Shown here in pieces: positions 1-64,000 of a stretch of 64,000 nucleotides of DNA. A program made the position numbers and the translations under genes. The stretch comes from Rhodobacter sp. (GTDB taxonomy: Bacteria; Pseudomonadota; Alphaproteobacteria; Rhodobacterales; Rhodobacteraceae). The notes beneath the pieces were generated by a model. It saw only the letters and a program-made list of their open reading frames with translations, was not told the origin of the DNA and did not search any database. The stretch's first letter is position 1, and each line of letters begins with the position of its first letter. Location: assembly GCA_013821825.1 (NCBI GenBank), contig PNJK01000009.1:22476-86475 (forward strand). The letters run 5' to 3'.

Positions 1-166
1 CGGAAAACTCCAGTGCGGCGAACATGTTGTTCGTGTCGGTCATGGCCACGGCGGGCATCTGCGCGTTCTGGCACAGATCGACCAGCTTCTTGACCGGGAC
101 AGCACCCTCCAGAAGCGAATGTTCGGTGTGGGTGCGAAGGTGAATGAATCGGGGGGCGCTGGACAT
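1..166 (-). CDS. dnaE: DNA polymerase III alpha subunit, N-terminal fragment (cut by window edge)
   Basis: Only the first 55 codons are in the window, read on the minus strand from an ATG at 166. The peptide begins MSSAPRFIHLRTHTEHSLLE and continues with KLVDLCQNAQMPAVAMTDTNNMF, which is the opening of the PHP domain of DnaE-type polymerases (H-L-R-T-H-T-E-H followed by the SLLEGA and AMTDTNNMF blocks). DnaE is the replicative polymerase catalytic subunit. The gene diverges from xdhA, and the 233 bases between them must hold both promoters. Family identity is recognised from these two motifs only; the catalytic domain lies outside the window. Confidence 0.85.
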   Translation of the reverse strand, partial: MSSAPRFIHLRTHTEHSLLEGAVPVKKLVDLCQNAQMPAVAMTDTNNMFAALEFS

Positions 167-399
167 GCCACCAGCCTAGCGAAGCGGTCGGACCAGCGAA
201 AGACCGGACCTCTTTTCGGCAAAAGGCGAAACTGCTTTCGGGAAATCCGGAAAGGTTTGTCTTGCCATGTAGCCAAGCCCCGCGCTTCATGCTTTGAAGG
301 AAGAACGGGCGCAGAGCCCGTGGGGGCGTGGTCCGCTTTACGCCGCATCGGGCGGGCGCGCAAATTACCTCGAGCGAGGAGAACGCGGCAGGTTGGGAC

Positions 400-1803
400 A
401 TGTCCGGAATTGCGTTTCTGTTGAACGGAACGCCGGTGCGCGTCGAGGGGGAGGCCCCGACGCGGACCTTGCTGGATTGGCTGCGCGAAGATCGCGGCCT
501 GACGGGAACCAAGGAGGCGTGCTGCGAAGGCGACTGCGGCGCCTGCACCGTGATGGTAACGGATGACAGCGGGTCGAAGGCGCTTAACGCCTGCATCCTG
601 TTCCTGCACCAGCTTGACGGCAAGGCAGTGCGGACGGTCGAGGGGATCTCCGGGCCGGGTGGCAAGATGCATCCGGTGCAAGAGGCGATGGTCCAGCATC
701 ACGGCAGCCAGTGCGGTTTCTGCACGCCGGGTTTCGTCGTCTCGATGGCGGTAGCGCATCTGAACGGGGCGCGGGATCACGATGACCAGCTGGCAGGCAA
801 CCTGTGCCGCTGCACCGGCTATGCCCCGATCATTCGCGCAGCCGAGGCGGTCGAAGCAGCGCCGGTGCCGGATTGGATGAAGGCCGACCAGCCCCTTTCC
901 CTTTCCCAGATCTCCTCGGTGAAGTCCGAAGAGCCAGGCAGCTTCACCGGGGGCTTCACCCCGCGCGACAGTGATGAACTGGCGGACTGGTATCTGGCCA
1001 ACCCCGAGGCTGTGCTGATTGCAGGTGCTACGGATGTCGGCCTTTGGGTGACCAAATCCTTGCGCGACCTGAAACCGGTTGCGTTCCTTTCCGGGGTCAA
1101 GGACCTGCAAGGGATCGAACGTCGGGGCGGGCAGTTGCATGTGGGCGCCGGGGTGACGATTGCGGCCCTTCGGGAGGCCGTGGCGGGCCCCCTGCCATCC
1201 TTCGGCGAATTGTTGCGCCGCTATGCCAGCCAGCAGGTGCGCAACGCCGCGACGATCGGGGGCAACATCGCGAATGGCTCTCCCATCGGGGATGGCCCGC
1301 CGGCGCTGATCGCCCTGGGTGCGACCCTCCATCTGCGCCGGGGCGACGAGATGCGGAGCCTGCCGCTGGAACACTTCTTCCTCGATTACCGCAAGCAGGA
1401 TCGGCGTCCGGGCGAGTTCGTGGTCGGGGTGTCCTTTCCCGATCATGCGCGGGGCTTGCGGTGCTACAAGATATCCAAACGGTTTGACCAGGATATCAGC
1501 GCGGTCTGCGGCTGCTTCAATGTGACTGTTGACGGCGGCACGGTCACCGATGCGCGGATCGCGTTTGGCGGCATGGCGGGCATTCCGAAGCGGGCGGCCC
1601 TGGCTGAAGCTGCTGTGTTGGGCCAGCCCTGGACCCTGGCCACGGTCGAGGCTGCCGCGCAGGCGATGGCGGGGGACTTCACGCCGCTTTCCGATATGCG
1701 GGCCAGCGCGGCCTATCGGCTGACCACGGCGCAGAACCTGATGATCCGCTACTTCCACGACCTGCAAGGCGTGCCGGTGTCGGTGCTGGAGGTGCGGGCA
1801 TGA
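400..1803 (+). CDS. xdhA: Xanthine dehydrogenase small subunit (2Fe-2S and FAD)
   Basis: 467-residue electron-transfer subunit of bacterial xanthine dehydrogenase, which oxidises hypoxanthine to xanthine and urate and passes electrons to NAD+. The first iron-sulfur centre is seen in [11 protein letters not shown], the second in CGFCTPGFV and CRCTGY. The FAD-binding (PCMH) fold follows with AGATDVG and [18 protein letters not shown], and the C-terminal third is a CO-dehydrogenase flavoprotein C-terminal domain. The track starts 24 codons earlier; the ATG at 400 is preferred because the peptide [10 protein letters not shown] matches the usual start of the 2Fe-2S domain. The stop overlaps the xdhB start (ATGA), so the two are translationally coupled. 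Confidence 0.93.
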
Positions 1804-4142
1804 GCATGGGCAAACCCCTGCCGCATGATACCGCCCCGCTGCATGTGACGGGTCAGGCGCGCTATGTCGACGATATCCCGATGCCGGGCAACGCGCTGCA
1901 TCTGGCGTTCGGGCTGTCCACTGTCGCGCATGGCGAGATCACGGGGATCGACCTGACCCTGGTCCGGTCAGCTCCGGGTGTGGTAGCGGTCTACAGCGCC
2001 GCTGATCTGGATCCGATGCCGGATTGCAGCCCATCGGCGCATGATGAACCGCTGCTGGCGGTGGGTCGTGTCCATTATGTCGGCCAGCCGGTGTTTCTGG
2101 TGGTGGCAGAAAGCTATCTGGCAGCGCGAAAGGCGGCGCGGCTGGGGAAGGTCAGCTATGCCGAACTGCCCGCGATCCTGACCGTGGATCAGGCGATGGC
2201 TGCGAACAGCCGGTTCGAACAGGGGCCGGTGATCTGGCAGAAGGGCGATCCCGCCAAGGTAATGGCCACTGCGGCACATCTGGTCGAAGGCAGTTTCGAG
2301 GTCGGCGGGCAGGAGCATTTCTATCTGGAGGGTCAGGTCGCTGCCGCGCTGCCGCAGGAAGGCGGCGACATGGTTATCCATGCCTCGACCCAGCATCCGA
2401 CGGAAATCCAGCACAAGGTAGCACATGCACTGCACCTGCCGATGAACGCGGTGCGGGTAGAGGTGCGCCGGATGGGCGGCGGGTTCGGGGGCAAGGAATC
2501 CCAGGGGAACGCCTTGGCCATCGCATGCGCCGTGGCGGCGCGCCTGACAGGGCGGCCTTGCCGCATGCGCTATGACCGCGACGATGACATGATGATCACC
2601 GGCAAGCGGCATGACCTGCGGATCACTTACCGCGCCGGGGTGGATGGCGATGGGCGAATTCTGGGGCTGGAATTCACGCATCTGATGCGCTGCGGCTGGG
2701 CGCAGGATCTGTCCTTGCCGGTGGCCGACCGGGCCATGCTGCATGCGGATAATTTCTATCACCTGCCGAATATCCGGATCGAATCGCACCGGCTGAAGAC
2801 CAACACCCAAAGTGCCACCGCCTTCCGCGGCTTCGGCGGCCCGCAGGGGATGGTGGGGATCGAGCGGGTGCTGGACCATGTGGCCTTTGCGGTGGGCCGC
2901 GATCCGTTGGCGGTGCGCAAGCTCAACTTCTATTACGCGGATGAAGGCGGGGGTGCCTCTGGCCGAGGGGTTCTTGACCACCAGAAGGTGCAGACAACGC
3001 CGTTCCACATGCCGGTGGAGGATTTCATCGGTCATGAACTGGTGGCCGAATTGGAGCGGACCTCGGACTTTGGCAAGCGGATGGCCGCGATTGCGGAGTG
3101 GAACAAGGGTTCGCCGATCCTGAAGCGCGGGATCGCGCTGACCCCGGTGAAGTTCGGAATCTCGTTCACGCTTAGCTGGCTCAATCAGGCCGGGGCACTG
3201 GTGCATGTCTATCAGGACGGGTCGATCCATCTGAACCATGGCGGGACCGAGATGGGACAGGGGCTGTTTCAGAAGGTTGCTCAGGTGACGGCGGCGGTTT
3301 TTGGCGTCGATGTCTCGATGGTGAAGATCACCGCGACGGACACAGGGAAGGTGCCGAACACCAGCGCCACGGCCGCAAGTTCCGGGGCGGACATGAACGG
3401 GATGGCGGCAAAGGCGGCAGCCGAAACCATTCGCGGGCGGCTGGCTGAGTACATTGCCGGGAAACATCAGGCAAAGGCGTCAGCCGTCCGCTTTGTCGAT
3501 GGTCAGGTGAGAGTGGCGGGCGAAGTCTATGGCTGGGCGCAGGTTGTTGCCTGGGCCTATCAAGCCCGGGTGTCGTTGTCCTCGACCGGGTATTACGCCA
3601 CGCCGAAGATCTTGTGGGATCGGGTGCGCGGGACCGGGCGGCCGTTCTTCTACTTCGCCTATGGTGCTGCCGTGACCGAGGTGGTGATCGACCGGCTGAC
3701 CGGAGAGAACCGGATCTTGCGGGCGGATATCCTGCATGACACCGGGACATCGCTGAATCCGGCGATCGATATCGGGCAGGTCGAGGGGGCCTATGTGCAA
3801 GGCGCGGGCTGGCTGACCACGGAAGAACTGGTCTGGGACGGCAAGGGCCGGCTGACGACGCACGCGCCCTCGACCTACAAGATCCCGGCCTGCTCGGATC
3901 GGCCGGATGTGTTCAACGTGGCCTTGTGGGGCAAGCCGAACCGAGAGGATTCGGTCGGCAAGTCGAAGGCGGTTGGCGAGCCGCCTCTGATGTTGGGGAT
4001 ATCGGCGCTGATGGCTTTGTCCGATGCGGTGGCGGCGTGCGGCGATGGAAAGGTGTATCCTGCGCTGGACGCGCCCGCGACGGCGGAACGGGTGCTGATG
4101 GCGATAAACAAGGTGGAAGGCAGGAGGGCCAAGGATGTTTGA
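1800..4142 (+). CDS. xdhB: Xanthine dehydrogenase large subunit (molybdopterin)
   Basis: 780 residues, the usual length for XdhB. It carries the molybdenum cofactor and does the hydroxylation of purines. Visible motifs are [10 protein letters not shown], which belongs to the cofactor-contacting segment, [21 protein letters not shown], and near the C-terminus VGEPPLML, which holds the glutamate that acts as the active-site base in this family. The start overlaps the xdhA stop by 4 nt and the end overlaps xdhC by 8 nt, so the three genes form one translation-coupled unit. Confidence 0.95.
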
Positions 4143-5058
4143 TCTGGCAGCCCTTCAGGCGGCGATCAAGGCACATGGGCCGGTAGCACGGGTGGTGATT
4201 GCCGCGCATGACGGGTCCAGCCCGCGTGAGGTTGGCGCGGCGATGCTGGTCTGGGCAACGGGTCAGGCCGGGACCATCGGCGGCGGGGCACTGGAGTGGG
4301 AGGCTTTGGCGCGGGCCCGGGCAATGCTTGCGGCCGGGGGCGTCCGGCTGGACCGCGAGGCATTGGGTCCGAAGCTGGGTCAATGCTGCGGCGGCGCGGT
4401 GACGGTGCTGACAGAGGTTTACACGAAGGCGCCGGACGCAGAGGCCGGAGTGGTGGCACGGGGAACCGGGCCAATGCCTTTGGCTGTGAAACGACTGCTG
4501 GCCAAAGCGCGGGGCGAAGGCATGGTGCCCAAGCCGCACCTCGTGCAAGGCTGGTTTGTCGAACCGGTGGCCCGGGCAGAACGGCAGCTTTGGGTCTGGG
4601 GCGCAGGCCATGTCGGGCGGGCGCTGGTGGCGGTGTTGGCGCCTTTGCCGGGCGTCGCGATCACCTGGGTGGATATCGGGCCGGAACGGTTTCCAGACGT
4701 TGTGCCGGACGGGGTGACTGTTCTGCCAGTACCGCAGCCCGAGGCCGCGGTCTCGCTGGCGCCGAAAGATGCCGAGCATCTGGTTTTGACCTATTCCCAC
4801 GCGCTGGACCTGGAGCTGTGCCACCGGCTGCTGCTGCATGGCTTTGCACGGGCCGGGCTTATCGGGTCGGCGACGAAATGGGCCCGGTTCCGGTCGCGGC
4901 TGGCAGGGCTGGGGCATCGTCCCGACGCGATTTCGCGGATTGCCTGCCCGATCGGTAACCCCGAATTAGGGAAACACCCGCAAGCAATCGCAGTGGGTGT
5001 CGCGGCAGAGTTCCTGTCGCATAAGATCAGCGCAATCGGGCGGGAGAAACTGGGATGA
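4135..5058 (+). CDS. xdhC: Xanthine dehydrogenase accessory protein XdhC
   Basis: 307-residue chaperone that binds molybdenum cofactor and helps its sulfuration and insertion into XdhB; it is not part of the final enzyme. The N-terminal XdhC domain shows AHDGSSPREVGAAM, GTIGGGALEWEAL and LGQCCGG; the C-terminal Rossmann-like domain shows VWGAGHVGRALV. The ATG at 4135 lies inside the xdhB end, and the stop overlaps the ATPase start of the following transporter (ATGA at 5055), tying purine oxidation to purine uptake in one transcript. Confidence 0.93.
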   Translation: MFDLAALQAAIKAHGPVARVVIAAHDGSSPREVGAAMLVWATGQAGTIGGGALEWEALARARAMLAAGGVRLDREALGPKLGQCCGGAVTVLTEVYTKAPDAEAGVVARGTGPMPLAVKRLLAKARGEGMVPKPHLVQGWFVEPVARAERQLWVWGAGHVGRALVAVLAPLPGVAITWVDIGPERFPDVVPDGVTVLPVPQPEAAVSLAPKDAEHLVLTYSHALDLELCHRLLLHGFARAGLIGSATKWARFRSRLAGLGHRPDAISRIACPIGNPELGKHPQAIAVGVAAEFLSHKISAIGREKLG

Positions 5059-6578
5059 CGGGCAAGGTTCTGCTAAGCGTCGAAGGCGTCACCAAGGCCT
5101 ATCCCGGCGTGGTTGCCAACAGTGATGTGTCGTTCCAGATCTCGGAGGGTGAGGTTCATGCCCTGCTGGGCGAGAATGGTGCCGGCAAATCGACCCTCGT
5201 CAAGATGATCTACGGGCTGGTCCGGCCCGACGCCGGGCAAATGACCCTGCATGGCGCGCCCTATCACCCCGCCAAACCCGCCGAGGCGCGGCGGCAGGGC
5301 GTGGCGATGGTGTTCCAGCACTTCTCTCTCTTCGAAGCGCTGAACGTGGCCGAGAATGTGGCGCTGGGGATGGAAAATCCGCCTCCGTTGAAGGCGCTGG
5401 CCGGGCGCATCCGCGAGGTCAGCCAGGAATACGGGCTGCCCCTCGATCCCGCGCGGATGGTCGGGGACCTCTCGGCGGGAGAGCGGCAGCGGGTCGAGAT
5501 CATCCGTTGTCTGCTGCAGGACCCCAAGCTGCTGATCATGGACGAACCGACAAGCGTGCTGACCCCGCAAGAGGTGGGCATCCTGTTCAAGACCCTGCGT
5601 CAGCTGGCCTCGGAAGGGACCGCGATCCTTTACATCTCGCACAAGCTGGAGGAGATCCGGGCGCTTTGCGATGAGGCCACGATCCTGCGCCGGGGCAAGG
5701 TGGTGGCCACCTGTACCCCGCGCGACCGCACCGCGCGTGAGATGGCCGAACTGATGGTCGGTACGGTGCTGACACCCCCGGCCCGCAGCGGTCGGGCCAA
5801 GGGCGACACGGCGCTGGAGGTGACGGGGCTGTCGGTTGCCTCGCCCATTCCGTTTGGGACATCCTTGAAAGATGTCAGTTTCAAGGTCCGCAAGGGCGAG
5901 GTTCTGGGTATCGCCGGTGTCGCGGGGAACGGGCAGGACGAACTGTTGTTGGCCCTGTCGGGCGAACTGAAATCGGCCCCCGGTGCGGTGAAGATTGCCG
6001 GCGTCGCGATGGGGGACACGGGGCCGAACGATCGGCGGCGGGCAGGCCTTGTCGCCGCGCCGGAAGAGCGGCTGGGCCACGCGGCGGCCCCGGACATGAG
6101 CCTGGTGGAAAACGCCCTTCTGTCGGGCGTCGTGCGCAAGGGGCTGACACGGCGCGGGTTTATCGACTGGGGTGCCGCAGAGGTTTTCGCCGCCGGCATC
6201 GTGAAGGATTTTGACGTCAGGACCCCGGGGACGCATGTTGCAGCCCGCGCGCTGTCAGGCGGAAACCTGCAGAAGTTCGTGGTCGGGCGTGAACTTAGCC
6301 AGACCCCTTCAGTCATCGTGATCAACCAGCCCACTTGGGGTGTCGATGCGGCGGCGGCCGCGGCGATCCGGCAGGCCATACTGGACCGCGCCTCGTCCGG
6401 GGCGGCGGTGGTCGTGATCAGCCAGGACCTTGATGAACTTCTGGAGATCGCCGACGATTTCGCGGCGCTGAACGGCGGGCGGCTGACACAGGCGCGTCCC
6501 GTCGAAGGCCTGACCGTGGACGAGATCGGGCTGATGATGGGCGGGACCCATGGCATGGAGGTCGCACATCATGGCTGA
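5055..6578 (+). CDS. BMP-type ABC transporter ATPase (nucleoside/purine uptake)
   Basis: 507-residue ATPase with two fused nucleotide-binding domains, as in RbsA and the NupO/YufO-type nucleoside transporters. The first domain has Walker A GENGAGKST, signature LSAGERQRVEI and Walker B LLIMDEPTSVLTP. The second has a degenerate Walker A (GVAGNGQDE), signature LSGGNLQKFVVGREL and an altered Walker B ending VINQPTWGVD, a pattern known in this subfamily where the second site is usually weak. Placed directly after xdhC with a 4-nt overlap, it most likely powers import of purine nucleosides or bases that feed XdhAB; the exact substrate is inferred from context. Confidence 0.88.
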   Translation: MTGKVLLSVEGVTKAYPGVVANSDVSFQISEGEVHALLGENGAGKSTLVKMIYGLVRPDAGQMTLHGAPYHPAKPAEARRQGVAMVFQHFSLFEALNVAENVALGMENPPPLKALAGRIREVSQEYGLPLDPARMVGDLSAGERQRVEIIRCLLQDPKLLIMDEPTSVLTPQEVGILFKTLRQLASEGTAILYISHKLEEIRALCDEATILRRGKVVATCTPRDRTAREMAELMVGTVLTPPARSGRAKGDTALEVTGLSVASPIPFGTSLKDVSFKVRKGEVLGIAGVAGNGQDELLLALSGELKSAPGAVKIAGVAMGDTGPNDRRRAGLVAAPEERLGHAAAPDMSLVENALLSGVVRKGLTRRGFIDWGAAEVFAAGIVKDFDVRTPGTHVAARALSGGNLQKFVVGRELSQTPSVIVINQPTWGVDAAAAAAIRQAILDRASSGAAVVVISQDLDELLEIADDFAALNGGRLTQARPVEGLTVDEIGLMMGGTHGMEVAHHG

Positions 6579-6585
6579 TGTCTCA

Positions 6586-6652
6586 GGGGGGCTGTCTGCC
6601 CCCCTCGCCGCGCTGCGGCTCACCCCCCGAGGATATTTTCCCAGAGAGGAAG
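6586..6652 (+). repeat. Dispersed hairpin plus GAGGATATTTT repeat, copy 1
   Basis: The intercistronic gap between the ATPase and the first permease holds a perfect 7-bp G/C hairpin (GGGGGGC, loop TGTCT, GCCCCCC, 6586-6604), a short GC-rich linker and then CCCCCCGAGGATATTTT followed by AGAGAGGAAGA. The last part is the Shine-Dalgarno sequence of the permease at 6657. An almost identical module is found inverted at 40899-40966. The hairpin could attenuate transcription or protect the 3' end of the upstream message. Confidence 0.75.
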
Positions 6653-6656
6653 ACCC

Positions 6657-7742
6657 ATGCTGAGGCTGGAAAAGCGCCCCTCGCCCTCGGCCTTCTGGGA
6701 GAAGGCATCGCCATTCCTTGCGGTGATCCTGACGATGATCGCTGGTGGAATCATGTTCTGGATCCTGGGCAAGAACCCGTTCGAAGCGATCCGCACAATC
6801 TTTTGGGACCCGTTGTTCAACGATCAGTTCGCCAGTTATTCGCGGCCGCAGTTGCTGGTGAAGGCGGCACCGCTGATCCTGATCGCCATCGGGCTGTCGC
6901 TGGGGTTCCGGGCCGGCGTCTGGAACATCGGGGCGGAAGGCCAGTACATCATGGGCGCGATCTTCTGTGCGGCAGCGGGGCTGGCGGTCTACCCGGTCGA
7001 AAGCCGGCTGGTCTTTCCGGTGATGATCGTGGCGGGCGCGCTGGGCGGGTTCCTTTGGGCGATGATTCCGGCAATCCTGAAGACGGTGTTCCGCACCAAT
7101 GAAATCCTGGTCTCGCTGCTGCTGGTCTACGTTGCGCAGAACATTCTGGCGATGATGGCCTTGGGCGCTTTGCGAAATCCGGAAGGCGGGGGGTTCCCGG
7201 GCAGCCGGAACCTGAGCCAGATCCCTGCGATGGCGAATCCCGAGCTTATCGCCGGCACTGGCATGCATTGGGGCGTGGTCGCCGCCTTCATGGCGGTAAT
7301 CGCAGGCTATATCCTGCTTCAGCGTCATATCCTTGGGTTTCAGATCAAGCTGGCCGGTCAGGCCCCGAGAGCGGCACGGTTCGCCGGAGTGTCGCCCGCG
7401 CGGCTGGTGATCCTGTGTCTGGGAATTTCGGGGGCGCTGGCAGGGCTGGCGGGGATGTTCGAGGTCACAGGCCCGGCGGGGCAAATCAGTATCGACTTCA
7501 ATGTCGGCTATGGGTTCACAGCGATCATCGTGGCCTTCCTTGGCCGGCTGAACCCGGTCGGCATCCTGTTCGCCGGGCTGCTGATGGCGCTGACCTATAT
7601 CGGCGGCGAGCTGGCGCAGTTCATGCTGGGCCTGCCCTCGGCCGCGATACAGGCTTTCCAGGGAATGCTGTTGTTTTTCCTGCTGGCGACTGACCTGCTG
7701 ACCAACTTCCGGATCCGGCTTGGACAAAGAAAGGCTGCATGA
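6657..7742 (+). CDS. BMP-type ABC transporter permease 1
   Basis: 361-residue inner-membrane protein with about eight to ten hydrophobic segments. It belongs to the branched-chain/ribose-type permease family; recognisable blocks are the SLGFRAGVWNIGAEGQYIMG region and the RTNEILVSLLLVYVAQN stretch, typical of NupP-type nucleoside permeases. It is preceded by the repeat module whose AGAGAGGAAG end serves as its ribosome-binding site. The stop overlaps the second permease by 4 nt. Together with its neighbours it forms the translocation pore of the purine/nucleoside importer. Confidence 0.88.
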   Translation: MLRLEKRPSPSAFWEKASPFLAVILTMIAGGIMFWILGKNPFEAIRTIFWDPLFNDQFASYSRPQLLVKAAPLILIAIGLSLGFRAGVWNIGAEGQYIMGAIFCAAAGLAVYPVESRLVFPVMIVAGALGGFLWAMIPAILKTVFRTNEILVSLLLVYVAQNILAMMALGALRNPEGGGFPGSRNLSQIPAMANPELIAGTGMHWGVVAAFMAVIAGYILLQRHILGFQIKLAGQAPRAARFAGVSPARLVILCLGISGALAGLAGMFEVTGPAGQISIDFNVGYGFTAIIVAFLGRLNPVGILFAGLLMALTYIGGELAQFMLGLPSAAIQAFQGMLLFFLLATDLLTNFRIRLGQRKAA

Positions 7743-8671
7743 TGTTCGGCAACATTGATCCGGCTCTGCTCATCGCGGCGCTGATGGTAAATTCGGTTCC
7801 CATCATGCTGGCTGCAACCGGCGAGCTGGTGGTGGAGAAATCCGGCGTCCTCAACCTTGGGGTCGAAGGGATGATGATCATGGGGGCGATCTGCGGCTTT
7901 GTGACCGCTGTCGTCACCGGGAACCCCTATCTGGGGTTTCTGGGGGGGGCTTTGGGGGCGATGGCCCTGTCAGCAATCTTCGGCTTTCTGACGCAGGTCT
8001 TGCAGACCAATCAGGTGGCGTCGGGGCTGGCGCTGACGCTGTTCGGGTTGGGGCTCTCCAGCCTGATCGGGCAAAGCTATGTCGGGATCAAGCCGCCCGC
8101 GACGGGCGACCTGCCGCTTGGACCCCTGAAAGACATTCCGTTTCTGGGCGAGGCGGTCTTCGGGCATGACTGGATGGTCTATGGATCCATCCTGATCGTG
8201 GCGGCGGTCTGGTGGGTGCTGAAATACAGCCGCCTGGGGCTGATCCTGCGGGCGGTGGGCGAAAGCCATGAGGCAGCACATGCGCTGGGCTACAAGGTCA
8301 CGCGGATCAGGATGCTGGCGGTGTTGTTCGGCGGCGCTCTGGCGGGATTGGGCGGCGCCTATGTCAGCCTGGTGCGGGTGCCGCAATGGACCGACGGGAT
8401 TACGGCGGGCGCAGGCTGGATTGCACTGGCGATCGTGGTCTTTGCCAGCTGGAGGCCCTGGCGCGTCTTGGCCGGTGCCTATCTTTTCGGCGGTGTTTCG
8501 GTCTTGCAGTTGAACCTGCAAGCAGCCGGATCGGTTATCCCGGTAGAATACTTGTCCATGGCTCCGTATCTGATAACCATCCTTGTGCTGGTCATCATGT
8601 CTTCGGGACGTGGAAAAGCCGCACTGGCTGCACCGGCCTGTCTGGGCCAGAATTTCCACGCCTCGCGCTGA
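7739..8671 (+). CDS. BMP-type ABC transporter permease 2
   Basis: 310-residue membrane protein, partner of the preceding permease in a heterodimeric pore. The N-terminal block TGELVVEKSGVLNLGVEGMM is the conserved motif of the NupQ-like half, equivalent to the NIGAEGQY motif of the first permease. Its ATG at 7739 overlaps the stop of the previous gene. A short gap with the binding-protein gene follows. Confidence 0.88.
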   Translation: MMFGNIDPALLIAALMVNSVPIMLAATGELVVEKSGVLNLGVEGMMIMGAICGFVTAVVTGNPYLGFLGGALGAMALSAIFGFLTQVLQTNQVASGLALTLFGLGLSSLIGQSYVGIKPPATGDLPLGPLKDIPFLGEAVFGHDWMVYGSILIVAAVWWVLKYSRLGLILRAVGESHEAAHALGYKVTRIRMLAVLFGGALAGLGGAYVSLVRVPQWTDGITAGAGWIALAIVVFASWRPWRVLAGAYLFGGVSVLQLNLQAAGSVIPVEYLSMAPYLITILVLVIMSSGRGKAALAAPACLGQNFHASR

Positions 8672-8722
8672 GGCCTAACACTCCGGGGGTGGGAAAACCC
8701 CCGCACAATGGGGAGACGACCT

Positions 8723-9814
8723 ATGAATCGCAGAAACCTGCTTGCAACCGCCGCGCTGGGCCTTGGCCTGAGCTTCGGCGGAGCGGCATTCGCAGAAAGC
8801 CACGCCAAGACGAAGGCCTGCTTTGTCTATGTGGGGCCGATCGGTGATGGCGGCTGGACCTACCAGCACCATCAAGGTGCACTGGCCGTGCAAGAAGCCT
8901 TTGGTGACAAAGTCGAGATCGCCTACCAGGAAAACGTGCCCGAGGGTGCGGATGCGGAGCGTGTGCTGACCCAGATGGCGCTTTCGGGCTGCAACATCAT
9001 CTTCACCACCTCGTTCGGCTATATGGACCAGACCAACGCAGTGGCCGCGAAATTCCCGGATGTGAAGTTCGAACATGCGACGGGCTACAAGCGCGAGTAT
9101 CCGAACGTCTCGACCTATAACGCGCGCTTCTATGAAGGCCGTGCCGTGCAGGGCCTCATCGCGGGCAGGATGACCAAGTCGAACAAGATCGGCTACATCG
9201 CGTCGTTCCCGATCCCCGAAGTCATCATGGGGATCAACAGCTACTATCTGAACGCCAAGAAGGTGAACCCGGCGGTCGAGCTTTCCATTGTCTGGGCCTT
9301 CACCTGGTTCGACCCCGCCAAGGAAGCCGACGCCGCGAAGGCGCTGATCGATCAGGGAGTCGACGTGATCGCGTCGCACACCGATTCGACCGCCCCGTTG
9401 GCCGAAGCAGCCAAGACGGACGGCGCTGTGATCGGCTTTGGTCAGGCCTCGGACATGGCGGAATACAAGGACGGGCCGCGCGTCAGTTCGATCATCGACA
9501 ACTGGGCGCCGTACTATGTGAAGCGTGTTGGCGCGCTGATGGACGGAACCTATGAGCAGGCCGACACCTGGGATGGGATCGCCGGCGGCGAAGTCGAGAT
9601 CGGCGAGATCACCGATCGCGTCCCGGCAGAAGTGAAGGCCGAGGCCGAGGCGTTGAGAGATGCCATCGCGGCGGGGACCTATCACCCGTTCACCGGCCCG
9701 ATCAAGAAGCAGGATGGCTCTGACTGGCTGGCTGAAGGCGAGGTTGCGTCGGACGGTGACTTGCTGGGAATGGGCTTCTACGTCGAAGGCATTGTCGGCG
9801 ATATTCCCAAGTAA
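8723..9814 (+). CDS. BMP family substrate-binding lipoprotein/periplasmic protein
   Basis: 363 residues from the ATG at 8723, chosen over the track ATG at 8708 because GGGGAG sits just upstream of it and it opens a typical signal peptide (MNRRNLLATAALGLGLSFGG, cleavage near AFAES). The mature part starts with KACFVYVGPIGDGGWTYQH, the diagnostic beginning of the Bmp/Med basic-membrane-protein family (PF02608) that binds nucleosides and purines. No cysteine lipobox is visible, so it is likely a free periplasmic protein. A terminator follows at 9913. Confidence 0.9.
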   Translation: MNRRNLLATAALGLGLSFGGAAFAESHAKTKACFVYVGPIGDGGWTYQHHQGALAVQEAFGDKVEIAYQENVPEGADAERVLTQMALSGCNIIFTTSFGYMDQTNAVAAKFPDVKFEHATGYKREYPNVSTYNARFYEGRAVQGLIAGRMTKSNKIGYIASFPIPEVIMGINSYYLNAKKVNPAVELSIVWAFTWFDPAKEADAAKALIDQGVDVIASHTDSTAPLAEAAKTDGAVIGFGQASDMAEYKDGPRVSSIIDNWAPYYVKRVGALMDGTYEQADTWDGIAGGEVEIGEITDRVPAEVKAEAEALRDAIAAGTYHPFTGPIKKQDGSDWLAEGEVASDGDLLGMGFYVEGIVGDIPK

Positions 9815-9912
9815 GGGCGCACCCGGCGCAGGTTGGGGGGCAACCCCGGCCCGCGTTGTGAGGTGAGGGTTTCATACCCGACAGCCTTGTGGGATAGCTG
9901 ATGAAGACAAAG

Positions 9913-9941
9913 GGGGGCATGGGATTCCGTGCCCCCTTTTT
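9913..9941 (+). terminator. Rho-independent terminator of the xdh-BMP transporter unit
   Basis: A 10-bp stem (GGGGGCATGG with CCGTGCCCCC, one G-U pair) closed by the tetraloop GATT and followed by five T. It ends the purine unit and separates it from the FAD oxidoreductase gene 20 nt downstream. Confidence 0.85.
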
Positions 9942-9961
9942 GAACGGCCGAGGGGTTGGGA

Positions 9962-11038
9962 ATGCACTCGGATTTTCTGATCATCGGCGGTGGCATCGCC
10001 GGCATCTCGGCGGCGGCGCGGCTGTCGGCCCTGGGGTCCGTGATCGTGCTGGAGGCGGAGGCGGCGCTGGCGCATCACGCCTCGGGACGGTCGGCTGCGC
10101 TTTTCGAGCCGCGCTATGGCGCCCCCGCCGTCGTGGCCTTGTCCATGGCCTCGGGCGACTACTACAAGGGCGCGGCTGGCGTGCTGTCGCCGCGCGGGTT
10201 GATGGTTGTGGCCAAGGCTGATGCCAGGGACGCCTTCGATGCGGACGTGCTCGCGATGGACTTCACGCCGGTCAGCATGGCCGAAGCGCGGGCGATGGTC
10301 CCCATCCTCAACCCGAAAGTGGTGGCCCATGCCGCCTATGCCGACCACGCCGAGGATATCGACACCGACCTTCTGCTGCAAGGTTTTGCCCGTGAGGCAA
10401 AGTCGCGTGGTGCGCAGATCCTGACCGGGGCGCGGGTCGGCGCGATCGCCAAGGACGTCGCGGGTTGGCGGGTGGACAGCAGCGCCGGCACTTTCACGGC
10501 ACGCATGATTGTCAACGCCTCCGGGGCCTGGGTCGATCATGTGGCGGCGATGGCGGGGGTGCGACCCTTGGGATTCATGCCCTTGCGCCGGTCGATGGCG
10601 CGCATTCCGGCTCCCGGTGGCCATGATGTCAGCCGCTGGCCAATGATGTTCGGGCCGGGTGAGGATTGGTATGCCAAACCTGATGCCGGGGCCCTGATCG
10701 TCAGCCCCGCCGAGGAAGACCTGATGGAGCCACATGACGCCTGGGCTGACGACTTGGTGCTGGCCGAGGGTCTTGCACGCTATGAAGAGATGATGACCGA
10801 ACCAGTGACGCGGCTTCTGGCCAGTTGGGCAGGACTTCGCACCTTCTCGCCTGACCGAGTGCCAGTGATCGGGCCGGACCCGCGCGAACCGTCGTTCTTC
10901 TGGTTGGCCGGCCAGGGGGGGTACGGGTTCCAGTCCTGCCCTGCTGCAAGCCTGCTGGTTGCCGACCTTTTGGGAGGGCGGCCCCCTGAAATCGACGCCG
11001 GGCTGGTGGCCGCTCTGTCGCCCGCGCGTTTTGGGTAG
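9962..11038 (+). CDS. FAD-dependent amine/glycine-oxidase-like oxidoreductase
   Basis: 358-residue DAO-family flavoprotein (PF01266). The N-terminal dinucleotide-binding motif is DFLIIGGGIAGISAAARL, and the C-terminal GPDPREPSFFWLAGQGGYGF block is the second FAD-contacting region of D-amino-acid dehydrogenase/glycine oxidase relatives. The substrate is probably an amino acid or secondary amine, but nothing in the sequence fixes it. The track begins at an upstream TTG; the ATG at 9962 is preferred because it leads straight into the FAD motif. Confidence 0.8.
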   Translation: MHSDFLIIGGGIAGISAAARLSALGSVIVLEAEAALAHHASGRSAALFEPRYGAPAVVALSMASGDYYKGAAGVLSPRGLMVVAKADARDAFDADVLAMDFTPVSMAEARAMVPILNPKVVAHAAYADHAEDIDTDLLLQGFAREAKSRGAQILTGARVGAIAKDVAGWRVDSSAGTFTARMIVNASGAWVDHVAAMAGVRPLGFMPLRRSMARIPAPGGHDVSRWPMMFGPGEDWYAKPDAGALIVSPAEEDLMEPHDAWADDLVLAEGLARYEEMMTEPVTRLLASWAGLRTFSPDRVPVIGPDPREPSFFWLAGQGGYGFQSCPAASLLVADLLGGRPPEIDAGLVAALSPARFG

Positions 11039-11103
11039 GGCATTCCGCCGATCCGGGAAATCGCCTCGTGACAGCGGACCAAAGGCACGGCAGCATTCAC
11101 CCC

Positions 11104-11898
11104 ATGATGCGTGCACTTCCGGTTCTTGCCCTTTTCCTGCTGGCCGCCTGCGGTGGACGCCTGGCGCCGGATACGGCATCGCCGGACGAAGGCCCGCAGA
11201 TTACGGTCACGTCCTCCAACTTCAGCGACGCAGACCCGACCGACTGGCCGGGCCGGTCGCCTGACCGCTACCCTGTGCACGGGATCGACCTGTCGCGCTT
11301 CCAGACATCGGTCGACTGGGCGACGGCCCGGGCCAATGGGGTGAACTTCGCCTTCATCAAGGCGACCGAAGGCGGCGATCTGGTGGATCCGATGTTCGAG
11401 GAGCATTGGCGTCAAGCCGGAGCTGCGGGCGTTAGGCGCGGGGCCTATCATTTCTTCTACCATTGCCGTCCGGCAGCCGAGCAGGCTCGCTGGTTCATTC
11501 GCCATGTGCCACGCACGCCCGGCAGCCTGCCTCCGGTGCTGGACATGGAATGGACGCCCACGTCGCCGACCTGCACGATCCGGCGCGATGGCGCGACGAT
11601 CCGTGAGGAAGCCCGCATCTTCATCTCGATCCTCGAGCGCCACTATGGCCAGCGCCCGGTGATCTACACCACCGTCGATTTCTACGAGGAAACCCAGTTG
11701 TGGCGGCTTCCGGGGGTGGAATTCTGGCTGCGCGCGGTCGCGGGTCATCCCGGCGAGGTCTATGCAGGCCGACCGTGGAGCTTCTGGCAATACACCTCAA
11801 CAGGCGTCGTTCCGGGCATTGCCGGTCAAGTCGACATCAACGTCTTTGCGGGGTCGGAGGCAGCCTGGGCCGACTGGATCGGCGGCCGCGCGCTTTAG
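11104..11898 (+). CDS. GH25-family lysozyme-like lipoprotein
   Basis: 264 residues. A lipoprotein signal (MMRALPVLALFLLAACGG, lipobox LLAAC) anchors it in a membrane. The catalytic domain is glycoside hydrolase family 25 (muramidase): VHGIDLSRFQ at the start of the barrel with its catalytic aspartate, FAFIKATEGG, GAYHFFYH and the PPVLDMEW strand carrying the catalytic acid, ending with WSFWQYTSTG. It probably cuts or remodels peptidoglycan. The start at 11104 is chosen because it opens the signal peptide; the track start is a GTG 12 codons earlier. It is convergent with, and overlaps by 4 nt, the small membrane protein on the other strand. Confidence 0.88.
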   Translation: MMRALPVLALFLLAACGGRLAPDTASPDEGPQITVTSSNFSDADPTDWPGRSPDRYPVHGIDLSRFQTSVDWATARANGVNFAFIKATEGGDLVDPMFEEHWRQAGAAGVRRGAYHFFYHCRPAAEQARWFIRHVPRTPGSLPPVLDMEWTPTSPTCTIRRDGATIREEARIFISILERHYGQRPVIYTTVDFYEETQLWRLPGVEFWLRAVAGHPGEVYAGRPWSFWQYTSTGVVPGIAGQVDINVFAGSEAAWADWIGGRAL

Positions 11899-12209
11899 GG
11901 ACGCTTGCCGGATCGCCAGCGTCGCCGACACCGTCCGACGCGGTGCCGCGCCCGAATCACAAACCCCGAAATCGGGCCGCGCAACCTTGGCAGGTCCACC
12001 GCCAGGAACAGCAGGCCGATCGGCAGCATCCAGATGCCCAGGATTGGCAGGAACGAAAACAGCCCCCCGACAATGAACAGCAGGGCCAGAGGCAAGCGCA
12101 CGACCCACCACCCCTTGCGCCTGAGCACGGTCAGCGGGACGCGCAAGGCGGGGAATGCCCGCTGCAGCGCGTCAAACTGCCTCTGAAACCGTCGGTCCCG
12201 CCGCGACAT
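11895..12209 (-). CDS. Small membrane protein, unknown function
   Basis: 104 residues with basic ends and a central hydrophobic stretch (LPLALLFIVGGLFSFLPILG and WMLPIGLLFLAVDLP), which reads as one hairpin of two membrane helices. The pattern resembles the small PGPGW-like membrane proteins common in Rhodobacterales, but I cannot assign a function. Its end overlaps the GH25 gene on the other strand by 4 nt. Confidence 0.6.
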   Translation of the reverse strand: MSRRDRRFQRQFDALQRAFPALRVPLTVLRRKGWWVVRLPLALLFIVGGLFSFLPILGIWMLPIGLLFLAVDLPRLRGPISGFVIRARHRVGRCRRRWRSGKRP

Positions 12210-12268
12210 GTCCTACCTCTTCACGCCCACAAGATGGAGGTCGGGCGTGACGGCTTCAAGACGGGTGA

Positions 12269-14767
12269 TCAGCCGTCGACACGGATCCGCGCGTTCGCCG
12301 GGTCGAAGGGGCTGTCTTCAGTGACGACGGCATCCCATTCCTTGAGCTGGATCTTGACCCGCAGCCTGGTGCCGGGTTCGGCTAGGTCCGGGCGAACATA
12401 GCCCATGCCGATCTGCTTGCCGAAGGCGACCGAGTAGCCGCCCGAAGTCAGGCGCCCGATCTTCTGGCCGTCAAGAAGCAGCGCTTCCTTGCCCCAGGGA
12501 TCGGCGTCCGCAGGCCCGTCGATCAGCAGGGTCACGCATTTTGACCGGATGCCGGTGCCGATCATCATCTGCTTGCCGCGGAAATCCTTGGTCATGTCGA
12601 CAAAGCGGTCAAGGGCGGCCTCAAGCGGGGTCGCGTCGCGGCCAAGCTCGTTGCCAAAGGCGCGGTAGGATTTTTCCTGCCGCAGCCAGTTCTGCGCCCG
12701 AGCTCCGACGCCTTTCAGGCCGTGCTTTTCGCCGACCGACCAGATCAGATCCCAGAGGTAGAGGCCGAACTCGACCGGGTAGTGAAGCTCCCAGCCAAGC
12801 TCGCCCGTGTAAGCCACGCGAACCGCACGGACCGGGCACATGCCAAGCTCGATGTCGCGGTAAGCAAGCCAGGGGAAGCGCTTGTTGGAAAGGACGGTTT
12901 CGGGATCGCGGTCTTTCACGATGTCCTTCAGCAGCGCCCGCGCATTCGGGCCGGCCAGCGCGTAGACGCCCCATTGGGTGGTTATGTCATGGATGTCGAT
13001 ATGGCCCTTGCCTTCCGCCATCCAGTCGTCTGCGGCCTTCTGCAGGAAATCATAGTCATAGGCCGTCCAGGCGCCCGCCGAGATCAGGTGGTATTCGTCC
13101 TGCTTCAACCGGACGATGGTGTATTCGGTGCGGGTGGTGCCGTGGTCGGTCAACGCATAGGTCAGGTTGATCCGGCCCACGTTCGGCAGTTTGTTGCAGG
13201 TGAAGTGGTCAAGGAAGGCCGTCGCCCCCGGCCCGCGCACCAGATGTTTGGTGAAGGCGGAGGCGTCGATGATGCCCACAGTGTTGCGGACGGCCTCGGC
13301 TTCGGCCTTCGCAAAGGGCCACCATGCACCGCGGCGGAAGCTGCGGCTGTCGTGGTCGAAGGTCGCCGGGGCATCGACGGGCCCGTAATAGTTCGGGCGT
13401 TCCCAGCCGTTCACCTGACCCATCTGCGCGCCCATTTCCTTCTGGCGGTCATAGGCGGGCGCCGTGCGCAAGGGGCGGCAGGCTTCGCGTTCTTCGTCCG
13501 GGTGGTGCAGGATGAAGACGTGGTCGTAGCATTCCTCGTTCTTGCGGCTTGCATACTCGGTGGTCATCCAGTTGCCAAAACGCTTGGGGTCGAGGCTGGC
13601 CATGTCGATCTCGGCCTCGCCTTCGGTCATCAGCTGGGCAAGGTAATGACCCGTGCCGCCCGCTGCCGTGATGCCGAACGAAAAGCCTTCTGCCAGCCAC
13701 ATGTTGCGCAGACCGGGCGCGGGGCCGACGAGCGGGTTGCCGTCGGGAGTATAGCAGATCGGGCCGTTGTAATCGTCCTTGAGGCCCACGGTTTCCGACG
13801 AGGGAATCCGGTGGATGAAGGACATGTACTCCTGCTCGATCCGTTCGAGGTCGAGGGGGAAGAGGTCGGCGCGGAAGGATTCCGGCACCTCATAGGGGAA
13901 GCGGGCCGGGGCGCCCTTCTCGTAAGGCCCCAGAATCCAGCCACCGCGCTCTTCGCGCACATACCACTTGGCATCGGCATCGCGCAGGACCGGGTGCTGC
14001 GGGTTGGTCTTGCGCCATTCGACGAGGGCCGGGTCGGGTTCGGTGACGATATACTGGTGCTCGACCACCACGGCGGGGGTCTTGATCCCCAGAAGCCGCG
14101 CGGTCCGCTGGGCGTGGTTGCCGGTGGCGGTTACGACATGCTCGGCGGTGATGTCGAACTTGTCGTCGGAGGCGACAAGGTTGCCGCCCTGTTCGACCAT
14201 GCGGCTGCAGGAAACGATCCACTCCGAACCCGTCCAGCGGTAGCCGTCGACCTGCACCTTGCGCTCGAAAGTGCAGCCGAACTGGCGGGCACCCTTGGCC
14301 ATGGCCTGCGTCACGTCGGCCGGGTTGATGTAGCCGTCCTGCGGGTGGTAAAGCGCGCCGATCAGGTCTTCGGTGCGGACCAAGGGCCAGCGGTCCTTGA
14401 TGTCCTTCGGCGTCAGAAACTCGTGGTAGACCCCGGCGGTTTCTGCGACGGAGGAGTAAAGCATATACTCATCCATCCGCTGCTGGTGTTGCGCCATCCG
14501 CAGGTTGCCGACGACGTAGAAGCCGGGGTTGAGACCCGTCTCCGCCTCCAGCCCCTTGTAGAAATCAACCGAGTATTTGTGGATATGGGTCGTGGCATAG
14601 GACATGTTGAACAGGGGAAGCAGCCCCGCCGCATGCCAGGTGGAGCCCGCCGTCAGCTCGTCGCGTTCGACCAGCATCGTGTCCCACCCCGCCTTGGCCA
14701 GATGGTAGGCGATCCCGGTGCCCACGGCGCCACCGCCCACGACCAGTGCTTTGACATGCGTTTTCAT
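12269..14767 (-). CDS. Dimethylglycine/sarcosine dehydrogenase-like FAD protein with GcvT domain
   Basis: 832 residues with the classic two-part layout: an N-terminal DAO-type FAD domain (KALVVGGGAVGTGIAYHLAK, then STWHAAGLLP where the histidine is the usual covalent flavin site of this family) and a C-terminal GcvT-like folate-binding half (GPNARALLKDIV, RVAYTGELGWELHYP). The family demethylates N-methylated glycines and transfers the one-carbon unit to tetrahydrofolate. Rhodobacterales commonly carry several paralogues for glycine betaine, choline and methylamine breakdown. The precise substrate (dimethylglycine or sarcosine) cannot be decided from sequence alone. Confidence 0.87.
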   Translation of the reverse strand: MKTHVKALVVGGGAVGTGIAYHLAKAGWDTMLVERDELTAGSTWHAAGLLPLFNMSYATTHIHKYSVDFYKGLEAETGLNPGFYVVGNLRMAQHQQRMDEYMLYSSVAETAGVYHEFLTPKDIKDRWPLVRTEDLIGALYHPQDGYINPADVTQAMAKGARQFGCTFERKVQVDGYRWTGSEWIVSCSRMVEQGGNLVASDDKFDITAEHVVTATGNHAQRTARLLGIKTPAVVVEHQYIVTEPDPALVEWRKTNPQHPVLRDADAKWYVREERGGWILGPYEKGAPARFPYEVPESFRADLFPLDLERIEQEYMSFIHRIPSSETVGLKDDYNGPICYTPDGNPLVGPAPGLRNMWLAEGFSFGITAAGGTGHYLAQLMTEGEAEIDMASLDPKRFGNWMTTEYASRKNEECYDHVFILHHPDEEREACRPLRTAPAYDRQKEMGAQMGQVNGWERPNYYGPVDAPATFDHDSRSFRRGAWWPFAKAEAEAVRNTVGIIDASAFTKHLVRGPGATAFLDHFTCNKLPNVGRINLTYALTDHGTTRTEYTIVRLKQDEYHLISAGAWTAYDYDFLQKAADDWMAEGKGHIDIHDITTQWGVYALAGPNARALLKDIVKDRDPETVLSNKRFPWLAYRDIELGMCPVRAVRVAYTGELGWELHYPVEFGLYLWDLIWSVGEKHGLKGVGARAQNWLRQEKSYRAFGNELGRDATPLEAALDRFVDMTKDFRGKQMMIGTGIRSKCVTLLIDGPADADPWGKEALLLDGQKIGRLTSGGYSVAFGKQIGMGYVRPDLAEPGTRLRVKIQLKEWDAVVTEDSPFDPANARIRVDG

Positions 14768-14900
14768 TTGAAGGACTCCCGGAAGACGTTTGCCCCTATC
14801 TGCCAGACCCGGGCCAAACCGGACAAGTCCACCCGACCATTGGCGTCAGAAAACGACATGGCGCAGATTAGCGACCCCTCGTCCTGTCAGCCCGCCCGAA

Positions 14901-15167
14901 TCAGCGGGCAAGACTGGCGGTGTGCCGGGCGCTGACCCGGTGCAGATCGGCTGGCGGACTGTCCTCGGCCTTGACGAATTCGACGAACAACTGGTTCAGG
15001 CTGTTGAAGATCACCTGACCCAACGCCTCGGTGTCGATCCCGGGCAAGGCATCGCCGCGCGATTTCAGGGCGGCGAGCAGGTCGCAGGCCTTCGCGGCAA
15101 GCATCGCGTCAAGTTCCGTATAGCGCTTTGAAAACGGGGGTCCTGGCACCTCGATCGAAAATGCCAT
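14901..15167 (-). pseudogene. Possible C-terminal remnant of a TetR-like regulator
   Basis: 88-residue ORF whose central part (AAKACDLLAALKSRGDALPG, GQVIFNSLNQLFVEFV) reads like the ligand-binding helices of a TetR/AcrR repressor, but no helix-turn-helix domain precedes it: the frame closes at a TGA a short way upstream. The region next to it is rich in insertion-sequence remnants, which fits loss of the N-terminal half. It could instead be a small unrelated protein. Family assignment is weak. Confidence 0.35.
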
Positions 15168-15631
15168 GGCCTTGCGCCCGACCGGTGGCAGTGATTTCAG
15201 GTGGTTCCGTCAAAAAATCACCACAGTTTAGGCCCTACTTATGTCACATTAGCAGTGCTAATAATGATCATAGTTTAGTGAGTGGCATGGGTAACAAGTG
15301 ACGAGTGAGTGTCCTGATCGCCCCTGTTTTCGAGTGATCGTGGTGAGCGGTGCGGTCGGTAAGGACTGAAGTCAAAGGTGAGCGGGTTTGGGCCGTCCTA
15401 AGCGTAGCGTGCGATCGGGACCGCCATGAAACCGGAAAATGAAGCGAAGGTTGGTGCTGTGATGATGACATCTTTTATTGCGACCGCTGTGGTACTTGCG
15501 CTGTTCTCGGCGCTTTGGGTACGCATCACCCGACGTGACCTGGAGGCCGCAAGGTCCCGGGCCCTTCTGGCGCATCTCGATTGGCGTCCGGCTCCCAAGG
15601 CGAAGCAGAAAAGACGTCGCAACCGCTGAGG
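15168..15631. other. Intergenic scar with one doubtful small ORF
   Basis: This stretch between the TetR-like tail and the IS3 right end contains no recognisable gene. It is locally AT-richer (for example around 15220-15290) than its surroundings, which is consistent with foreign or degraded DNA. The only candidate is the 67-codon ORF listed separately at 15426. No tRNA, riboswitch or terminator was recognised. Confidence 0.5.
15426..15629 (+). CDS. Possible small single-pass membrane protein
   Basis: 67 codons from an ATG at 15426. The peptide has one hydrophobic segment (VMMTSFIATAVVLALFSALW) followed by a very basic tail (PKAKQKRRRNR), a credible membrane-anchor topology. There is no convincing ribosome-binding site and the ORF ends exactly where the IS3 remnant begins, so it may be chance or a truncated gene. 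Confidence 0.3.
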   Translation: MKPENEAKVGAVMMTSFIATAVVLALFSALWVRITRRDLEAARSRALLAHLDWRPAPKAKQKRRRNR

Positions 15632-15893
15632 TGAGGCAGCTCTGGCCTGCTTCCGGTTTCGTGGACAGGCAGTTGAGCTATCCCGGCCTTTCTTTCGAAC
15701 GCGACGGGGCGAAGATAGCCGATGGTCGAGCGCCTGCGGACCGTGTTGTAGAACCGTTCGACGTAATCGAACTCATCTGCCCTCGCGCCCTCGCGCGCCC
15801 GGTAGGTCTTCTTGCCGATCCGTTCGGTCCTGAGCGAGCAGAAAAAGCTCTCCATGGCTGCGCTATCCCGGACGTTGCCGGATCGGCCTAAGT
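15632..15893 (-). mobile_element. IS3-family remnant, 3' end of transposase OrfB plus right inverted repeat
   Basis: On the minus strand the frame reads GRSGNVRDSAAMESFFCSLR, then RAREGARADEFDYVERFYN and RRRSTIGYLRPVAFE, the conserved end of an IS3-type OrfB integrase (the DNAAMESFF block with the last catalytic glutamate and the FDYIERFYN-RRRHSTLGYLSP tail). Only about 85 residues remain. The outer end TGAGGCAGCTCTGGCCTGC, continuing into CCGGTTTCGTGGAC, is an inverted repeat matching the left end at 54923-54947. The element is dead and joins another transposase tail at 15896. Confidence 0.85.
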
Positions 15894-15895
15894 AC

Positions 15896-15990
15896 CTGGG
15901 TGTTTGGTCCCGGCATCTGGTGGATCGGGTCGAGGATGAATCGATCCGGCTCTGATGTCCAGATTTTGCAGATGTATTCGTAGAGCGTGT
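15896..15990 (-). mobile_element. C-terminal tail of a second transposase (possibly IS481-like)
   Basis: On the minus strand the 31-residue stretch GNTLYEYICKIWTSEPDRF followed by ILDPIHQMPGPNT reads as the C-terminus of a transposase. I remember this tail from integrase-core transposases of alphaproteobacteria (tentatively IS481) but am not certain of the family. The stop codon is lost where it joins the IS3 remnant, and its upstream edge abuts the truncated PotA gene. It is therefore the piece that replaced the PotA N-terminus. Confidence 0.5.
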
Positions 15991-16727
15991 TCCCCCACAT
16001 GTCGCTGCGCGACAACATGGCCTTTGGTCTGCGGATGCGGCGGAAGTGCCGAACCGAACGCGCGGCAATGGCCGATGCGATGCTGGTGCTGGTCGGACTT
16101 GAAGGCCGTGGCGAGCGCCGCCCGCACGGGCTTTCGGGCGGTCAGCGGCAGTGCGTCGCGCTGGCCCGCGCGCTGGCCGTCGAACCTGATGTGCTGCTTC
16201 TGGATGAACCGCCTGGGGCACTGGACCTGAAACTGCGGCGGCAGATGCGGGCGGAGCTGAAGGATATCGAGCGCCGGGTCGGGGCGACCTTTGTCCACGT
16301 CACCCACGATCAGGAAGAGGCGATGGCAATCGCCGACCGGATCGTGGTGATGAACGCCAGCCGGTTCGAGGATGTTGGACCCCTGCGTGACGTCAACCTG
16401 CCCCCGAAATCTCTGTTCGCCGACAGCTTCATGGGCGAGGTCAATCCTATTCCAGTGGCTTCGGGCCACACGCCTTTCGGGCCGGTGCTGCTGCCTGATG
16501 GCACGCTTTGCCCGCGGCCCGCGGCGATCAGTGCCACGGGCTCGTTTCACATCGGCTTTTGCAGGGTCTTGGATGTGGCTTTCTTCGGGACCCATGTCCG
16601 CGCCCATGTCACGCCGCTTGCAGCACCGGACTTGCGGCTGGTGGAGCATCTGCCGCAATCTGAGGCACCCGAGCCGGGCGCGGTGTTCGACCTGGGTGCC
16701 GAAACCTATGTGGTGCTGAACCGATGA
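15987..16727 (+). pseudogene. Truncated PotA-type polyamine ABC transporter ATPase
   Basis: The 246-codon frame begins at the Q-loop region (VFPHMSLRDNMAFGLRM) of a spermidine/putrescine-type ATPase and keeps the signature LSGGQRQCVALARAL, Walker B LLLDEPPGALD, the H-loop HVTHDQEEA and a TOBE-like tail. About 90 N-terminal residues with the Walker A lysine are missing, replaced by transposase remnants. Two substitutions in otherwise invariant motifs (QRQC for QRQR, DEPPG for DEPLG) support decay. It overlaps the following MBL gene by 4 nt and may still act as its leader reading frame, but it cannot be a working ATPase. Confidence 0.8.
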
Positions 16728-17449
16728 TGCGCGCAAAGCCGGAAGACTGGTGGCGGGTCCGTTCCATGGGCGACGGCGTCACCCATATCGACGAGCCCCA
16801 CATCCGCGAATTCTATCGCTGCAATCTATGGCACGTCCGGGGCCGTGACAGCGACATGCTGGTCGACAGCGGCATGGGCGTCGTCAGCTTGCGCGACCGG
16901 GTGCCGCTGGTCACCAGGCGTCCCTTGCAGGCGGTCGCCAGCCACACGCATTTTGACCATATCGGCTGCCATCATGAATTTCGTTGCCGCCTTTGCCACG
17001 GGGCCGAGGCGCATCTGCTGCGCGCGCCCACGCGCGAGAACACCTTTGCCGACAAGTATGTGACCGATGACATCTTCACGACGCTGCCGCCCGAACCCTA
17101 CACCTCCGAGACCTATCAGGTCGGGGCCGCCCCCGCGACGCGGCTGCTGTGGGACGGTGACATCGTCGACCTCGGCGACCGCCATTTCGAGGTGATCCAT
17201 ACCCCGGGGCACTCTCCCGGTGGCATCGCGCTGTGGGAAGCGGCGACGGGCGTGCTGTTTTCCGGCGACATCGTCTATGACGGAGAGCTGATCGAAGGAA
17301 CCACCGCGCAGGAGCAGGACCAGTATCTGCGCTCGATGGAACGGCTGCTGCGCTTGCCGGTCCGAGTGGTGCACGGCGGGCATTTCCCAAGCTACTCGGG
17401 TGAACGGCACCACGAGATCATCAGCGCATGGCTGCAAGGCAAGCGGTAA
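16724..17449 (+). CDS. MBL-fold metallo-hydrolase
   Basis: 241 residues of the metallo-beta-lactamase superfamily. The metal-binding signature is SHTHFDHIG, with a later histidine in VIHTPGHSPGG, an aspartate in LFSGDIVYDGE and a final histidine in VVHGGHFPSY. The family covers many thiol-ester and lactone hydrolases, so the substrate is open. Its ATG overlaps the stop of the broken PotA gene, which suggests it was the accompanying gene of a former polyamine-related operon. All metal ligands appear present, so it may still be active. Confidence 0.8.
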   Translation: MMRAKPEDWWRVRSMGDGVTHIDEPHIREFYRCNLWHVRGRDSDMLVDSGMGVVSLRDRVPLVTRRPLQAVASHTHFDHIGCHHEFRCRLCHGAEAHLLRAPTRENTFADKYVTDDIFTTLPPEPYTSETYQVGAAPATRLLWDGDIVDLGDRHFEVIHTPGHSPGGIALWEAATGVLFSGDIVYDGELIEGTTAQEQDQYLRSMERLLRLPVRVVHGGHFPSYSGERHHEIISAWLQGKR

Positions 17450-17566
17450 GTGTCCGACCATTCGGTTCGTCGGCTTCTGTGCCCTTGATTGACGCGGGTC
17501 AAGGCGCCCACATCCGGTCTGACACATACTTTTTGACATAGTCCATGGGTGAGAAGGCGGGATTTC

Positions 17567-18037
17567 ATGAAAAAGGACGCATCCAGAGTCTGGGCTTTGG
17601 CCATCAACAGCACGCAGGCCCGCATCGTACGCGGTTTGGGAACCGGGGAAAACGCGGCTCCTGCGGAACTTGTCTTGAAGACCAGTGCGAAAAAGCCGCG
17701 CGATATCATGTCCGACAAACCCGGACGCTCGTTCGCCTCGAAGGGCGGGGGGCGCAGGTCGGCGATGGAATATTCCTCCGATCCGGTCACCGAAGTGCAT
17801 CGGGATTTCATCCGTCAGGTGATTCAGCTTCTGGAAAGTCACAGGCGCGCGGCAGAGTTCGACCAGCTTGCGATCTTCGCCGAGCATGACATGCTTGGAC
17901 TGCTGCGCCCGATGCTGCCGCAGCCGCTCAGCGCGCTAGTGATCAAGGAGGTGCCGAAGAACTTTCTGCACTTGTCGGAACACGAACTTCCCAAGGCAAT
18001 CCTGCACGAGTTGGCGGATGGCCCCCGTATTTCCTGA
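17567..18037 (+). CDS. Host-attachment-type protein (PF10116-like)
   Basis: 156 residues from the ATG at 17567, which has AAGGCGGG upstream. The sequence (WALAINSTQARIVRGLG, the RSAMEYSSDP segment, FIRQVIQLLESHR, FDQLAIFAEHDMLGLLRPML) matches the family annotated as proteins required for attachment to host cells, which resemble the eRF1/baeRF fold and are widespread in rhizobia and Rhodobacterales, often near stress genes. Biochemical role is not established. The end overlaps the phosphoribosyltransferase gene by 20 nt. Confidence 0.78.
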   Translation: MKKDASRVWALAINSTQARIVRGLGTGENAAPAELVLKTSAKKPRDIMSDKPGRSFASKGGGRRSAMEYSSDPVTEVHRDFIRQVIQLLESHRRAAEFDQLAIFAEHDMLGLLRPMLPQPLSALVIKEVPKNFLHLSEHELPKAILHELADGPRIS

Positions 18038-18725
18038 TCGGCGCGCGGGGGGGCGGGCGCTTGCCGAAAAGCTTGGCCACCTTGCGGGGGAGGATACAGT
18101 CGTGCTTGGGCTGCCGCGAGGCGGCCTGCCAGTGGCAGATGAAATCGCCCGCGCGCTTGGTGCGCCGCTGGATATCGTTCTGGTCCGCAAGATCGGGATG
18201 CCGCTGAACCCGGAGCTGGCGCTTGGTGCCATCGCCGGGCCAGAGGGCGGCACGCTGGTTCTGAACGACGAAATGGTTTCGGCTTACGGCATCGACGCCG
18301 ACACGATCGAGGCGCAGGCAGCGCCCTCCCGTGCCGAACTTGCCCGGCGCAGCGCACTTTGGGGCACGCGTCTGACGCCCGGAGCGCTGAAGGGCAAGCG
18401 GGTGATCCTGGTCGACGACGGTATCGCGACCGGTGCCACGATGCGCGCCGCCATCGCCGCCGTCCGGGCCGACCGTCCAGCGCGCGTGATCGTGGCAACC
18501 CCGGTTGCCCCTCCGGACACGATTGCTGCTATGGCCGCGCTTGCGGATGAAGTGGTGTGCCTTGCAACCCCCGCCTTCTTCACGGCAGTCGGTCTGCACT
18601 ACGCCAGCTTTCCACAGCTTGACGACGACGAGGTGCGCCGGATTCTGGCCGGAGCCGAGCGGCCTGACAGACCGGCCAAAGATGGCAACGGGGCAGGGCA
18701 CTCTCGACCTCCGCCGCAGCGCTAG
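18018..18725 (+). CDS. Phosphoribosyltransferase-domain protein
   Basis: 235 residues. The PRPP-binding loop is VILVDDGIATGATM, preceded by LGLPRGGLPVADEIA and LVRKIGMPLNPELALGAI, the pattern of the stand-alone PRTase family often found with dienelactone-hydrolase or stress genes. The actual substrate is unknown. It overlaps the host-attachment-type gene by 20 nt and is presumably co-expressed with it. Confidence 0.8.
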   Translation: MAPVFPDRRAGGRALAEKLGHLAGEDTVVLGLPRGGLPVADEIARALGAPLDIVLVRKIGMPLNPELALGAIAGPEGGTLVLNDEMVSAYGIDADTIEAQAAPSRAELARRSALWGTRLTPGALKGKRVILVDDGIATGATMRAAIAAVRADRPARVIVATPVAPPDTIAAMAALADEVVCLATPAFFTAVGLHYASFPQLDDDEVRRILAGAERPDRPAKDGNGAGHSRPPPQR

Positions 18726-18802
18726 GCAAGTCTGCGTCGCCGGGTTATCTGATACAGACACAAGGGGCCGCATGATCGGGGCCCTGCGACAAGGATTTTC
18801 CG

Positions 18803-19777
18803 ATGACGCACTTCAACCAACCGCTTGGCGGCAACGACATGCCCCGGTTCGGCGGCCCGGCCACGATGATGCGCCTGCCGGCAGCGACCACTCCCAAGGG
18901 GCTTGATGTTGCATTCATCGGCATTCCGATGGACCATGGCACGTCGAACCGCCCCGGCACCCGGCTTGGCCCCCGGCAGATCCGGGACGAATCCCGCATG
19001 CTGCGACCCTACAACATGGCGACGGGGGCCGCCCCGTTCGAACACCTGCAGGTCGCCGACCTTGGCGACGTGGCGATCAACACGTTCGACCTGAAAAAGA
19101 CCGTGGACATCATAACCGCCCACTACCGCGAGGTTCTTGGCCACGGGATCATCCCCTTGACCCTGGGTGGGGACCATACTCTGACCTGGCCGATCCTGCG
19201 CGCGATCAAAGACCGGCACGGACCGGTGGCTCTGATCCACATTGACGCCCATGCCGACATCAACGACACCATGTTCGGCGAAACCGTCGCGCATGGCTGC
19301 CCGTTCCGTCGCGCCTGGGAAGACGGCTGCCTGATCAATAACAAGGTGTTCCAGATCGGCCTGCGCGGCACCGGCTATGCGCCGGAAGACTTCGACTGGG
19401 CACGGGGGCAGGGTTGGACAGTGGTGCAGGCCGAGGAATGCTGGCACAAATCCCTGACCGGCCTGATGGCGCAGGTCCGCAAGACGATAGGGTCCGCGCC
19501 GGTCTACATAACCTACGACATCGACAGCCTTGATCCGGCCTTTGCCCCGGGGACGGGCACGGTCGAACCTGGCGGCCTGTCCACCTGGCAGGCACTTGAG
19601 ATCATCCGGGGTTGCGCGGGCCTGAATATCGTCGGTGGCGATCTGGTCGAGGTGTCGCCCCCCTATGACCCCTCGGGCAACACCGCGCTGATCGGGGCGA
19701 ACCTGCTTTACGAGATGCTGTGCGTCCTGCCCGGCGTGCCGCAAGCCCCGCCGCGTTTTTCGGGGCTGACCTTCTAG
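18803..19777 (+). CDS. speB: Agmatinase/ureohydrolase family enzyme
   Basis: 324 residues of the arginase/agmatinase family, which removes urea from agmatine or a related guanidino compound using two Mn ions. Metal-binding motifs are complete: GGDHTLTWP, HIDAHADIND and YITYDIDSLDPAFAPGTG, with the substrate-contacting glutamate in GDLVEVSPPYD. The ribosome-binding site AAGGAT precedes the ATG. Given the broken polyamine ATPase nearby, a polyamine or guanidine role is plausible. Guanidinobutyrase or guanidinopropionase are alternatives that cannot be excluded. Confidence 0.85.
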   Translation: MTHFNQPLGGNDMPRFGGPATMMRLPAATTPKGLDVAFIGIPMDHGTSNRPGTRLGPRQIRDESRMLRPYNMATGAAPFEHLQVADLGDVAINTFDLKKTVDIITAHYREVLGHGIIPLTLGGDHTLTWPILRAIKDRHGPVALIHIDAHADINDTMFGETVAHGCPFRRAWEDGCLINNKVFQIGLRGTGYAPEDFDWARGQGWTVVQAEECWHKSLTGLMAQVRKTIGSAPVYITYDIDSLDPAFAPGTGTVEPGGLSTWQALEIIRGCAGLNIVGGDLVEVSPPYDPSGNTALIGANLLYEMLCVLPGVPQAPPRFSGLTF

Positions 19778-19807
19778 GAGAGGCTGAACCTTAGCGCTAC
19801 AAGCTGG

Positions 19808-20794
19808 TCAGTCGCCCACCGTGCAGCGCTTGGTCCCGCCGACCCCGGTCAAGCAATCCGCAACAACGCCGGGTGGTTGGTTTTCGGTCTCTGACGCCAG
19901 GTCATCCCCAGCCGAGCCATCCTTGTTTGCCTCCGCTGCGGCAGCGGCTTCGGCTTCGGCGGCCTTGCGATCCTCTTCACGAAGGGCGACTTCTTCGGCC
20001 GCGCGCGCGGCTCGGTCGGCCTGGTAGGCCTCGCGCCCGGCCGCGTCGAGGGCTGAGGCCAGCACGATCACCGGCACGTCGCCCAGCCCCTGCCGCTTGT
20101 CCACGACCGAGGCGTTCATCGCCTTCACTTGCAGGGTCTGGAAGAAGGCCACCAGTTCCGGGTCCTTCATGCGATTGGGCGCAAGGACCCAAAGGTGGAT
20201 CTGCGCGCCAATATCCGCCATGAAGACCCGCCCGCGCATCCCGCCCGGCAGAATGTCCTCGGTCACGTCCATCCCGCGCACTGTCATGAAGCTTAGTCCC
20301 CGGAACTTCGGGGACATCATCTGCAATTCCAACCGCTGCTGCATCGCCGTGAAGCTGGTGAAGATGAAATCAGGATAGCGGACGGCCTTCACCACAACCC
20401 GCTGTTTGCCTTTTTCATAGGTCAGAATGGCGACGTCCGCACCTTTCGCGACCTTCGCGCTACCGATCGAGGTGACAAGCGCGATTGCCTCTGGATCCCC
20501 ATCGGCGCGGTTTTTCGGCTGGAATACGTCGACGTCTTTCGGCACGGCGGGGCGCACAGTCCAACCTTCGGGCGGTTTCGGCAGCATGTCGACCAGGGCC
20601 GACGGAAGGCCCGGTGTCCTGGACGATGCAGTGATGCTGGCGATCCGTCCCGACAGCCCTCCCAGGTATTCCCGGATGGTCAGGCCGTCTTCGTCCCCGG
20701 CGCTCGCCCATTGGCGGGACATGTTGTAGTCCAGAGCCAGGAACCCGCCCAGCCCCACAGCCGCCATCATCAGAAATCCGATCAGCCGCAGCAC
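19808..20794 (-). CDS. Conserved hypothetical membrane-anchored protein
   Basis: 328 residues. One N-terminal hydrophobic segment (MLRLIGFLMMAAVGLGGFLA) anchors a long, presumably periplasmic domain. Near the C-terminus is an alanine/glutamate-rich segment (about residues 265-300, REEDRKAAEAEAAAAAEANK) predicted to be helical or coiled coil, and two cysteines close to the end (VADCLTGVGGTKRCTVGD) may form a disulfide. I do not recognise a family with known function. Confidence 0.7.
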   Translation of the reverse strand: MLRLIGFLMMAAVGLGGFLALDYNMSRQWASAGDEDGLTIREYLGGLSGRIASITASSRTPGLPSALVDMLPKPPEGWTVRPAVPKDVDVFQPKNRADGDPEAIALVTSIGSAKVAKGADVAILTYEKGKQRVVVKAVRYPDFIFTSFTAMQQRLELQMMSPKFRGLSFMTVRGMDVTEDILPGGMRGRVFMADIGAQIHLWVLAPNRMKDPELVAFFQTLQVKAMNASVVDKRQGLGDVPVIVLASALDAAGREAYQADRAARAAEEVALREEDRKAAEAEAAAAAEANKDGSAGDDLASETENQPPGVVADCLTGVGGTKRCTVGD

Positions 20795-20890
20795 TGCACG
20801 CTCCGTTTCCTTGTCTTGATGCAGGACTAGCGGATGATTGGGGCAAGCTTCGGGCGAGAGGGCGGAATATTTCCGCCCTGTTGGTGGGCT

Positions 20891-21673
20891 TCAGCGCTGT
20901 CGGCGCAAGGCGCAGAGGGCGAAAAGCAGCGCTGCCACCACGACGATGGATGGCCCGGTGGGGGTGTCCTGCCAAAGCGAAAGCGCCAGCCCGCCCAGCC
21001 CTGCGATTGCGCCAAGGGCGACAGCGCCCAAAGCCATCGCCTCGGGTGTGCGGGCAAGGCGGCGGGCCGTGGCCGCCGGGATGATCAGCATCGCGGCGAT
21101 CAACAGCGCCCCCACCACCTTCAGCGCGACGGCCACCACCACGGCCAGGGCGATGACCAGAACCAGCCGTTCGCGGTCGGGCTTCAACCCTGCGGCATGG
21201 GCCAGATCCTCGCTTAGCGTTGCGGTCAAAAGCGCCTGCCAGCGCCAGACCAAAAGCCCCACGACCGCCAGAGATCCCAGCCACACAAGTCCCAGATCAG
21301 CACGACTGACGGCCAGGATATCTCCAAATAGAAAGGCCGAAAGGTCGGTGCGCACCTTTGGGAAATAGCTGACAGCGACCAAGCCGAAGGCGAGTGCGGA
21401 ATGCGCCAGCACTCCCAGTGTCGTGTCCATTGCCCAGCCCCGCGCCGACAGGCCCGCCACGGTGACCGCCATGGCCAAGGCCACCACCAGTGTGCCAAGT
21501 CCGATCGGCAGGTCCGTCGCCAGCGCCAGCGCCACACCCAGAATGGCCGCATGGGCGGTCGCATCGCCGAAGTAGGCCATCCGCCGCCAGACGACAAAGG
21601 CCCCCAGCGGCCCCGTCGCAAGGCTGAGCCCTACTGCCGCAAGCCCGGCGCGTACCAGAAAATCATCAAGCAT
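20891..21673 (-). CDS. znuB: Zinc ABC transporter permease ZnuB
   Basis: 260-residue membrane protein of the ABC-3 permease family with about eight hydrophobic segments (for example LVVALAMAVTVAGLSARG, LVLVIALAVVVAVALKVVGA). It forms the pore for zinc import with ZnuA and ZnuC. The start chosen is MLDDFLVRAGL at 21673, because the residues upstream in the track are the histidine-rich end of znuC in another frame. It overlaps znuC by 8 nt and is the last gene of zur-znuC-znuB. Confidence 0.92.
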   Translation of the reverse strand: MLDDFLVRAGLAAVGLSLATGPLGAFVVWRRMAYFGDATAHAAILGVALALATDLPIGLGTLVVALAMAVTVAGLSARGWAMDTTLGVLAHSALAFGLVAVSYFPKVRTDLSAFLFGDILAVSRADLGLVWLGSLAVVGLLVWRWQALLTATLSEDLAHAAGLKPDRERLVLVIALAVVVAVALKVVGALLIAAMLIIPAATARRLARTPEAMALGAVALGAIAGLGGLALSLWQDTPTGPSIVVVAALLFALCALRRQR

Positions 21674-22442
21674 TGTCATGCTCGTGCGCGGTGTCATGGT
21701 CGTGGTGATGGTGATGCGCGGAACCATCCTCGGCCCGGTGCTCGTGGTCATGCTCGTGCCGATAAAGCGCCAGCGCGCCTTGGGTGCCCAGACCGAACAA
21801 GGCGCGGTATTCCGGCGCGGACGAGACCACGCGCGGCGTCCCCTCGCAACAGATGTGGCCGTTCAGGCAGATCACCCGGTCAGATGCCGCCATCACCACG
21901 TGCAGATCATGGCTGACCATCAGTATCGCAGCCCCTGTATCGCGGCGGACCTCTTCGATCAGCCGGTAGAACGCCGCCTCGCCCGGCTGGTCCAGCCCTT
22001 GTGTCGGTTCGTCCAGCATCAGGACCTGCGGATCGCCCAGGAGCGCCCGCGCCAGCAGCACTCGCTGCAACTGCCCGCCGGAAAGAGCGGTCATCTGGTT
22101 TTTTCCGTGCCCCGCCATACCAACGCGCGCCAAAGCCTCGGTCGCGGCCACATCGTTGACCCGGATGGGCAGCGACAGGAACCGGCGCACCGTGATCGGC
22201 ATTGTCCGGTCGATCATCAGCCGCTGCGGCACGTAGCCGATCCGCACACCTGCTTGCCGCAGGATCCGCCCCTCTGCCACCGGAAGAATTCCCAGCAACG
22301 CCCGCAGCAGCGTGGATTTGCCTGATCCGTTCGGGCCTAGGATGGTCACGATCTCGCCCGGCGCAATTTGCAGGCTGACGTCGTGCAGCACTTCGGCACC
22401 GTCAAAGCGGACGCAGATATGGTCGGCGGCGATCAGGCTCAT
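21666..22442 (-). CDS. znuC: Zinc ABC transporter ATPase ZnuC
   Basis: 258 residues. Walker A is GPNGSGKSTLL, signature LSGGQLQRVLLARAL, Walker B VLMLDEPTQGLD, H-loop MVSHDLHVV. The C-terminus is strikingly histidine-rich (HEHDHEH, then AHHHHHDHDTAHEHD), a common zinc-binding tail in ZnuC of alphaproteobacteria. The start at 22442 overlaps the zur stop (ATGA), so translation is coupled. Confidence 0.95.
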   Translation of the reverse strand: MSLIAADHICVRFDGAEVLHDVSLQIAPGEIVTILGPNGSGKSTLLRALLGILPVAEGRILRQAGVRIGYVPQRLMIDRTMPITVRRFLSLPIRVNDVAATEALARVGMAGHGKNQMTALSGGQLQRVLLARALLGDPQVLMLDEPTQGLDQPGEAAFYRLIEEVRRDTGAAILMVSHDLHVVMAASDRVICLNGHICCEGTPRVVSSAPEYRALFGLGTQGALALYRHEHDHEHRAEDGSAHHHHHDHDTAHEHDNA

Positions 22443-22960
22443 GCCGTGGCCTCCCGGCAGGCGGGGCAAAGCCCCAGCGCCTCGATGGTGGAGCGTTCGA
22501 TGCTGAAGCCAACCTGCGCTGCGGCTTCGTCCAGTGCGGCGCGGACGGGGCCTGCCACGGCCTCGGCCACGGCGGAACAGCTGCGGCAGATCAGGAAGGC
22601 AGGGGCATGCGCCTCGCCGGGATGGGTGCAAGCAGTGAAGGCGTTGAGGCGCTGGATACGGTGGGCAAGTCCTTGTTCGACAAGGAATTCCAGCGCGCGA
22701 TAGGCGACGGGGGGCTGGTTGCCAAAGCCCTCGGTCGCAAGGCGAGCCAGCACGTCATAGGCCCCCAACGCCCAGTGTTCCTCCAGCAGGATTTCCAGCA
22801 CCCGGCGGCGCACCGGGGTCAGCCGCGCACCGGCGGCAGAGGTCACCACCTCGGCCCGGGACAGCGCATCGGCGGCGCAATGGGCATGATCATGCGTCGC
22901 AAAGGCCAGATCAGGCGCAGCGCAACCTGGGCAATCGGAGTGTTCGTGCAAGGGGGCCAT
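22439..22960 (-). CDS. zur: Zinc uptake regulator Zur (Fur family)
   Basis: 173-residue Fur-family repressor. The winged-helix part shows RLTPVRRRVLEILLEEHWALGAYDVL and NQPPVAYRALEFLVEQGLAHRI; the metal-binding parts include HDHAHC near the N-terminus, the CTHPGEAH segment, and two CxxC pairs (CRSC and CPAC) that hold structural zinc. Position at the head of znuCB and divergence from znuA across a Zur-like box identifies it as Zur rather than Fur or Mur. It would repress the whole cluster when zinc is sufficient. Confidence 0.93.
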   Translation of the reverse strand: MAPLHEHSDCPGCAAPDLAFATHDHAHCAADALSRAEVVTSAAGARLTPVRRRVLEILLEEHWALGAYDVLARLATEGFGNQPPVAYRALEFLVEQGLAHRIQRLNAFTACTHPGEAHAPAFLICRSCSAVAEAVAGPVRAALDEAAAQVGFSIERSTIEALGLCPACREATA

Positions 22961-22974
22961 CTGCGGGCTTGACC

Positions 22975-22989
22975 TGTTATGATATTACA
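22975..22989. promoter_or_regulatory. Putative Zur box between zur and znuA
   Basis: TGTTATGATATTACA, an imperfect palindrome with TGTnAT and ATnACA half-sites, lies in the 64-bp gap between the divergent zur-znuCB and znuA genes. It resembles the AT-rich alphaproteobacterial Zur operator. One site is well placed to control both directions. Confidence 0.6.
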
Positions 22990-23024
22990 TTCATAGACCA
23001 ACACGATCCAAGAAAGGGGCTCCC

Positions 23025-23960
23025 ATGCGTTATATCATAACTCTCGCCATTGCCAGCACCCCCGCATTCGCCGAAGTTCCAAAGGTGGTGACCGACATTC
23101 CCCCCGTCGATGCCCTTGTGGCCCAGGTGATGGGCGATCTCGGCCAACCCGAGCTTCTGCTGACCAAGGGCGCGGACGAGCATGACTTTCAACTTCGTCC
23201 CAGTCAGGCAGGCGCTGTCGCCGGGTCTGACCTTGTGGTCTGGATCGGGCCGGAACTGACTCCCTGGCTGGAAAGCGCGATGCAAAACCGGCCTGAAGGC
23301 GCCGCGTCGATTGGCCTTCTGGACGCCGAAGAAACGATGCTGCGCGGTTATGGTGAAGACGTAGGTGCGGGGGATCACGATGAGGCCGGACAAGATGGGG
23401 CCGGACAAGATGGGGCCGGACAGGATGACCGCGCCGATGGCGACACGGATCCGCATGCCTGGATGAATCCCGACAATGCTCAGCGCTGGTTGGGGCTGAT
23501 CGCAGCTGAACTCTCGCGGCTTGATCCCGAAAATGCCGCCACCTACGCCGCCAACGCACTGGCAGCATCAGAACGGCTGGTCACACTCGACAATGAAATC
23601 GCCGCGATGCTGGCGCCGGTCCAGGGCAAGCCCATCGTCACGTTCCACGACGCCTATGGCTATTTCGCAGCGCACTACGGCCTGAAGCTTTACGGCAGCA
23701 TCGCCCTTGGCGACGCCGCTTCCCCGGGCGCGCTGCGTCTGAAGGAACTGCGCAAAACGATGGAGAGCGGCGGCGTCTTGTGCATCTTCCCCGAAGCTCA
23801 GTATGACTCCGCGCTGGTCCTGCAGATGGCCGAAGGCACCGGGGCGCGGGTGGGCGGCACCCTCGACCCTGTCGGTTCGACACTGGAAGCCGGGCCAGGC
23901 GCCTATGACGCGTTTCTCAAAGGGATGGCCCAGACCATTGCGGACTGTGTGCAGGGCTGA
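23025..23960 (+). CDS. znuA: Periplasmic zinc-binding protein ZnuA
   Basis: 311 residues, cluster A-1 metal-binding protein. A short signal peptide (MRYIITLAIASTPAFAE) precedes the mature protein. Zinc ligands of the family are seen in KGADEHDFQLRPSQ, DPHAWMNPDNA and VTFHDAYGYFA. The charged loop normally rich in histidine (about residues 115-145) is here mostly aspartate/glutamine and contains an exact 15-nt tandem repeat giving GQDGA units. It converges with the NAD(P)H oxidoreductase gene, 7 nt apart. Confidence 0.93.
   Translation: MRYIITLAIASTPAFAEVPKVVTDIPPVDALVAQVMGDLGQPELLLTKGADEHDFQLRPSQAGAVAGSDLVVWIGPELTPWLESAMQNRPEGAASIGLLDAEETMLRGYGEDVGAGDHDEAGQDGAGQDGAGQDDRADGDTDPHAWMNPDNAQRWLGLIAAELSRLDPENAATYAANALAASERLVTLDNEIAAMLAPVQGKPIVTFHDAYGYFAAHYGLKLYGSIALGDAASPGALRLKELRKTMESGGVLCIFPEAQYDSALVLQMAEGTGARVGGTLDPVGSTLEAGPGAYDAFLKGMAQTIADCVQG
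23386..23430 (+). repeat. 15-nt tandem repeat inside znuA
   Basis: Two perfect units of CCGGACAAGATGGGG and a third diverged unit (CCGGACAGGATGACC) code for the flexible loop of ZnuA. The unit keeps the reading frame, so changes in copy number would lengthen or shorten the loop by five residues. Confidence 0.85.
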
Positions 23961-23967
23961 ACTGGCT

Positions 23968-24618
23968 TCAAGCCTGTTCGGCAGCGACAGGGCTGGACCG
24001 GCCAGCTACCGACGGGTGCTTGCGGCCGATCAACCTGTCCATCTGCCGGGATACGCGTGCCAGATGGCGGTCGCGGCTTTGCGGGGAGGAGCTGTCCATC
24101 CTGTAATGCGCGGCAAAAGCCGTGCGCTTGCCAGGCTGGCAAAGCAGACCGACCCCGCGCGTCAAGGTGCGCTTGCCCGGTGCCCCGACGATCTGCGTCA
24201 CCAGCCAGCTTGCGCCGCAAGTGGTGAAGATGCCCAGCCGAGAAATGTGAAGCAGGCCGGGGCGGATGGCCTTGTGGTTGGCGTCCGGCATGTGAAAGGC
24301 GACGTCAGGCAGCAACACCCGGTCAAGCCAGCCCTTCAGCATGGCGGGCAGGCCATACCACCATGTCGGATAGACAAAGATCAGCGTGTCGCACCAGCGG
24401 ATATCTTCGACATCCCGCTCGACACAGGCAATGTTGTTCGGGCAATCAAGGTAGCCCTGCCATTCCGGGCCGCTCAGAACCGGCTGGAACCCGCGGGCGT
24501 AAAGATCAGACAAGCGAACCTCGGCGCCGGAGTCGTGAAGCTTTGACAGGACAAGATCACGCACCGCCGCGTTAAAGCTGTCGGGGCGGGGATGGCAGAA
24601 CACGACAAGCGCACGCAT
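23968..24618 (-). CDS. NAD(P)H:quinone oxidoreductase-like flavodoxin-fold protein
   Basis: 216 residues from ATG 24618, chosen since MRALVVFCHPRPDSFNAAV is the standard beginning of the NQO1/KefF/MdaB flavodoxin-like family; the upstream track residues show no family similarity. FMN/FAD-binding elements continue with DTLIFVYPTWWYGLPAMLKGW and a DRVLLPDVAF stretch. It most likely reduces quinones or other acceptors with NAD(P)H. It lies downstream of the cob operon and the kinase on the same strand, 130 bases after the kinase stop, so co-transcription is possible but not shown. Confidence 0.8.
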   Translation of the reverse strand: MRALVVFCHPRPDSFNAAVRDLVLSKLHDSGAEVRLSDLYARGFQPVLSGPEWQGYLDCPNNIACVERDVEDIRWCDTLIFVYPTWWYGLPAMLKGWLDRVLLPDVAFHMPDANHKAIRPGLLHISRLGIFTTCGASWLVTQIVGAPGKRTLTRGVGLLCQPGKRTAFAAHYRMDSSSPQSRDRHLARVSRQMDRLIGRKHPSVAGRSSPVAAEQA

Positions 24619-24748
24619 GGGAATGGCCGGACTGTCGTTGCCGGGTCGCAGGATAGCGGTCCGGAAGGCGCACACGCCAAGATCACGATAACATGGGCCA
24701 AGGTGCCCCCTCAACCGTGATGTTCCGGCACGTCCCTCGACCGAACGG

Positions 24749-25696
24749 TCAAGGCCTGAAATCCGCCAGCCCGTCGGTAAGAAAGCGTTCCGCAAGCTCG
24801 ACAGTGCCTTGGGTGTAGGCGGCCCCGCCCAGAGATTGTGCAGTATCGCTATCGGCCCGGGTAGACAGCCAGGCCGTCAGCAGCACACGGCGCAGCAGGA
24901 TCAGCGCCGGGATCATCGCGCGATCAGCAGCCGCAAGGGGGGCCACACGGGCATAGCCCTCACACCAGCGGGCGATCAGGTCGGGCAGGCGGGGATCGGT
25001 CTCGATGAACGACAAGGCCGAAGCCAGGTCATAGGCCCACCAGCCAAAGCCGCAATCGTCGAAGTCGATGGCCCAGAGGCCCAGATCATCGACCATCAGA
25101 TTGGCCAGCCGCAGATCGGCATGGATCAGACCGAAAACCTTGGCGTCAGTGCCATAGACGCGGAGCCGGACCGCAAGGTTCCCGGTCGCGCGCTGCAACA
25201 GCTCCTCACCCGCAGACTCAAGCCCCTTCGCCAGCCGCCAGTGTCCCCAGTGCGGATGGGGTCCAAGGATCGTCTCCACGTCCCAGCGCTTGCGGGTGAA
25301 CCCTGTGGGCGGCGTCCAGCCGCGGGCGTGCAAGTGAAGCCGGGCAGTCACCTCTCCCAAGGGGCCGAACCACTGCGACAGGTCATCTCCGGGCTGCAAC
25401 TCCTGCCCCGCGATACGGGCGAAGCCCACGACCAGACGCCCGTCCACTTCGCTGACCGGGCCGTCCCTGCCCGCCACCGGCCGCACGGCGCGCAGGCCGG
25501 AAAGACCCTGCAACGCCGTCAGCCATGCAAGCTCGGATGCGATCTCCTGCGCGGTATGATAACCGGGCCTGTGTAGCCGCAGGATCAGGTCCCCAGCGCG
25601 CCAGGTCTCGTTTTCGGACCGGTTCAGGAGGGTCAGCGCAGCGTCGGGCGGCAATCCGTACAACGGCAAGGCGCGGGCGATCAGTTCAGCGGTCAT
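24749..25696 (-). CDS. APH-fold phosphotransferase at the end of the cob operon
   Basis: 315 residues of the aminoglycoside/choline kinase superfamily. The catalytic loop reads LIHADLRLANLM and the metal-binding block AIDFDDCGFGWWAYDLASAL, both as in SrkA/homoserine-kinase-II-like small-molecule kinases; NRSENETW near the N-terminus is the usual nucleotide-binding strand. The ATG at 25696 overlaps the cobF end by 11 nt, so it is co-translated with B12 genes. A kinase for a small amino-alcohol or amino acid, such as the aminopropanol arm of B12, is conceivable; this is inference, and a protein kinase-like stress role (SrkA) is the alternative. Confidence 0.75.
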   Translation of the reverse strand: MTAELIARALPLYGLPPDAALTLLNRSENETWRAGDLILRLHRPGYHTAQEIASELAWLTALQGLSGLRAVRPVAGRDGPVSEVDGRLVVGFARIAGQELQPGDDLSQWFGPLGEVTARLHLHARGWTPPTGFTRKRWDVETILGPHPHWGHWRLAKGLESAGEELLQRATGNLAVRLRVYGTDAKVFGLIHADLRLANLMVDDLGLWAIDFDDCGFGWWAYDLASALSFIETDPRLPDLIARWCEGYARVAPLAAADRAMIPALILLRRVLLTAWLSTRADSDTAQSLGGAAYTQGTVELAERFLTDGLADFRP

Positions 25697-26432
25697 CGCC
25701 GCGCCGCAGGAGGTAGATGTCCATGATCCAGCCATGCTGCGCCCGAAGTGCAGCACGGGTGGCGATGATCCTGTCGGCAACCTGGCTCAGGGGGCCATGG
25801 ATCAGTACCTGATGCGGCATGCCGACATAGGCGCCCCACCAGATTGTCACGCCCTCCGGATTGACGGATGTAAAGGCGCCGCCGCTGTCCAGCATCACGG
25901 CCAGCGAATTCGCTCCGACGGGCCAGCCTTCGTCCCGCAGGCGGCGTCCGGTGGTGATGGTCACCGGGGCGGCAAGCGTATTCAGGGGGATACCATGCGC
26001 AGCCGTCAGCACCTGCAGCGAGGTGATGCCGGGAATGACCTTGACCGACACTCCCGGCAGCCGCGCGGCAATGCGCAGTGTGCTGTCGTAAAGCGACGGG
26101 TCACCCCAGACCATCAGTGCGACCTCTCCGCCACCCGGGAGTCGGGCGGCGATGGTGCCGGCCCAGACCTGCGCAATGGCATCGTGCCAGTCGTTCACCG
26201 CGCCAAGGTAGTCCGCCTGGTCGGCCCGCTGCGGCACGTCATATTCGGCGACCGGGACCAGGTTGGTCAGCACCTGGCTCAGGATCTGGTGACGGACATC
26301 GGCAAGGTCGGATTTGTCGTCGCCCTTCCGTGGCAGCAGGATCAGGTCTGCCGCGTTCAACGCCTGCGCTGCCTGCGCGGTCAGGTGATCCGGATTGCCG
26401 GTGCCGATACCGATTAGCGACAGGGTGATCAT
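25686..26432 (-). CDS. cobF: Precorrin-6A synthase (deacetylating) CobF
   Basis: 248 residues. SAM-dependent methyltransferase that methylates C-1 of precorrin-5 and removes the acetyl group, a step special to the aerobic pathway. The tetrapyrrole methylase fold shows LSLIGIGTGNPDHLTAQA, the VWGDPSLYDSTLR loop and VIPGITSLQVLTAAHGIPL. Its start overlaps the cobA stop by 4 nt. Presence of CobF and CobG marks the oxygen-dependent route. Confidence 0.93.
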   Translation of the reverse strand: MITLSLIGIGTGNPDHLTAQAAQALNAADLILLPRKGDDKSDLADVRHQILSQVLTNLVPVAEYDVPQRADQADYLGAVNDWHDAIAQVWAGTIAARLPGGGEVALMVWGDPSLYDSTLRIAARLPGVSVKVIPGITSLQVLTAAHGIPLNTLAAPVTITTGRRLRDEGWPVGANSLAVMLDSGGAFTSVNPEGVTIWWGAYVGMPHQVLIHGPLSQVADRIIATRAALRAQHGWIMDIYLLRRGDDR

Positions 26433-27160
26433 GGCAGCGTTGTGCCGTCCGCCAAGGGGCCGAAAAGTATCAGGCCGGGCAACGGGCTGCGGTCCTGCGC
26501 CAGGGTCTCGGCCAATGCTGTGATCGTCGACCGGTGCAGGCGTTGGTCAGGTGTGCTGACAGCCTCGGCCAGCAGCGCCGGGGTGTCGGGGGACAGACCG
26601 TGGGCGATCAGGGCAGCAGCAAGGGCCGGGAACGTGCGCTTTCCCATGAAGACCACGGTCGTCGCCTGCGGATCCGCAAGGGCTGGCAGGTTCAGCCCCG
26701 GCGGCAGCCTGCCCGAGCTATCGGCGGCGGTGATGAACTGCACCCGTTGCGCGTGAAGCCGGCGGGTCAGCGGGATCCCCGCCAGCGCCGCCGCAGCCGA
26801 GGCAGAGGTGACGCCGGGAATGATCTCGGAGGGAATGCCGGCCTCGCGCAGCGCGGTCAGCTCCTCCTCCAGCCGCCCGAAGATGCCAGAGTCGCCTGAC
26901 TTCAGCCGTACCACATGCGCGCCGGTCAGGGCGTAATCCACCAGCAACTGGCTGACGTGATCCTGTTTCGGCGAGGCGCGGCCCGCGCGCTTGCCCACTC
27001 CGACAAGGTCCGCCCCGCTTCGGGCAAGCGCAAGGATCGGCCCCGACGAAAGGTCATCGAACAGCACCGCGTCCGCCGCCTGCAGCGCCTTGACTGCCTT
27101 GACGGTCAGAAGGTCCGGGTCCCCGGGGCCGGCGGAAACGAAAGTGACGAAGCCGGTCAT
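26429..27160 (-). CDS. cobA: Uroporphyrinogen-III C-methyltransferase CobA
   Basis: 243 residues. It makes precorrin-2 from uroporphyrinogen III by two methylations at C-2 and C-7, the branch point to B12 and siroheme. Motifs are VSAGPGDPDLLTVKAVKAL, the RLKSGDSGIFGRLEEEL loop, GVTSASAAAALAGIPLT and VVFMGKRTFP. It is a stand-alone methylase, not a CysG fusion. 4-nt overlaps on both sides place it between cobB and cobF. Confidence 0.93.
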   Translation of the reverse strand: MTGFVTFVSAGPGDPDLLTVKAVKALQAADAVLFDDLSSGPILALARSGADLVGVGKRAGRASPKQDHVSQLLVDYALTGAHVVRLKSGDSGIFGRLEEELTALREAGIPSEIIPGVTSASAAAALAGIPLTRRLHAQRVQFITAADSSGRLPPGLNLPALADPQATTVVFMGKRTFPALAAALIAHGLSPDTPALLAEAVSTPDQRLHRSTITALAETLAQDRSPLPGLILFGPLADGTTLP

Positions 27161-28476
27161 GTCGCTCCCGCGATCAGGTGAAAATAGGTGCCTGTGGATA
27201 GCCCACCCCCGGTTTGACGTCGATAGGACCCGGTTTCGGAAACCGGGGCGCCTGTGGCGTCGGTGACGTCGGCAAGCGTCGCGTCCGGCTGGGTCACTAT
27301 CGTTGAATAATGGAACTCATGCCCTGCCAGCCGCGCGCCCGCCGCATGGCCTGGAATCGCCTCTGCAAGCCGTGCCATCCGATAGCCAAGATGCATCTTC
27401 CGACTTGCGTATGAGGTCACAAGACCCAGAAGCCCCGCCATTTCATGCCGGGTCCCCGCCTTGTCCACCAGTCCCGCACCCATCGCCATGTAGCCTCCGC
27501 ATTCGCCATGAACCGGTTTCGTCTCGGCAAAGCCCCGCAGGCCCGCGCGGAACCGCGCTGCCGCAGCAAGTGCGCCCGCGTGCAGTTCGGGATAGCCGCC
27601 GGGCAGCCAGCAGACATCGGCGGTGTGCTCCGGCGCCTGATCGGCGAGCGGCGAGAAGGGCAGCACCTCGGCCCCTGCCGCGCGCCAGCCGTGCAGAAGA
27701 TGCGGGTAGACGAAGGAAAAAGCCGCGTCGCGGGCCAAGGCGATCCGCTGCCCGGGGGGCGTTATCCTTGCCTCTGTCGAGGGGGTTGCGCAGGTGGCAG
27801 CGGCGGCGAGCAGGGCGTCCAGATCTACGCACTCGCGCATCAGGCCCGCAGCTTCGGCGATCAGGGCTTGCAGGGCTGGCTGTTCCCCGGCCTGCACCAG
27901 GCCAAGATGGCGTTCCGGCATGGCGATGGCTGCGCGCTTGGGCAGGACGCCAAGCAACGTGATCCCCGCCTCCTCCATGCCCTTGCGCACCAGCGCCTCA
28001 TGCCTTGGGCTGGCGATCCGGTTCAGGATGACGCCCGCCACCCTTACCCCGGGTCGAAACCGCGCCAGACCCAAGGCCACCGCAGCCGCCGTCTGCGCCT
28101 GACCCGAGGCGTCGATGACCAGAACCACCGGCCATCCCATCCGCACCGACAGATCCGCCGTCGCGCCATTGCCCGAGGCCCCGGGCAGCGCCACCCCGTC
28201 AAAAAGCCCCATCGACCCTTCCGCAAGGATCAGGTCCGCCCCCTCCGCCGCGCCAAGCAGCCCGTCAAGCATCGTGCCGGCCATCGCCCAGCTGTCCAGG
28301 TTGAACGACGCCCGTCCGGACGCCGCCTGATGAAAGGCCGGGTCGATGTAGTCCGGTCCGTTCTTGAACGGCTGCACCATCAGGCCCCGGTCGCGCAATG
28401 CGGCCAGCAGGCCCAGCATGACCGTGGTCTTGCCGGTTCCCGACGCCGGGGCCGAGATGACAAGCCCCGGGATCAT
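27157..28476 (-). CDS. cobB: Hydrogenobyrinic acid a,c-diamide synthase CobB
   Basis: 439 residues. ATP- and glutamine-dependent amidation of the a and c side chains of hydrogenobyrinic acid. The N-terminal domain has the P-loop [18 protein letters not shown] and the [13 protein letters not shown] block; the C-terminal class I glutamine amidotransferase domain has PGGYPELHA and the nucleophile in [11 protein letters not shown]. It overlaps cobM and cobA by 4 nt each. Confidence 0.93.
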
Positions 28477-29258
28477 CCACCCGTCCCCGGAAAGCGCGGG
28501 TGGGTGCCAACCGGGCGATAGCGGCGGTCATAGTCACCGGCGTAAAGGCGGCTTTCCTCGAATCCCTCTTGCGCCAGTGCCGGGCCGACAAGGATCAGCG
28601 CGGTACGCTCCACCTCGGCCGGAACGGCGGCGGCAAGGGTGGCAAGGGTGGCCCGGATCACCCGCTCATCCGGCCAGCTTGCGCGCCAGACCACGGCGAC
28701 GGGGCAATCCGGGCCGTAATGCGGGGTCAGGTCCGCGACCAGCTTGTCGATCAGGTGGATCGACAGGTGCAATGCCAGGGTCGCCCCGGTAGACCCAAAG
28801 GCCGACAGGGTCTCACGCTCGGGCATCTGGGTGGCGCGACCTTCGGTACGCGTCAGGACGACCGATTGCGCCAGACCCGGCAGAGTCAGTTCCACCCCCA
28901 GCGTCGCGGCGGCGGCGGCAAAGGACGGGACACCCGGCGTCACATCGAAAGGGATGCCAAGCGCGCGCAGGCGGCGCAGCTGTTCCCCCATCGCCGACCA
29001 GACCGAAAGGTCACCCGAATGCAGCCGCGCCACGTCCTGACCGGCGGCATGGGCGGCACTGATCTCGGCCATGATCTCGTCCAGGGAAAAGGGAGCGGTG
29101 TTCACGATCCGGCACCCCGTCGGGCAATGTGACAGCACGCCCTCGGGAACAAGCGAGCCGGCATAAAGACAGACGGGCGAGGCAGCGATCAGGTCGCGCC
29201 CCCGCAGGGTCAGCAGGTCGGGCGCACCGGGGCCGGCGCCAATGAAATGGACGGTCAT
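28473..29258 (-). CDS. cobM: Precorrin-4 C(11)-methyltransferase CobM
   Basis: 261 residues. Tetrapyrrole methylase that methylates C-11 of precorrin-4. Seen are [58 protein letters not shown] and the late [10 protein letters not shown] segment. Tightly overlapped with cobE upstream and cobB downstream. Confidence 0.93.
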
Positions 29259-29617
29259 GGGGTGATCCTTTCGGCAAGGGCGGCGGTAGCGGTGCCGTCC
29301 TGCGAGGCAACACGGGGGGCAAGCAGGCGCGCGCCCGGCCCGGCGGCGGCAAGGGCGGCGGCCTCGGCGACCGATCCGGTGCCATGCAGCGCCTCGACCC
29401 GGTCCGACCGGGTCAGGGTGGGCTGGCCATGCAGGGCTTCTGGCGGCAAGGCCACGACAGGCAGCCCCAACGCCTGACCAAGCGGCGCGAGGCCCGGGGC
29501 TTTGGCCGCAAGCGTCGCAAGATGAGTCACGCCTTTGGAGCCGCCTGCCAGCGCCAGCGCATCTTGCAAGGCGGCAAGAGTGGTTTCCGACCGAAAGCCA
29601 AAGCCAGCGACGATCAT
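29255..29617 (-). CDS. cobE: Cobalamin biosynthesis protein CobE
   Basis: 120 residues from the ATG at 29617; the track ORF runs on upstream in a frame inside cobL. The opening [19 protein letters not shown] and the later LPPEALHG and [15 protein letters not shown] blocks match CobE/the C-terminal domain of CbiG, a small protein of the aerobic cluster whose exact step is still debated (possibly stabilising precorrin intermediates). Overlaps cobL and cobM by 4 nt. Confidence 0.88.
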
Positions 29618-30792
29618 CGGGTGACGCTCCACTGCAGGATCGGCAACGCCGCCCGCCAGCCGCGTTTGCGTCCGATAGCGGCAGGTTCCGAGAGTTCGAC
29701 CTTCAGAAGCTGGCCGCCGTGACGGACAGACCAGTCCAGCACCAACGCCTCGGTCTCGATCGTGACAGCGTTCAGCACCAGTCGGGTGCCGACCGGCAAG
29801 ACCTCCCATAGCCGCGTCAGCAGTGCCTCGCTTGCTCCGCCACCAATGAACACGGCGTCTGGTGGGGTCAAACCCTCCAGCCCGTCCGGCGCGCGCGCTT
29901 CGTGCAACCGGTGGCGGTGGGCCAGACCGAAAGCCTCGACATTGCCGCGCGCCCGGGTGGAGCGGGCCGGATCAGCCTCCAGCGCTTCGACTCGTGCGCC
30001 ACCGGCCAGCAGCCATTCGATGCCTACCGACCCGGACCCCGCGCCGATATCCCACAGAACCTCGCCCGCCCGGGGGGCCAGCGCCGACAGGGTCAGCGCA
30101 CGGACCGGGCGCTTGGTGATCTGGCCGTCATGGGCAAAAAGCCGGTCCGGCAGGCCTGCAGCGCGCGGCAGCCCGGTTTCGGTGGCCTCGATGGCCACCG
30201 AAACCGGGGCCATCAGGTCTTGCGGAACAGCGGTCGGGGCAACGGGACGCACCCTCTCCTGCGGGCCGCCAAGCCGCTCCAGCACCGTCAGTCGCGCGTT
30301 CGGGTGGTCGTTCGACAGCAGCCAACCGGCCAGCTCTGCCACCGCCACGCCATCACGCACCGTGCAGATCACCCGCACCCCCCGGCCCAGAAGCAGACGC
30401 AGGCGCGCAAAAGGCGCGGCATGCAGGCCAAGGCAAAGCACCTCTTCCAGCCGCCAGCCCAGGCGGTTCGCGGCAAGCTGAAACGTTGAAGGTGCGGGGT
30501 GCGATACCCACTCGTCCGGCAAGAGATGCGCCATCAGACTGCCTCCGGCGCCGAACCAGAATGGATCGCCCGAGGCAAGGACGACCGTCGCCCGCCCCCG
30601 CCGCGCCAGCACAGGGGCCACGTCAAAGGGCACGGGCCAGGGTTGACCCCGCCCGTCCGCCCCGATCAGTTCCAGGTGCCGGGGGCCGCCAAAGACGGTT
30701 TCTGCTTCGGCAAGTGCGGCGCGGCTTGCAGTGGACAGGCCTGCCGGTCCATCCTCACCCAGCCCGATCAGGGTCAGCCAGGGATTACCCAT
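29614..30792 (-). CDS. cobL: Precorrin-6Y C5,15-methyltransferase (decarboxylating) CobL
   Basis: 392 residues, a fusion of a CbiE-type methylase ([30 protein letters not shown]) and a CbiT-type domain ([32 protein letters not shown]). It methylates C-5 and C-15 and decarboxylates the acetate side chain. The start [10 protein letters not shown] at 30792 is preferred over the upstream track start because it begins the methylase fold. Its ATG shares the tetranucleotide CATG with the ATG of cobK on the other strand. Confidence 0.92.
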
Positions 30793-31540
30793 GACACGCA
30801 TACTTCTGCTGGGCGGCACGACCGAGGCCAACCTCATGGCCCGCGCCATCGCCGAAGCGGGGCTGGCGGGGGTCTATTCCTACGCCGGGCGCACCGAGGC
30901 GCCCATGGGTCAGCCGATCCACATGCGGGTCGGCGGATTTGGTGGCGTCACAGGGTTGCGGGCCTATCTGACGGCGGAATCCATCACCCATGTCATCGAC
31001 GCGACCCATCCTTTCGCCGCTCAGATGAGCAGGAATGCCGTGAGCGCCTGCGAGGCCTCTGGCATCCCGCTGATTGCGCTGGAACGCGCTCCCTGGACGG
31101 CGGGAGAGGGTGATCGCTGGACGATGGTCCCCGACCTGCCTGCCGCGGTCGCCGCCCTTGCCGGTCCGCCACGAAGGGTGTTCCTGGGCATCGGGCGTCA
31201 AAATCTGGAGCCCTTCGCTGCCCAGCCGCAGCACCATTATCTTCTGCGGCTTGTCGATGCGCCGACCGGCCCCTTGCCCTTGCCGCAGGCGGATGTGGTA
31301 GTGGCTCGCGGGCCCTTCGACGTGGCCGGCGACAGCGCCCTGATGCGCGACCACGGCACTGAGGTCGTCGTAGCCAAGAATGCGGGCGGCAAGGGGGCAG
31401 TGGCCAAGATCGCCGCTGCGCGGGCCTTGGGCCTGCCGGTGGTGATGATCGACCGCCCGATGATTCCGCCACGACCCGTGGCGCGAAGTGTGGCCGCTGT
31501 GATGGACTGGCTGCATCATCCCGCCCTCCGGGGCGAGTAG
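30791..31540 (+). CDS. cobK: Precorrin-6A reductase CobK, antisense to the surrounding operon
   Basis: 249 residues. NADPH-dependent reduction of precorrin-6A to 6B. Motifs: RILLLGGTTEANLMARAIAE, VIDATHPFAAQMSRNAVSA, VFLGIGRQNLEPF and VVVAKNAGGKGAVAKIAAAR. It is the only plus-strand gene inside the long minus-strand cob operon: the start codon overlaps the cobL start (CATG, 30790-30793) and the end overlaps the cobJ end by 25 nt. Its promoter and ribosome-binding site must lie within the cobL coding region. No clear Shine-Dalgarno is visible (CAGGGATTACCC before the ATG). Confidence 0.93.
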   Translation: MTRILLLGGTTEANLMARAIAEAGLAGVYSYAGRTEAPMGQPIHMRVGGFGGVTGLRAYLTAESITHVIDATHPFAAQMSRNAVSACEASGIPLIALERAPWTAGEGDRWTMVPDLPAAVAALAGPPRRVFLGIGRQNLEPFAAQPQHHYLLRLVDAPTGPLPLPQADVVVARGPFDVAGDSALMRDHGTEVVVAKNAGGKGAVAKIAAARALGLPVVMIDRPMIPPRPVARSVAAVMDWLHHPALRGE

Positions 31541-32250
31541 ACCCAGCGCCCCACCCGTCGGGTGGCAGAGTTGCCGACGATCACCACCGTACGCATGTCG
31601 GCCATCTCGGGCGTCGCCTCGCCCAAGGTTATGGTCGCGATCCGCTCATCCGGCGTCGAAACCGCGCGGGCGAAAGTGACCAGCCGATCCGAGCCGCATT
31701 CCTCGCGCAGGACTTCCAGCGTCCGGGCAAAACCCTCGGGGCGGCTGGCCGAGCGGGGGTTGTAGAAAGCCATCGCAAGATCGGCCCTTGCGGCAAGGCG
31801 CAGCCGGGTCTCGATCATTTCCCACGGCTTCAGATTGTCCGACAGGTTGATGCAGCAGAAATCATGGCCCAGCGGCGCCCCTACTGCCGCCGCCGCCGCC
31901 AGCATCGCAGTAATCCCCGGCAGCACGCGGATATCCAGCGCCTGCCAATCCTCGCGCCCCTCCAGCGCCTCGAACACGGCGCTCGCCATCGCGAAGACGC
32001 CGGGATCGCCGGAGCTGACCACCACGACCCGGCGGCCATCCGCCGCCATCGCCAGCGCGGCGCGGGCGCGGTCAAGTTCCACGCGGTTGTCCGAGGGGTG
32101 CAGCGTCAGCCCTGCGCGCGGCGCCACGCGGGCAACGTAGGGGATGTAGCCGACCACGTCGGTCGCCTCGGCCAGGGCGGAAACGACTTCGGGCGTGACC
32201 AGACGGTCATCCCCCGGCCCAAGCCCCGCGATGATCAGCGAACCGGTCAT
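31516..32250 (-). CDS. cobJ: Precorrin-3B C(17)-methyltransferase CobJ
   Basis: 244 residues. Methylates C-17 and contracts the ring. Motifs: LIIAGLGPGDDRLVTPEVV, GYIPYVARV, VVSSGDPGVFAMASAV, VLPGITAMLAAAAAVGAPLG and FYNPRSASRPEGFARTLEV. It is coupled to cobI by a 4-nt overlap; its 3' end overlaps that of cobK on the opposite strand. Confidence 0.94.
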   Translation of the reverse strand: MTGSLIIAGLGPGDDRLVTPEVVSALAEATDVVGYIPYVARVAPRAGLTLHPSDNRVELDRARAALAMAADGRRVVVVSSGDPGVFAMASAVFEALEGREDWQALDIRVLPGITAMLAAAAAVGAPLGHDFCCINLSDNLKPWEMIETRLRLAARADLAMAFYNPRSASRPEGFARTLEVLREECGSDRLVTFARAVSTPDERIATITLGEATPEMADMRTVVIVGNSATRRVGRWVYSPRRAG

Positions 32251-32984
32251 TCCGCGATCTCCGGGCGGCGGCCGTGACCGTGCACGAGGACAATCGCGAA
32301 ATAGGGGCAGTCGGCGGTGTCCACCTCGGCCAGCCGCGCAACACGCTGGTTCGGCATCGTGCCGCGTTCCACCAGCCAGGCCGCATCCAGCCGTCCGGCC
32401 CGTTCCAGCGCCCGCCGGACGCGGGGCAGGTTGCGCCCGGTTTTCATCACCACCAGCGCGTCGGCGCTTTCCATGTGACGCACCAGATCATCCTCGGGCA
32501 AAGTGCCCATCAGCACCGTCAGCACATCGTCGCCCCAGGTGATCGGTGTGTCGGTCGCATTCCAGCAGCCGGTCATGCCGGTGATACCGGGGATCACCTC
32601 GACCGGGACGCGGCCTTGCAGGCGGGAATGCAGGTGCATGAAACTGCCGTAGAAAAACGGATCGCCTTCGCACAGGACCAGCACATCCGCAGTGCCGGCC
32701 AGATCCGCCAGCCGGTCCGCCCATGCGTCATAGAACCGTGCCAGCGCCTCGGTGTATTCCGAGCTATCGAAGGGCAACTCAGTCGTCACCGGATACTCCA
32801 TCGGGTATTCCGTGACATCAGCCGCCAGCATCCCCTCGACGATGCGCCGCGCCTGCCCCGCACGCCCGGCCTTTCGGAAATAGGCCACATGGCGCGCCTC
32901 TCCGATGGAGCGGGCGGCGCGCAGGGTCATCAGGTCGGGGTCGCCGGGGCCAAGACCCGCGCAGATGACGCGTCCCATGGTCAT
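32247..32984 (-). CDS. cobI: Precorrin-2 C(20)-methyltransferase CobI
   Basis: 245 residues. Methylates C-20 of precorrin-2. Motifs: VICAGLGPGDPDLMTLRAAR, ADVLVLCEGDPFFYGSFMHL and VIPGITGMTGCWNATDTPI. Start and stop overlap cobH and cobJ by 4 nt. Confidence 0.94.
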   Translation of the reverse strand: MTMGRVICAGLGPGDPDLMTLRAARSIGEARHVAYFRKAGRAGQARRIVEGMLAADVTEYPMEYPVTTELPFDSSEYTEALARFYDAWADRLADLAGTADVLVLCEGDPFFYGSFMHLHSRLQGRVPVEVIPGITGMTGCWNATDTPITWGDDVLTVLMGTLPEDDLVRHMESADALVVMKTGRNLPRVRRALERAGRLDAAWLVERGTMPNQRVARLAEVDTADCPYFAIVLVHGHGRRPEIAE

Positions 32985-33610
32985 TCCTTCCGGCTGGCGA
33001 GCGCATTGACGGCGGCCACCGTGATCGCCGACCCGCCAAGGCGGCCCTTGACGATCAGGCTGGGAACCGGCGGCACCTCCATCAGGGCATCCTTCGATTC
33101 CGCGGCTCCGACAAAGCCCACCGGGCAGCCGATGATCGCGGCGGGGCGGGGGCAGGCGGGGTCTTCCAGCATGTTCAGCAGATGGAACAGCGCCGTCGGA
33201 GCATTTCCGATCGCCACCACCGCGCCTTCAAGATGCGGGCGCCAAAGTTCCACCGCCGCTGCGGACCGGGTGTTCTTCATGCTTGCCGCAATGCCGGGGA
33301 CAGCCGGGTCCTGCAAGGTGCAGATCACCGCGTTGTCGGCTGGCAGGCGCTTGCGGGTGATACCTTCGCTGACCATGCGCACATCGCACAGGATCGGCGC
33401 GCCGGCCTCCAGCGCGGCCCGCGCCGCAATCGCCATGCCGGGGGAAAACCGGATGTGCGGCGCAAGATCGACCATCCCCGCAGCATGGATCATCCGGACA
33501 GCGACCACCTCTTCTTCCGGAGTGAAGCGCGCCAGATCGGCCTCGGCCCGGATCATGGCGAAGCTTTGGACATAGATCGTGGCGCCGTCGGTTTCATAAA
33601 GGTGGGGCAT
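32981..33610 (-). CDS. cobH: Precorrin-8X methylmutase CobH
   Basis: 209 residues. Moves the C-11 methyl group to C-12, giving hydrogenobyrinic acid. The catalytic histidine sits in VAVRMIHAAGMVDLA; IIGCPVGFVGAAESKDALM is the C-terminal conserved block. Its start lies 17 nt inside the end of cobG, an overlap longer than the 4-nt type used elsewhere in the operon. Confidence 0.94.
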   Translation of the reverse strand: MPHLYETDGATIYVQSFAMIRAEADLARFTPEEEVVAVRMIHAAGMVDLAPHIRFSPGMAIAARAALEAGAPILCDVRMVSEGITRKRLPADNAVICTLQDPAVPGIAASMKNTRSAAAVELWRPHLEGAVVAIGNAPTALFHLLNMLEDPACPRPAAIIGCPVGFVGAAESKDALMEVPPVPSLIVKGRLGGSAITVAAVNALASRKE

Positions 33611-34736
33611 GTTGGGCCTTCAGCAGGTCAGGAAGTGCGGCGGGTGAAAGGCCGCGCCGCTCGGGGGTGTCGGACGCCGTGCCGCCACGCACAAGATCAT
33701 AGCCTTGGGTCGAGGCAACCAGGGTCAGGTCGGTTGGTCCGGGATGGGCGCAGCCCTTGGCACAACCGGAAACATGAAGGTGCCTGCCATGGGGAATATG
33801 CCCCGCGAGGCTGCGGGCCAGAGACCGGGTTTCGCCCAGCGCCTGCGGGCACCCCGGAGCACCAGTGCAGGCCATGACCTGCAGCAGCGGATCGTCGGGC
33901 GAGGCAATTACTTCGGGCAGGACCGGCATGGCCTTCACCCCGGCCAGCATCAGCATCCGCCACGGCGTCGGGCGGATCTCGTGACTCAGCGCGGCAAGGA
34001 CGGCAAGCGTCCGCGCCGCCATCTGGCCAAAGGCCAGCGCCACCAGAGCGCCTGCGGGGTGAAGGCCGGGCCCGGGTTGGGAAAGGGGTTCAGCCGGGGG
34101 CGTATTGCAGCCGTCCGGCACCATACCCCGGCCAATCAGCGCCGCCATCCTGCCCCGACCGTTCGTCATTCCGCCCAAGGTCAGAAACCAGTCCGCCATG
34201 GACAGGACATCCGTGCCAAGGTCAGTGACCGGCTTGCCGAAGGGGTGCCCGTCCGGGCGCAGGATCAGCTGCCCATCTGCCGACCGTTCCACCCGGATAT
34301 CTGCGGATGCGTTCGTCAGCACCGGACGCGGGCCGCAATCCAGCGCAAAGCCGAATTTCCCCGGCAGGCGCGGCAAACGCGTCAGAGCTTTCGCAAAGCC
34401 GGTCGCCAGCGTCTCGGTTTCCTCATCCCGGAACGGCGTGACAATCAGGTTGCGCAGCGATTCCGTCTCGATGTCGGGATCAATCAGGCCCAGCGCGTCG
34501 AGATCGGCGATCAGCGGCCCGTGCGACGTCTCGCTGACCCCGCGCAGTTGCAGGTTGGCACGGGCGGACAGGTCGATGATCCCGTTGCCATGGGCCAGGG
34601 CCGCACGCGCGATCCCCTCGGCCTGCGCCCGGGACAGCCTGCCCCCCGGTGGGCGGATGCGCACCAGCCAGCCGTCGCCTGACAGCATCGGCCGCAATGC
34701 GCCGGGGCACCAGCCCTTGACCTCGAACCCGCTCAT
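33594..34736 (-). CDS. cobG: Precorrin-3B synthase CobG
   Basis: 380 residues, sulfite-reductase-like protein with a 4Fe-4S cluster and mononuclear iron that uses O2 to hydroxylate C-20 and form the gamma-lactone of precorrin-3B; it makes this pathway aerobic. The likely cluster cysteines are in ACTGAPGCPQA and HVSGCAKGCAHPGPTDL; LSARANLQLRGV near the N-terminus is the ferredoxin-like half-domain. Coupled to cobN by a 4-nt overlap. Confidence 0.92.
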   Translation of the reverse strand: MSGFEVKGWCPGALRPMLSGDGWLVRIRPPGGRLSRAQAEGIARAALAHGNGIIDLSARANLQLRGVSETSHGPLIADLDALGLIDPDIETESLRNLIVTPFRDEETETLATGFAKALTRLPRLPGKFGFALDCGPRPVLTNASADIRVERSADGQLILRPDGHPFGKPVTDLGTDVLSMADWFLTLGGMTNGRGRMAALIGRGMVPDGCNTPPAEPLSQPGPGLHPAGALVALAFGQMAARTLAVLAALSHEIRPTPWRMLMLAGVKAMPVLPEVIASPDDPLLQVMACTGAPGCPQALGETRSLARSLAGHIPHGRHLHVSGCAKGCAHPGPTDLTLVASTQGYDLVRGGTASDTPERRGLSPAALPDLLKAQHAPPL

Positions 34737-37700
34737 GCCAGCACCGCCGCAATGGAATTGCGCCGGGTCAGCCAGAGGTCTGCGTCACGAAGGCGGCGGA
34801 AGAGGTCTTCCATGGCTTGCAGGGCAGCCGGGTTTTCGCGGCCCAGGAAGTCGCGGACCTCAGCGCGGCCCAGCGTCGCGTCGTGGTAGAGGTCGAAGAG
34901 ATGCGGCGGCACGGCCTGCGCCAGATGGGCAAAGGCGGCCATGTGGTCGAGCGTTGCCGCGATTTCCGCCCCGCCCCGGTAGCCGTGGTTCATCATGCCG
35001 GCGGCCCAGTCCGGGTTCGCGGCGCGGGCGCGGACCACGCGGGCGATTTCCTCGGTCAGGGTGCGGGCGCGGGGGCTGTCCGGGTGGGTAGCGTCGAGAT
35101 GGTAGAGGGTTGGCGCCTCTCCGCCCAGCCGCGCCACCGCTGCTGCGAACCCCGCCTCATGTGCCGCATAGTCGGCGGCGACCAGCACGTCGGTTTCCGG
35201 CAGGTCTTGCGCATGGACAAAAGCATCCGCCCCCAGAACCCGCGCTTCCAGCCCCTTGCGATCTTCGGTCGATTGCCCGTCTGCCCCGATTGCCCAGCTT
35301 GACGCGGTCAGCCAGGCTTCGCCCGCCGCAGCCCGCGCCGCATCGGTGAAGCTGTCGGCGGCGGTCCCCATGCCAAGGCCGTAAAGCCCCGGCTGCGGAC
35401 CAAAGACCCGGGCCGCGCGCAGGGTATAGGGGTTGTCCTCCGCGGTCTCGTCACGGGCCGACAAGGCCTCGGCCCCTGCCTCGAACAACTGGGCCAGACC
35501 GGGGAACACGTCGCGGAACAGGCCCGAGACACGCAGGGTCACGTCGATCCTTGGGCGGCCAAGCAGGGCAAGCGGCAGAATCTCGAACCCCGACACCCGG
35601 GCCGAGCCTTCGTCCCAGCGCGGGACAAGGCCGGCAAGGTGCAGCGCCATGGCAAATTCCTCGCCCGCTGTCCGCATCGTGGCCGACCCCCAAAGGTCCA
35701 CCACCAGCCCGCGCGGATAGTCGCCATGGTCCTGCAGATGTCGACGGACCAATTCTTCCGCCAGCTTCACGCCCTGCGCGTGCGCATTGCGCGACGGCAC
35801 CGCCCTTGGATCGACGCTGTAAAGATTGCGCCCGGTCGGCAGCACGTCGCTGCGCCCCCGGTTGGGCGAGCCTGCCGGCCCTGGCGCCACGCGGCGACCG
35901 GCCAGTGCTGCCATCAGGCCGTCGCGTTCCCCGACACCCTGACCGAAGACGTGCAACCCATGACCAAACTGGCTTTCCTTGATATCGCAGACAAAGCGGT
36001 CGATCCGGGTGATCACCTCGGCCGGGGTCGCGTCCACCGGAAGCCCCAGATCAGCCGCCACGCCAGAGGTCGCCGCCTCGTCCCGGATGGCGCCGACCAG
36101 CCGCCCACGGCGGGCCGGGTCCAGCCCGTCAGCGGTGGAATACTCGTCCAGCAGACGCTCCAGCCGGGCCAGTTCCGGCGGACGGCGGCTTTCCACCATC
36201 GGCGGCGGCAGATGCCCAAGGGTCACCGCGCTGATCCGCCGCTTGGCCTGCGCGGCTTCACCGGGGTCGTTGACGATGAAGGGATAAATCACCGGCAGGG
36301 GGCCGATCAGCGCCTCCGGCCAGCATGTGTCGCTCAGTGCCACCGATTTCCCCGGCAGCCATTCCAGCGTGCCATGCGCCCCCATGTGGACCAGCGCATG
36401 CAGGCCCTGCGCCCGAAGCCAGAGGTAAAACGCCACATAGGCATGACGCGGAACGCGCGAGAGATCGTGATAATCCGCCTCACGCCCCTGAACCTCGCCG
36501 CGTTCGGGTTGCAGAGCGACGAGGATCCGGCCCCGCCGCGCGGCTGGAAAGCGGAAGGCACCGTTCTCGACCGAGGGGTCAGCTTCGATGGCGCCCCATG
36601 CTGCGGTCAGATCGGCGCGCAGGGGTTCGGGCAGACTGCCAAGCTCGGCAATGTAGTCGGCCACAGGCCATTCGATCACCTCGGTCAACGCTTCGGGCAA
36701 GGGTCTGCCCGTGGCGACGGCGTAGCCCTCGTCGGCCATCGCCTCCAGCAACGCCTCGACCGAAGCCAGCGCGTCCAGTCCCACCGCATGCGCCATCTGG
36801 TGCGCCCGTCCGGGATAGGTTGACAGGATCACGGCAAGAGACCGCTCTGCCGCCGGGGCAACCGCGAGCCTGTGCCACGCGCGGATCCGGCCCACCACCG
36901 CGTCAATCCGCGCCTGATCCGCCCGATGCGCAAAGCGCGAGAATTGCAGTTCCGGGTGTCGCTTGCCCGGGGACTTGTGGCTTATCAGCCCGGCGAACAG
37001 CCGCCCGTCCACCTCGGGCAGCACCACATGCATGGCCAGATCGGCAGGCGAAAGCCCTCGGTCGGACGCCACCCAATTCCGCCGCCGCGCGGTGGACAGT
37101 GCCACCTGGAACGCCGGGCAATCCACCGCGTCAAACGGCGTCGCCCCATCCGCGCCCTGCGCCGAAAATGCCGTGGCGTTGACAATGGCTACCGGTGGTC
37201 GCTGTGCAAGATGTCCGCGCAGCCAATCCGCCACGCCGTCGGCCTTCAGGCTGGGCGCAAAGGCGCCATATGCGGCAAACCCGGCCCTGCGTAGCGCAGT
37301 GATCAGCGCATCGATCGGAGCGGTATCCCCGGCGGTCAGGTAACTGCGGTAGAAAGTCACCAGCACCGGGTTTTCGCCCGGCGCAGGCGAACAGACCCCG
37401 CTCAGCGGGTCGTAAAACCCCATCTCCGGCACGGTCTTGTCACCCGCCACCGGCCCGGCATAAAGCCCCGCCGCCAGCGCAAGCTGGGCGAGCGCCGCCT
37501 GCGCCGCCACCGCACCGCCCTGATCGCACAACGCCTGCAGCCGCCGCAGGGTCGAGACCGGCAGGGTCGAGATCGCATCCAGCCGGTCGTCAGGCCGCCC
37601 ATCCGCAGGCAGGACGGCCAACGCGATACCCTGCCGGCGGGCCATGTCCTGCAAGACGGCCAGCCCATGGGGCCAATAGGCCTCGCCCCCGATCAGACGG

Positions 37701-37963
37701 ACAAGCACGGCCTTGGCGCCAGACAACGTGCGCTCGGCATAGGTGTCGACCGAAACCGGGTGCTTCAGCGCGATGATATTGGCCAGCCGCAAGGTCGGGT
37801 GGCCAGCGCCGCCTACCCGACACGCCCGTTCATAACCCGCCGTGAAAGCGCCAAGATCGCTGTCGGAAAACGACAGCACCACCAGATCGGCCGGGTCCTG
37901 ACCCAGGTCGAACGGGGTGTCCGTTTCCTCCAGCCCATGACTTTCGCGGAAGACGACGTGCAT
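34733..37963 (-). CDS. cobN: Cobaltochelatase subunit CobN
   Basis: 1076 residues. Large subunit that inserts cobalt into hydrogenobyrinic acid a,c-diamide; works with the AAA+ pair CobS and CobT, which are not in this window. Typical CobN/magnesium-chelatase-H segments are VHMGAHGTLEWLPGKSVALS, PVIYPFIVNDPGEAAQAKRR, DLWGSATMRTAGEEFAMAL and GAEIAATLDHMAAFAHLAQ. The start is 9 nt after the cobW stop. Confidence 0.95.
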   Translation of the reverse strand: MHVVFRESHGLEETDTPFDLGQDPADLVVLSFSDSDLGAFTAGYERACRVGGAGHPTLRLANIIALKHPVSVDTYAERTLSGAKAVLVRLIGGEAYWPHGLAVLQDMARRQGIALAVLPADGRPDDRLDAISTLPVSTLRRLQALCDQGGAVAAQAALAQLALAAGLYAGPVAGDKTVPEMGFYDPLSGVCSPAPGENPVLVTFYRSYLTAGDTAPIDALITALRRAGFAAYGAFAPSLKADGVADWLRGHLAQRPPVAIVNATAFSAQGADGATPFDAVDCPAFQVALSTARRRNWVASDRGLSPADLAMHVVLPEVDGRLFAGLISHKSPGKRHPELQFSRFAHRADQARIDAVVGRIRAWHRLAVAPAAERSLAVILSTYPGRAHQMAHAVGLDALASVEALLEAMADEGYAVATGRPLPEALTEVIEWPVADYIAELGSLPEPLRADLTAAWGAIEADPSVENGAFRFPAARRGRILVALQPERGEVQGREADYHDLSRVPRHAYVAFYLWLRAQGLHALVHMGAHGTLEWLPGKSVALSDTCWPEALIGPLPVIYPFIVNDPGEAAQAKRRISAVTLGHLPPPMVESRRPPELARLERLLDEYSTADGLDPARRGRLVGAIRDEAATSGVAADLGLPVDATPAEVITRIDRFVCDIKESQFGHGLHVFGQGVGERDGLMAALAGRRVAPGPAGSPNRGRSDVLPTGRNLYSVDPRAVPSRNAHAQGVKLAEELVRRHLQDHGDYPRGLVVDLWGSATMRTAGEEFAMALHLAGLVPRWDEGSARVSGFEILPLALLGRPRIDVTLRVSGLFRDVFPGLAQLFEAGAEALSARDETAEDNPYTLRAARVFGPQPGLYGLGMGTAADSFTDAARAAAGEAWLTASSWAIGADGQSTEDRKGLEARVLGADAFVHAQDLPETDVLVAADYAAHEAGFAAAVARLGGEAPTLYHLDATHPDSPRARTLTEEIARVVRARAANPDWAAGMMNHGYRGGAEIAATLDHMAAFAHLAQAVPPHLFDLYHDATLGRAEVRDFLGRENPAALQAMEDLFRRLRDADLWLTRRNSIAAVLA

Positions 37964-37972
37964 GGTTTTGCC

Positions 37973-39007
37973 TCAGACCCCCAGAACCTTGCGGATCGCC
38001 GCCGGATTGAGGTCGTCATGCTCGGCGATGACGACCAGTTGCGACCGGCGCGGGCCCGCCCCCCAAGGCTTGTCGAACTGCATCCGGACCCGGCCCCCCA
38101 CCGCCTGCACCAGCAGCCGCATCGGCTTGCCGGCCACCGCGACATGACCTTTCACTCTCAGGATCTTCTGTTCCTCAGCCAGCCGGGAGATGGCGGCTGC
38201 AAGGGCCTCGGGGTCGGTCACTTCGGGCAGATCGATCACGACAGAGTCGAAATCGTCGTGCTCGTGGTCGTCCTCGCCGTCATGGTGTGAAGGGCGGGCG
38301 GCCAGATCGTCCTCGGCTGCCGCGCCAAGGCCAAGGATCACCCGCGGGTCGATCACGCCTTCGGTCATTGCGAGCATCGGAACCACCCGGGTCATCTCGG
38401 CGGCAATCACCGCGCGCGCGGCGGCAAGGCCCGCTTCACCGGCAAGATCGGCCTTGGACAGCAGAATCAGGTCGGCGCACAGGATCTGGTCCTCGAACAC
38501 CTCGGACAGCGGTGTCTCGTGGTCCAGCGAAGGATCGGCGGCACGCTGGGCGTCCACCGCTTCCACGTCCGGGGCGAATCGGCCAGCCGCGACCGCCTCG
38601 GCATCGGCAAGCGCGATCACCCCGTCCACGGTGATACGGCTGCGGATCGCGGGCCAGTCGAAGGCCTTGAGCAGCGGCTTCGGGAGAGCCAGGCCAGAGG
38701 TTTCGATCAGGATATGGTCGGGGCGGACCGGCATCGCCATCAGGGCCTCGATCGTCGGGATGAAGTCGTCGGCGACGGTGCAGCAGATGCAACCGTTGGC
38801 CAGCTCGACGATGTTTTCCACCGGGCACATCTCATCCGCGCAGGATTTCAGGATATCGCCATCGACGCCCACCGTGCCGAACTCGTTCACAAGGATCGCC
38901 AGCCGCTTGCCTTGCGGGTTCTGCATCAGATGGCGGATCAATGTGGTCTTTCCGGCCCCCAGAAAGCCGGTGATCACGGTAACGGGGATTTTCGTCAGGT
39001 TGGTCAT
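37973..39007 (-). CDS. cobW: CobW GTPase, putative cobalt metallochaperone
   Basis: 344 residues of the COG0523 G3E GTPase family. P-loop GFLGAGKTTLIRHLM, metal-binding CXCC motif in NGCICCTVADDF, base-specificity region LLSKADLAGE. A histidine/aspartate-rich loop (HHDGEDDHEHDDFD, residues about 240-255) is a metal-binding spacer. The C-terminal CobW domain follows. Position in front of cobN suggests delivery of Co2+ to the chelatase. Confidence 0.93.
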   Translation of the reverse strand: MTNLTKIPVTVITGFLGAGKTTLIRHLMQNPQGKRLAILVNEFGTVGVDGDILKSCADEMCPVENIVELANGCICCTVADDFIPTIEALMAMPVRPDHILIETSGLALPKPLLKAFDWPAIRSRITVDGVIALADAEAVAAGRFAPDVEAVDAQRAADPSLDHETPLSEVFEDQILCADLILLSKADLAGEAGLAAARAVIAAEMTRVVPMLAMTEGVIDPRVILGLGAAAEDDLAARPSHHDGEDDHEHDDFDSVVIDLPEVTDPEALAAAISRLAEEQKILRVKGHVAVAGKPMRLLVQAVGGRVRMQFDKPWGAGPRRSQLVVIAEHDDLNPAAIRKVLGV

Positions 39008-39378
39008 TCGGCGGCCTCATGCGGGGGGAACTGGGGCGGGATACGGGCGATGCTTTGCTTGCGGAAGACAGTCGGTCGGTCGCGCCAGGGGACGATTCCA
39101 TCCACGGTGGCTGCATATTTCTCCGCGCCTTCCAGGATTGCCGGAACGTCGTCAAGCGAAAGGCGGCCGTAGACATAGGACCAACCGCCCGCTTTCGAGA
39201 GCGACACCGCGCAGCCGGTGTTGCAGGCCGACAGGCATTCGACCCCGACGATGCGCACCCCTTCAGGTGCCCCCTCGGCAACCAGCGCGGCATGCAGCCG
39301 CGCTCCGGGGGTGGGCGTGCCCTCCGGTACGGGCTCGCCGGCCTTGCAGGTGGTGCAGACATGAAGTGTTGTGACCAT
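39004..39378 (-). CDS. DUF1636 cysteine-rich, possible metal-binding protein
   Basis: 124 residues from the ATG at 39378, the first gene after the cobalamin riboswitch. It has a thioredoxin-like 2Fe-2S/metal layout: CTTCKAGE at the N-terminus and CLSACNTGCAVSL about 40 residues later, as in DUF1636 proteins known from alphaproteobacterial B12 loci. It overlaps cobW by 4 nt, which hints at a joint role in cobalt handling. Function is not established; the role is inferred from position. Confidence 0.85.
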   Translation of the reverse strand: MVTTLHVCTTCKAGEPVPEGTPTPGARLHAALVAEGAPEGVRIVGVECLSACNTGCAVSLSKAGGWSYVYGRLSLDDVPAILEGAEKYAATVDGIVPWRDRPTVFRKQSIARIPPQFPPHEAAE

Positions 39379-39480
39379 CGCAGCCTTCCATTGGCGAAAG
39401 GGGCGCGGGCCAGAGATGGCGGAAAACCTCCGCCGTCTGCCGGTCGCGGAACACCCCGTCCGCCGGTTCAGTCCTTCGCG

Positions 39481-39656
39481 CTGGCAGGTCTCCCGGCTTG
39501 CGGATCCGGGGGCTTTGGCCCCCTCGGCCCCCCGCCTTCCCGGCCGTGATGGCCAGTGGCACTGGAGACCTCTCCGGTCACGGTCGCGGGGGCGGCTGCG
39601 ATTGAGGCTTTGCAGCCCTGTCGCATTCCCTCTTCGCCTGTCATAAACAGGAACCA
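39481..39656 (-). promoter_or_regulatory. Cobalamin riboswitch upstream of DUF1636-cobW-cobN operon
   Basis: Read on the minus strand the element shows the usual order of adenosylcobalamin-riboswitch blocks: GAGGGAATGCG, GCAGCCGCCCCCGCGACCG, the B12 box TGCCACTGG (39552-39561), GGGAAGGC and the closing GCCGGGAGACCTGCCAG at 39481. It controls the cob operon in cis; high adenosylcobalamin should reduce expression. About 100 nt separate it from the DUF1636 start. Boundaries are approximate. Confidence 0.92.
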
Positions 39657-39666
39657 GCGCCAGCCC

Positions 39667-39695
39667 ACCTGAGGCAGAAAGCCCCTTATTGTCAA
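39667..39695 (-). promoter_or_regulatory. Candidate promoter of the cob operon
   Basis: On the minus strand TTGACA (39690-39695) is followed after 17 nt by TCAGGT, about 10 nt before the 5' edge of the riboswitch. The -35 hexamer is perfect and the -10 is weak. It lies only 15 bases from the divergent cobO start codon. Confidence 0.4.
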
Positions 39696-39709
39696 GGACG
39701 CGACCGACC

Positions 39710-40345
39710 ATGACCGAGATCATAGCGACACCCGATCCCGAAGCCGAGCTTGCGCGCCACGCCTCGAAGATGGCCAAGAAGAAGGCCGCGCGTGACAAGA
39801 TCATGGCCGGGAAGGAAGGCGAGAAAGGGCTGATCATCGTCCATACCGGGGCGGGGAAAGGCAAATCCTCCAGCGGGTTCGGGATGATCCTGCGCTGTGT
39901 GGCGCATGGGATGCCCTGTGCCGTTGTGCAGTTCATCAAGGGCGCATGGGATACCGGCGAGCGGCGGCTTCTGACCACCCACTTCGCCGACCTTTGCCAG
40001 TTCCACGCGATGGGTGAGGGCTTCACCTGGGAGACGCAGGACAAGACCCGCGACATCGCGGCGGCGAAGGCCGGGTGGGAGAAAGCGAAGGAACTGATCC
40101 GCGACCCGTCGATACGGATGGTTCTGCTGGACGAGATCAACATCGCGCTGAGGTATGATTATCTTGACCTCGCAGAAGTGCTGGACTTCCTGCAAACCGA
40201 AAAACCCCCCTTGACGCATGTCGTCCTGACAGGTCGAAATGCGAAGGAGGCACTGATCGAGATGGCGGACCTGGTGACCGAGATGACGCTGGTCAAGCAT
40301 CCGTTCCGGTCGGGCATCAAGGCGCAGATCGGGGTGGAGTTCTGA
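39710..40345 (+). CDS. cobO: Cob(I)alamin adenosyltransferase CobO
   Basis: 211 residues, CobA/CobO/BtuR family. Adds the 5'-deoxyadenosyl group to Co(I) corrinoids. The P-loop is HTGAGKGKSSSGFGM; VVQFIKGAW and LLDEINIALRYDYLD are further conserved blocks. The ATG at 39710 is preferred to the upstream TTG of the track. It is divergent from the riboswitch-controlled operon; the riboswitch is on the other strand, so cobO itself is not controlled by it. Confidence 0.94.
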   Translation: MTEIIATPDPEAELARHASKMAKKKAARDKIMAGKEGEKGLIIVHTGAGKGKSSSGFGMILRCVAHGMPCAVVQFIKGAWDTGERRLLTTHFADLCQFHAMGEGFTWETQDKTRDIAAAKAGWEKAKELIRDPSIRMVLLDEINIALRYDYLDLAEVLDFLQTEKPPLTHVVLTGRNAKEALIEMADLVTEMTLVKHPFRSGIKAQIGVEF

Positions 40346-40434
40346 CCTTCCTCACCGGGGCAGTCTTCGACGCGACGTGAAATCAATGAGTCGACTTTTC
40401 GCCCCAGGAGTCTGGCTTGAATTGGAGAGACGAG

Positions 40435-40581
40435 ATGACGATACGGAAACTCACCGGGCTGGGCCTGCTTCTTGGTATGCTGGCGACAAGCGCCTGCGCA
40501 CCTTTGGTTGTTGGCGGCGCGGCGGCTGTGGTTGCCGATGAGGTCATCGAGCAGGAAAAGGGCGGCGACGGCCTGTTCTGA
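40435..40581 (+). CDS. Small lipoprotein, 48 residues
   Basis: ATG at 40435 with GGAGAG upstream. The peptide MTIRKLTGLGLLLGMLATSA is a lipoprotein signal ending in the lipobox TSAC-A, then APLVVGGAAAVVADEVIEQ and a short charged tail. Very small lipoproteins of this VVGGAAAVVADEV type are familiar in Rhodobacterales; no function is known. Too short for the ORF track. Placed 89 nt after cobO on the same strand. Confidence 0.75.
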   Translation: MTIRKLTGLGLLLGMLATSACAPLVVGGAAAVVADEVIEQEKGGDGLF

Positions 40582-40697
40582 CGGCCAGGTTCGTCGCCTG
40601 ACCTGAAACGGGGTGCCGTCCTCGGGGGCATCGAGCCCCGCTTGGACGGCGTTGCCACGGAGTAGCGTCCGGCATCGTTCCTTTTTCCAACCAAAGA

Positions 40698-40747
40698 CCG
40701 GGGGCTGCTTGCCCCCGGACCCCCAGGGATATTTTTGCAAAGAGGAA
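40698..40747 (+). repeat. Dispersed hairpin plus GATATTTT repeat, copy 2
   Basis: Perfect 8-bp stem CCGGGGGC/GCCCCCGG with loop TGCTT (40698-40718) followed by ACCCCCAGGGATATTTTTG and AAAGAGGAA. It shares the layout of copies 1 and 3 but is shorter between the hairpin and the GATATTTT block. Confidence 0.65.
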
Positions 40748-40898
40748 TGGGACAAGAGGTCCGACACCCCGCCGCCGGGCAGCCTGACTGGCAACCCGGC
40801 ATGCGAGGTGTCTTCCCCTCTGACGGTCATCGGCGTCCCCGCCTGTACCGCCTGACCACCCTTCACCAGAGGCATAAAGAAGCCGTTAACGTTAATGG

Positions 40899-40966
40899 CT
40901 TCCTCTCTGGAAAAATATCCTCGGGGGGTGAGGCGCGTCGGCGCCGAGGGGGGCAGACGGCCCCCC
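40899..40966 (-). repeat. Dispersed hairpin plus GAGGATATTTT repeat, copy 3 (inverted)
   Basis: Read on the minus strand: GGGGGGC-CGTCT-GCCCCCC hairpin, a GC-rich linker beginning TCG and ending CTCA, CCCCCCGAGGATATTTTT, then CCAGAGAGGAAG. Apart from the linker it is almost identical to copy 1 at 6586-6652. Confidence 0.75.
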
Positions 40967-40997
40967 TGCGACGGATTTCGGCGGCACCGGTGGTGGG

Positions 40998-42452
40998 CTA
41001 CTGGGCGCCTCTTGCCAGACCGAGGAGGCGCGAGCAGTCGACATGGGCGGCCAGATGGTCCGCCAGCGTTTCAAGCGTTTCTTCGACCGTCGCATCGTAG
41101 CTTGCGTTGCCTGGCGTCGCGCCAAGGCCCGCGAGAAAGGCTCGGCGGAAGGCGTCTTTTGTGAACATGCCGTGCAGATAGCTGCCCATCACCCTGCCAT
41201 CCGTGCGCTGGGCGCCTTCGGGCTGGCCGTCGACGACAAAGAGAGGGCGGGCGCGGTCCGGGCCTGTCGTCCGGCCGAGGTGGATTTCATAGCCCCTGAC
41301 CATGGTGCCCGAGGCTGGATGAAGGGCGCGGGTTTCGGTCACGCGCTTGTCGGCAGTCATGACGGTGGTCACGTCCAGAAGGCCAAGGCCGGGAACTGCG
41401 CCCGGTTTACCCTCGATCCCGTCAGGATCGGCAATTTCCGTTCCCAGCATTTGATAGCCGCCACAAAGGCCAAGGACCCGTGCGCCGCGCCGCATTGCGG
41501 CGGCGAGGTCGATGTCCCAGCCCTGTTCCCGGAAATGGTGAAGGTCGGCGATGGTGGCCTTGCTGCCCGGCAGGATGATCAGGTCAGCTTCGACCGGCAA
41601 GGGCTGGCCAGGTGGGATGATCTTCAGTGTGACGCCTGGCTCTTGTGCCAGCGGGTCAAGATCGTCGAAGTTGGCGATTCGCGACAGGTGAGGGACGGCG
41701 ATCAGGAAGGCCCCGGTGCCACGCGTACCGCGAAGGTCTGCCGCGTCTTCTGCCGGAAGACGGTGCGCGTGGGGGAACCATGGCACAACACCGAGGCCGG
41801 GCCAGCCGGTACGCTGTTCGATCATCCGGTAGCCATCGTCGAAAAGGCGCCGGTCGCCGCGGAATTTGTTGATCAGGAAGCCCCTGATCATCGCTGCGTC
41901 GGCTTGATCAAGTACTGCCTGCGTCCCGACCAATTGCGCAATCACCCCGCCCCGGTCGATGTCACCAGTCAGGATCACCGGCACATCGGCCGCGCGGGCG
42001 AAGCCCATGTTGGCGATGTCATTGGCCCTCAGGTTGATCTCGGCCGGGCTGCCCGCGCCTTCGACGATGACAAGGTCGGCCGTGGCCATCAACCGCTGGA
42101 AGCTGAAAAGGACCGGGGCGATCAGCTGCGGCTTCAGCGCCGCGTAGTCCGTGGCGCGGACGGTGGTCAGGCGTCTGCCCTGCACGATGACCTGCGCGCC
42201 GGTCTCGGATTCTGGTTTCAAAAGCACGGGGTTCATGTGGACGGTGGGCTGAACCTTGCAGGCGCGGGCCTGCAGGGCCTGGGCGCGGCCGATCTCTCCC
42301 CCATCCGCGACGGCCGCGTTATTCGACATGTTTTGCGGCTTGAAGGGGCGGACCGTCAGCCCCTGCCGGGTGAAAAGCCGGCAAAGCCCCGCAACCAGCA
42401 TGGACTTACCGACGTTCGAGCCGGCGCCCTGGATCATGATGCGCGCGGTCAT
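40998..42452 (-). CDS. cobQ: Cobyric acid synthase CobQ
   Basis: 484 residues. Amidates side chains b, d, e and g of adenosylcobyrinic acid diamide. Start at 42452: [20 protein letters not shown] with its Walker A-like loop opens the domain; [12 protein letters not shown] and [19 protein letters not shown] follow, and the glutaminase domain has [11 protein letters not shown] and the nucleophile in [11 protein letters not shown]. Overlaps btuC by 4 nt and closes the btuDFC-cobQ operon. Confidence 0.95.
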
Positions 42453-43504
42453 GTCCTGCGCGCCATCAGCCACAGGAAGAACACCCCGCCGATCAGGCCG
42501 GTGACGACACCGATCGGCATGTCCTCGGGCGCCATGATGACCCGAGCAAGGGTGTCGGCCAGGACAAGAAAGATCGCTCCGAACAAGGCCGAAAGCGGCA
42601 GGACGCGGGCATTGTCGCCCCCCGCGATCAGACGGACGAGGTGGGGCATCATCAGGCCGACAAAGCCGATGATGCCGGAAAACGCGACCATGACGCCGGT
42701 TATCAGTGCACCGGCGACGAAGACCGACAGCCGGAAGCGGGCCACGGGGATGCCAAGCGAGGCGGCGGTCTCGTCCCCCAGGCTCATGGCGTTCAGGGCG
42801 CCGGACTGCGACCAGAGCCAGAGGCCCGCGGGAAGGACGACGACAAGGGGGTAGATCAGGTGCGACCACTGGGCAAGGCCTAGGCCGCCGAGCATCCAGA
42901 AGACCACCGTGTGGGTGGCCTTGGGATCGCCAAGGAAAATCAGCACATTGGCTCCGGCCATGATGATGAAGCTGACGGCGACACCGGCAAGCACCAGCCG
43001 GTCCGCACTGGTGGCCCCGGTCAGCCGGGCAGCGGCCAGGACCATGAGGGTTGCCGCAAGAGCGCCCCCGAAGGCCATCAGCGGCACGGTGAGGAGGCCT
43101 AGGAAGAGGCCGGTGTGAAGCAGGGCGGCAATGGCCCCGAACGCCCCTCCCGACGAGATGCCCAGAAGGTGGGGGTCGGCCAAGGGGTTACGGGTGACCG
43201 ACTGCAGGGCGGCGCCGGTGATCCCAAGCCCCGCGCCGACAAGGACGGCCAGAAGAGCGCGGGGGAAACGGATTTCCCAGACGATCGCCTCGCGCCCCGG
43301 GGTCCAGTCGGGGGTGACAATGCCGGGGATCAGGTTGTTGGCAAGGATGCCCCAGACGGTTGAAAGCGGCACGGCGACCGCACCGACCGAGACTGCAAGC
43401 AGGATGACTCCAAGCAGGACCCCGGCGCCGCCCAGACCAGCCGCCGCCGCTCGGGTCAGGCGCAGCGAGCGGCTGATGGGCGTGGCGAGCGGAGTTTCGG
43501 TCAT
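42449..43504 (-). CDS. btuC: Vitamin B12/corrinoid ABC transporter permease (FecCD family)
   Basis: 351 residues with about ten hydrophobic segments. FecCD/BtuC signature blocks: [60 protein letters not shown]. The FecCD family also moves siderophores; the assignment to corrinoid rests on the upstream cobalamin riboswitch and on cobQ in the same operon. Confidence 0.88.
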
Positions 43505-43505
43505 C

Positions 43506-44435
43506 TTACTTGGCCCAGAAGCCCGCGATCAGCTTTTCCACTGCGCGGATGTTGCGGGGGCCTGGGGTGGCCTCGACATAGTCCAGCACCACATAGCGGT
43601 CGTTCTTTACCGCGTCGATGTTGGCGAAGGCGGGGTTTGATTCCAGGAAATCGATCTTCTGGTCGGCCGTCACCTCGCCGTAGTTCACGATCACGATGAT
43701 CTCGGGGTTGCGTTCGACCACCGGTTCCCAGGCGACACTGGCCCAGCTTTTCTCAAGATCGTCCATGATGTTGCGGCCGCCTGCCAGACCGATCATCGCG
43801 GTCGGGATGGCGTACTTGCCTGCGGTGAAGGGGGTTTCCTCGCCGCTGTCATAGACGAACACGCGCAGCGGCACCTCGGGGCTTACCTCTGCGGTCATGT
43901 CGGCCAGACGGGCGTTCCAGCCGTCAACCAGCGCTTCGGCACGATCGGACACGCCGAAAATCGCCCCAAGGTTCCGGATGTCGGCATACATGTCCTCGAT
44001 CGAGGCCGCCGACTTCGGGCCGACGAAGATGCAGCTTTCCGTCAGCTCGTAGGTCTTGATGCCGAACGGCTCCAGCGTCTCCGGGGTCACCTCGCCGCCG
44101 ACCTTCATGCCGTAGTTCCAGCCGGCGAAGAAAAAGTCCGGCTCGGCGCCCAGCAGGACCTCGCGGGTGGGGTAGAGGGCCGAAAGCTCGGGCAGTTCGG
44201 CGATGCCTTCGCGAAGTTCTTCGTCCAGCGTCTTCCAGCCGGAAACGCCGGTATAGCCGACCATCTGGTCCCGCAAGCCAAGCGCCAGCATCATCTCGAT
44301 CAGGTTGACGTCATTGGCGATGGCGCGGGCGGGCGGGGCGTCGAAGGTGACCTGCCGGTTGCAGCTTTGAACCGTCACGGGGAAGGCCAATGCCGGTGAG
44401 GCGGTGAAGAGAAAGGCGAAAAGTGCGGCGCGCAT
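43506..44435 (-). CDS. btuF: Corrinoid-binding periplasmic protein (BtuF-like)
   Basis: 309 residues from ATG 44435 with a signal peptide (MRAALFAFLFTASPALAFP). The mature part is a helical-backbone binding protein of the BtuF/FepB type: ARAIANDVNLIEMMLALGLR, VLLGAEPDFFFAGWNYGMK, GRNIMDDLEKSWASV, EIIVIVNYGE. Operon position behind a cobalamin riboswitch supports B12 or cobinamide as ligand. Two nucleotides separate it from btuD upstream and btuC downstream, so the three are co-translated. Confidence 0.85.
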   Translation of the reverse strand: MRAALFAFLFTASPALAFPVTVQSCNRQVTFDAPPARAIANDVNLIEMMLALGLRDQMVGYTGVSGWKTLDEELREGIAELPELSALYPTREVLLGAEPDFFFAGWNYGMKVGGEVTPETLEPFGIKTYELTESCIFVGPKSAASIEDMYADIRNLGAIFGVSDRAEALVDGWNARLADMTAEVSPEVPLRVFVYDSGEETPFTAGKYAIPTAMIGLAGGRNIMDDLEKSWASVAWEPVVERNPEIIVIVNYGEVTADQKIDFLESNPAFANIDAVKNDRYVVLDYVEATPGPRNIRAVEKLIAGFWAK

Positions 44436-44436
44436 G

Positions 44437-45219
44437 TCAGTGTCCTTGAAGGTGAAAGGAAAAGCGGGGGGTGTCGCCGGACCGGTCGACCCGGGCGGCA
44501 ACGTTGAAGGCGGCGGCGATGGTCGCCTCGGACAGCGCCTGATCCGGAGGTGCGTCGGCAATGACGCGGCCCTGCTTCATGATCAGCACCCGGTCGGCGA
44601 ATTCGGCGGCAAGGGTCAGGTCGTGCAGCGTGCAGACAACGGCAAGGCCAAGCCCGCGCAGAAGCCGCAGCAGTTCAAGCTGGTGGCGGATGTCGAGGTG
44701 ATTGGTCGGCTCGTCCAGAATCAGGACCCGGGGTTCCTGTGCCAGCGCCCGGGCCACCATCACCCTCTGGCGCTCGCCGCCCGAAAGCGTGCCGAAACGC
44801 CGGTCGGCCATGGTCACCAGATCCATGCGGAGCAGCGCGGCTTCGACCATCGCCTGATCGCGCAAGCCGGGCCCAAAGCCCTGCCCGAAACCGCCGCGAT
44901 GCGGCAACCGACCCAGGGCGACGATCTGCCGGGCGGTCAGGGCGAAATCGGTCGGCTGTTCCTGCAGCACGGCGGCGACCGTCCGGGCGACTTCGCGCGC
45001 CGGGCGATGCCAGAGGTCGCGGCCGTCCAGCACGACCTTGCCCCGGTGCGGCGCCTGATGCCGATAAAGCAGACGGAGAAGCGAGGATTTGCCGGCCCCG
45101 TTCGCGCCGCAGATCGCCAGCACCTCGCCCGGATGCAGGGAAAAACTGATGTCATGCAGGATGTCCGGTTGCCGCCCCGGCCCCCAGCACACGTTGCAAA
45201 CTTGAAGCAGGGGCGTCAC
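44437..45219 (-). CDS. btuD: Corrinoid ABC transporter ATPase (BtuD-like)
   Basis: Walker A GANGAGKSSLL, signature LSGGERQRVMVARAL, Walker B VLILDEPTNHLD, H-loop CTLHDLTLA. I place the start at the GTG 45219 (VTPLLQVCNV), which fits the family N-terminus and gives 260 residues; the track uses a GTG 14 codons upstream. A 19-codon ORF with a strong Shine-Dalgarno ends in a GTGA overlap with this start, which argues for coupled initiation there. Confidence 0.88.
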   Translation of the reverse strand: MTPLLQVCNVCWGPGRQPDILHDISFSLHPGEVLAICGANGAGKSSLLRLLYRHQAPHRGKVVLDGRDLWHRPAREVARTVAAVLQEQPTDFALTARQIVALGRLPHRGGFGQGFGPGLRDQAMVEAALLRMDLVTMADRRFGTLSGGERQRVMVARALAQEPRVLILDEPTNHLDIRHQLELLRLLRGLGLAVVCTLHDLTLAAEFADRVLIMKQGRVIADAPPDQALSEATIAAAFNVAARVDRSGDTPRFSFHLQGH

Positions 45220-45275
45220 GCGCGCCCCCTTTGCCGGTCGAATGGCGGGGCCGGTGGCCACGCGGGACTAGTCAT
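45216..45275 (-). CDS. Putative 19-codon leader ORF before btuD
   Basis: On the minus strand AAGGAG stands 7 nt before an ATG at 45275, opening MTSPAWPPAPPFDRQRGRA and a stop. The TGA overlaps the btuD GTG (GTGA, 45216-45219). It lies between the cobalamin riboswitch (ending about 45320) and btuD, in the place where the switch would control ribosome access. It could be a leader peptide that couples translation, or a remnant of a shifted N-terminus. Too short for the ORF track. Confidence 0.5.
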   Translation of the reverse strand: MTSPAWPPAPPFDRQRGRA

Positions 45276-45319
45276 CGCAAGCTCCTTCCGGGGCACCCCG
45301 CCCGGCGTTCCGTTGATGC

Positions 45320-45505
45320 GATGGCAGGTCTCCTGACTTCGCGGGTCTGTGCTTCCCCAACCTTCCCGACCCAAAAGGGGCCAGTGGTTTGCAGAGGTCG
45401 CTCGCCGCTTACAGTTGCGGGGGCAGTCACGGGATTCGGCGGCTGATGCCTACACCCCACCCGTGTTCCCTTTTCACCCGGCCGCGCTTTGCTTGGCCGG
45501 GAACC
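45320..45505 (-). promoter_or_regulatory. Cobalamin riboswitch upstream of btuD-btuF-btuC-cobQ
   Basis: Minus-strand blocks: AAAAGGGAACACGGG, GAATCCCGTGACTGCCCCCG, CAACTGTAAGCGGCGAGCG, the B12-box region AACCACTGGCC (45379-45391), GGGAAGG and the closing GAAGTCAGGAGACCTGCCAT at 45320. It matches the adenosylcobalamin riboswitch consensus as well as the first one and controls the transporter-cobQ operon separately. Boundaries are approximate. Confidence 0.93.
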
Positions 45506-45632
45506 ATCGTTGACCACCTTTCTGCCTGGCGGGCTGAAAGGTCAAGATCCGGCAGCGACACATGACGAGGCGGAGGCGTCACGGGGTTGGGCGCTTGCCG
45601 CCAGCCGTCGGCGACGATGCACGGAGCCCCGT

Positions 45633-46400
45633 TCAAAGCGAAATGGTGATCCCGCCATCGACATAAAGGATATGGCCATTGACGAAGCTGGCTGCGTCCG
45701 AGGCAAGAAAGATGCAGGCGCCCTGCAATTCGTTGACCTGCCCCCAGCGGCCCGAAGGGGTGCGTTTCGTCAGCCAGTCGTTGAAGGCGGGGTCTGCAAG
45801 AAGCGCCGCGTTCAGTGGCGTCTCGAAATAGCCGGGTGCGATGGCGTTGCAGTTCAGGCCGTGGCGTGCCCAGTCGGTTGCCATGCCCTTGGTCAGGTTG
45901 GCGACCGCACCCTTGGTGGCGGTGTAGGGCGCGATGGTGGGCCGGGCCAGCGCGGTGTTGACCGAGGCCAGGTTGATGATCTTGCCCCGCCCACGGGCGA
46001 TCATGTGGCGGGCAACGGCCTGGCCGACATGGAAGACCGAGGCGATGTTGGTCTGCAACAGACGCTCGAAGGCCTCGGGCGGGAACTCCTCCAGCGGCGC
46101 GCGGTGCTGAATGCCGGCGTTGTTCACCAGAATGTCGATCGGCTTTCCATCAGCCTCGAAGGTGTCGACGGCGGCACGGGCGGCGTAATGGTCTGTGACG
46201 TCGAAGACCAGCGTTTCGGCGCCGGGAATGCTGGCGGCAGCGGCCTGCGCCCGGGCAGCGTCCCGGCCATTCAGCACGACTTGCGCCCCGGCCTGGGCAA
46301 GCCCCTGCGCAAGGGCAAAGCCGATTCCCTGCGAAGCGCCGGTGATCAGGGCACGGCGACCGGAAAGGTCAAAGAGCGGGTGGGTCAAGCAGGCCTCCAT
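45633..46400 (-). CDS. SDR-family dehydrogenase (gluconate 5-dehydrogenase-like)
   Basis: 255 residues of the classical short-chain dehydrogenase family: cofactor loop ITGASQGIGFALA, LVNNAGIQHRAPLEEF, catalytic serine in NLASVNTALARP and YTATK pair, and a C-terminal DGGITISL. The LFDLSGRRALITGASQGIG start and the NAGIQHR block resemble Ga5DH/IdnO-type gluconate 5-dehydrogenases, but no sugar-acid genes are adjacent, so the substrate stays open. Confidence 0.8.
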   Translation of the reverse strand: MEACLTHPLFDLSGRRALITGASQGIGFALAQGLAQAGAQVVLNGRDAARAQAAAASIPGAETLVFDVTDHYAARAAVDTFEADGKPIDILVNNAGIQHRAPLEEFPPEAFERLLQTNIASVFHVGQAVARHMIARGRGKIINLASVNTALARPTIAPYTATKGAVANLTKGMATDWARHGLNCNAIAPGYFETPLNAALLADPAFNDWLTKRTPSGRWGQVNELQGACIFLASDAASFVNGHILYVDGGITISL

Positions 46401-46456
46401 TTCTTGGCAATCCTACAGGCGAAGCCAGCGGCTTGCCACGCCGAAGCAGTCTTTCC

Positions 46457-47530
46457 CTAGCGGATCCACCGCGCGCCTGCCTTGGCCAGCGCTACCGCCA
46501 GCACGATCCGGGCAACGTGGTGGGCGGTCACGTAGATCACACTCATTTTCAGGCTGAGGGCGATCAGGCTCATTTCCGCCAACCCTCCCGGCGCGAAGGC
46601 CAGGAAGACGGCGGCAACGGGTTCGCCCACCAGCGTTTCCAGCGCAAGCGCGAAGCCAAGGGCGATTCCCAGTGCCACGGTGCCATTGATTGCGGCCAGC
46701 CAGGCCCCGCGCCGCAGGACCCGTGCGTCCGCCCCGGCAAAGCGTGCGCCCAGGCCGGTTCCGACCACGACCTGAGTCACTGCGATCAGCCAGCCGGGCG
46801 GCACCCCCTCGACCAGGCCCAGCGCATGCGCGGCGGCCGACAAGAGGATCGGCCCTGTGATGATCCACCCCGGAAAGTGCATGATGCGCCCAAGCCCCAC
46901 GCCGGCAAGCCCCGCCGCCACCAGAATGGCCACGTCGAACAGGCCAAGCGGCGCTTCTGCCCCGACCATCTGCACCCCGGAGGCAGACCCCACCGCAGTT
47001 CCTGTCACCCACCAGAAGATCAGCGGCACCGCGACAATGGTCCCGATCAGCCGCAGGAACTGCAGGACCGTCAACAGGGCCACATCCGCCCCCGCCTCCT
47101 CCCCCAGTTGGACGCTTTCGATCAGGCCGCCGGGCACCGCGCCAAAAAACGCGGTCTTCTGGTCCAGCCCGCCCCAGCGGAAGATCAGGAAGGCCACCGC
47201 ATGGGCCAGTGGCACGAAGACGCTCAGCGCCAGCAGGGACGGCACCCACCCAAGCGCCTGCGAGGCGACCGCAGGCGTGAAGGCCCCGCCGATAGCGACC
47301 CCGACGATCGGCACGAAGCACATCCGCAGGGGGGGCGGCAGGGTGATCCTTCGGCCAAACGGCCTGATATCCGCCGCAGCAAGCACCCCGGTCACCAGAA
47401 GCGAGCCGAGGAGATAGCCAAGCGGCAGGAGCAGGGCTTGCGCTATGACGCCGCCGATGGCCCCAAGCGTCAGGGTCAGCACCAGCGCGGTCGGGTCCGG
47501 CCCGATCAGGCGGGAAAGGACAGGCATCAC
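46457..47530 (-). CDS. AbrB-family membrane protein (PF05145)
   Basis: 357 residues with about ten hydrophobic segments arranged as two repeated halves; [20 protein letters not shown] and the parallel [20 protein letters not shown] in the second half are the family hallmark (P-G-G-L-x-E). These proteins are often labelled ammonia monooxygenase or AbrB regulators by older annotation, which is misleading: it is an integral membrane protein of unknown substrate. Overlaps slyX by 4 nt. Confidence 0.8.
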
Positions 47531-47724
47531 CAGTGGGGCGGCCTCTGGTTCGCGGCGGGGGCATCGCCGTCAGCCTCGCGTTCGGCCTCACGCTCGGCCA
47601 GAAGACGGGTGAGGCGGGTGAGTTGGTCGATCTCGGCCGTCTGGCGCGCCACCACGTCGGAAAGATCCTCGACCGCGCGGGTCAGATGCGCGATGCGTTC
47701 TTCCAGGGTCTCGATCCGGTCCAT
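47527..47724 (-). CDS. slyX: SlyX family protein
   Basis: 65 residues: [20 protein letters not shown], then a long coiled coil ([20 protein letters not shown]) and the family-typical C-terminal RPPHW (family consensus ends PPHY). Start ATG at 47724; the larger track ORF in this frame runs antisense through hisS. SlyX function is not known. Divergent from hisS with 78 nt between the starts. Confidence 0.88.
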
Positions 47725-47802
47725 GGCCCACCCTTCGGGCGCTTGCCGCCCCTTGCCCCATCCGATACACGGGCCGCGACGAAAAGCGAAGGGTCTGAAC
47801 CC

Positions 47803-49290
47803 ATGGCAAACGACAAACCCGCCCGCCGCCCGCGCGCCGAAACCCCCAAGGGGTTCCGCGACTATTTCGGCACGGAAGTGACCGAGCGGAAAGCCATGCT
47901 GGACGCGATTGCCGGGGTCTATCACCGTTATGGGTTTGATCCGCTTGAGACGTCGGCGGTCGAAACGGTCGAGGCCCTTGGCAAGTACCTCCCCGACGTC
48001 GACCGCCCGAACGACGGCGTCTTCGCCTGGCAGGACGAGGATGCCGACTGGCTGGCCCTCCGCTATGACCTGACCGCCCCTTTGGCGCGGGTCGCGGCGC
48101 AGTATCGCAACGACCTGCCCTCGCCCTATCGCCGCTACGCGATGGGCCCGGTCTGGCGGAACGAGAAACCGGGGCCGGGCCGGTTCCGGCAGTTCTACCA
48201 ATGCGACGCCGATACGGTGGGGTCGGCCTCTGTAGCCGCCGACGCCGAAATCTGCGCGATGCTGGCCGATGCGCTTGAGGTCGTCGGCATCCCGCGTGGC
48301 GATTATGTCGTGAAGGTCAACAACCGCAAGGTCCTGAACGGCGTGATGGAGGTCGCGGGAGTGCTGGACCCGGCCGACCCAGACAAGTTCGCCCACGAAC
48401 GCGGCATCGTCCTGCGCGCCATCGACAAGATCGACCGTCTGGGGCCAGAAGGGGTCCGCGCCCTTCTGGGCGAGGGCCGGAAGGACGAGAGCGGGGATTT
48501 CACCAAGGGTGCAGGACTTCCGGCGGACAAGGCCGAAGTGGTCCTTGCGTTAGTCAGAGCAAGAGCCGCTGACAACGAAGGCACGATCCTGAAGCTAATG
48601 GAGCTGGTTTACGGTTCCGACATCGGGCAGCAGGGGGTGGCTGAGTTGCAGGACATTGCCGAACTCCTCTCAGCCCAAGGCTACGGCCCTGACCGCATCG
48701 TCATCGACCCCGGGGTCGTCCGTGGCCTCGGCTACTACACTGGCCCGGTCTATGAGGCGGAACTCACCTTCCAGATCACCGACGAAAAAGGCCGCCCGCG
48801 CAACTTTGGCTCGGTCGCCGGGGGTGGGCGGTATGATGGGCTGGTGAAGCGCTTCACCGGGCAGGATGTCCCGGCGACGGGGGTCTCCATCGGGGTGGAC
48901 CGCCTCCTCGCCGCGCTGCGGGCCAAGGGGCGTTTGGGCGGTGAGGCGGCGGGGCCGGTGGTCGTCACCGTGATGGACCGTGACCGGATGGCCGACTACA
49001 TGGCCATGGTCGGTGAGCTTCGCGCGGCGGGTATCCGGGCCGAAGTCTACCTCGGCAACCCGAAGAACTTCGGCAACCAGTTGAAATACGCGGACAAGCG
49101 GCAGTCGCCCATCGCCATCATCCAGGGCGGCAACGAGGCGGCGGAAGGCAAGGTCATCCTGAAGGACCTGATCCTTGGCGCGAAAATCGCCGAAAGCGCC
49201 ACGCTGGAGGAATGGAAGGACCGCCCGGCTCAGGTTCTGGCGGACCGCGCCGATCTGGTGGCCGCTGTCCGAAAGATGCTGGGGCAATGA
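47803..49290 (+). CDS. hisS: Histidyl-tRNA synthetase
   Basis: 495 residues from ATG 47803. Class II synthetase: motif 1 near [18 protein letters not shown], motif 2 in [20 protein letters not shown], the histidine-A-like [17 protein letters not shown] and motif 3 with [12 protein letters not shown], then a C-terminal anticodon-binding domain. The start of the track is earlier but only the ATG at 47803 ([20 protein letters not shown]) fits the family. Overlaps hisZ by ATGA. Confidence 0.95.
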
Positions 49291-50387
49291 CCCCCAAGGC
49301 CACAATCCGGGCCGAGGCCCAGCGGCTGCATGCTGCCTTCGTTGCCGCCGGGGCGGTGCCGGTCGAGGCCGATATCCTGCTGCCAGCCGAAACCCTTCTG
49401 GACCTTTACGGCGAGGATATCCGCGCGCGCGCCTACACGACGCATGACCCCCTGCGCGGCGAGATGATGCTGCGCCCGGACTTCACCGTGCCGGTGGTGC
49501 AGGCCCACATGGCGCATGGCGCGGAACCGGCGCGCTACTGCTATCTGGGTGAGGTGTTCCGTCAGCAGGACCGCGCCTCGGACCGCGCTTCGGAATACCT
49601 TCAGGTCGGGTTCGAGGTCTTTGACCGATCGGCGCCAGAGGCGGCGGATGCCGAGGTATTCGCGCTGTTTCAGGGGATGCTGGCCGATCTGGCCCTGCGC
49701 CCGGCGACCGGCGATATCGGTATCCTGATGGCCGCCGTTCGCGGCCTGGACACCACGCCCCGCCGTCGGGCGGCTTTGCTGCATCACATCTGGCGGCCAA
49801 GGCGGTTCCGCGCTTTGCTGGACCGGTTTGCCGGTCGTGCTGCGGTGCCTGCGGCCCGCGTGCGGTTGCTGGAACGGCTGGCCAAGGGAAGCCCCGAAGC
49901 GCTCATCGCCGAGGCGGGGACATTTGTCGGTTTGCGCTCGGCCGAGGAGATCTCGGCACGCGCGGTGGCCTTGCTGGAAGACGCCGGCGAAAAGCCGATT
50001 TCGGCGCCGGAGGCGGCGATGCTTTATGACCTGCTGACGCTGGAGGCCCCGGCTGCGGCGGCCCTCGCGCATCTCAAGGGCATCACGCCGCTGCTGCCCG
50101 CCATCGCCCTGGCAGTTGACCGGTTCGCGGCCCGGCTGGACGCCCTGGCGGCGCGCGGAGTGGATGTCGAGGCCCTGCCTTTCGAGGCAAGCCACGGGCG
50201 CACCTCACTGGAATATTACGACGGCTTCGTCTTCAGCTTTCACGCGGTCGACAAGGGAATGCCGCCGGTGGCGTCGGGCGGGCGCTATGATGCGCTGACC
50301 GCGGTTCTTGGCGCGGGCGCGTTCATCCCGGCGGTCGGGGGCGTGATCCGCCCCGGCCTGGTCGCGCGGATCAGGGGGCTGGCATGA
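49287..50387 (+). CDS. hisZ: ATP phosphoribosyltransferase regulatory subunit HisZ
   Basis: 366 residues resembling a histidyl-tRNA synthetase without the anticodon domain: [36 protein letters not shown] and [11 protein letters not shown]. HisZ is required for activity and histidine feedback of the short-form HisG, which follows. ATG at 49287 overlaps the hisS stop; the stop overlaps the hisG start. The track start is 25 codons upstream in hisS. Confidence 0.93.
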
Positions 50388-51085
50388 TCAAGATCGGGGT
50401 GCCGTCGAAGGGGCGGCTGATGGAGCAGACCTTCACCTGGTTCGGAGCGCGTGGTTTGACGATGCGTCGCACCGGGAACGAACGCGAATATGCCGGCGCA
50501 ATCGACGGGATGGACGGGGTGGAACTGGTCCTCTTGGCCGCCTCGGAAGTCCCGCGTGAGCTGGAGGCGGGACGGATCGACCTTGGCGTCACCGGGACCG
50601 ACCTTGTGCGCGAGGAGCTGGCAGACTGGACCTCGGTGGTCACCGAGGTCGCTCTGCTGGGCTTTGGCCAGGCGGATCTGATCCTTGCCGTGCCGTCGGT
50701 CTGGGTGGACGTCGATACGCTGGACGATCTGGACGCGGCTGCGACGGCGTTTCGGGCGGCGCATGGGTTCCGCCTGCGGATCGCGACCAAGTATCACCGG
50801 CTGGTGCGAGAGTTCCTGACCGAGAACGGGGTCGCGGATTATCAGCTGGTCGACAGCCTTGGAGCGACGGAGGGAGCGGTGAAGAACCTGACTGCCGAAG
50901 CGATTGCCGACATCACCTCGTCCGGCGAGACGTTGCGGGCGAACCATCTGAAGATCCTGTCTGACGGGGTGATCCTGCGGTCCGAGGCGGTGCTTTGGGC
51001 CTCGCGCGGAGCTCTCCGGTCTGAGGAGAACCGGGCGGCGATGGGGCGGCTGGCGGGGTTGCTGGGAGTGCGGTCTCCAGTCTGA
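50384..51085 (+). CDS. hisG: ATP phosphoribosyltransferase, short form HisG
   Basis: 233 residues, short HisG without the C-terminal regulatory domain, matching the presence of HisZ. First step of histidine synthesis (PRPP plus ATP). Motifs: [42 protein letters not shown] and VDSLGATEGAVKNLTAEAI. Last gene of hisS-hisZ-hisG. Interesting as the last intact gene before the pseudogene zone. Confidence 0.94.
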   Translation: MIKIGVPSKGRLMEQTFTWFGARGLTMRRTGNEREYAGAIDGMDGVELVLLAASEVPRELEAGRIDLGVTGTDLVREELADWTSVVTEVALLGFGQADLILAVPSVWVDVDTLDDLDAAATAFRAAHGFRLRIATKYHRLVREFLTENGVADYQLVDSLGATEGAVKNLTAEAIADITSSGETLRANHLKILSDGVILRSEAVLWASRGALRSEENRAAMGRLAGLLGVRSPV

Positions 51086-51263
51086 GGGGGTGTCCCGGGC
51101 GGGGACATGTGGGGCCTCTGAAGGACTGAATGGCGATGGCGCTGGGCGGAGGCTGATTGAAGAACGCCGGCACCTGATCCCGCCTTGGCACGCCTGTGCC
51201 ATCGGGGATGGCGACATCGTCAGGCCCCCAAGACCAACGCACCGGACGATCTGCTGACAGCGT

Positions 51264-52237
51264 TCACGGCTTCGGCGGCAACATAAGGATCGCGCGGAAA
51301 TCGTTGACGTTGGTCAGGGTCGGGCCGGTGATGACCTGCGCGCCGGTTGCAGCAAAGAAGCTGTGACTGTCATTGCTGGCCAGTACTTCGACCGGGTCGC
51401 GACCACTTGCGGCGGCGCGGCGCAGGATGTCCGGGCCGATCACTGCGCCCGCCACCTCGGCCGCGCCGTCGACGCCATCGGTATCGCAAGCAAGAAGGTG
51501 AATGCCCTTGGCGCCCCGCAGTGCAATTGCTGCAGCGAGTGCAAATTCGGCGTTCGGACCACCACTGCCGGATCCGCGCCGGGTGACGGTCAACTCGCCG
51601 CCCGAAAGCAGCAGAACCGGGGCGCTGCCGACCAGGCTGGCCTGTAGCCGCAGCGCAAGTTCAGCCTGTGCCGTGCCAACGTCCCGGGCTTCGCCCTCCA
51701 CGGTGTCGCCAAGCAGGACCACCAGAACACCCGCTGCGCTTGCAGCCTCTGCGGCAGCCGCAAGCGACTGCGCCGGGGCGGCGATGACGCGCGTTTCGAC
51801 ATGGGCAAGACGAGCGTCACCAGGCGGGGGATCACACCCGATCCGGTGGCCAGCGCTGCCATCGCGGCCGCCGGTACCGGTATGTTCCAGCGCCGGATCA
51901 CGGCCAGCGCATCGTCAACCGTTCTGTCGTCACCCACCGTGGGGCCCGAGGCGATCATCCCCGGATCATCGCCGGGGACGTCGGAGATGAGCAGCGCCAG
52001 CATGGGCGCAGGTGCTGCAATCGCGGCAAGCTGACCGTCCTTCACAAGGCTCAGATGCTTGCGCAGCAAGTTCATTTGCGAAATCGGCGCGCCCGAGGCC
52101 AGAAGAGCCGCGTCCACAGCCTGCTTTTCGGGCGGGGGATCTTCGCTGCTCTGTGCGGCCACCACGCGCATCGGGTCGGCGGTGGCCACGGCCAGATCAA
52201 AGAGGTCGCGCAGAAGGACCTCGGCCTCGCCGATCAT
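51264..52237 (-). pseudogene. Broken glycerate 2-kinase (GckA/TtuD type)
   Basis: The N-terminal frame (EVLLRDLFDLAVATADPMRV) jumps straight to PPPEKQAVDAALLASGAPIS, so roughly 100 residues usually found between are missing. The next part is good (LLISDVPGDDPGMIASGPTV) up to about 51840, where the frame changes: the continuation PPPGDARLAHVETRVIAAPA, VLLGDTVEGEARDVG and TGPTLTNVNDFRAILM is one frame away. One internal deletion plus one frameshift make it non-functional. Its start overlaps the isomerase stop (ATGA), as in an operon. Intact relatives phosphorylate D-glycerate at the 2 position. Confidence 0.88.
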
Positions 52238-52690
52238 GCCAGCCAGCGGGCGTAATCGCTGACCAGAAGGCGGCTTGGCGCCTCATCCTCCTCGACCGTC
52301 GCAAAGCGACCGATCGGCTCGCGGTGATGTTGTCGGTCTCGTCGTCGTTGACGGTCGAGACTTCACCCACCAGGACATCGCCGCCCTCGCCCCAGAAGGC
52401 ATGCCAATCGCCCGGCATCAGCGTGACGCTTTCGCCGGGGGCGAGGTGCAGCTTCTCGCCGGGGCCGAAGTCGCACCCGACGCCGTCGCAGAACACGGTG
52501 CCGCCCCGGTCTTCGGCAAAGCCGCCCGCATCGTCCCAGCCGCAGCGGGCAAAGATCACCTTGGCCGCCACCCCGCGCCGCGCCCGAAATTCGCCCGGGG
52601 TCCAGTTGGCGAAGGGCGGCAGGACGAAGCCGTAACGCGGATCATGTCATCCGCTTCGGCCATGATCGCATTGATGCGGGATCGGTTCAT
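52234..52690 (-). pseudogene. Broken D-lyxose/D-mannose isomerase (LyxE type)
   Basis: Pieces in different frames can be joined: a start MNRSRINAIMAEADDMI, then after a frame change YGFVLPPFANWTPGEFRARR and GVAAKVIFARCGW, then a jump to KLHLAPGESVTLMPGDWHAF and VLVGEVSTVNDDETDN, then another frame change to EPIGRFATVEEDEAPS and RLLVSDYARWLA. About 70 residues including most of the cupin core are gone and two frameshifts are present. Intact members interconvert D-lyxose/D-xylulose and D-mannose/D-fructose. The ATG at 52690 overlaps the stop of the glycosidase remnant. Confidence 0.8.
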
Positions 52691-53961
52691 GCCAGGGCCT
52701 CCATCGACAGGAACTCCAGGACCATCGCGGCGGTTCAGGTAAAGCGTGCTCCGCCAAGGGGTTCGTCGGTCTGCGGATCATAGGATTCGGCAAAGCCGCT
52801 TTTGCGGATGAGATTAGGGCTTGAAGCGGCGACGGCGGCTGCCGCTTTCCTTTGCCCGGCCCGCGCAAGCCGTCTGCGATCATATAGCTCACCACCAGCC
52901 ATGCAGGGCCCCGCCAATATCGCTTGCCGTCATAGCGCGGGTCCGAGGGCGGATGGCTTGCAACCCGATACTTCGTGCCGTGCGCTTCGATTGTCTGGGC
53001 GATGGTTGCCGCGCGCTCCTTCGGTACGGTGCAGAAACAGGCCAGAAGCCCGGCAACCGACCGGCTGTCGACCAATTGTCCGCTGACCCGGTCGCGGCAG
53101 AGGTACTGGCCGTGGTCCGCCGACCACAGATCTTCAAGTGCCGCCACCCCCCGCGCCGCATAGGCCCGGTTTTTCGGCTGCGATATCGGCCATGCCGATC
53201 ACATCTGCCAGGACTGCAAGATCGTCGCAGGACCGCAGCAGGATTGCGTTGAACCCTGGATCGACGACAGGGAACGGAGAGGCGTCGTGAAGCTTCGATG
53301 TGTCCCACTTCAGCTTTCGGAAATGCTCGATCAGCCAGACCACCCGGTCATAGAATTCCTGTGTCGGGCGGTGCGAAGGGTCGGCATGCAGGATGTCCTT
53401 GCGGACGTAAGGCGTGGTGGTGCGCCCCACCCGCTCAAAGGCCGTGTCCCAGTCGACTGAGTTGTCGCGTCCTGTCTCCCAGGGATGAATGATGGCCACG
53501 AGCCCTTCGCCCGCCGGGTCGCGTGTGGTGAAGAACCAGCGGTGCCATTTGGCAACCTTCGGCAGCACCTCACGCAGACGCGCGGTCGCCGCCTCCATGT
53601 GGGCGGTTAGCTCACAAAGCTTGCGCAGCGCAAAGCCGGTGACGGCTGGCTGCATGATGCCCGAGGCTGGCACCGGACGACCCGTCTGCCAGAAATCGGG
53701 TCCGAGGAAATCGCCGTCATCATGCTCGTGAAAGTTGATGTGCGGTACCATTCCGCACGGCCATTGATGCGCCATCAGGGTCTCGATCTCGGTCCAGGCG
53801 CGGTCTTCGTCGAAATGCGCCTGTCCCAAGGCCGTCAGGGCGCCGTCCCAGTTCCACTGGAACAGATGGGGCCCCTTGGTCGGAACCGTGTACTGGCCCC
53901 GGTCATTCTCGCGCAGGATTTCGATCGCGCGCGAAATCAGTTCGGTGTTGTCGCCAATCAA
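52687..53961 (-). pseudogene. Broken MGH1-type glycoside hydrolase (GH63-like)
   Basis: The frame from about 53961 reads IGDNTELISRAIEILRENDR, HLFQWNWDGALTALGQAHFD, CGMVPHINFHEHDDGDFLGP and IHPWETGRDNSVDWDTAFER, typical of the (alpha/alpha)6 barrel family with mannosylglycerate/glucosylglycerate hydrolases and trehalase-like enzymes. A frameshift lies in the A5 run near 53172 (AEK changes to NRAYAARGVAALEDLW one frame away). A second shift near 52850 leads to SGFAESYDPQTDEPLGGARF, and a TGA stands where tryptophan of the usual FTWTAAM is expected. No good start codon other than TTG is seen. Confidence 0.85.
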
Positions 53962-53968
53962 AATACCC

Positions 53969-54811
<843 letters not shown>

Positions 54812-54947
54812 CCGCAACGCCCCGCTCCGCCACCAGCCTTACCGCCTCGATCCTGAACTCGCGGCTGAACTTCCGTCGTATCATTTGCATCCTCCAATTC
54901 CATGGTCACGATCTTATCTTCGCGTCCACGAAACCGGCAGCAGCTCA
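54812..54947 (-). mobile_element. IS3-family remnant, left end with start of OrfA
   Basis: Minus strand: terminal TGAGCTGCTGCCGGTTTCGT followed by GGACGCG, a Shine-Dalgarno TTGGAGGATGC and the OrfA start MIRRKFSREFRIEAVRLVAE, ending at RGVAVA where the ATPase remnant takes over. The 20-nt end matches the right-end repeat at 15.64 kb in 19 of 20 positions by eye, so both belong to the same or a very similar element. Confidence 0.85.
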
Positions 54948-55230
54948 TCATGGTGACCACCGCCACCTTGATCGAGGTCCAGAGCGCATGCAGCACGCCG
55001 TCGAACTCGATGAAGAACCGGATCGACGCAAGGTCGAAGGACGGGAAGAACGCCTTGGGAAAGCCGTTCACCTCTTCCGGCGTGGAGAGCGCGTTGGTCA
55101 CCGGAAGGTAGATCGGCAGCAACGTCCACACGCACAGAAGGATGACACCCGTCTGGAAGACCCGGCGTCCAGCCTTCTTGACCAGTTCGGCCGCGATTGT
55201 CGGCGCGGGTTGATGGGCTGCAGTGGTCAT
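54948..55230 (-). pseudogene. Truncated sugar ABC transporter permease 2 (MalG-like)
   Basis: Only the N-terminal 94 residues remain: a cytoplasmic start (MTTAAHQPAPTIAAELVKKA), a first membrane helix (VFQTGVILLCVWTLLPIYLP), SLSTPEEV-like periplasmic loop and the beginning of the second helix, cut at the IS3 left end. The catalytically important EAA loop is lost. Its start overlaps the permease 1 stop by 4 nt. Confidence 0.85.
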
Positions 55231-55757
55231 GTCCGGGCTCCTTTCGGAACGCGCAGCGCACGCAGGATGACAAGGGTGAAAAGCACCGACACGGCGAGTA
55301 TCACCATGGCGTGGGCGGCGGCGACACCGCGGTCTTGCAGAACGAACTGCCAGTTGAAGGTTTCACTCATCAGGACCGGCATCTGCGTCCCGCCAAGCGC
55401 CATCACGACAGCGAAGACCTCGAATGCAAGGATCACGCGCAGGATCAGGGCGGTCTGGAGCGTGGGCTTCAGCATCGGCGGCGTCACCTTGATGAAGCGC
55501 TGCCAGCGGGTGGCGCCGAAGACCTCGGCGGCCTCGCCGTATTCCTTGGGGATCAGTCCGAGACTGGCGACCAGGATCACCATCATGATCGCCGTCGCGC
55601 GCCAGACTTCGGCCAGTATGATGCCGACAAGGATGATCCAGGGTGTCTGCTAGCTTAGGTAGAGCACCGGCTTGTCGACGACGCCTAGGCCGACGAGAAG
55701 GCTGTTGAGGAACCCCGACTGTTCCAGGATCGACAGCCAGATCAGCCCGGCGGCCAG
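55227..55757 (-). pseudogene. Truncated sugar ABC transporter permease 1 (MalF-like)
   Basis: C-terminal part of a MalF-type permease. The EAA-type loop is EYGEAAEVFGATRWQRFIKV. Upstream of the track start the same frame continues as QTPWIILVGIILAEVWRATA and, before a TAG in place of an expected sense codon, VLAAGLIWLSILEQSGFLNS and VVDKPVLYLS. The N-terminal half is absent, cut at 55757 by an IS3-type remnant in the opposite orientation. Two lesions: truncation and nonsense codon. Confidence 0.87.
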
Positions 55758-56238
55758 GACTGGTTCACCCGGCGCGTTCTGGCATGGCGGGTGTCGATCA
55801 CCCTTGAGGCCGGTTTTTGCATAGAAGCTGTGGAGGAGGCGCTCGCGCGGCACGGCGCGCCCGAAATCTTCAACACCGACCAGGGCAGCCAGTTCACTTC
55901 GACCGAGTTCATCAAGGTGCTGGCAGCCCGCGAGATCAAGATCAGCATGGATGGCAAGGGCGCGTGGCGGGACAATGTCTTCGTCGAGCGCTTGTGGCGG
56001 ACCATCAAATACGAAGGGGTCTACCTGCGCGCCTATGCCAGCGTGTCCGAAGCCCGGGCCGGGATCGGACGATATCTGACTTTCTACAATGGCCGCCGCC
56101 CGCATTCATCGCTTGACGGGAAAACCCCCGATCAGGCCTACTTCAACCAGCCGATGCCCGAAGCGGTGGCGGCGTAACCGAGGCGGAAAACCACTTAGAA
56201 AACGCCCGAAACCTGTTCAGATCAACCGAACCACCTCT
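55758..56238 (+). mobile_element. IS3-family remnant, C-terminal half of OrfB
   Basis: Plus-strand frame from 55758: DWFTRRVLAWRVSITLEAGF, IFNTDQGSQFTSTEFIKVLA (second catalytic Asp), ISMDGKGAWRDNVFVERLWR (third catalytic Glu), YNGRRPHSSLDGKTPDQAYF and stop at 56177, then about 60 nt of element end with TGTTCAGATCAACCGAACCA. This is a different IS3 subgroup from the 15.6/54.9 kb element, since the DGKGAWRDN block differs from DSAAMESF. The 5' part of the element is missing. Confidence 0.88.
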
Positions 56239-56406
56239 ATCCACCCCGCCTTCAAAGCCGGCCACCACGGATTCGCGCATCTTCTGCGTCTCTTCCACGG
56301 GCTGCGCCTGCGTGGACCAAAACAGAACCTCTGCCTGCGCACCACCAGCCATAAGGCCAAGTACCAGCGCCGAGGCAGCGCCAAGAATTTTCACTTTGGT
56401 TGACAT
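56239..56406 (-). pseudogene. Truncated extracellular solute-binding protein, N-terminus only
   Basis: Signal peptide MSTKVKILGAASALVLGLMA (cleavage near AQA-E) and the first mature residues EVLFWSTQAQPVEETQKMRE up to GGVD survive; the rest, some 350 residues, is gone at the junction with the IS3 OrfB remnant. The start of the mature part is typical of sugar-binding proteins of the family-1 extracellular type. It was the first gene of the broken operon and diverges from the LacI gene. Confidence 0.85.
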
Positions 56407-56518
56407 TCTTCCCTCCCTTTCGGGGCACCGCCGACTGAAGTGTCAGCCGAAAACTCTCTCCGATGATTCCCGCTGTTGAGGATTTTCTTCCAACGAAATA
56501 GCGGAATAAGAAGGAATA

Positions 56519-57466
56519 TTGTTATGGAAATCAACGCTCCATGATAAGTACATCGTAGGCGACGGGCCGTATTTGAAAGAACGTCATACCATTACTCCGA
56601 AGCGTGCTACCCTTCATAGCCTTGCTGCCGCCGCCGGCGTTTCACTGGCGACCGCAAGCCAGGTAATGCGTGGAGCTGGCAGGATCTCGGAACACACCCG
56701 GGAAGGTGCTCGCGGCGGCGCGCAAGATCGACTACGTGCCGGACGGGCGTGGGGCGGCGATGCACAGCGCCAGCAGCGCCAAATTGAAATGCTGGTCGGC
56801 AACGCGCGGGCTGGAATCATGTGGGTTCCTGCCATCGGCACCTCTGCCGATACGATCCGGCTTCTGAGCCGCCGCGCCGTGCCAAACGTCACCTTCCTGC
56901 GCCATGCTCCATCGCACCCGGCTGACCATGTCGGCATCCAGAACCGGCTTGCCGCCAGCGCGGTGACCACGCATCTGGCTGATCTTGGTCACAGCAGGAT
57001 AGCCTTCCTTGGCGCCAACCTGGATGTGGAATCGCGACGCGACCGGATCGCTGGCTACAGCGATATCCTGGCAGAGCGCGGGCTTCGCGGGCCTGTCGTC
57101 TGGTCCTGCCCGGACAGCCGCCGAGGCGGCATGAGCGAGTTCGCCGAACTGATAGCGGCGCATCCAACGACAAACGCCGTGGTGTGCAACGGCGACACGA
57201 TCGCACTTGGCGCGGTTATTGCCATGGCGCGGGCGGGCATTCTTCCTGGTCGCAATGTCTCTATCACCGGCTTTGACGGGATCGAAGGGGCCTCGCTCGT
57301 GGTGCCACCGCTCACCACGGTTTCGATTGCGCCCTACAAACTTGGCCGCAAACTTGCCGAGACCTTGCTCAGCCGTATCCGTTACCCGGACCAACCGCTC
57401 GTCGACCTTTCCGTTCAAGGCAAGCTGGTCATCGGAGCGACCAGCGGACCGGTACCGGCAAGCTGA
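56519..57466 (+). pseudogene. Broken LacI-family regulator
   Basis: The DNA-binding part reads ATLHSLAAAAGVSLATASQV and GRISEHTR; after that the frame shifts and the hinge continues in another frame as KVLAAARKIDYVPDGRGAAM. About 50 residues of the first ligand-binding lobe are missing, then the original frame resumes with VGNARAGIMWVPAIGTSADT, SRIAFLGANLDVESRRDRIA, NAVVCNGDTIALGAVIAMA and ISITGFDGIEGAS-like SITGFDG. Frameshift plus deletion leave no working repressor. It was the divergent local regulator of the broken transporter operon. Confidence 0.85.
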
Positions 57467-57487
57467 CCGCAATGACATACCTTCCGT

Positions 57488-58210
57488 TCAGGGTGACGCG
57501 TCCTGCGCGCCGCCCGCCCGAGCGAGGCCGGCAAGTCTGTCCGGCCAGAACGTATGAGCTGTCGCGGTCTGGTTGCGCGCGTGCCAGTACGGCGCCATGC
57601 GCAAACCGTCCTGGGACCATTGCGCCGCGACATGTCCCAGCCCCGCCTCTCCGGTTTCACTGAGCGACTTGGGCAAGGCTGCTATGATCGGGGTGCCACC
57701 GATCAATCGCAGCGCGGTGTCGAAATCACCGACCTGAAGCGCGACCGTCCGGGTTCGGTTGATCCGGGCAAATTTTGGTAAACCTGGAATCCGGCATCCG
57801 GCCCGAAGGCGACCCTCACCTGCGGTCTCGAGCTGAAAGCGTCAAAATCACCCTCAGCCAGCGGATGGGCCGGTTCGAAGAACATTGCGTCGCGTATGAC
57901 CAGCAGGCTGTGCTGCATGATACCCTCGCCCTCGACGCCCGCAGGCTTCAAGGCGAAATCAATTGCCTTCTGGCGCAGCCTGTCGATCATCTGGCGCGAT
58001 GATCCGGGTGGCTGGATGTCAAAAGTCAATCCTGGCGCAACCCGTATCTCGTGCTCCAGAAGCGGCGCGACCAGAGCATCCCGTTCGACCGCCGCAGCCG
58101 AAGACCTCAATGCCCCCAAGTCCTGCGAAGGATCATGGGTTTCGCGTTCGAACGTAGCTTCAAGGTCCGGTCCTGCATCCGAAAGCGAAGCCTGACCGAT
58201 GCCCGGATCC
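57488..58210 (-). pseudogene. Broken LysR-family regulator
   Basis: The effector-binding part is clear in one frame (VAPGLTFDIQPPGSSRQMID, IDFALKPAGVEGEGIMQHSL, FFEPAHPLAEGDFDAFSSRP, VRVAFGPDAGFQVYQNLP) and continues after a frameshift near 57710 in a second frame as GGTPIIAALPKSLSETGEAG and HARNQTATAHTFW. The N-terminal winged helix is only hinted at in a third frame around 58150-58210 (RMQDRTLKLRSNAKPMILRR), so further damage is present. No start can be given. Confidence 0.75.
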
Positions 58211-58529
58211 GCAAACACCCGTTCGTCGATGGGGCGGTTGGCGGAGCTGCCAGGGGTGCGGTCCCCCCTTTGAAGGGGAGTGTCCACGGTGGACTGAGTG
58301 GGGCCCGCAAGGGATTTCAAGGGGTTAGCTATGAACGTTAAGGGTTTGGTAAGGAGTTGACGCACCAAGATAGAAGAACCCAGGGTTCAGTCTCCATTGC
58401 ATCAAGGGTGTTGTCGTGCAGCTTACGTCATTCTCAGTTTCAGAGGGGGTCCATGGCGGGCTCCTGTTGGCGGGGGCAGGAGACCGGGGATCGGTTAGGG
58501 CCGGGTAAGCGGGGCGCGCGCTGGCGGGG
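58211..58529. other. Gene-free stretch between LysR remnant and DUF1489
   Basis: No protein family or RNA gene recognised. Two inverted repeats stand out: GTCCACGGTGGAC at about 58279-58291 and GCTCCTG/CAGGAG spaced by about 10 nt near 58458-58484, the latter suitably placed downstream (minus strand) of DUF1489 for a terminator. The track ORFs here are shadows or run-ons of the LysR remnant. Confidence 0.5.
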
Positions 58530-58964
58530 TCAGCGCAGCCCGATGTCGGCAAGCGCCTGGGCCAGCGCCGGGGGGAGGGGGTCGTCCTTGGCGCGGCCTT
58601 GCGGCAGGTCGCGAGGGGTATCCTTGGGGTCAAGGTAGCGCCAGCCCTGGAACGGACGCCGGGGGGCGGCTTCGGTGCGGATGACCGCTGCGTCAAGGAC
58701 GAGGGCGCAGCGCGAGATGCCGTCTCCAAGATCGATCTGCTCCAGCCCGACAATCCGTTGCCGGACAAGGATGACGCCCTTGATCACCCAGTAAAGCGAG
58801 CCACCGTTCAGCACTTCGGCCTCACGCTTCGGCCACATGCGGGTGACGTGGACGGCGCGGCCTTCTGGCCAGCGTCCACGCTGGGTGTCCTGCCAGTCGG
58901 TCAGGTCCTCGACGCTGTCGGTGCCGACGCAGAGTTTCAGAAGATTGACGAATCCGTCGGTCAT
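58530..58964 (-). CDS. DUF1489 family protein
   Basis: 144 residues: VNLLKLCVGTDSVEDLTDWQ, HVTRMWPKREAEVLNGGSLY, WVIKGVILVRQRIVGL, RRPFQGWRYLDPKDTPRDL. This is the full length and layout of the DUF1489 family, present in nearly all Rhodobacterales and rhizobia; function unknown. It is the only clearly intact gene between hisG and nrdJ, which suggests that it is under selection while its neighbours decay. Confidence 0.9.
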   Translation of the reverse strand: MTDGFVNLLKLCVGTDSVEDLTDWQDTQRGRWPEGRAVHVTRMWPKREAEVLNGGSLYWVIKGVILVRQRIVGLEQIDLGDGISRCALVLDAAVIRTEAAPRRPFQGWRYLDPKDTPRDLPQGRAKDDPLPPALAQALADIGLR

Positions 58965-59031
58965 TGCGTCCCCCGGGGAAGACCTAGCAGGCCGACGCAG
59001 CGAGGTGAAGGGCGACCGGTCGCGGGTCGAA

Positions 59032-59949
59032 TCAGAGGCGTTGCCGGTCGACGCGGATGCCTTGTTCCATCGCCGTGCACGGGTCGTAGATGAAGACGTC
59101 GAAGTCCGAGAGCTTGTCGCGCCATTCCGGGGCCAGTTCTGCCACGCATCGCACGGTCACGCGATCGATGAAGCTGTCGAACACGGCCCAGGCGTTTGTG
59201 GTGTCCGCCGGGTTCATGGCTTCGGCAATGGCGGTCGGGTCAAGCGTGTTCAGGGCGGTGGCATGCAAGTCGGTCAAGAAGGCAAGCTGCTCATCCACAT
59301 CCGCTTTCGTGCCTGCACGTCCGGCATGACCGGCGACAAGAAGTCCAAAAGCGTATTTCGCGTTGATCCGGCCAACGAGGCCGAGGACCCCCGGAATGTC
59401 CTGCGCGATCGCCATGCGGCGCGACATCATCCAGCCCGGGAAGATGACGTCGATCAGCATCAGGGTCTTGCTTTCGGGATGCCGGATTTCAATGCTGCCG
59501 AATTCGTGGTTCGGGCCGGAGGAGTTCAGGTCCGGCACCTGGTTCGCGGCCTGCACGGTGAAGGGCACGTCAATGCCGTCGAATGTCATTGTCGGTAGCG
59601 GGCGGTTGGGGTCGGCGGTATCCTGATGCGCGATGATCTGCATGCCCGGGTTGGTGGCGACGATCTGCGCGGCAAAGCTGATATGGTCGACATGGGCGTG
59701 GCTGTAGATCGTGGGTGATCTTGGCGTCGGGCGCGATTTCCTTTGCAGCTTTCACGATCTTGTCGCCGATCGGCGGCGAGGCGTCGATGACGACGAGGCC
59801 AGCCTCGTGGATCGGGTCGTAAGGGTCGTTGTGGACCATCGGGGGCGCGATGTCGCTGGCGCCGGGGTAGGGCGTCAGGATTGGGCATAGCTGGGCAGAG
59901 CCAGCTATGCCGACAACATCAGTCAGCCCGCAAGGCTGCGGGTGTGCAT
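59032..59949 (-). pseudogene. Broken periplasmic MBL-fold metallo-hydrolase
   Basis: The signature YSHAHVDHISFAAQ is complete but sits one frame away from the upstream part (YDPIHEAGLVVIDASPPIGD, KIVKAAKEIAPDAKIT); the shift is at about 59707. The C-terminal 200 residues (GPNHEFGSIEIRHPESKTLM, RMAIAQDIPGVLGLVGRINA) are open. The presumed signal peptide before SYAQS is interrupted by TAG and TGA codons; one of them lies in the arm of an 11-bp perfect inverted repeat. Probably once a secreted enzyme, now dead. Confidence 0.8.
59884..59911. repeat. 11-bp perfect inverted repeat inside the MBL pseudogene
   Basis: GGCATAGCTGG and CCAGCTATGCC separated by GCAGAG. One arm codes for the expected signal-peptidase region (SYA), the other creates an in-frame TAG, so the arm looks like an inverted copy made during decay. 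Confidence 0.7.
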
Positions 59950-60052
59950 TTGGGATTCCTTTCGTGGGGGCGCGCAAGATGCCAGTGGCTTTCTGCGCCG
60001 GTCTGGTGCGGTGACTGATACCGAACCGGGACCCGGCGCGCGCGGGATTTCA

Positions 60053-60436
60053 ATGGTGGAAAAAAAGGGGGTGACCCGTGGAGAACGCCCGCGGGGGTTC
60101 GATACCGACGCCGGCCTGGCTAGGGCGACGCGGCTCTTCTGGAAAAGGGGCTATGACGCTGTTGGCGTGGCCGAATTGGCCCAGTCGATCGGGACCAACC
60201 CGCCCAGCCTTTATGCGGCCTTCGGCAACAAGCGCGAGCTGTCCGAACGGACGATTGATCATTGCTCAGCGACCCAGGGCGAATTCTTCGGCTGGCTCGA
60301 CGATCCCGACGCCCCGGCCTGCTTCATCTTCGTCCTGACCGCGATTTCCGGGTCGGCGATCAATGGGGTCCCACTGCTGTGGCTGCTGCAGGACATCGAC
60401 CTGGCCAGCCGTGGATTGCGCGCGATCCTCGGGTAA
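60053..60436 (+). pseudogene. Truncated TetR-family regulator
   Basis: The N-terminal helix-turn-helix is clear: GFDTDAGLARATRLFWKRGY, VAELAQSIGTNPPSLYAAFG and NKRELSERTIDHCSATQGEF. After about residue 80 the sequence changes to CFIFVLTAISGSAINGVPLL, which does not look like a TetR ligand-binding domain, and it stops at 127 residues while the family has about 190-200. Divergent from the broken MBL gene, which it may once have regulated. A short functional DNA-binding protein cannot be excluded. Confidence 0.6.
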
Positions 60437-60578
60437 GGCTGAAACAGCGTCGGCGCGCCCATGTCTCGGGCGCCCCCCATATCTCGGGCCGGGCGGGTTA
60501 CGATCCACAAATGCTGTTGAAAGCGCCGCATACGAGGCGTAGGTTGAACCTTCCCCAAAGCCAGAGAGCCTGCCGCCC

Positions 60579-62867
60579 ATGAGCGCCTTTTCAGCCCCCA
60601 TTGCCGAAGCCATCTGGGACATGAAGTACCGCTTCAAGGCTGCGGACGGGAAACCGCTGGACGGGTCGGTCGAGGATACCTGGCGGCGGATTGCCCGGGC
60701 CTTGGCGGAGGTCGAGGCGGACCCGGCGAAGTGGGAGAGTGAGTTCTATGCCGCGCTGGAAGGGTTCCGGTTCCTGCCAGCGGGGCGGATCACGGCGGGG
60801 GCGGGAACGGGGCGCAGTGTCACCCTGTTCAACTGCTTTGTCATGGGCACGATCCCCGACACGATGGAAGGCATCTTCACCGGGCTGAAAGAAGCCGCGC
60901 TGACCATGCAGCAGGGCGGCGGGATCGGCTATGACTTCTCCACGATCCGCCCGCGCGGGGCCGAGGTGAAGGGGGTAGCGGCGGATGCCTCTGGTCCCCT
61001 TTCATTCATGGACGTCTGGGATGCGATGTGCCGCACGATCATGAGTGCTGGCAGCCGCCGCGGCGCGATGATGGCGACGATGCGCTGCGATCATCCGGAT
61101 ATCGAGGCTTTCATCGAGGCGAAGAAAGACCCGGCCCGGCTGCGCATGTTCAACCTGTCGGTGCTGGTGACCGATCCGTTCATGGCGGCGGTCAAGGCGG
61201 ACGGGCCGTGGGAACTGGCTTTCGGCGGCAAGGTCTACAAGACCGTGCAGGCGCGCGACCTGTGGAACCGGATCATGCGATCGACCTTTGATTTCGCGGA
61301 ACCTGGGGTGATCTTCATCGACCGGATCAATGCGATGAACAACCTTGGCTACGCCGAGACGATTGCCGCGACCAACCCCTGCGGCGAGCAGCCTTTGCCG
61401 CCTTATGGCGCCTGCCTCCTGGGGTCGATCAATCTGGCGGCGCTGGTGAAGGATGCGTTCGAGGCGCATTCCAGCATGGACGTTGCGGCGCTGGACCATC
61501 TGGTGCGGGTGGCCGTGCGGATGATGGACAATGTGGTCGACGCCAGCCGCTTTCCGCTGCCCGAGCAGGCGGCAGAGGCGCGGGCCAAGCGGCGGATCGG
61601 ACTGGGGGTCACCGGCCTTGCCGATGCCTTGCTGATGGTGGGCCTGCGTTACGGATCGGAAGAGGCGGCGAAGGTCACCGAGCTGTGGATGCATGCCATT
61701 GCGCAGGCGGCCTATCTGGCTTCGGTCGATCTGGCGAAAGAGAAGGGCGCGTTTCCGCTGTTTGACGCCGATGGCTACCTTGCCAGCGGCAACATGCGGC
61801 AGATGGACAAGGACGTCCGCGATGCGATCCGCAAACATGGCATTCGCAACGCGCTTTTGACCTCGGTCGCGCCGACGGGGACGATCAGCCTTTATGCCGG
61901 GAACGTAAGCTCGGGGATCGAGCCGGTCTTTGCGTATGTCTATACAAGGAAAGTGCTGCAGAAGGATGGCAGCCGGACCGAGGAAGAGGTGGTCGATTAT
62001 GCCGTTCGGCTGTGGCGCGAGAAGTTCGGCGATGCGCCCCTGCCCCCGCATTTCGTGAATGCCCAGATCCTGCCGCCGCTCGACCATGTGCGGATGCAGG
62101 CGGCGGCGCAGAAATGGGTGGATTCCTCGATTTCCAAGACGATCAACTGCCCGGTGGACATCAGCTTTGACGATTTCAAGGAGGTCTATATGGCCGCCTG
62201 GGATCAGGGCTGCAAAGGCTGCACGACCTATCGGCCGAATGACGTGACCGGATCGGTGCTGACGGTAAGCGAGGCCAGCGACAAGGCACCGGGGGAGGCC
62301 CCGGATCAGGTCCGGGGCGGGGCTTCGACGGGCGAGGTGGTGTATCTGTCGGAACCGCTGGATCGGCCTGCCGCGCTGGAAGGGCAGACCTACAAGGTGA
62401 AATGGCCGGGGTCAGAGCACGCGCTTTACATCACGATCAACGATGTCGTGACGTCAGGGCATCGGCGGCCATTCGAAGTGTTCATCAACTCGAAGAACAT
62501 GGAGCATTTCGCCTGGACAGTGGCGCTGACCCGGATGATCTCGGCGGTGTTCCGGCGGGGCGGAGATATCTCGTTTGTCGTGGAGGAGCTGAAGGCGGTC
62601 TTCGATCCGCGCGGCGGGGCGTGGATGGAAGGGAAGTATATCCCCTCGATCCTGGCGGCGATCGGCGGGGTGATCGAGCGGCACCTGATCGACATCGGTT
62701 TCATCGAGGGCGAGGGGCTGGGCCTGAAGGCCGATCCCAAGGCCGAGCTTCTGCGGGTCGGCGAAGCCCCGCGCGGGAAGTCGTGCCCGGCCTGCGGCAG
62801 CTATGACCTGCGGATGATCGAGGGGTGTTTGGTCTGCGGGTCCTGCGGGCATTCGAAGTGCGGGTGA
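60579..62867 (+). CDS. nrdJ: Adenosylcobalamin-dependent ribonucleotide reductase (class II)
   Basis: 762 residues. Reduces ribonucleotides using adenosylcobalamin as radical source, so DNA synthesis here depends on the B12 genes of the same window. Motifs: NCFVMGTIPDTMEGIF, QGGGIGYDFSTIRPRG, active-site NPCGEQPLPPYGACLLGSIN, APTGTISLYAGNVSSGIEPV, and the C-terminal CPACGSYDLRMIEGCLVCGS with CGHSKCG, holding the redox-active cysteines. A 17-residue insert about residues 566-582 (APGEAPDQVRGGASTGE) comes from a palindromic repeat. No cobalamin riboswitch is seen upstream (142 nt). Confidence 0.95.
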   Translation: MSAFSAPIAEAIWDMKYRFKAADGKPLDGSVEDTWRRIARALAEVEADPAKWESEFYAALEGFRFLPAGRITAGAGTGRSVTLFNCFVMGTIPDTMEGIFTGLKEAALTMQQGGGIGYDFSTIRPRGAEVKGVAADASGPLSFMDVWDAMCRTIMSAGSRRGAMMATMRCDHPDIEAFIEAKKDPARLRMFNLSVLVTDPFMAAVKADGPWELAFGGKVYKTVQARDLWNRIMRSTFDFAEPGVIFIDRINAMNNLGYAETIAATNPCGEQPLPPYGACLLGSINLAALVKDAFEAHSSMDVAALDHLVRVAVRMMDNVVDASRFPLPEQAAEARAKRRIGLGVTGLADALLMVGLRYGSEEAAKVTELWMHAIAQAAYLASVDLAKEKGAFPLFDADGYLASGNMRQMDKDVRDAIRKHGIRNALLTSVAPTGTISLYAGNVSSGIEPVFAYVYTRKVLQKDGSRTEEEVVDYAVRLWREKFGDAPLPPHFVNAQILPPLDHVRMQAAAQKWVDSSISKTINCPVDISFDDFKEVYMAAWDQGCKGCTTYRPNDVTGSVLTVSEASDKAPGEAPDQVRGGASTGEVVYLSEPLDRPAALEGQTYKVKWPGSEHALYITINDVVTSGHRRPFEVFINSKNMEHFAWTVALTRMISAVFRRGGDISFVVEELKAVFDPRGGAWMEGKYIPSILAAIGGVIERHLIDIGFIEGEGLGLKADPKAELLRVGEAPRGKSCPACGSYDLRMIEGCLVCGSCGHSKCG
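62299..62317. repeat. Palindromic element inside the nrdJ coding sequence
   Basis: CCCCGGATCAGGTCCGGGG, a 7-bp stem (CCCCGGA/TCCGGGG) around TCAGG. This is the core of an alphaproteobacterial intergenic palindrome type, here inserted in frame in a linker of NrdJ. Confidence 0.75.
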
Positions 62868-63002
62868 GGCAGATGGTAGCACGAAGCTAACACTACAGTT
62901 TCTCCATAAGCTACGCTGGGCTAGCTAAGCGTTGGTGAGCCCTGCGACCGCATGTGTCAGAAGCGACACATGAAATGTGATCAACTTGTTATCCAGCCAT
63001 TC

Positions 63003-63032
63003 TTGTAGAATCGCAGTGTCGAAGTATATACT
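63003..63032 (+). promoter_or_regulatory. Candidate promoter/operator of the mazEF-type pair
   Basis: TTGTAG (63003) and TATACT (63027) separated by 18 nt form a reasonable sigma-70 promoter in an AT-richer stretch. The -10 overlaps the 8-bp palindrome GTATATAC (63024-63031), a possible site for autorepression by the antitoxin. Confidence 0.4.
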
Positions 63033-63076
63033 CTGTATCTACGCCTTGGAGGGCGTCAAACAAGGAAGAGAATGAT

Positions 63077-63319
63077 ATGCAACTCAGCATAGCCAAGTGG
63101 GGCAACAGCCTTGCACTGCGGCTGCCGAGCCACATTGCCAAGGAAAGCAGGCTGGAAGAGGGGGCCACTGTAACAGTGGAAGTTCAGGAAGGTGGGTCAC
63201 TAATAGTGACCCCGACAAGGAAGCGGTTCAAGCTTTCGCAGCTTCTCGAGAACCACCCCAAGAGAGAAGTGTCTGCAGAAGTCGATTGGGGACAACCAAA
63301 AGGCGAAGAAGCTTGGTGA
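63077..63319 (+). CDS. MazE-type antitoxin
   Basis: 80 residues of the AbrB/MazE swapped-hairpin fold: MQLSIAKWGNSLALRLPSHI, then LEEGATVTVEVQEGGSLIV. The C-terminal half (KREVSAEVDWGQPKGEEAW) is the acidic toxin-binding tail. GGAAGAG precedes the ATG. The stop overlaps the toxin GTG (GTGA). Codon use is unlike its neighbours (many AGT, AGA, ATA codons), pointing to transfer. Confidence 0.9.
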   Translation: MQLSIAKWGNSLALRLPSHIAKESRLEEGATVTVEVQEGGSLIVTPTRKRFKLSQLLENHPKREVSAEVDWGQPKGEEAW

Positions 63320-63669
63320 CCCGGTCGCTGTATCAACCAGATCGTGGCGACATAATCTGGATGGACTGGACGCCGCATGCTGGAACAGAGCAGGGCGGGC
63401 GTAGGCCCGCCCTGGTGTTGTCGGCGATGGATTTCAACATCGCGACCGGGCTGGCGTTCTGTTGCCCCATCACTAGTCAAGGCAAGGGTAGCTCATTTGA
63501 GGTTCCCTTGCCTCGCGGCGTTGGTGTGAGTGGATTTGTACTAAGTGACAATCTTAGGAGCCTTGACTGGATTGCTCGAAATGCAGAGTTCAGAAGTAAG
63601 GTGAATAAAGAGGTTATGTGGGAAGTTCTCGGGCGGATAGAGGCTATTATGTGCGTCGATCTTGCCTGA
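63316..63669 (+). CDS. MazF-type endoribonuclease toxin
   Basis: 117 residues from a GTG at 63316, not the upstream frame of the track. PemK/MazF family mRNA interferase: YQPDRGDIIWMDWTPHAGTE, QGGRRPALVLSAMDFN, CPITSQGKGSSFEVPLP, FVLSDNLRSLDWIAR and the closing VLGRIEAIMCVDL. It cleaves mRNA when the antitoxin is lost. All blocks are complete, so it appears functional. Confidence 0.9.
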   Translation: MTRSLYQPDRGDIIWMDWTPHAGTEQGGRRPALVLSAMDFNIATGLAFCCPITSQGKGSSFEVPLPRGVGVSGFVLSDNLRSLDWIARNAEFRSKVNKEVMWEVLGRIEAIMCVDLA

Positions 63670-63730
63670 TCTGGTCTTCTAAACCACCCAACACTTTTGC
63701 CTCCCTCCGCAGAAGACCGGGTCAGAGCAC

Positions 63731-63773
63731 ATTAGAGTGTGCATCTGCTCAATGAATAAATGCACACTCTAAT
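63731..63773. terminator. 14-bp perfect inverted repeat after mazF
   Basis: ATTAGAGTGTGCAT and ATGCACACTCTAAT flank a 15-nt loop. It lies between two converging genes (mazF plus, unknown gene minus) and could stop transcription both ways, although there is no strong T-run; the arms are AT-richer than the chromosome. Confidence 0.5.
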
Positions 63774-63793
63774 CATCGACAAAACAGTAAGAA

Positions 63794-64000
63794 CTACTTC
63801 ACCCCATTCGCCCGCGCGATGAAGTCCGTCAGGTGCGGGACATAGTCCTCCGGCCTCGCCCCGCCCTGCGTTATCGCGACCGCGAAACTGTTCTTCGTGG
63901 CGCTGGCAATCGAGGTCGTCACGGTTGCCGTGTTTGCCATCGACTCCACATAGCGCAGGCCCTTGTGGGCGTTGGTCGGGGTGAAGCGATGGGCCTTACG
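63794..64000 (-). CDS. Unrecognised protein, C-terminal part (cut by window edge)
   Basis: Minus-strand frame open from the window end to a TAG at 63794, ending GGARPEDYVPHLTDFIARAN GVK after VESMANTATVTTSIASATKN. At least 68 residues. Strong GC-rich codon pattern like the chromosome. I do not recognise the family, and the N-terminal part is outside the window. Confidence 0.6.
   Translation of the reverse strand, partial: RKAHRFTPTNAHKGLRYVESMANTATVTTSIASATKNSFAVAITQGGARPEDYVPHLTDFIARANGVK

Follow-up and report, generated by a model that had tools for sequence, protein, structure and literature searches.

Between positions 51264 and 57466 of the window (the whole 64 kb stretch of DNA that was analysed), in a genome that GTDB places in Tabrizicola, eight genes of one operon are recognisable: a divergent LacI gene, a binding protein, two permeases, an ATPase, an MGH1-type hydrolase, a LyxE-type isomerase and a glycerate 2-kinase. 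None of the eight is whole: frameshifts, nonsense codons and internal deletions have disrupted them, along with two truncated IS3 elements. We identified the gene pieces with Pfam and NCBIfam (MOFRL and DUF4147, Lyx_isomer, MGH1-like_GH in two frames, TOBE_2 ATPase, BPD permease, LacI) and mapped the lesions in each gene by alignment to an intact Rhodobacterales operon (locus L036):

51264..52237, minus strand: glycerate 2-kinase pseudogene (DUF4147 and MOFRL); ~110 codons lost internally, frameshift near 51845; intact orthologue L036:7214-8461 (415 aa)
52234..52690, minus strand: LyxE-type D-lyxose/D-mannose isomerase pseudogene; frameshifts near 52636 and 52325, ~73 codons (residues 54-126) lost; intact orthologue L036:8461-9147
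52687..53961, minus strand: MGH1/GH63-type hydrolase pseudogene; two frameshifts (near 53150 and 52900) and a nonsense codon at 52737-52735
53969..54811, minus strand: ABC ATPase pseudogene; N-terminal ~69 residues with Walker A cut off at the IS3 junction; nonsense codon at 54622-54620
54808..54943, minus strand: IS3-family remnant; keeps one IS end (54943) and the beginning of orfA, cut short against the ATPase; match to L226 545-680; ORF MQMIRRKFSREFRIEAVRLVAERG
54944..55230, minus strand: permease 2 stub; of 279 residues only about 6-90 remain (alignment to L036)
55227..55757, minus strand: permease 1 pseudogene; only residues 106-279 left, with a nonsense codon at 55652-55650; overlaps permease 2 by ATGA
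55758..56241, plus strand: IS3-family remnant; C-terminal transposase (rve_3), one IS end at ~56241
56239..56406, minus strand: binding protein stub; signal peptide, residues 1-54
56512..56529, unstranded: decayed operator in the intergenic region, on the side of the binding protein; rank 6 among all sites in the window
56574..56591, unstranded: decayed LacI-proximal operator, TGGTATGACGTTCTTTCA; top site of the 64 kb window at 9.9 bits, the next outside the operon scoring -0.6
56594..57466, plus strand: divergent LacI-family repressor pseudogene; ~40 residues lost, frame scrambled past the HTH
Predicted operator sequence for the divergent LacI: TGGTATAACGTTATACCA

An earlier note on this DNA had placed seven of the genes in one minus-strand row with ATGA overlaps, and both features are real (overlaps at 55230 between the permeases, at 52690 between hydrolase and LyxE, and at 52237 between LyxE and glycerate kinase); its claim of a lesion in every gene held up in the gene-by-gene alignment. 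To call the fossil a complete operon was too generous, however, because the binding protein and permease 2, although still recognisable like the other six genes, survive as mere stubs. The parts missing from the binding protein, both permeases and the ATPase were lost to the two IS3 fragments, and in what is left of the ATPase the Walker B Asp has become Gly. Neither IS3 fragment had figured in the earlier reading of the sequence. The inactivating lesions are independent in each gene and the flanks are intact, as in a dead operon: hisS, hisZ, hisG, DUF1489 and nrdJ are all full length, and the damage is therefore not general sequencing error. At the hisG/DUF1489/nrdJ site the operon was absent from the 14 Tabrizicola congeners examined.

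The hydrolase pieces match MGH1-like_GH (PF22422) at 200 and 78.5 bits. The equivalent of Asp182 is kept (numbering of the Mycobacterium hassiacum glucosylglycerate hydrolase, MhGgH), and the equivalents of the substrate-binding Tyr36 and Tyr88 have become His and Asp; changes past residue 355 were left out, as they come partly from out-of-frame pieces. Divergence at codon positions 1 and 2 relative to position 3 is 0.39-0.48 for the fossil versus 0.20-0.34 among intact hydrolases; constraint on the fossil hydrolase is relaxed.

Intact versions of the operon do exist. Scanning genome contigs with the window hydrolase as a single protein gave no match, probably since conserved words are gone from the decayed query; an alignment scan recovered 80 loci. 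The core of LacI, ABC transporter and hydrolase is present in more than 75 loci, and the search for the same gene order in other Rhodobacterales yielded four lesion-free eight-gene copies (L036 and L046 in Rhodobacterales, L051, identical to L092, in Maliponia aquimaris, and L078 in an uncultured Nioella). Two further candidates were dropped, Pseudorhodobacter wandonensis for an ATPase that reads in two frames and Jannaschia for a lesion in the kinase. The L036 hydrolase covers the whole PF22422 profile at 366 bits and retains both catalytic acids (Asp182 and Glu419) together with 15 further substrate-site positions of MhGgH, which is nearly all of them. LyxE of the intact orthologues matches PF07385 over its full length (332.6 bits; PDB relative 3kmh), scoring 237.5 against the NCBI equivalog NF051472, below the cut-off of 350. 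The glycerate 2-kinases of the intact orthologues are likewise full length, with both DUF4147 and MOFRL, and the operon kinase falls below the equivalog cut-offs of two archaeal-type models.

The predicted operator TGRTATAWCGWTATAYCA follows the -35 box at every divergent-LacI locus (46 of 46 LacI1-type intergenic regions), and in nine intact whole genomes this conserved palindrome occurs at the promoter of the LacI-hydrolase operon and nowhere else, as expected of a local LacI regulon. Decayed copies remain in the intergenic region of the fossil. This operator is a new observation of the present analysis. Comparative genomics of LacI-family regulons has likewise described local repressors with palindromic operators, commonly autoregulated, and the main text of that survey mentions no mannosyl- or glucosylglycerate regulator (PMC4052901).

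We consider the locus to be, with fair probability, what is left of an operon that LacI controlled and that served the breakdown of a 2-O-glycosyl-glycerate, 2-O-alpha-D-mannosyl-D-glycerate (digeneaside) being the likeliest. Mannosylglycerate (MG) is a salt-protection sugar of red algae and some microbes, and MG and glucosylglycerate (GG) occur as solutes in red algae and marine picocyanobacteria. Import of the sugar-glycerate in the intact relatives would fall to the binding protein with the ABC permeases and ATPase, and the inverting MGH1-type hydrolase would cleave it in the cytoplasm to mannose and D-glycerate; LyxE would then turn the mannose into fructose, the substrate of a fructokinase, and the glycerate would be converted to 2-phosphoglycerate by glycerate 2-kinase. 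The divergent LacI presumably represses by binding the palindrome just past the -35 box, with a second operator site predicted some 100-120 bp away, towards lacI. A dead import-and-hydrolysis operon, as the earlier note had proposed, is fully supported, and intact operons of the same order exist; neither intact operons acting on another substrate nor a hydrolase branch outside the MG/GG hydrolases was found. Its choice of MG as substrate is supported less decisively: the intact hydrolase is closer to Thermus mannosylglycerate hydrolase (MgH; 2z07/4wva, 47.8% identity) than to mycobacterial GgH (36.6%), and LyxE, directly 3' of the hydrolase in ~25 of 103 loci, with one PfkB kinase, is a pointer to mannose. 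Because MhGgH, a characterised enzyme of the MgH/GgH family, hydrolyses both MG and GG (PMC6608630), the enzyme alone cannot decide the sugar.

The same operon type might instead serve chiefly 2-O-alpha-D-glucosyl-D-glycerate, with LyxE reserved for a side activity or occasional MG, a less likely alternative. The dual activity of MhGgH would allow it, Prochlorococcus has GG as a major solute (PMC11631117), and both LyxE and glycerate kinase are missing from most core operons. Against this, LyxE is a D-lyxose/D-mannose isomerase with no known action on glucose (family knowledge; PMC10128022), the intact hydrolases score 356 and 377 bits against the GgH equivalog NF047898, well under its cut-off of 550, and LyxE is enriched where a close hydrolase is present (24/27 genomes versus 196/367 others; Fisher p=2e-4). 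The use of LyxE as a rare marker gene was rejected, since it is present in 221 of 395 genomes; only its adjacency and enrichment therefore count as evidence. The single PfkB kinase found after LyxE (L108, Aliiroseovarius marinus) has fructokinase as its best model. On this comparative evidence MG appears more likely than GG.

The substrate could also be another mannoside or a modified one, such as an amide or N-acylated derivative, for which PIG-L deacylation in a sister clade, or LyxE and glycerate kinase, would be alternative downstream steps. PIG-L lies 3' of the hydrolase in ~12 loci, and the fossil hydrolase and permease group with this sister clade, whose operons usually have a PIG-L deacetylase instead of LyxE and glycerate kinase; there the substrate may be modified. 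However, the glycerate-binding equivalents of Tyr36, Tyr88, Arg216 and Tyr375 are kept in intact hydrolases and several operons have glycerate kinase within the hydrolase transcription unit, so we regard such a substrate as improbable. That the Tabrizicola operon is functional and its damage an artefact of assembly or sequencing is hardly credible, and this reading was rejected. The genome is a draft of 234 contigs, with contamination estimated at 4.95%, but faulty base calls do not produce truncated IS3 elements or losses of several hundred bases; the flanking genes are intact, conserved active-site residues have been substituted, and constraint is relaxed.

The position of the fossil hydrolase and permease had not been foreseen in the earlier reading. 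The fossil LacI and operator belong to the LyxE-linked clade, which makes the operon, in our reading, a mosaic of this clade and the PIG-L-linked one that supplied the hydrolase and permease. No PIG-L gene was found within the window. In Tabrizicola the operon would have arrived, presumably by transfer, between hisG and DUF1489; its function would then have been abolished as IS3 elements inserted and flanking DNA was deleted, and as small indels and nonsense mutations arose. Decay of this kind is ordinary.

Dedicated MG catabolism is known from Escherichia coli, where MngR/MngA/MngB combine PTS import with a GH38 mannosidase whose substrate is the phosphorylated solute; the role is the one proposed for the operon, but the proteins are unrelated throughout. 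Thermus thermophilus MgH (GH63; PDB 2z07, 4wva-c) has the same fold family and shares the catalytic Asp/Glu and substrate residues with the intact operon hydrolase, the window copy being a pseudogene; we know of no ABC/LyxE/glycerate kinase uptake operon to which it belongs. M. hassiacum GgH (NF047898) shares the MGH1-like domain and catalytic pair but recycles an intracellular solute, whereas the Rhodobacterales operon would serve uptake. The lyxose/mannose locus LmuKAIZYX of EHEC likewise has an ABC transporter, the LyxE-type LmuI (mannose to fructose) and a kinase, but it lacks a hydrolase and a glycerate kinase, imports free sugar and is under two-component regulation (PMC10128022). Our search of the available literature found no paper linking an MG hydrolase to LyxE or glycerate kinase, and none on MG or GG consumption by alphaproteobacteria; Rhodoalgimonas from a red alga was set aside, its predicted GG phosphorylase being a different enzyme. 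As a form of MG/GG catabolism, which is itself known, the intact operon is apparently an undescribed variant.

Together, the intact operon, a repressor dedicated to it and an operator unique in the genome give a concrete annotation rule and a testable function, and the fossil marks one loss of a trait that is patchily distributed in the genus. More broadly, and with the chances about evenly balanced, Rhodobacterales and Rhizobiales may harbour a widespread, unannotated capacity to take up algal and cyanobacterial glycosyl-glycerates, built from swappable modules (LyxE, LyxE with glycerate kinase, LyxE with PfkB, or PIG-L) and two LacI types with their own operators, of which the Tabrizicola fossil would be a hybrid of two lineages.

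As the earlier note had claimed, window positions 51264-57466 hold a dead operon with every gene broken. By codon-usage gene calling, hisS, hisZ and hisG are intact up to 51085 and DUF1489 and nrdJ are intact from 58530, with only gene fragments between hisG and DUF1489; family searches assign these to a glycerate 2-kinase (two frames), a LyxE isomerase, an MGH1-like hydrolase (two frames), an ABC ATPase C-terminus, a permease, an IS3 transposase end and a LacI. When the proteins of an intact eight-gene reference operon (L036) were aligned to the window, all eight genes proved damaged.

Lesions in the window by alignment to L036 proteins, and the IS3 pieces
Glycerate 2-kinase: about 110 codons missing; frame change near 51845
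LyxE: two frame changes; residues 54-126 missing
Hydrolase: frame changes near 53150 and 52900; nonsense codon where the C-terminal FTW motif has its Trp
ATPase: Walker A gone; Walker B Asp gone; nonsense codon beside the signature region
Permease 1: residues 106-279 remain, with a nonsense codon
Permease 2: about residues 6-90 remain
Binding protein: residues 1-54 remain
LacI: about 40 residues missing
IS3 piece A: IS end at 54943, extending into the ATPase
IS3 piece B: IS end within the binding protein, at 56241; cut at 55757, where permease 1 resumes

The missing LyxE residues include what we take, from the cupin family, to be the HxH/Glu metal-site region. The largest losses are explained by the two IS3 pieces, which are oppositely oriented and thus represent two insertions or a single rearranged one. 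Two substrate-binding tyrosines of the fossil hydrolase are now His and Asp. For this gene, divergence at the first two codon positions combined, divided by that at the third, gives 0.39-0.48 versus 0.20-0.34 among intact hydrolases (ATPase, 0.33-0.41 versus 0.16-0.30). This pattern fits a loss of constraint, and the third-position excess that remains indicates that the operon genes were under selection during most of their history; the decay itself is ordinary evolution. Adjoining the operon, 57480-58370 weakly matches a LysR substrate domain (E 0.006) and is probably another pseudogene.

Intact operons with the same gene set, which the earlier note had proposed seeking in other Rhodobacterales, do exist. 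Gene calling on fetched regions and a named-genome scan yielded 103 distinct hydrolase loci. The order binding protein-two permeases-ATPase-hydrolase is seen in more than 75 of them, and a LacI adjoins nearly all of those; LyxE directly follows the hydrolase in about 25 of the 103 loci, and the exact eight-gene set is lesion-free in L036, L046, Maliponia aquimaris (L051, identical to L092) and an uncultured Nioella (L078). Aliiroseovarius marinus (L108) has a PfkB kinase gene after LyxE; among NCBI models the kinase matches fructokinase best, at a score below that model's cut-off, and such an activity would complete the route from mannose to fructose 6-phosphate. The Pseudorhodobacter wandonensis ATPase (L082:8949-9988) and an uncultured Jannaschia glycerate kinase (L074:12408-13608) show apparent breaks in frame, which point to decay or an assembly error at these loci as well, and three loci from Devosia and Chelativorans (L093, L106, L111) have two hydrolase genes of this family within one transcription unit. 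Among 395 genomes from the order, a close hydrolase (58-70%) occurs in 27 besides the host and a distant one (about 40-52%) in more than 100, the latter in another operon type in those loci read. In L058-L070, this type runs LacI-SBP-permease (~410 aa)-permease (~400 aa)-hydrolase-ATPase, possibly for glucosylglycerate use.

An 18-bp palindrome, TGRTATAWCGWTATAYCA, is present in 46/46 non-redundant intergenic regions between a divergent-type LacI and the binding protein gene, in nearly all immediately after a TTGAC -35 box; a second, weaker site lies towards LacI in 34/48, at a distance of some 100-120 bp in the examples listed. With one mismatch allowed, the pattern occurred only at this operon in nine whole genomes, where its reversed control did not occur. 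The best site in the 64-kb window is 56574-56591 (9.9 bits, reached by 0.35% of shuffles; the next outside the operon scores -0.6) and the sixth-best is 56512-56529, so the fossil retains decayed copies of both operator sites. Operons with a co-directional LacI have another enriched motif, around AAACGTTT.

The pathway type proposed earlier is well supported, and mannosylglycerate as its substrate is plausible from LyxE, the glycerate kinase and the likeness to mannosylglycerate hydrolase (MgH). The intact hydrolase shares 47.8% identity with Thermus MgH versus 36.6% with mycobacterial glucosylglycerate hydrolase (GgH), and scores 356 bits against a GgH equivalog model with a cut-off of 550. 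It retains Asp182 and Glu419, together with the substrate residues Tyr36, Trp40, Trp42, Asp43, His78, Tyr88, Gln115, Trp177, Gly180, Arg216, Tyr222, Tyr375, Trp376, Trp381 and Trp436 (described in PMC6608630). Because the Mycobacterium hassiacum GgH accepts glucosylglycerate and mannosylglycerate alike (PMC6608630), the choice of sugar cannot be read from the enzyme; LyxE favours mannose, since a relative in E. coli O157 turns mannose into fructose (PMC10128022). LyxE is found in 24/27 genomes with the close hydrolase versus 196/367 others (p=2e-4, genomes counted singly and shared ancestry ignored). The glycerate kinase speaks for glycerate as the aglycone, and we consider mannosylglycerate, ahead of glucosylglycerate, the probable substrate.

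The host, a 4.02-Mb draft in 234 contigs (window, positions 22476-86475 of contig C9), is placed in GTDB Tabrizicola through G409, a hydrolase-bearing congener whose sequence matches Tabrizicola sp. bin.65 (NZ_JALHQD010000011.1). In none of 14 congener regions read, the three nearest by hisG included, does the operon follow hisG; DUF1489/nrdJ or other genes do. Of 32 congeners, bin.65 (G409) alone carries a close hydrolase without lesions, joined there to an unrelated LacI-ABC-dehydrogenase-isomerase operon (L219:2446-10931). G401 retains a C-terminal remnant of 65 residues of the same hydrolase (L220:9844-10059), an independent loss. Acquisition followed by decay suits this distribution, as does repeated loss. 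The fossil operon appears to be a mosaic: its hydrolase (support 98/87) and permease 1 (98) group with operons usually ending in a PIG-L deacetylase, and its LacI with the divergent clade (100). Among the trees built, a comparable mix of divergent LacI and PIG-L-clade transporter was found only in L091, and the exact sisters are unsure because decay has lengthened the fossil end branches. In ten sister operons (L031, L032, L033, L034, L109, L113, L122, L131, L147, L150), PIG-L (GlcNAc-PI de-N-acetylase) lies directly 3' of the hydrolase in place of LyxE and glycerate kinase; these sisters have a co-directional LacI with the AAACGTTT-centred motif upstream, and may act on a modified substrate.

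The host has an intact LyxE (contig C5) and glycerate kinase (C58) outside the operon, so mannose isomerisation and glycerate phosphorylation survive its loss. The intact operon with its putative operator would be a new variant of known mannosylglycerate/glucosylglycerate catabolism, and together they make its function directly testable.
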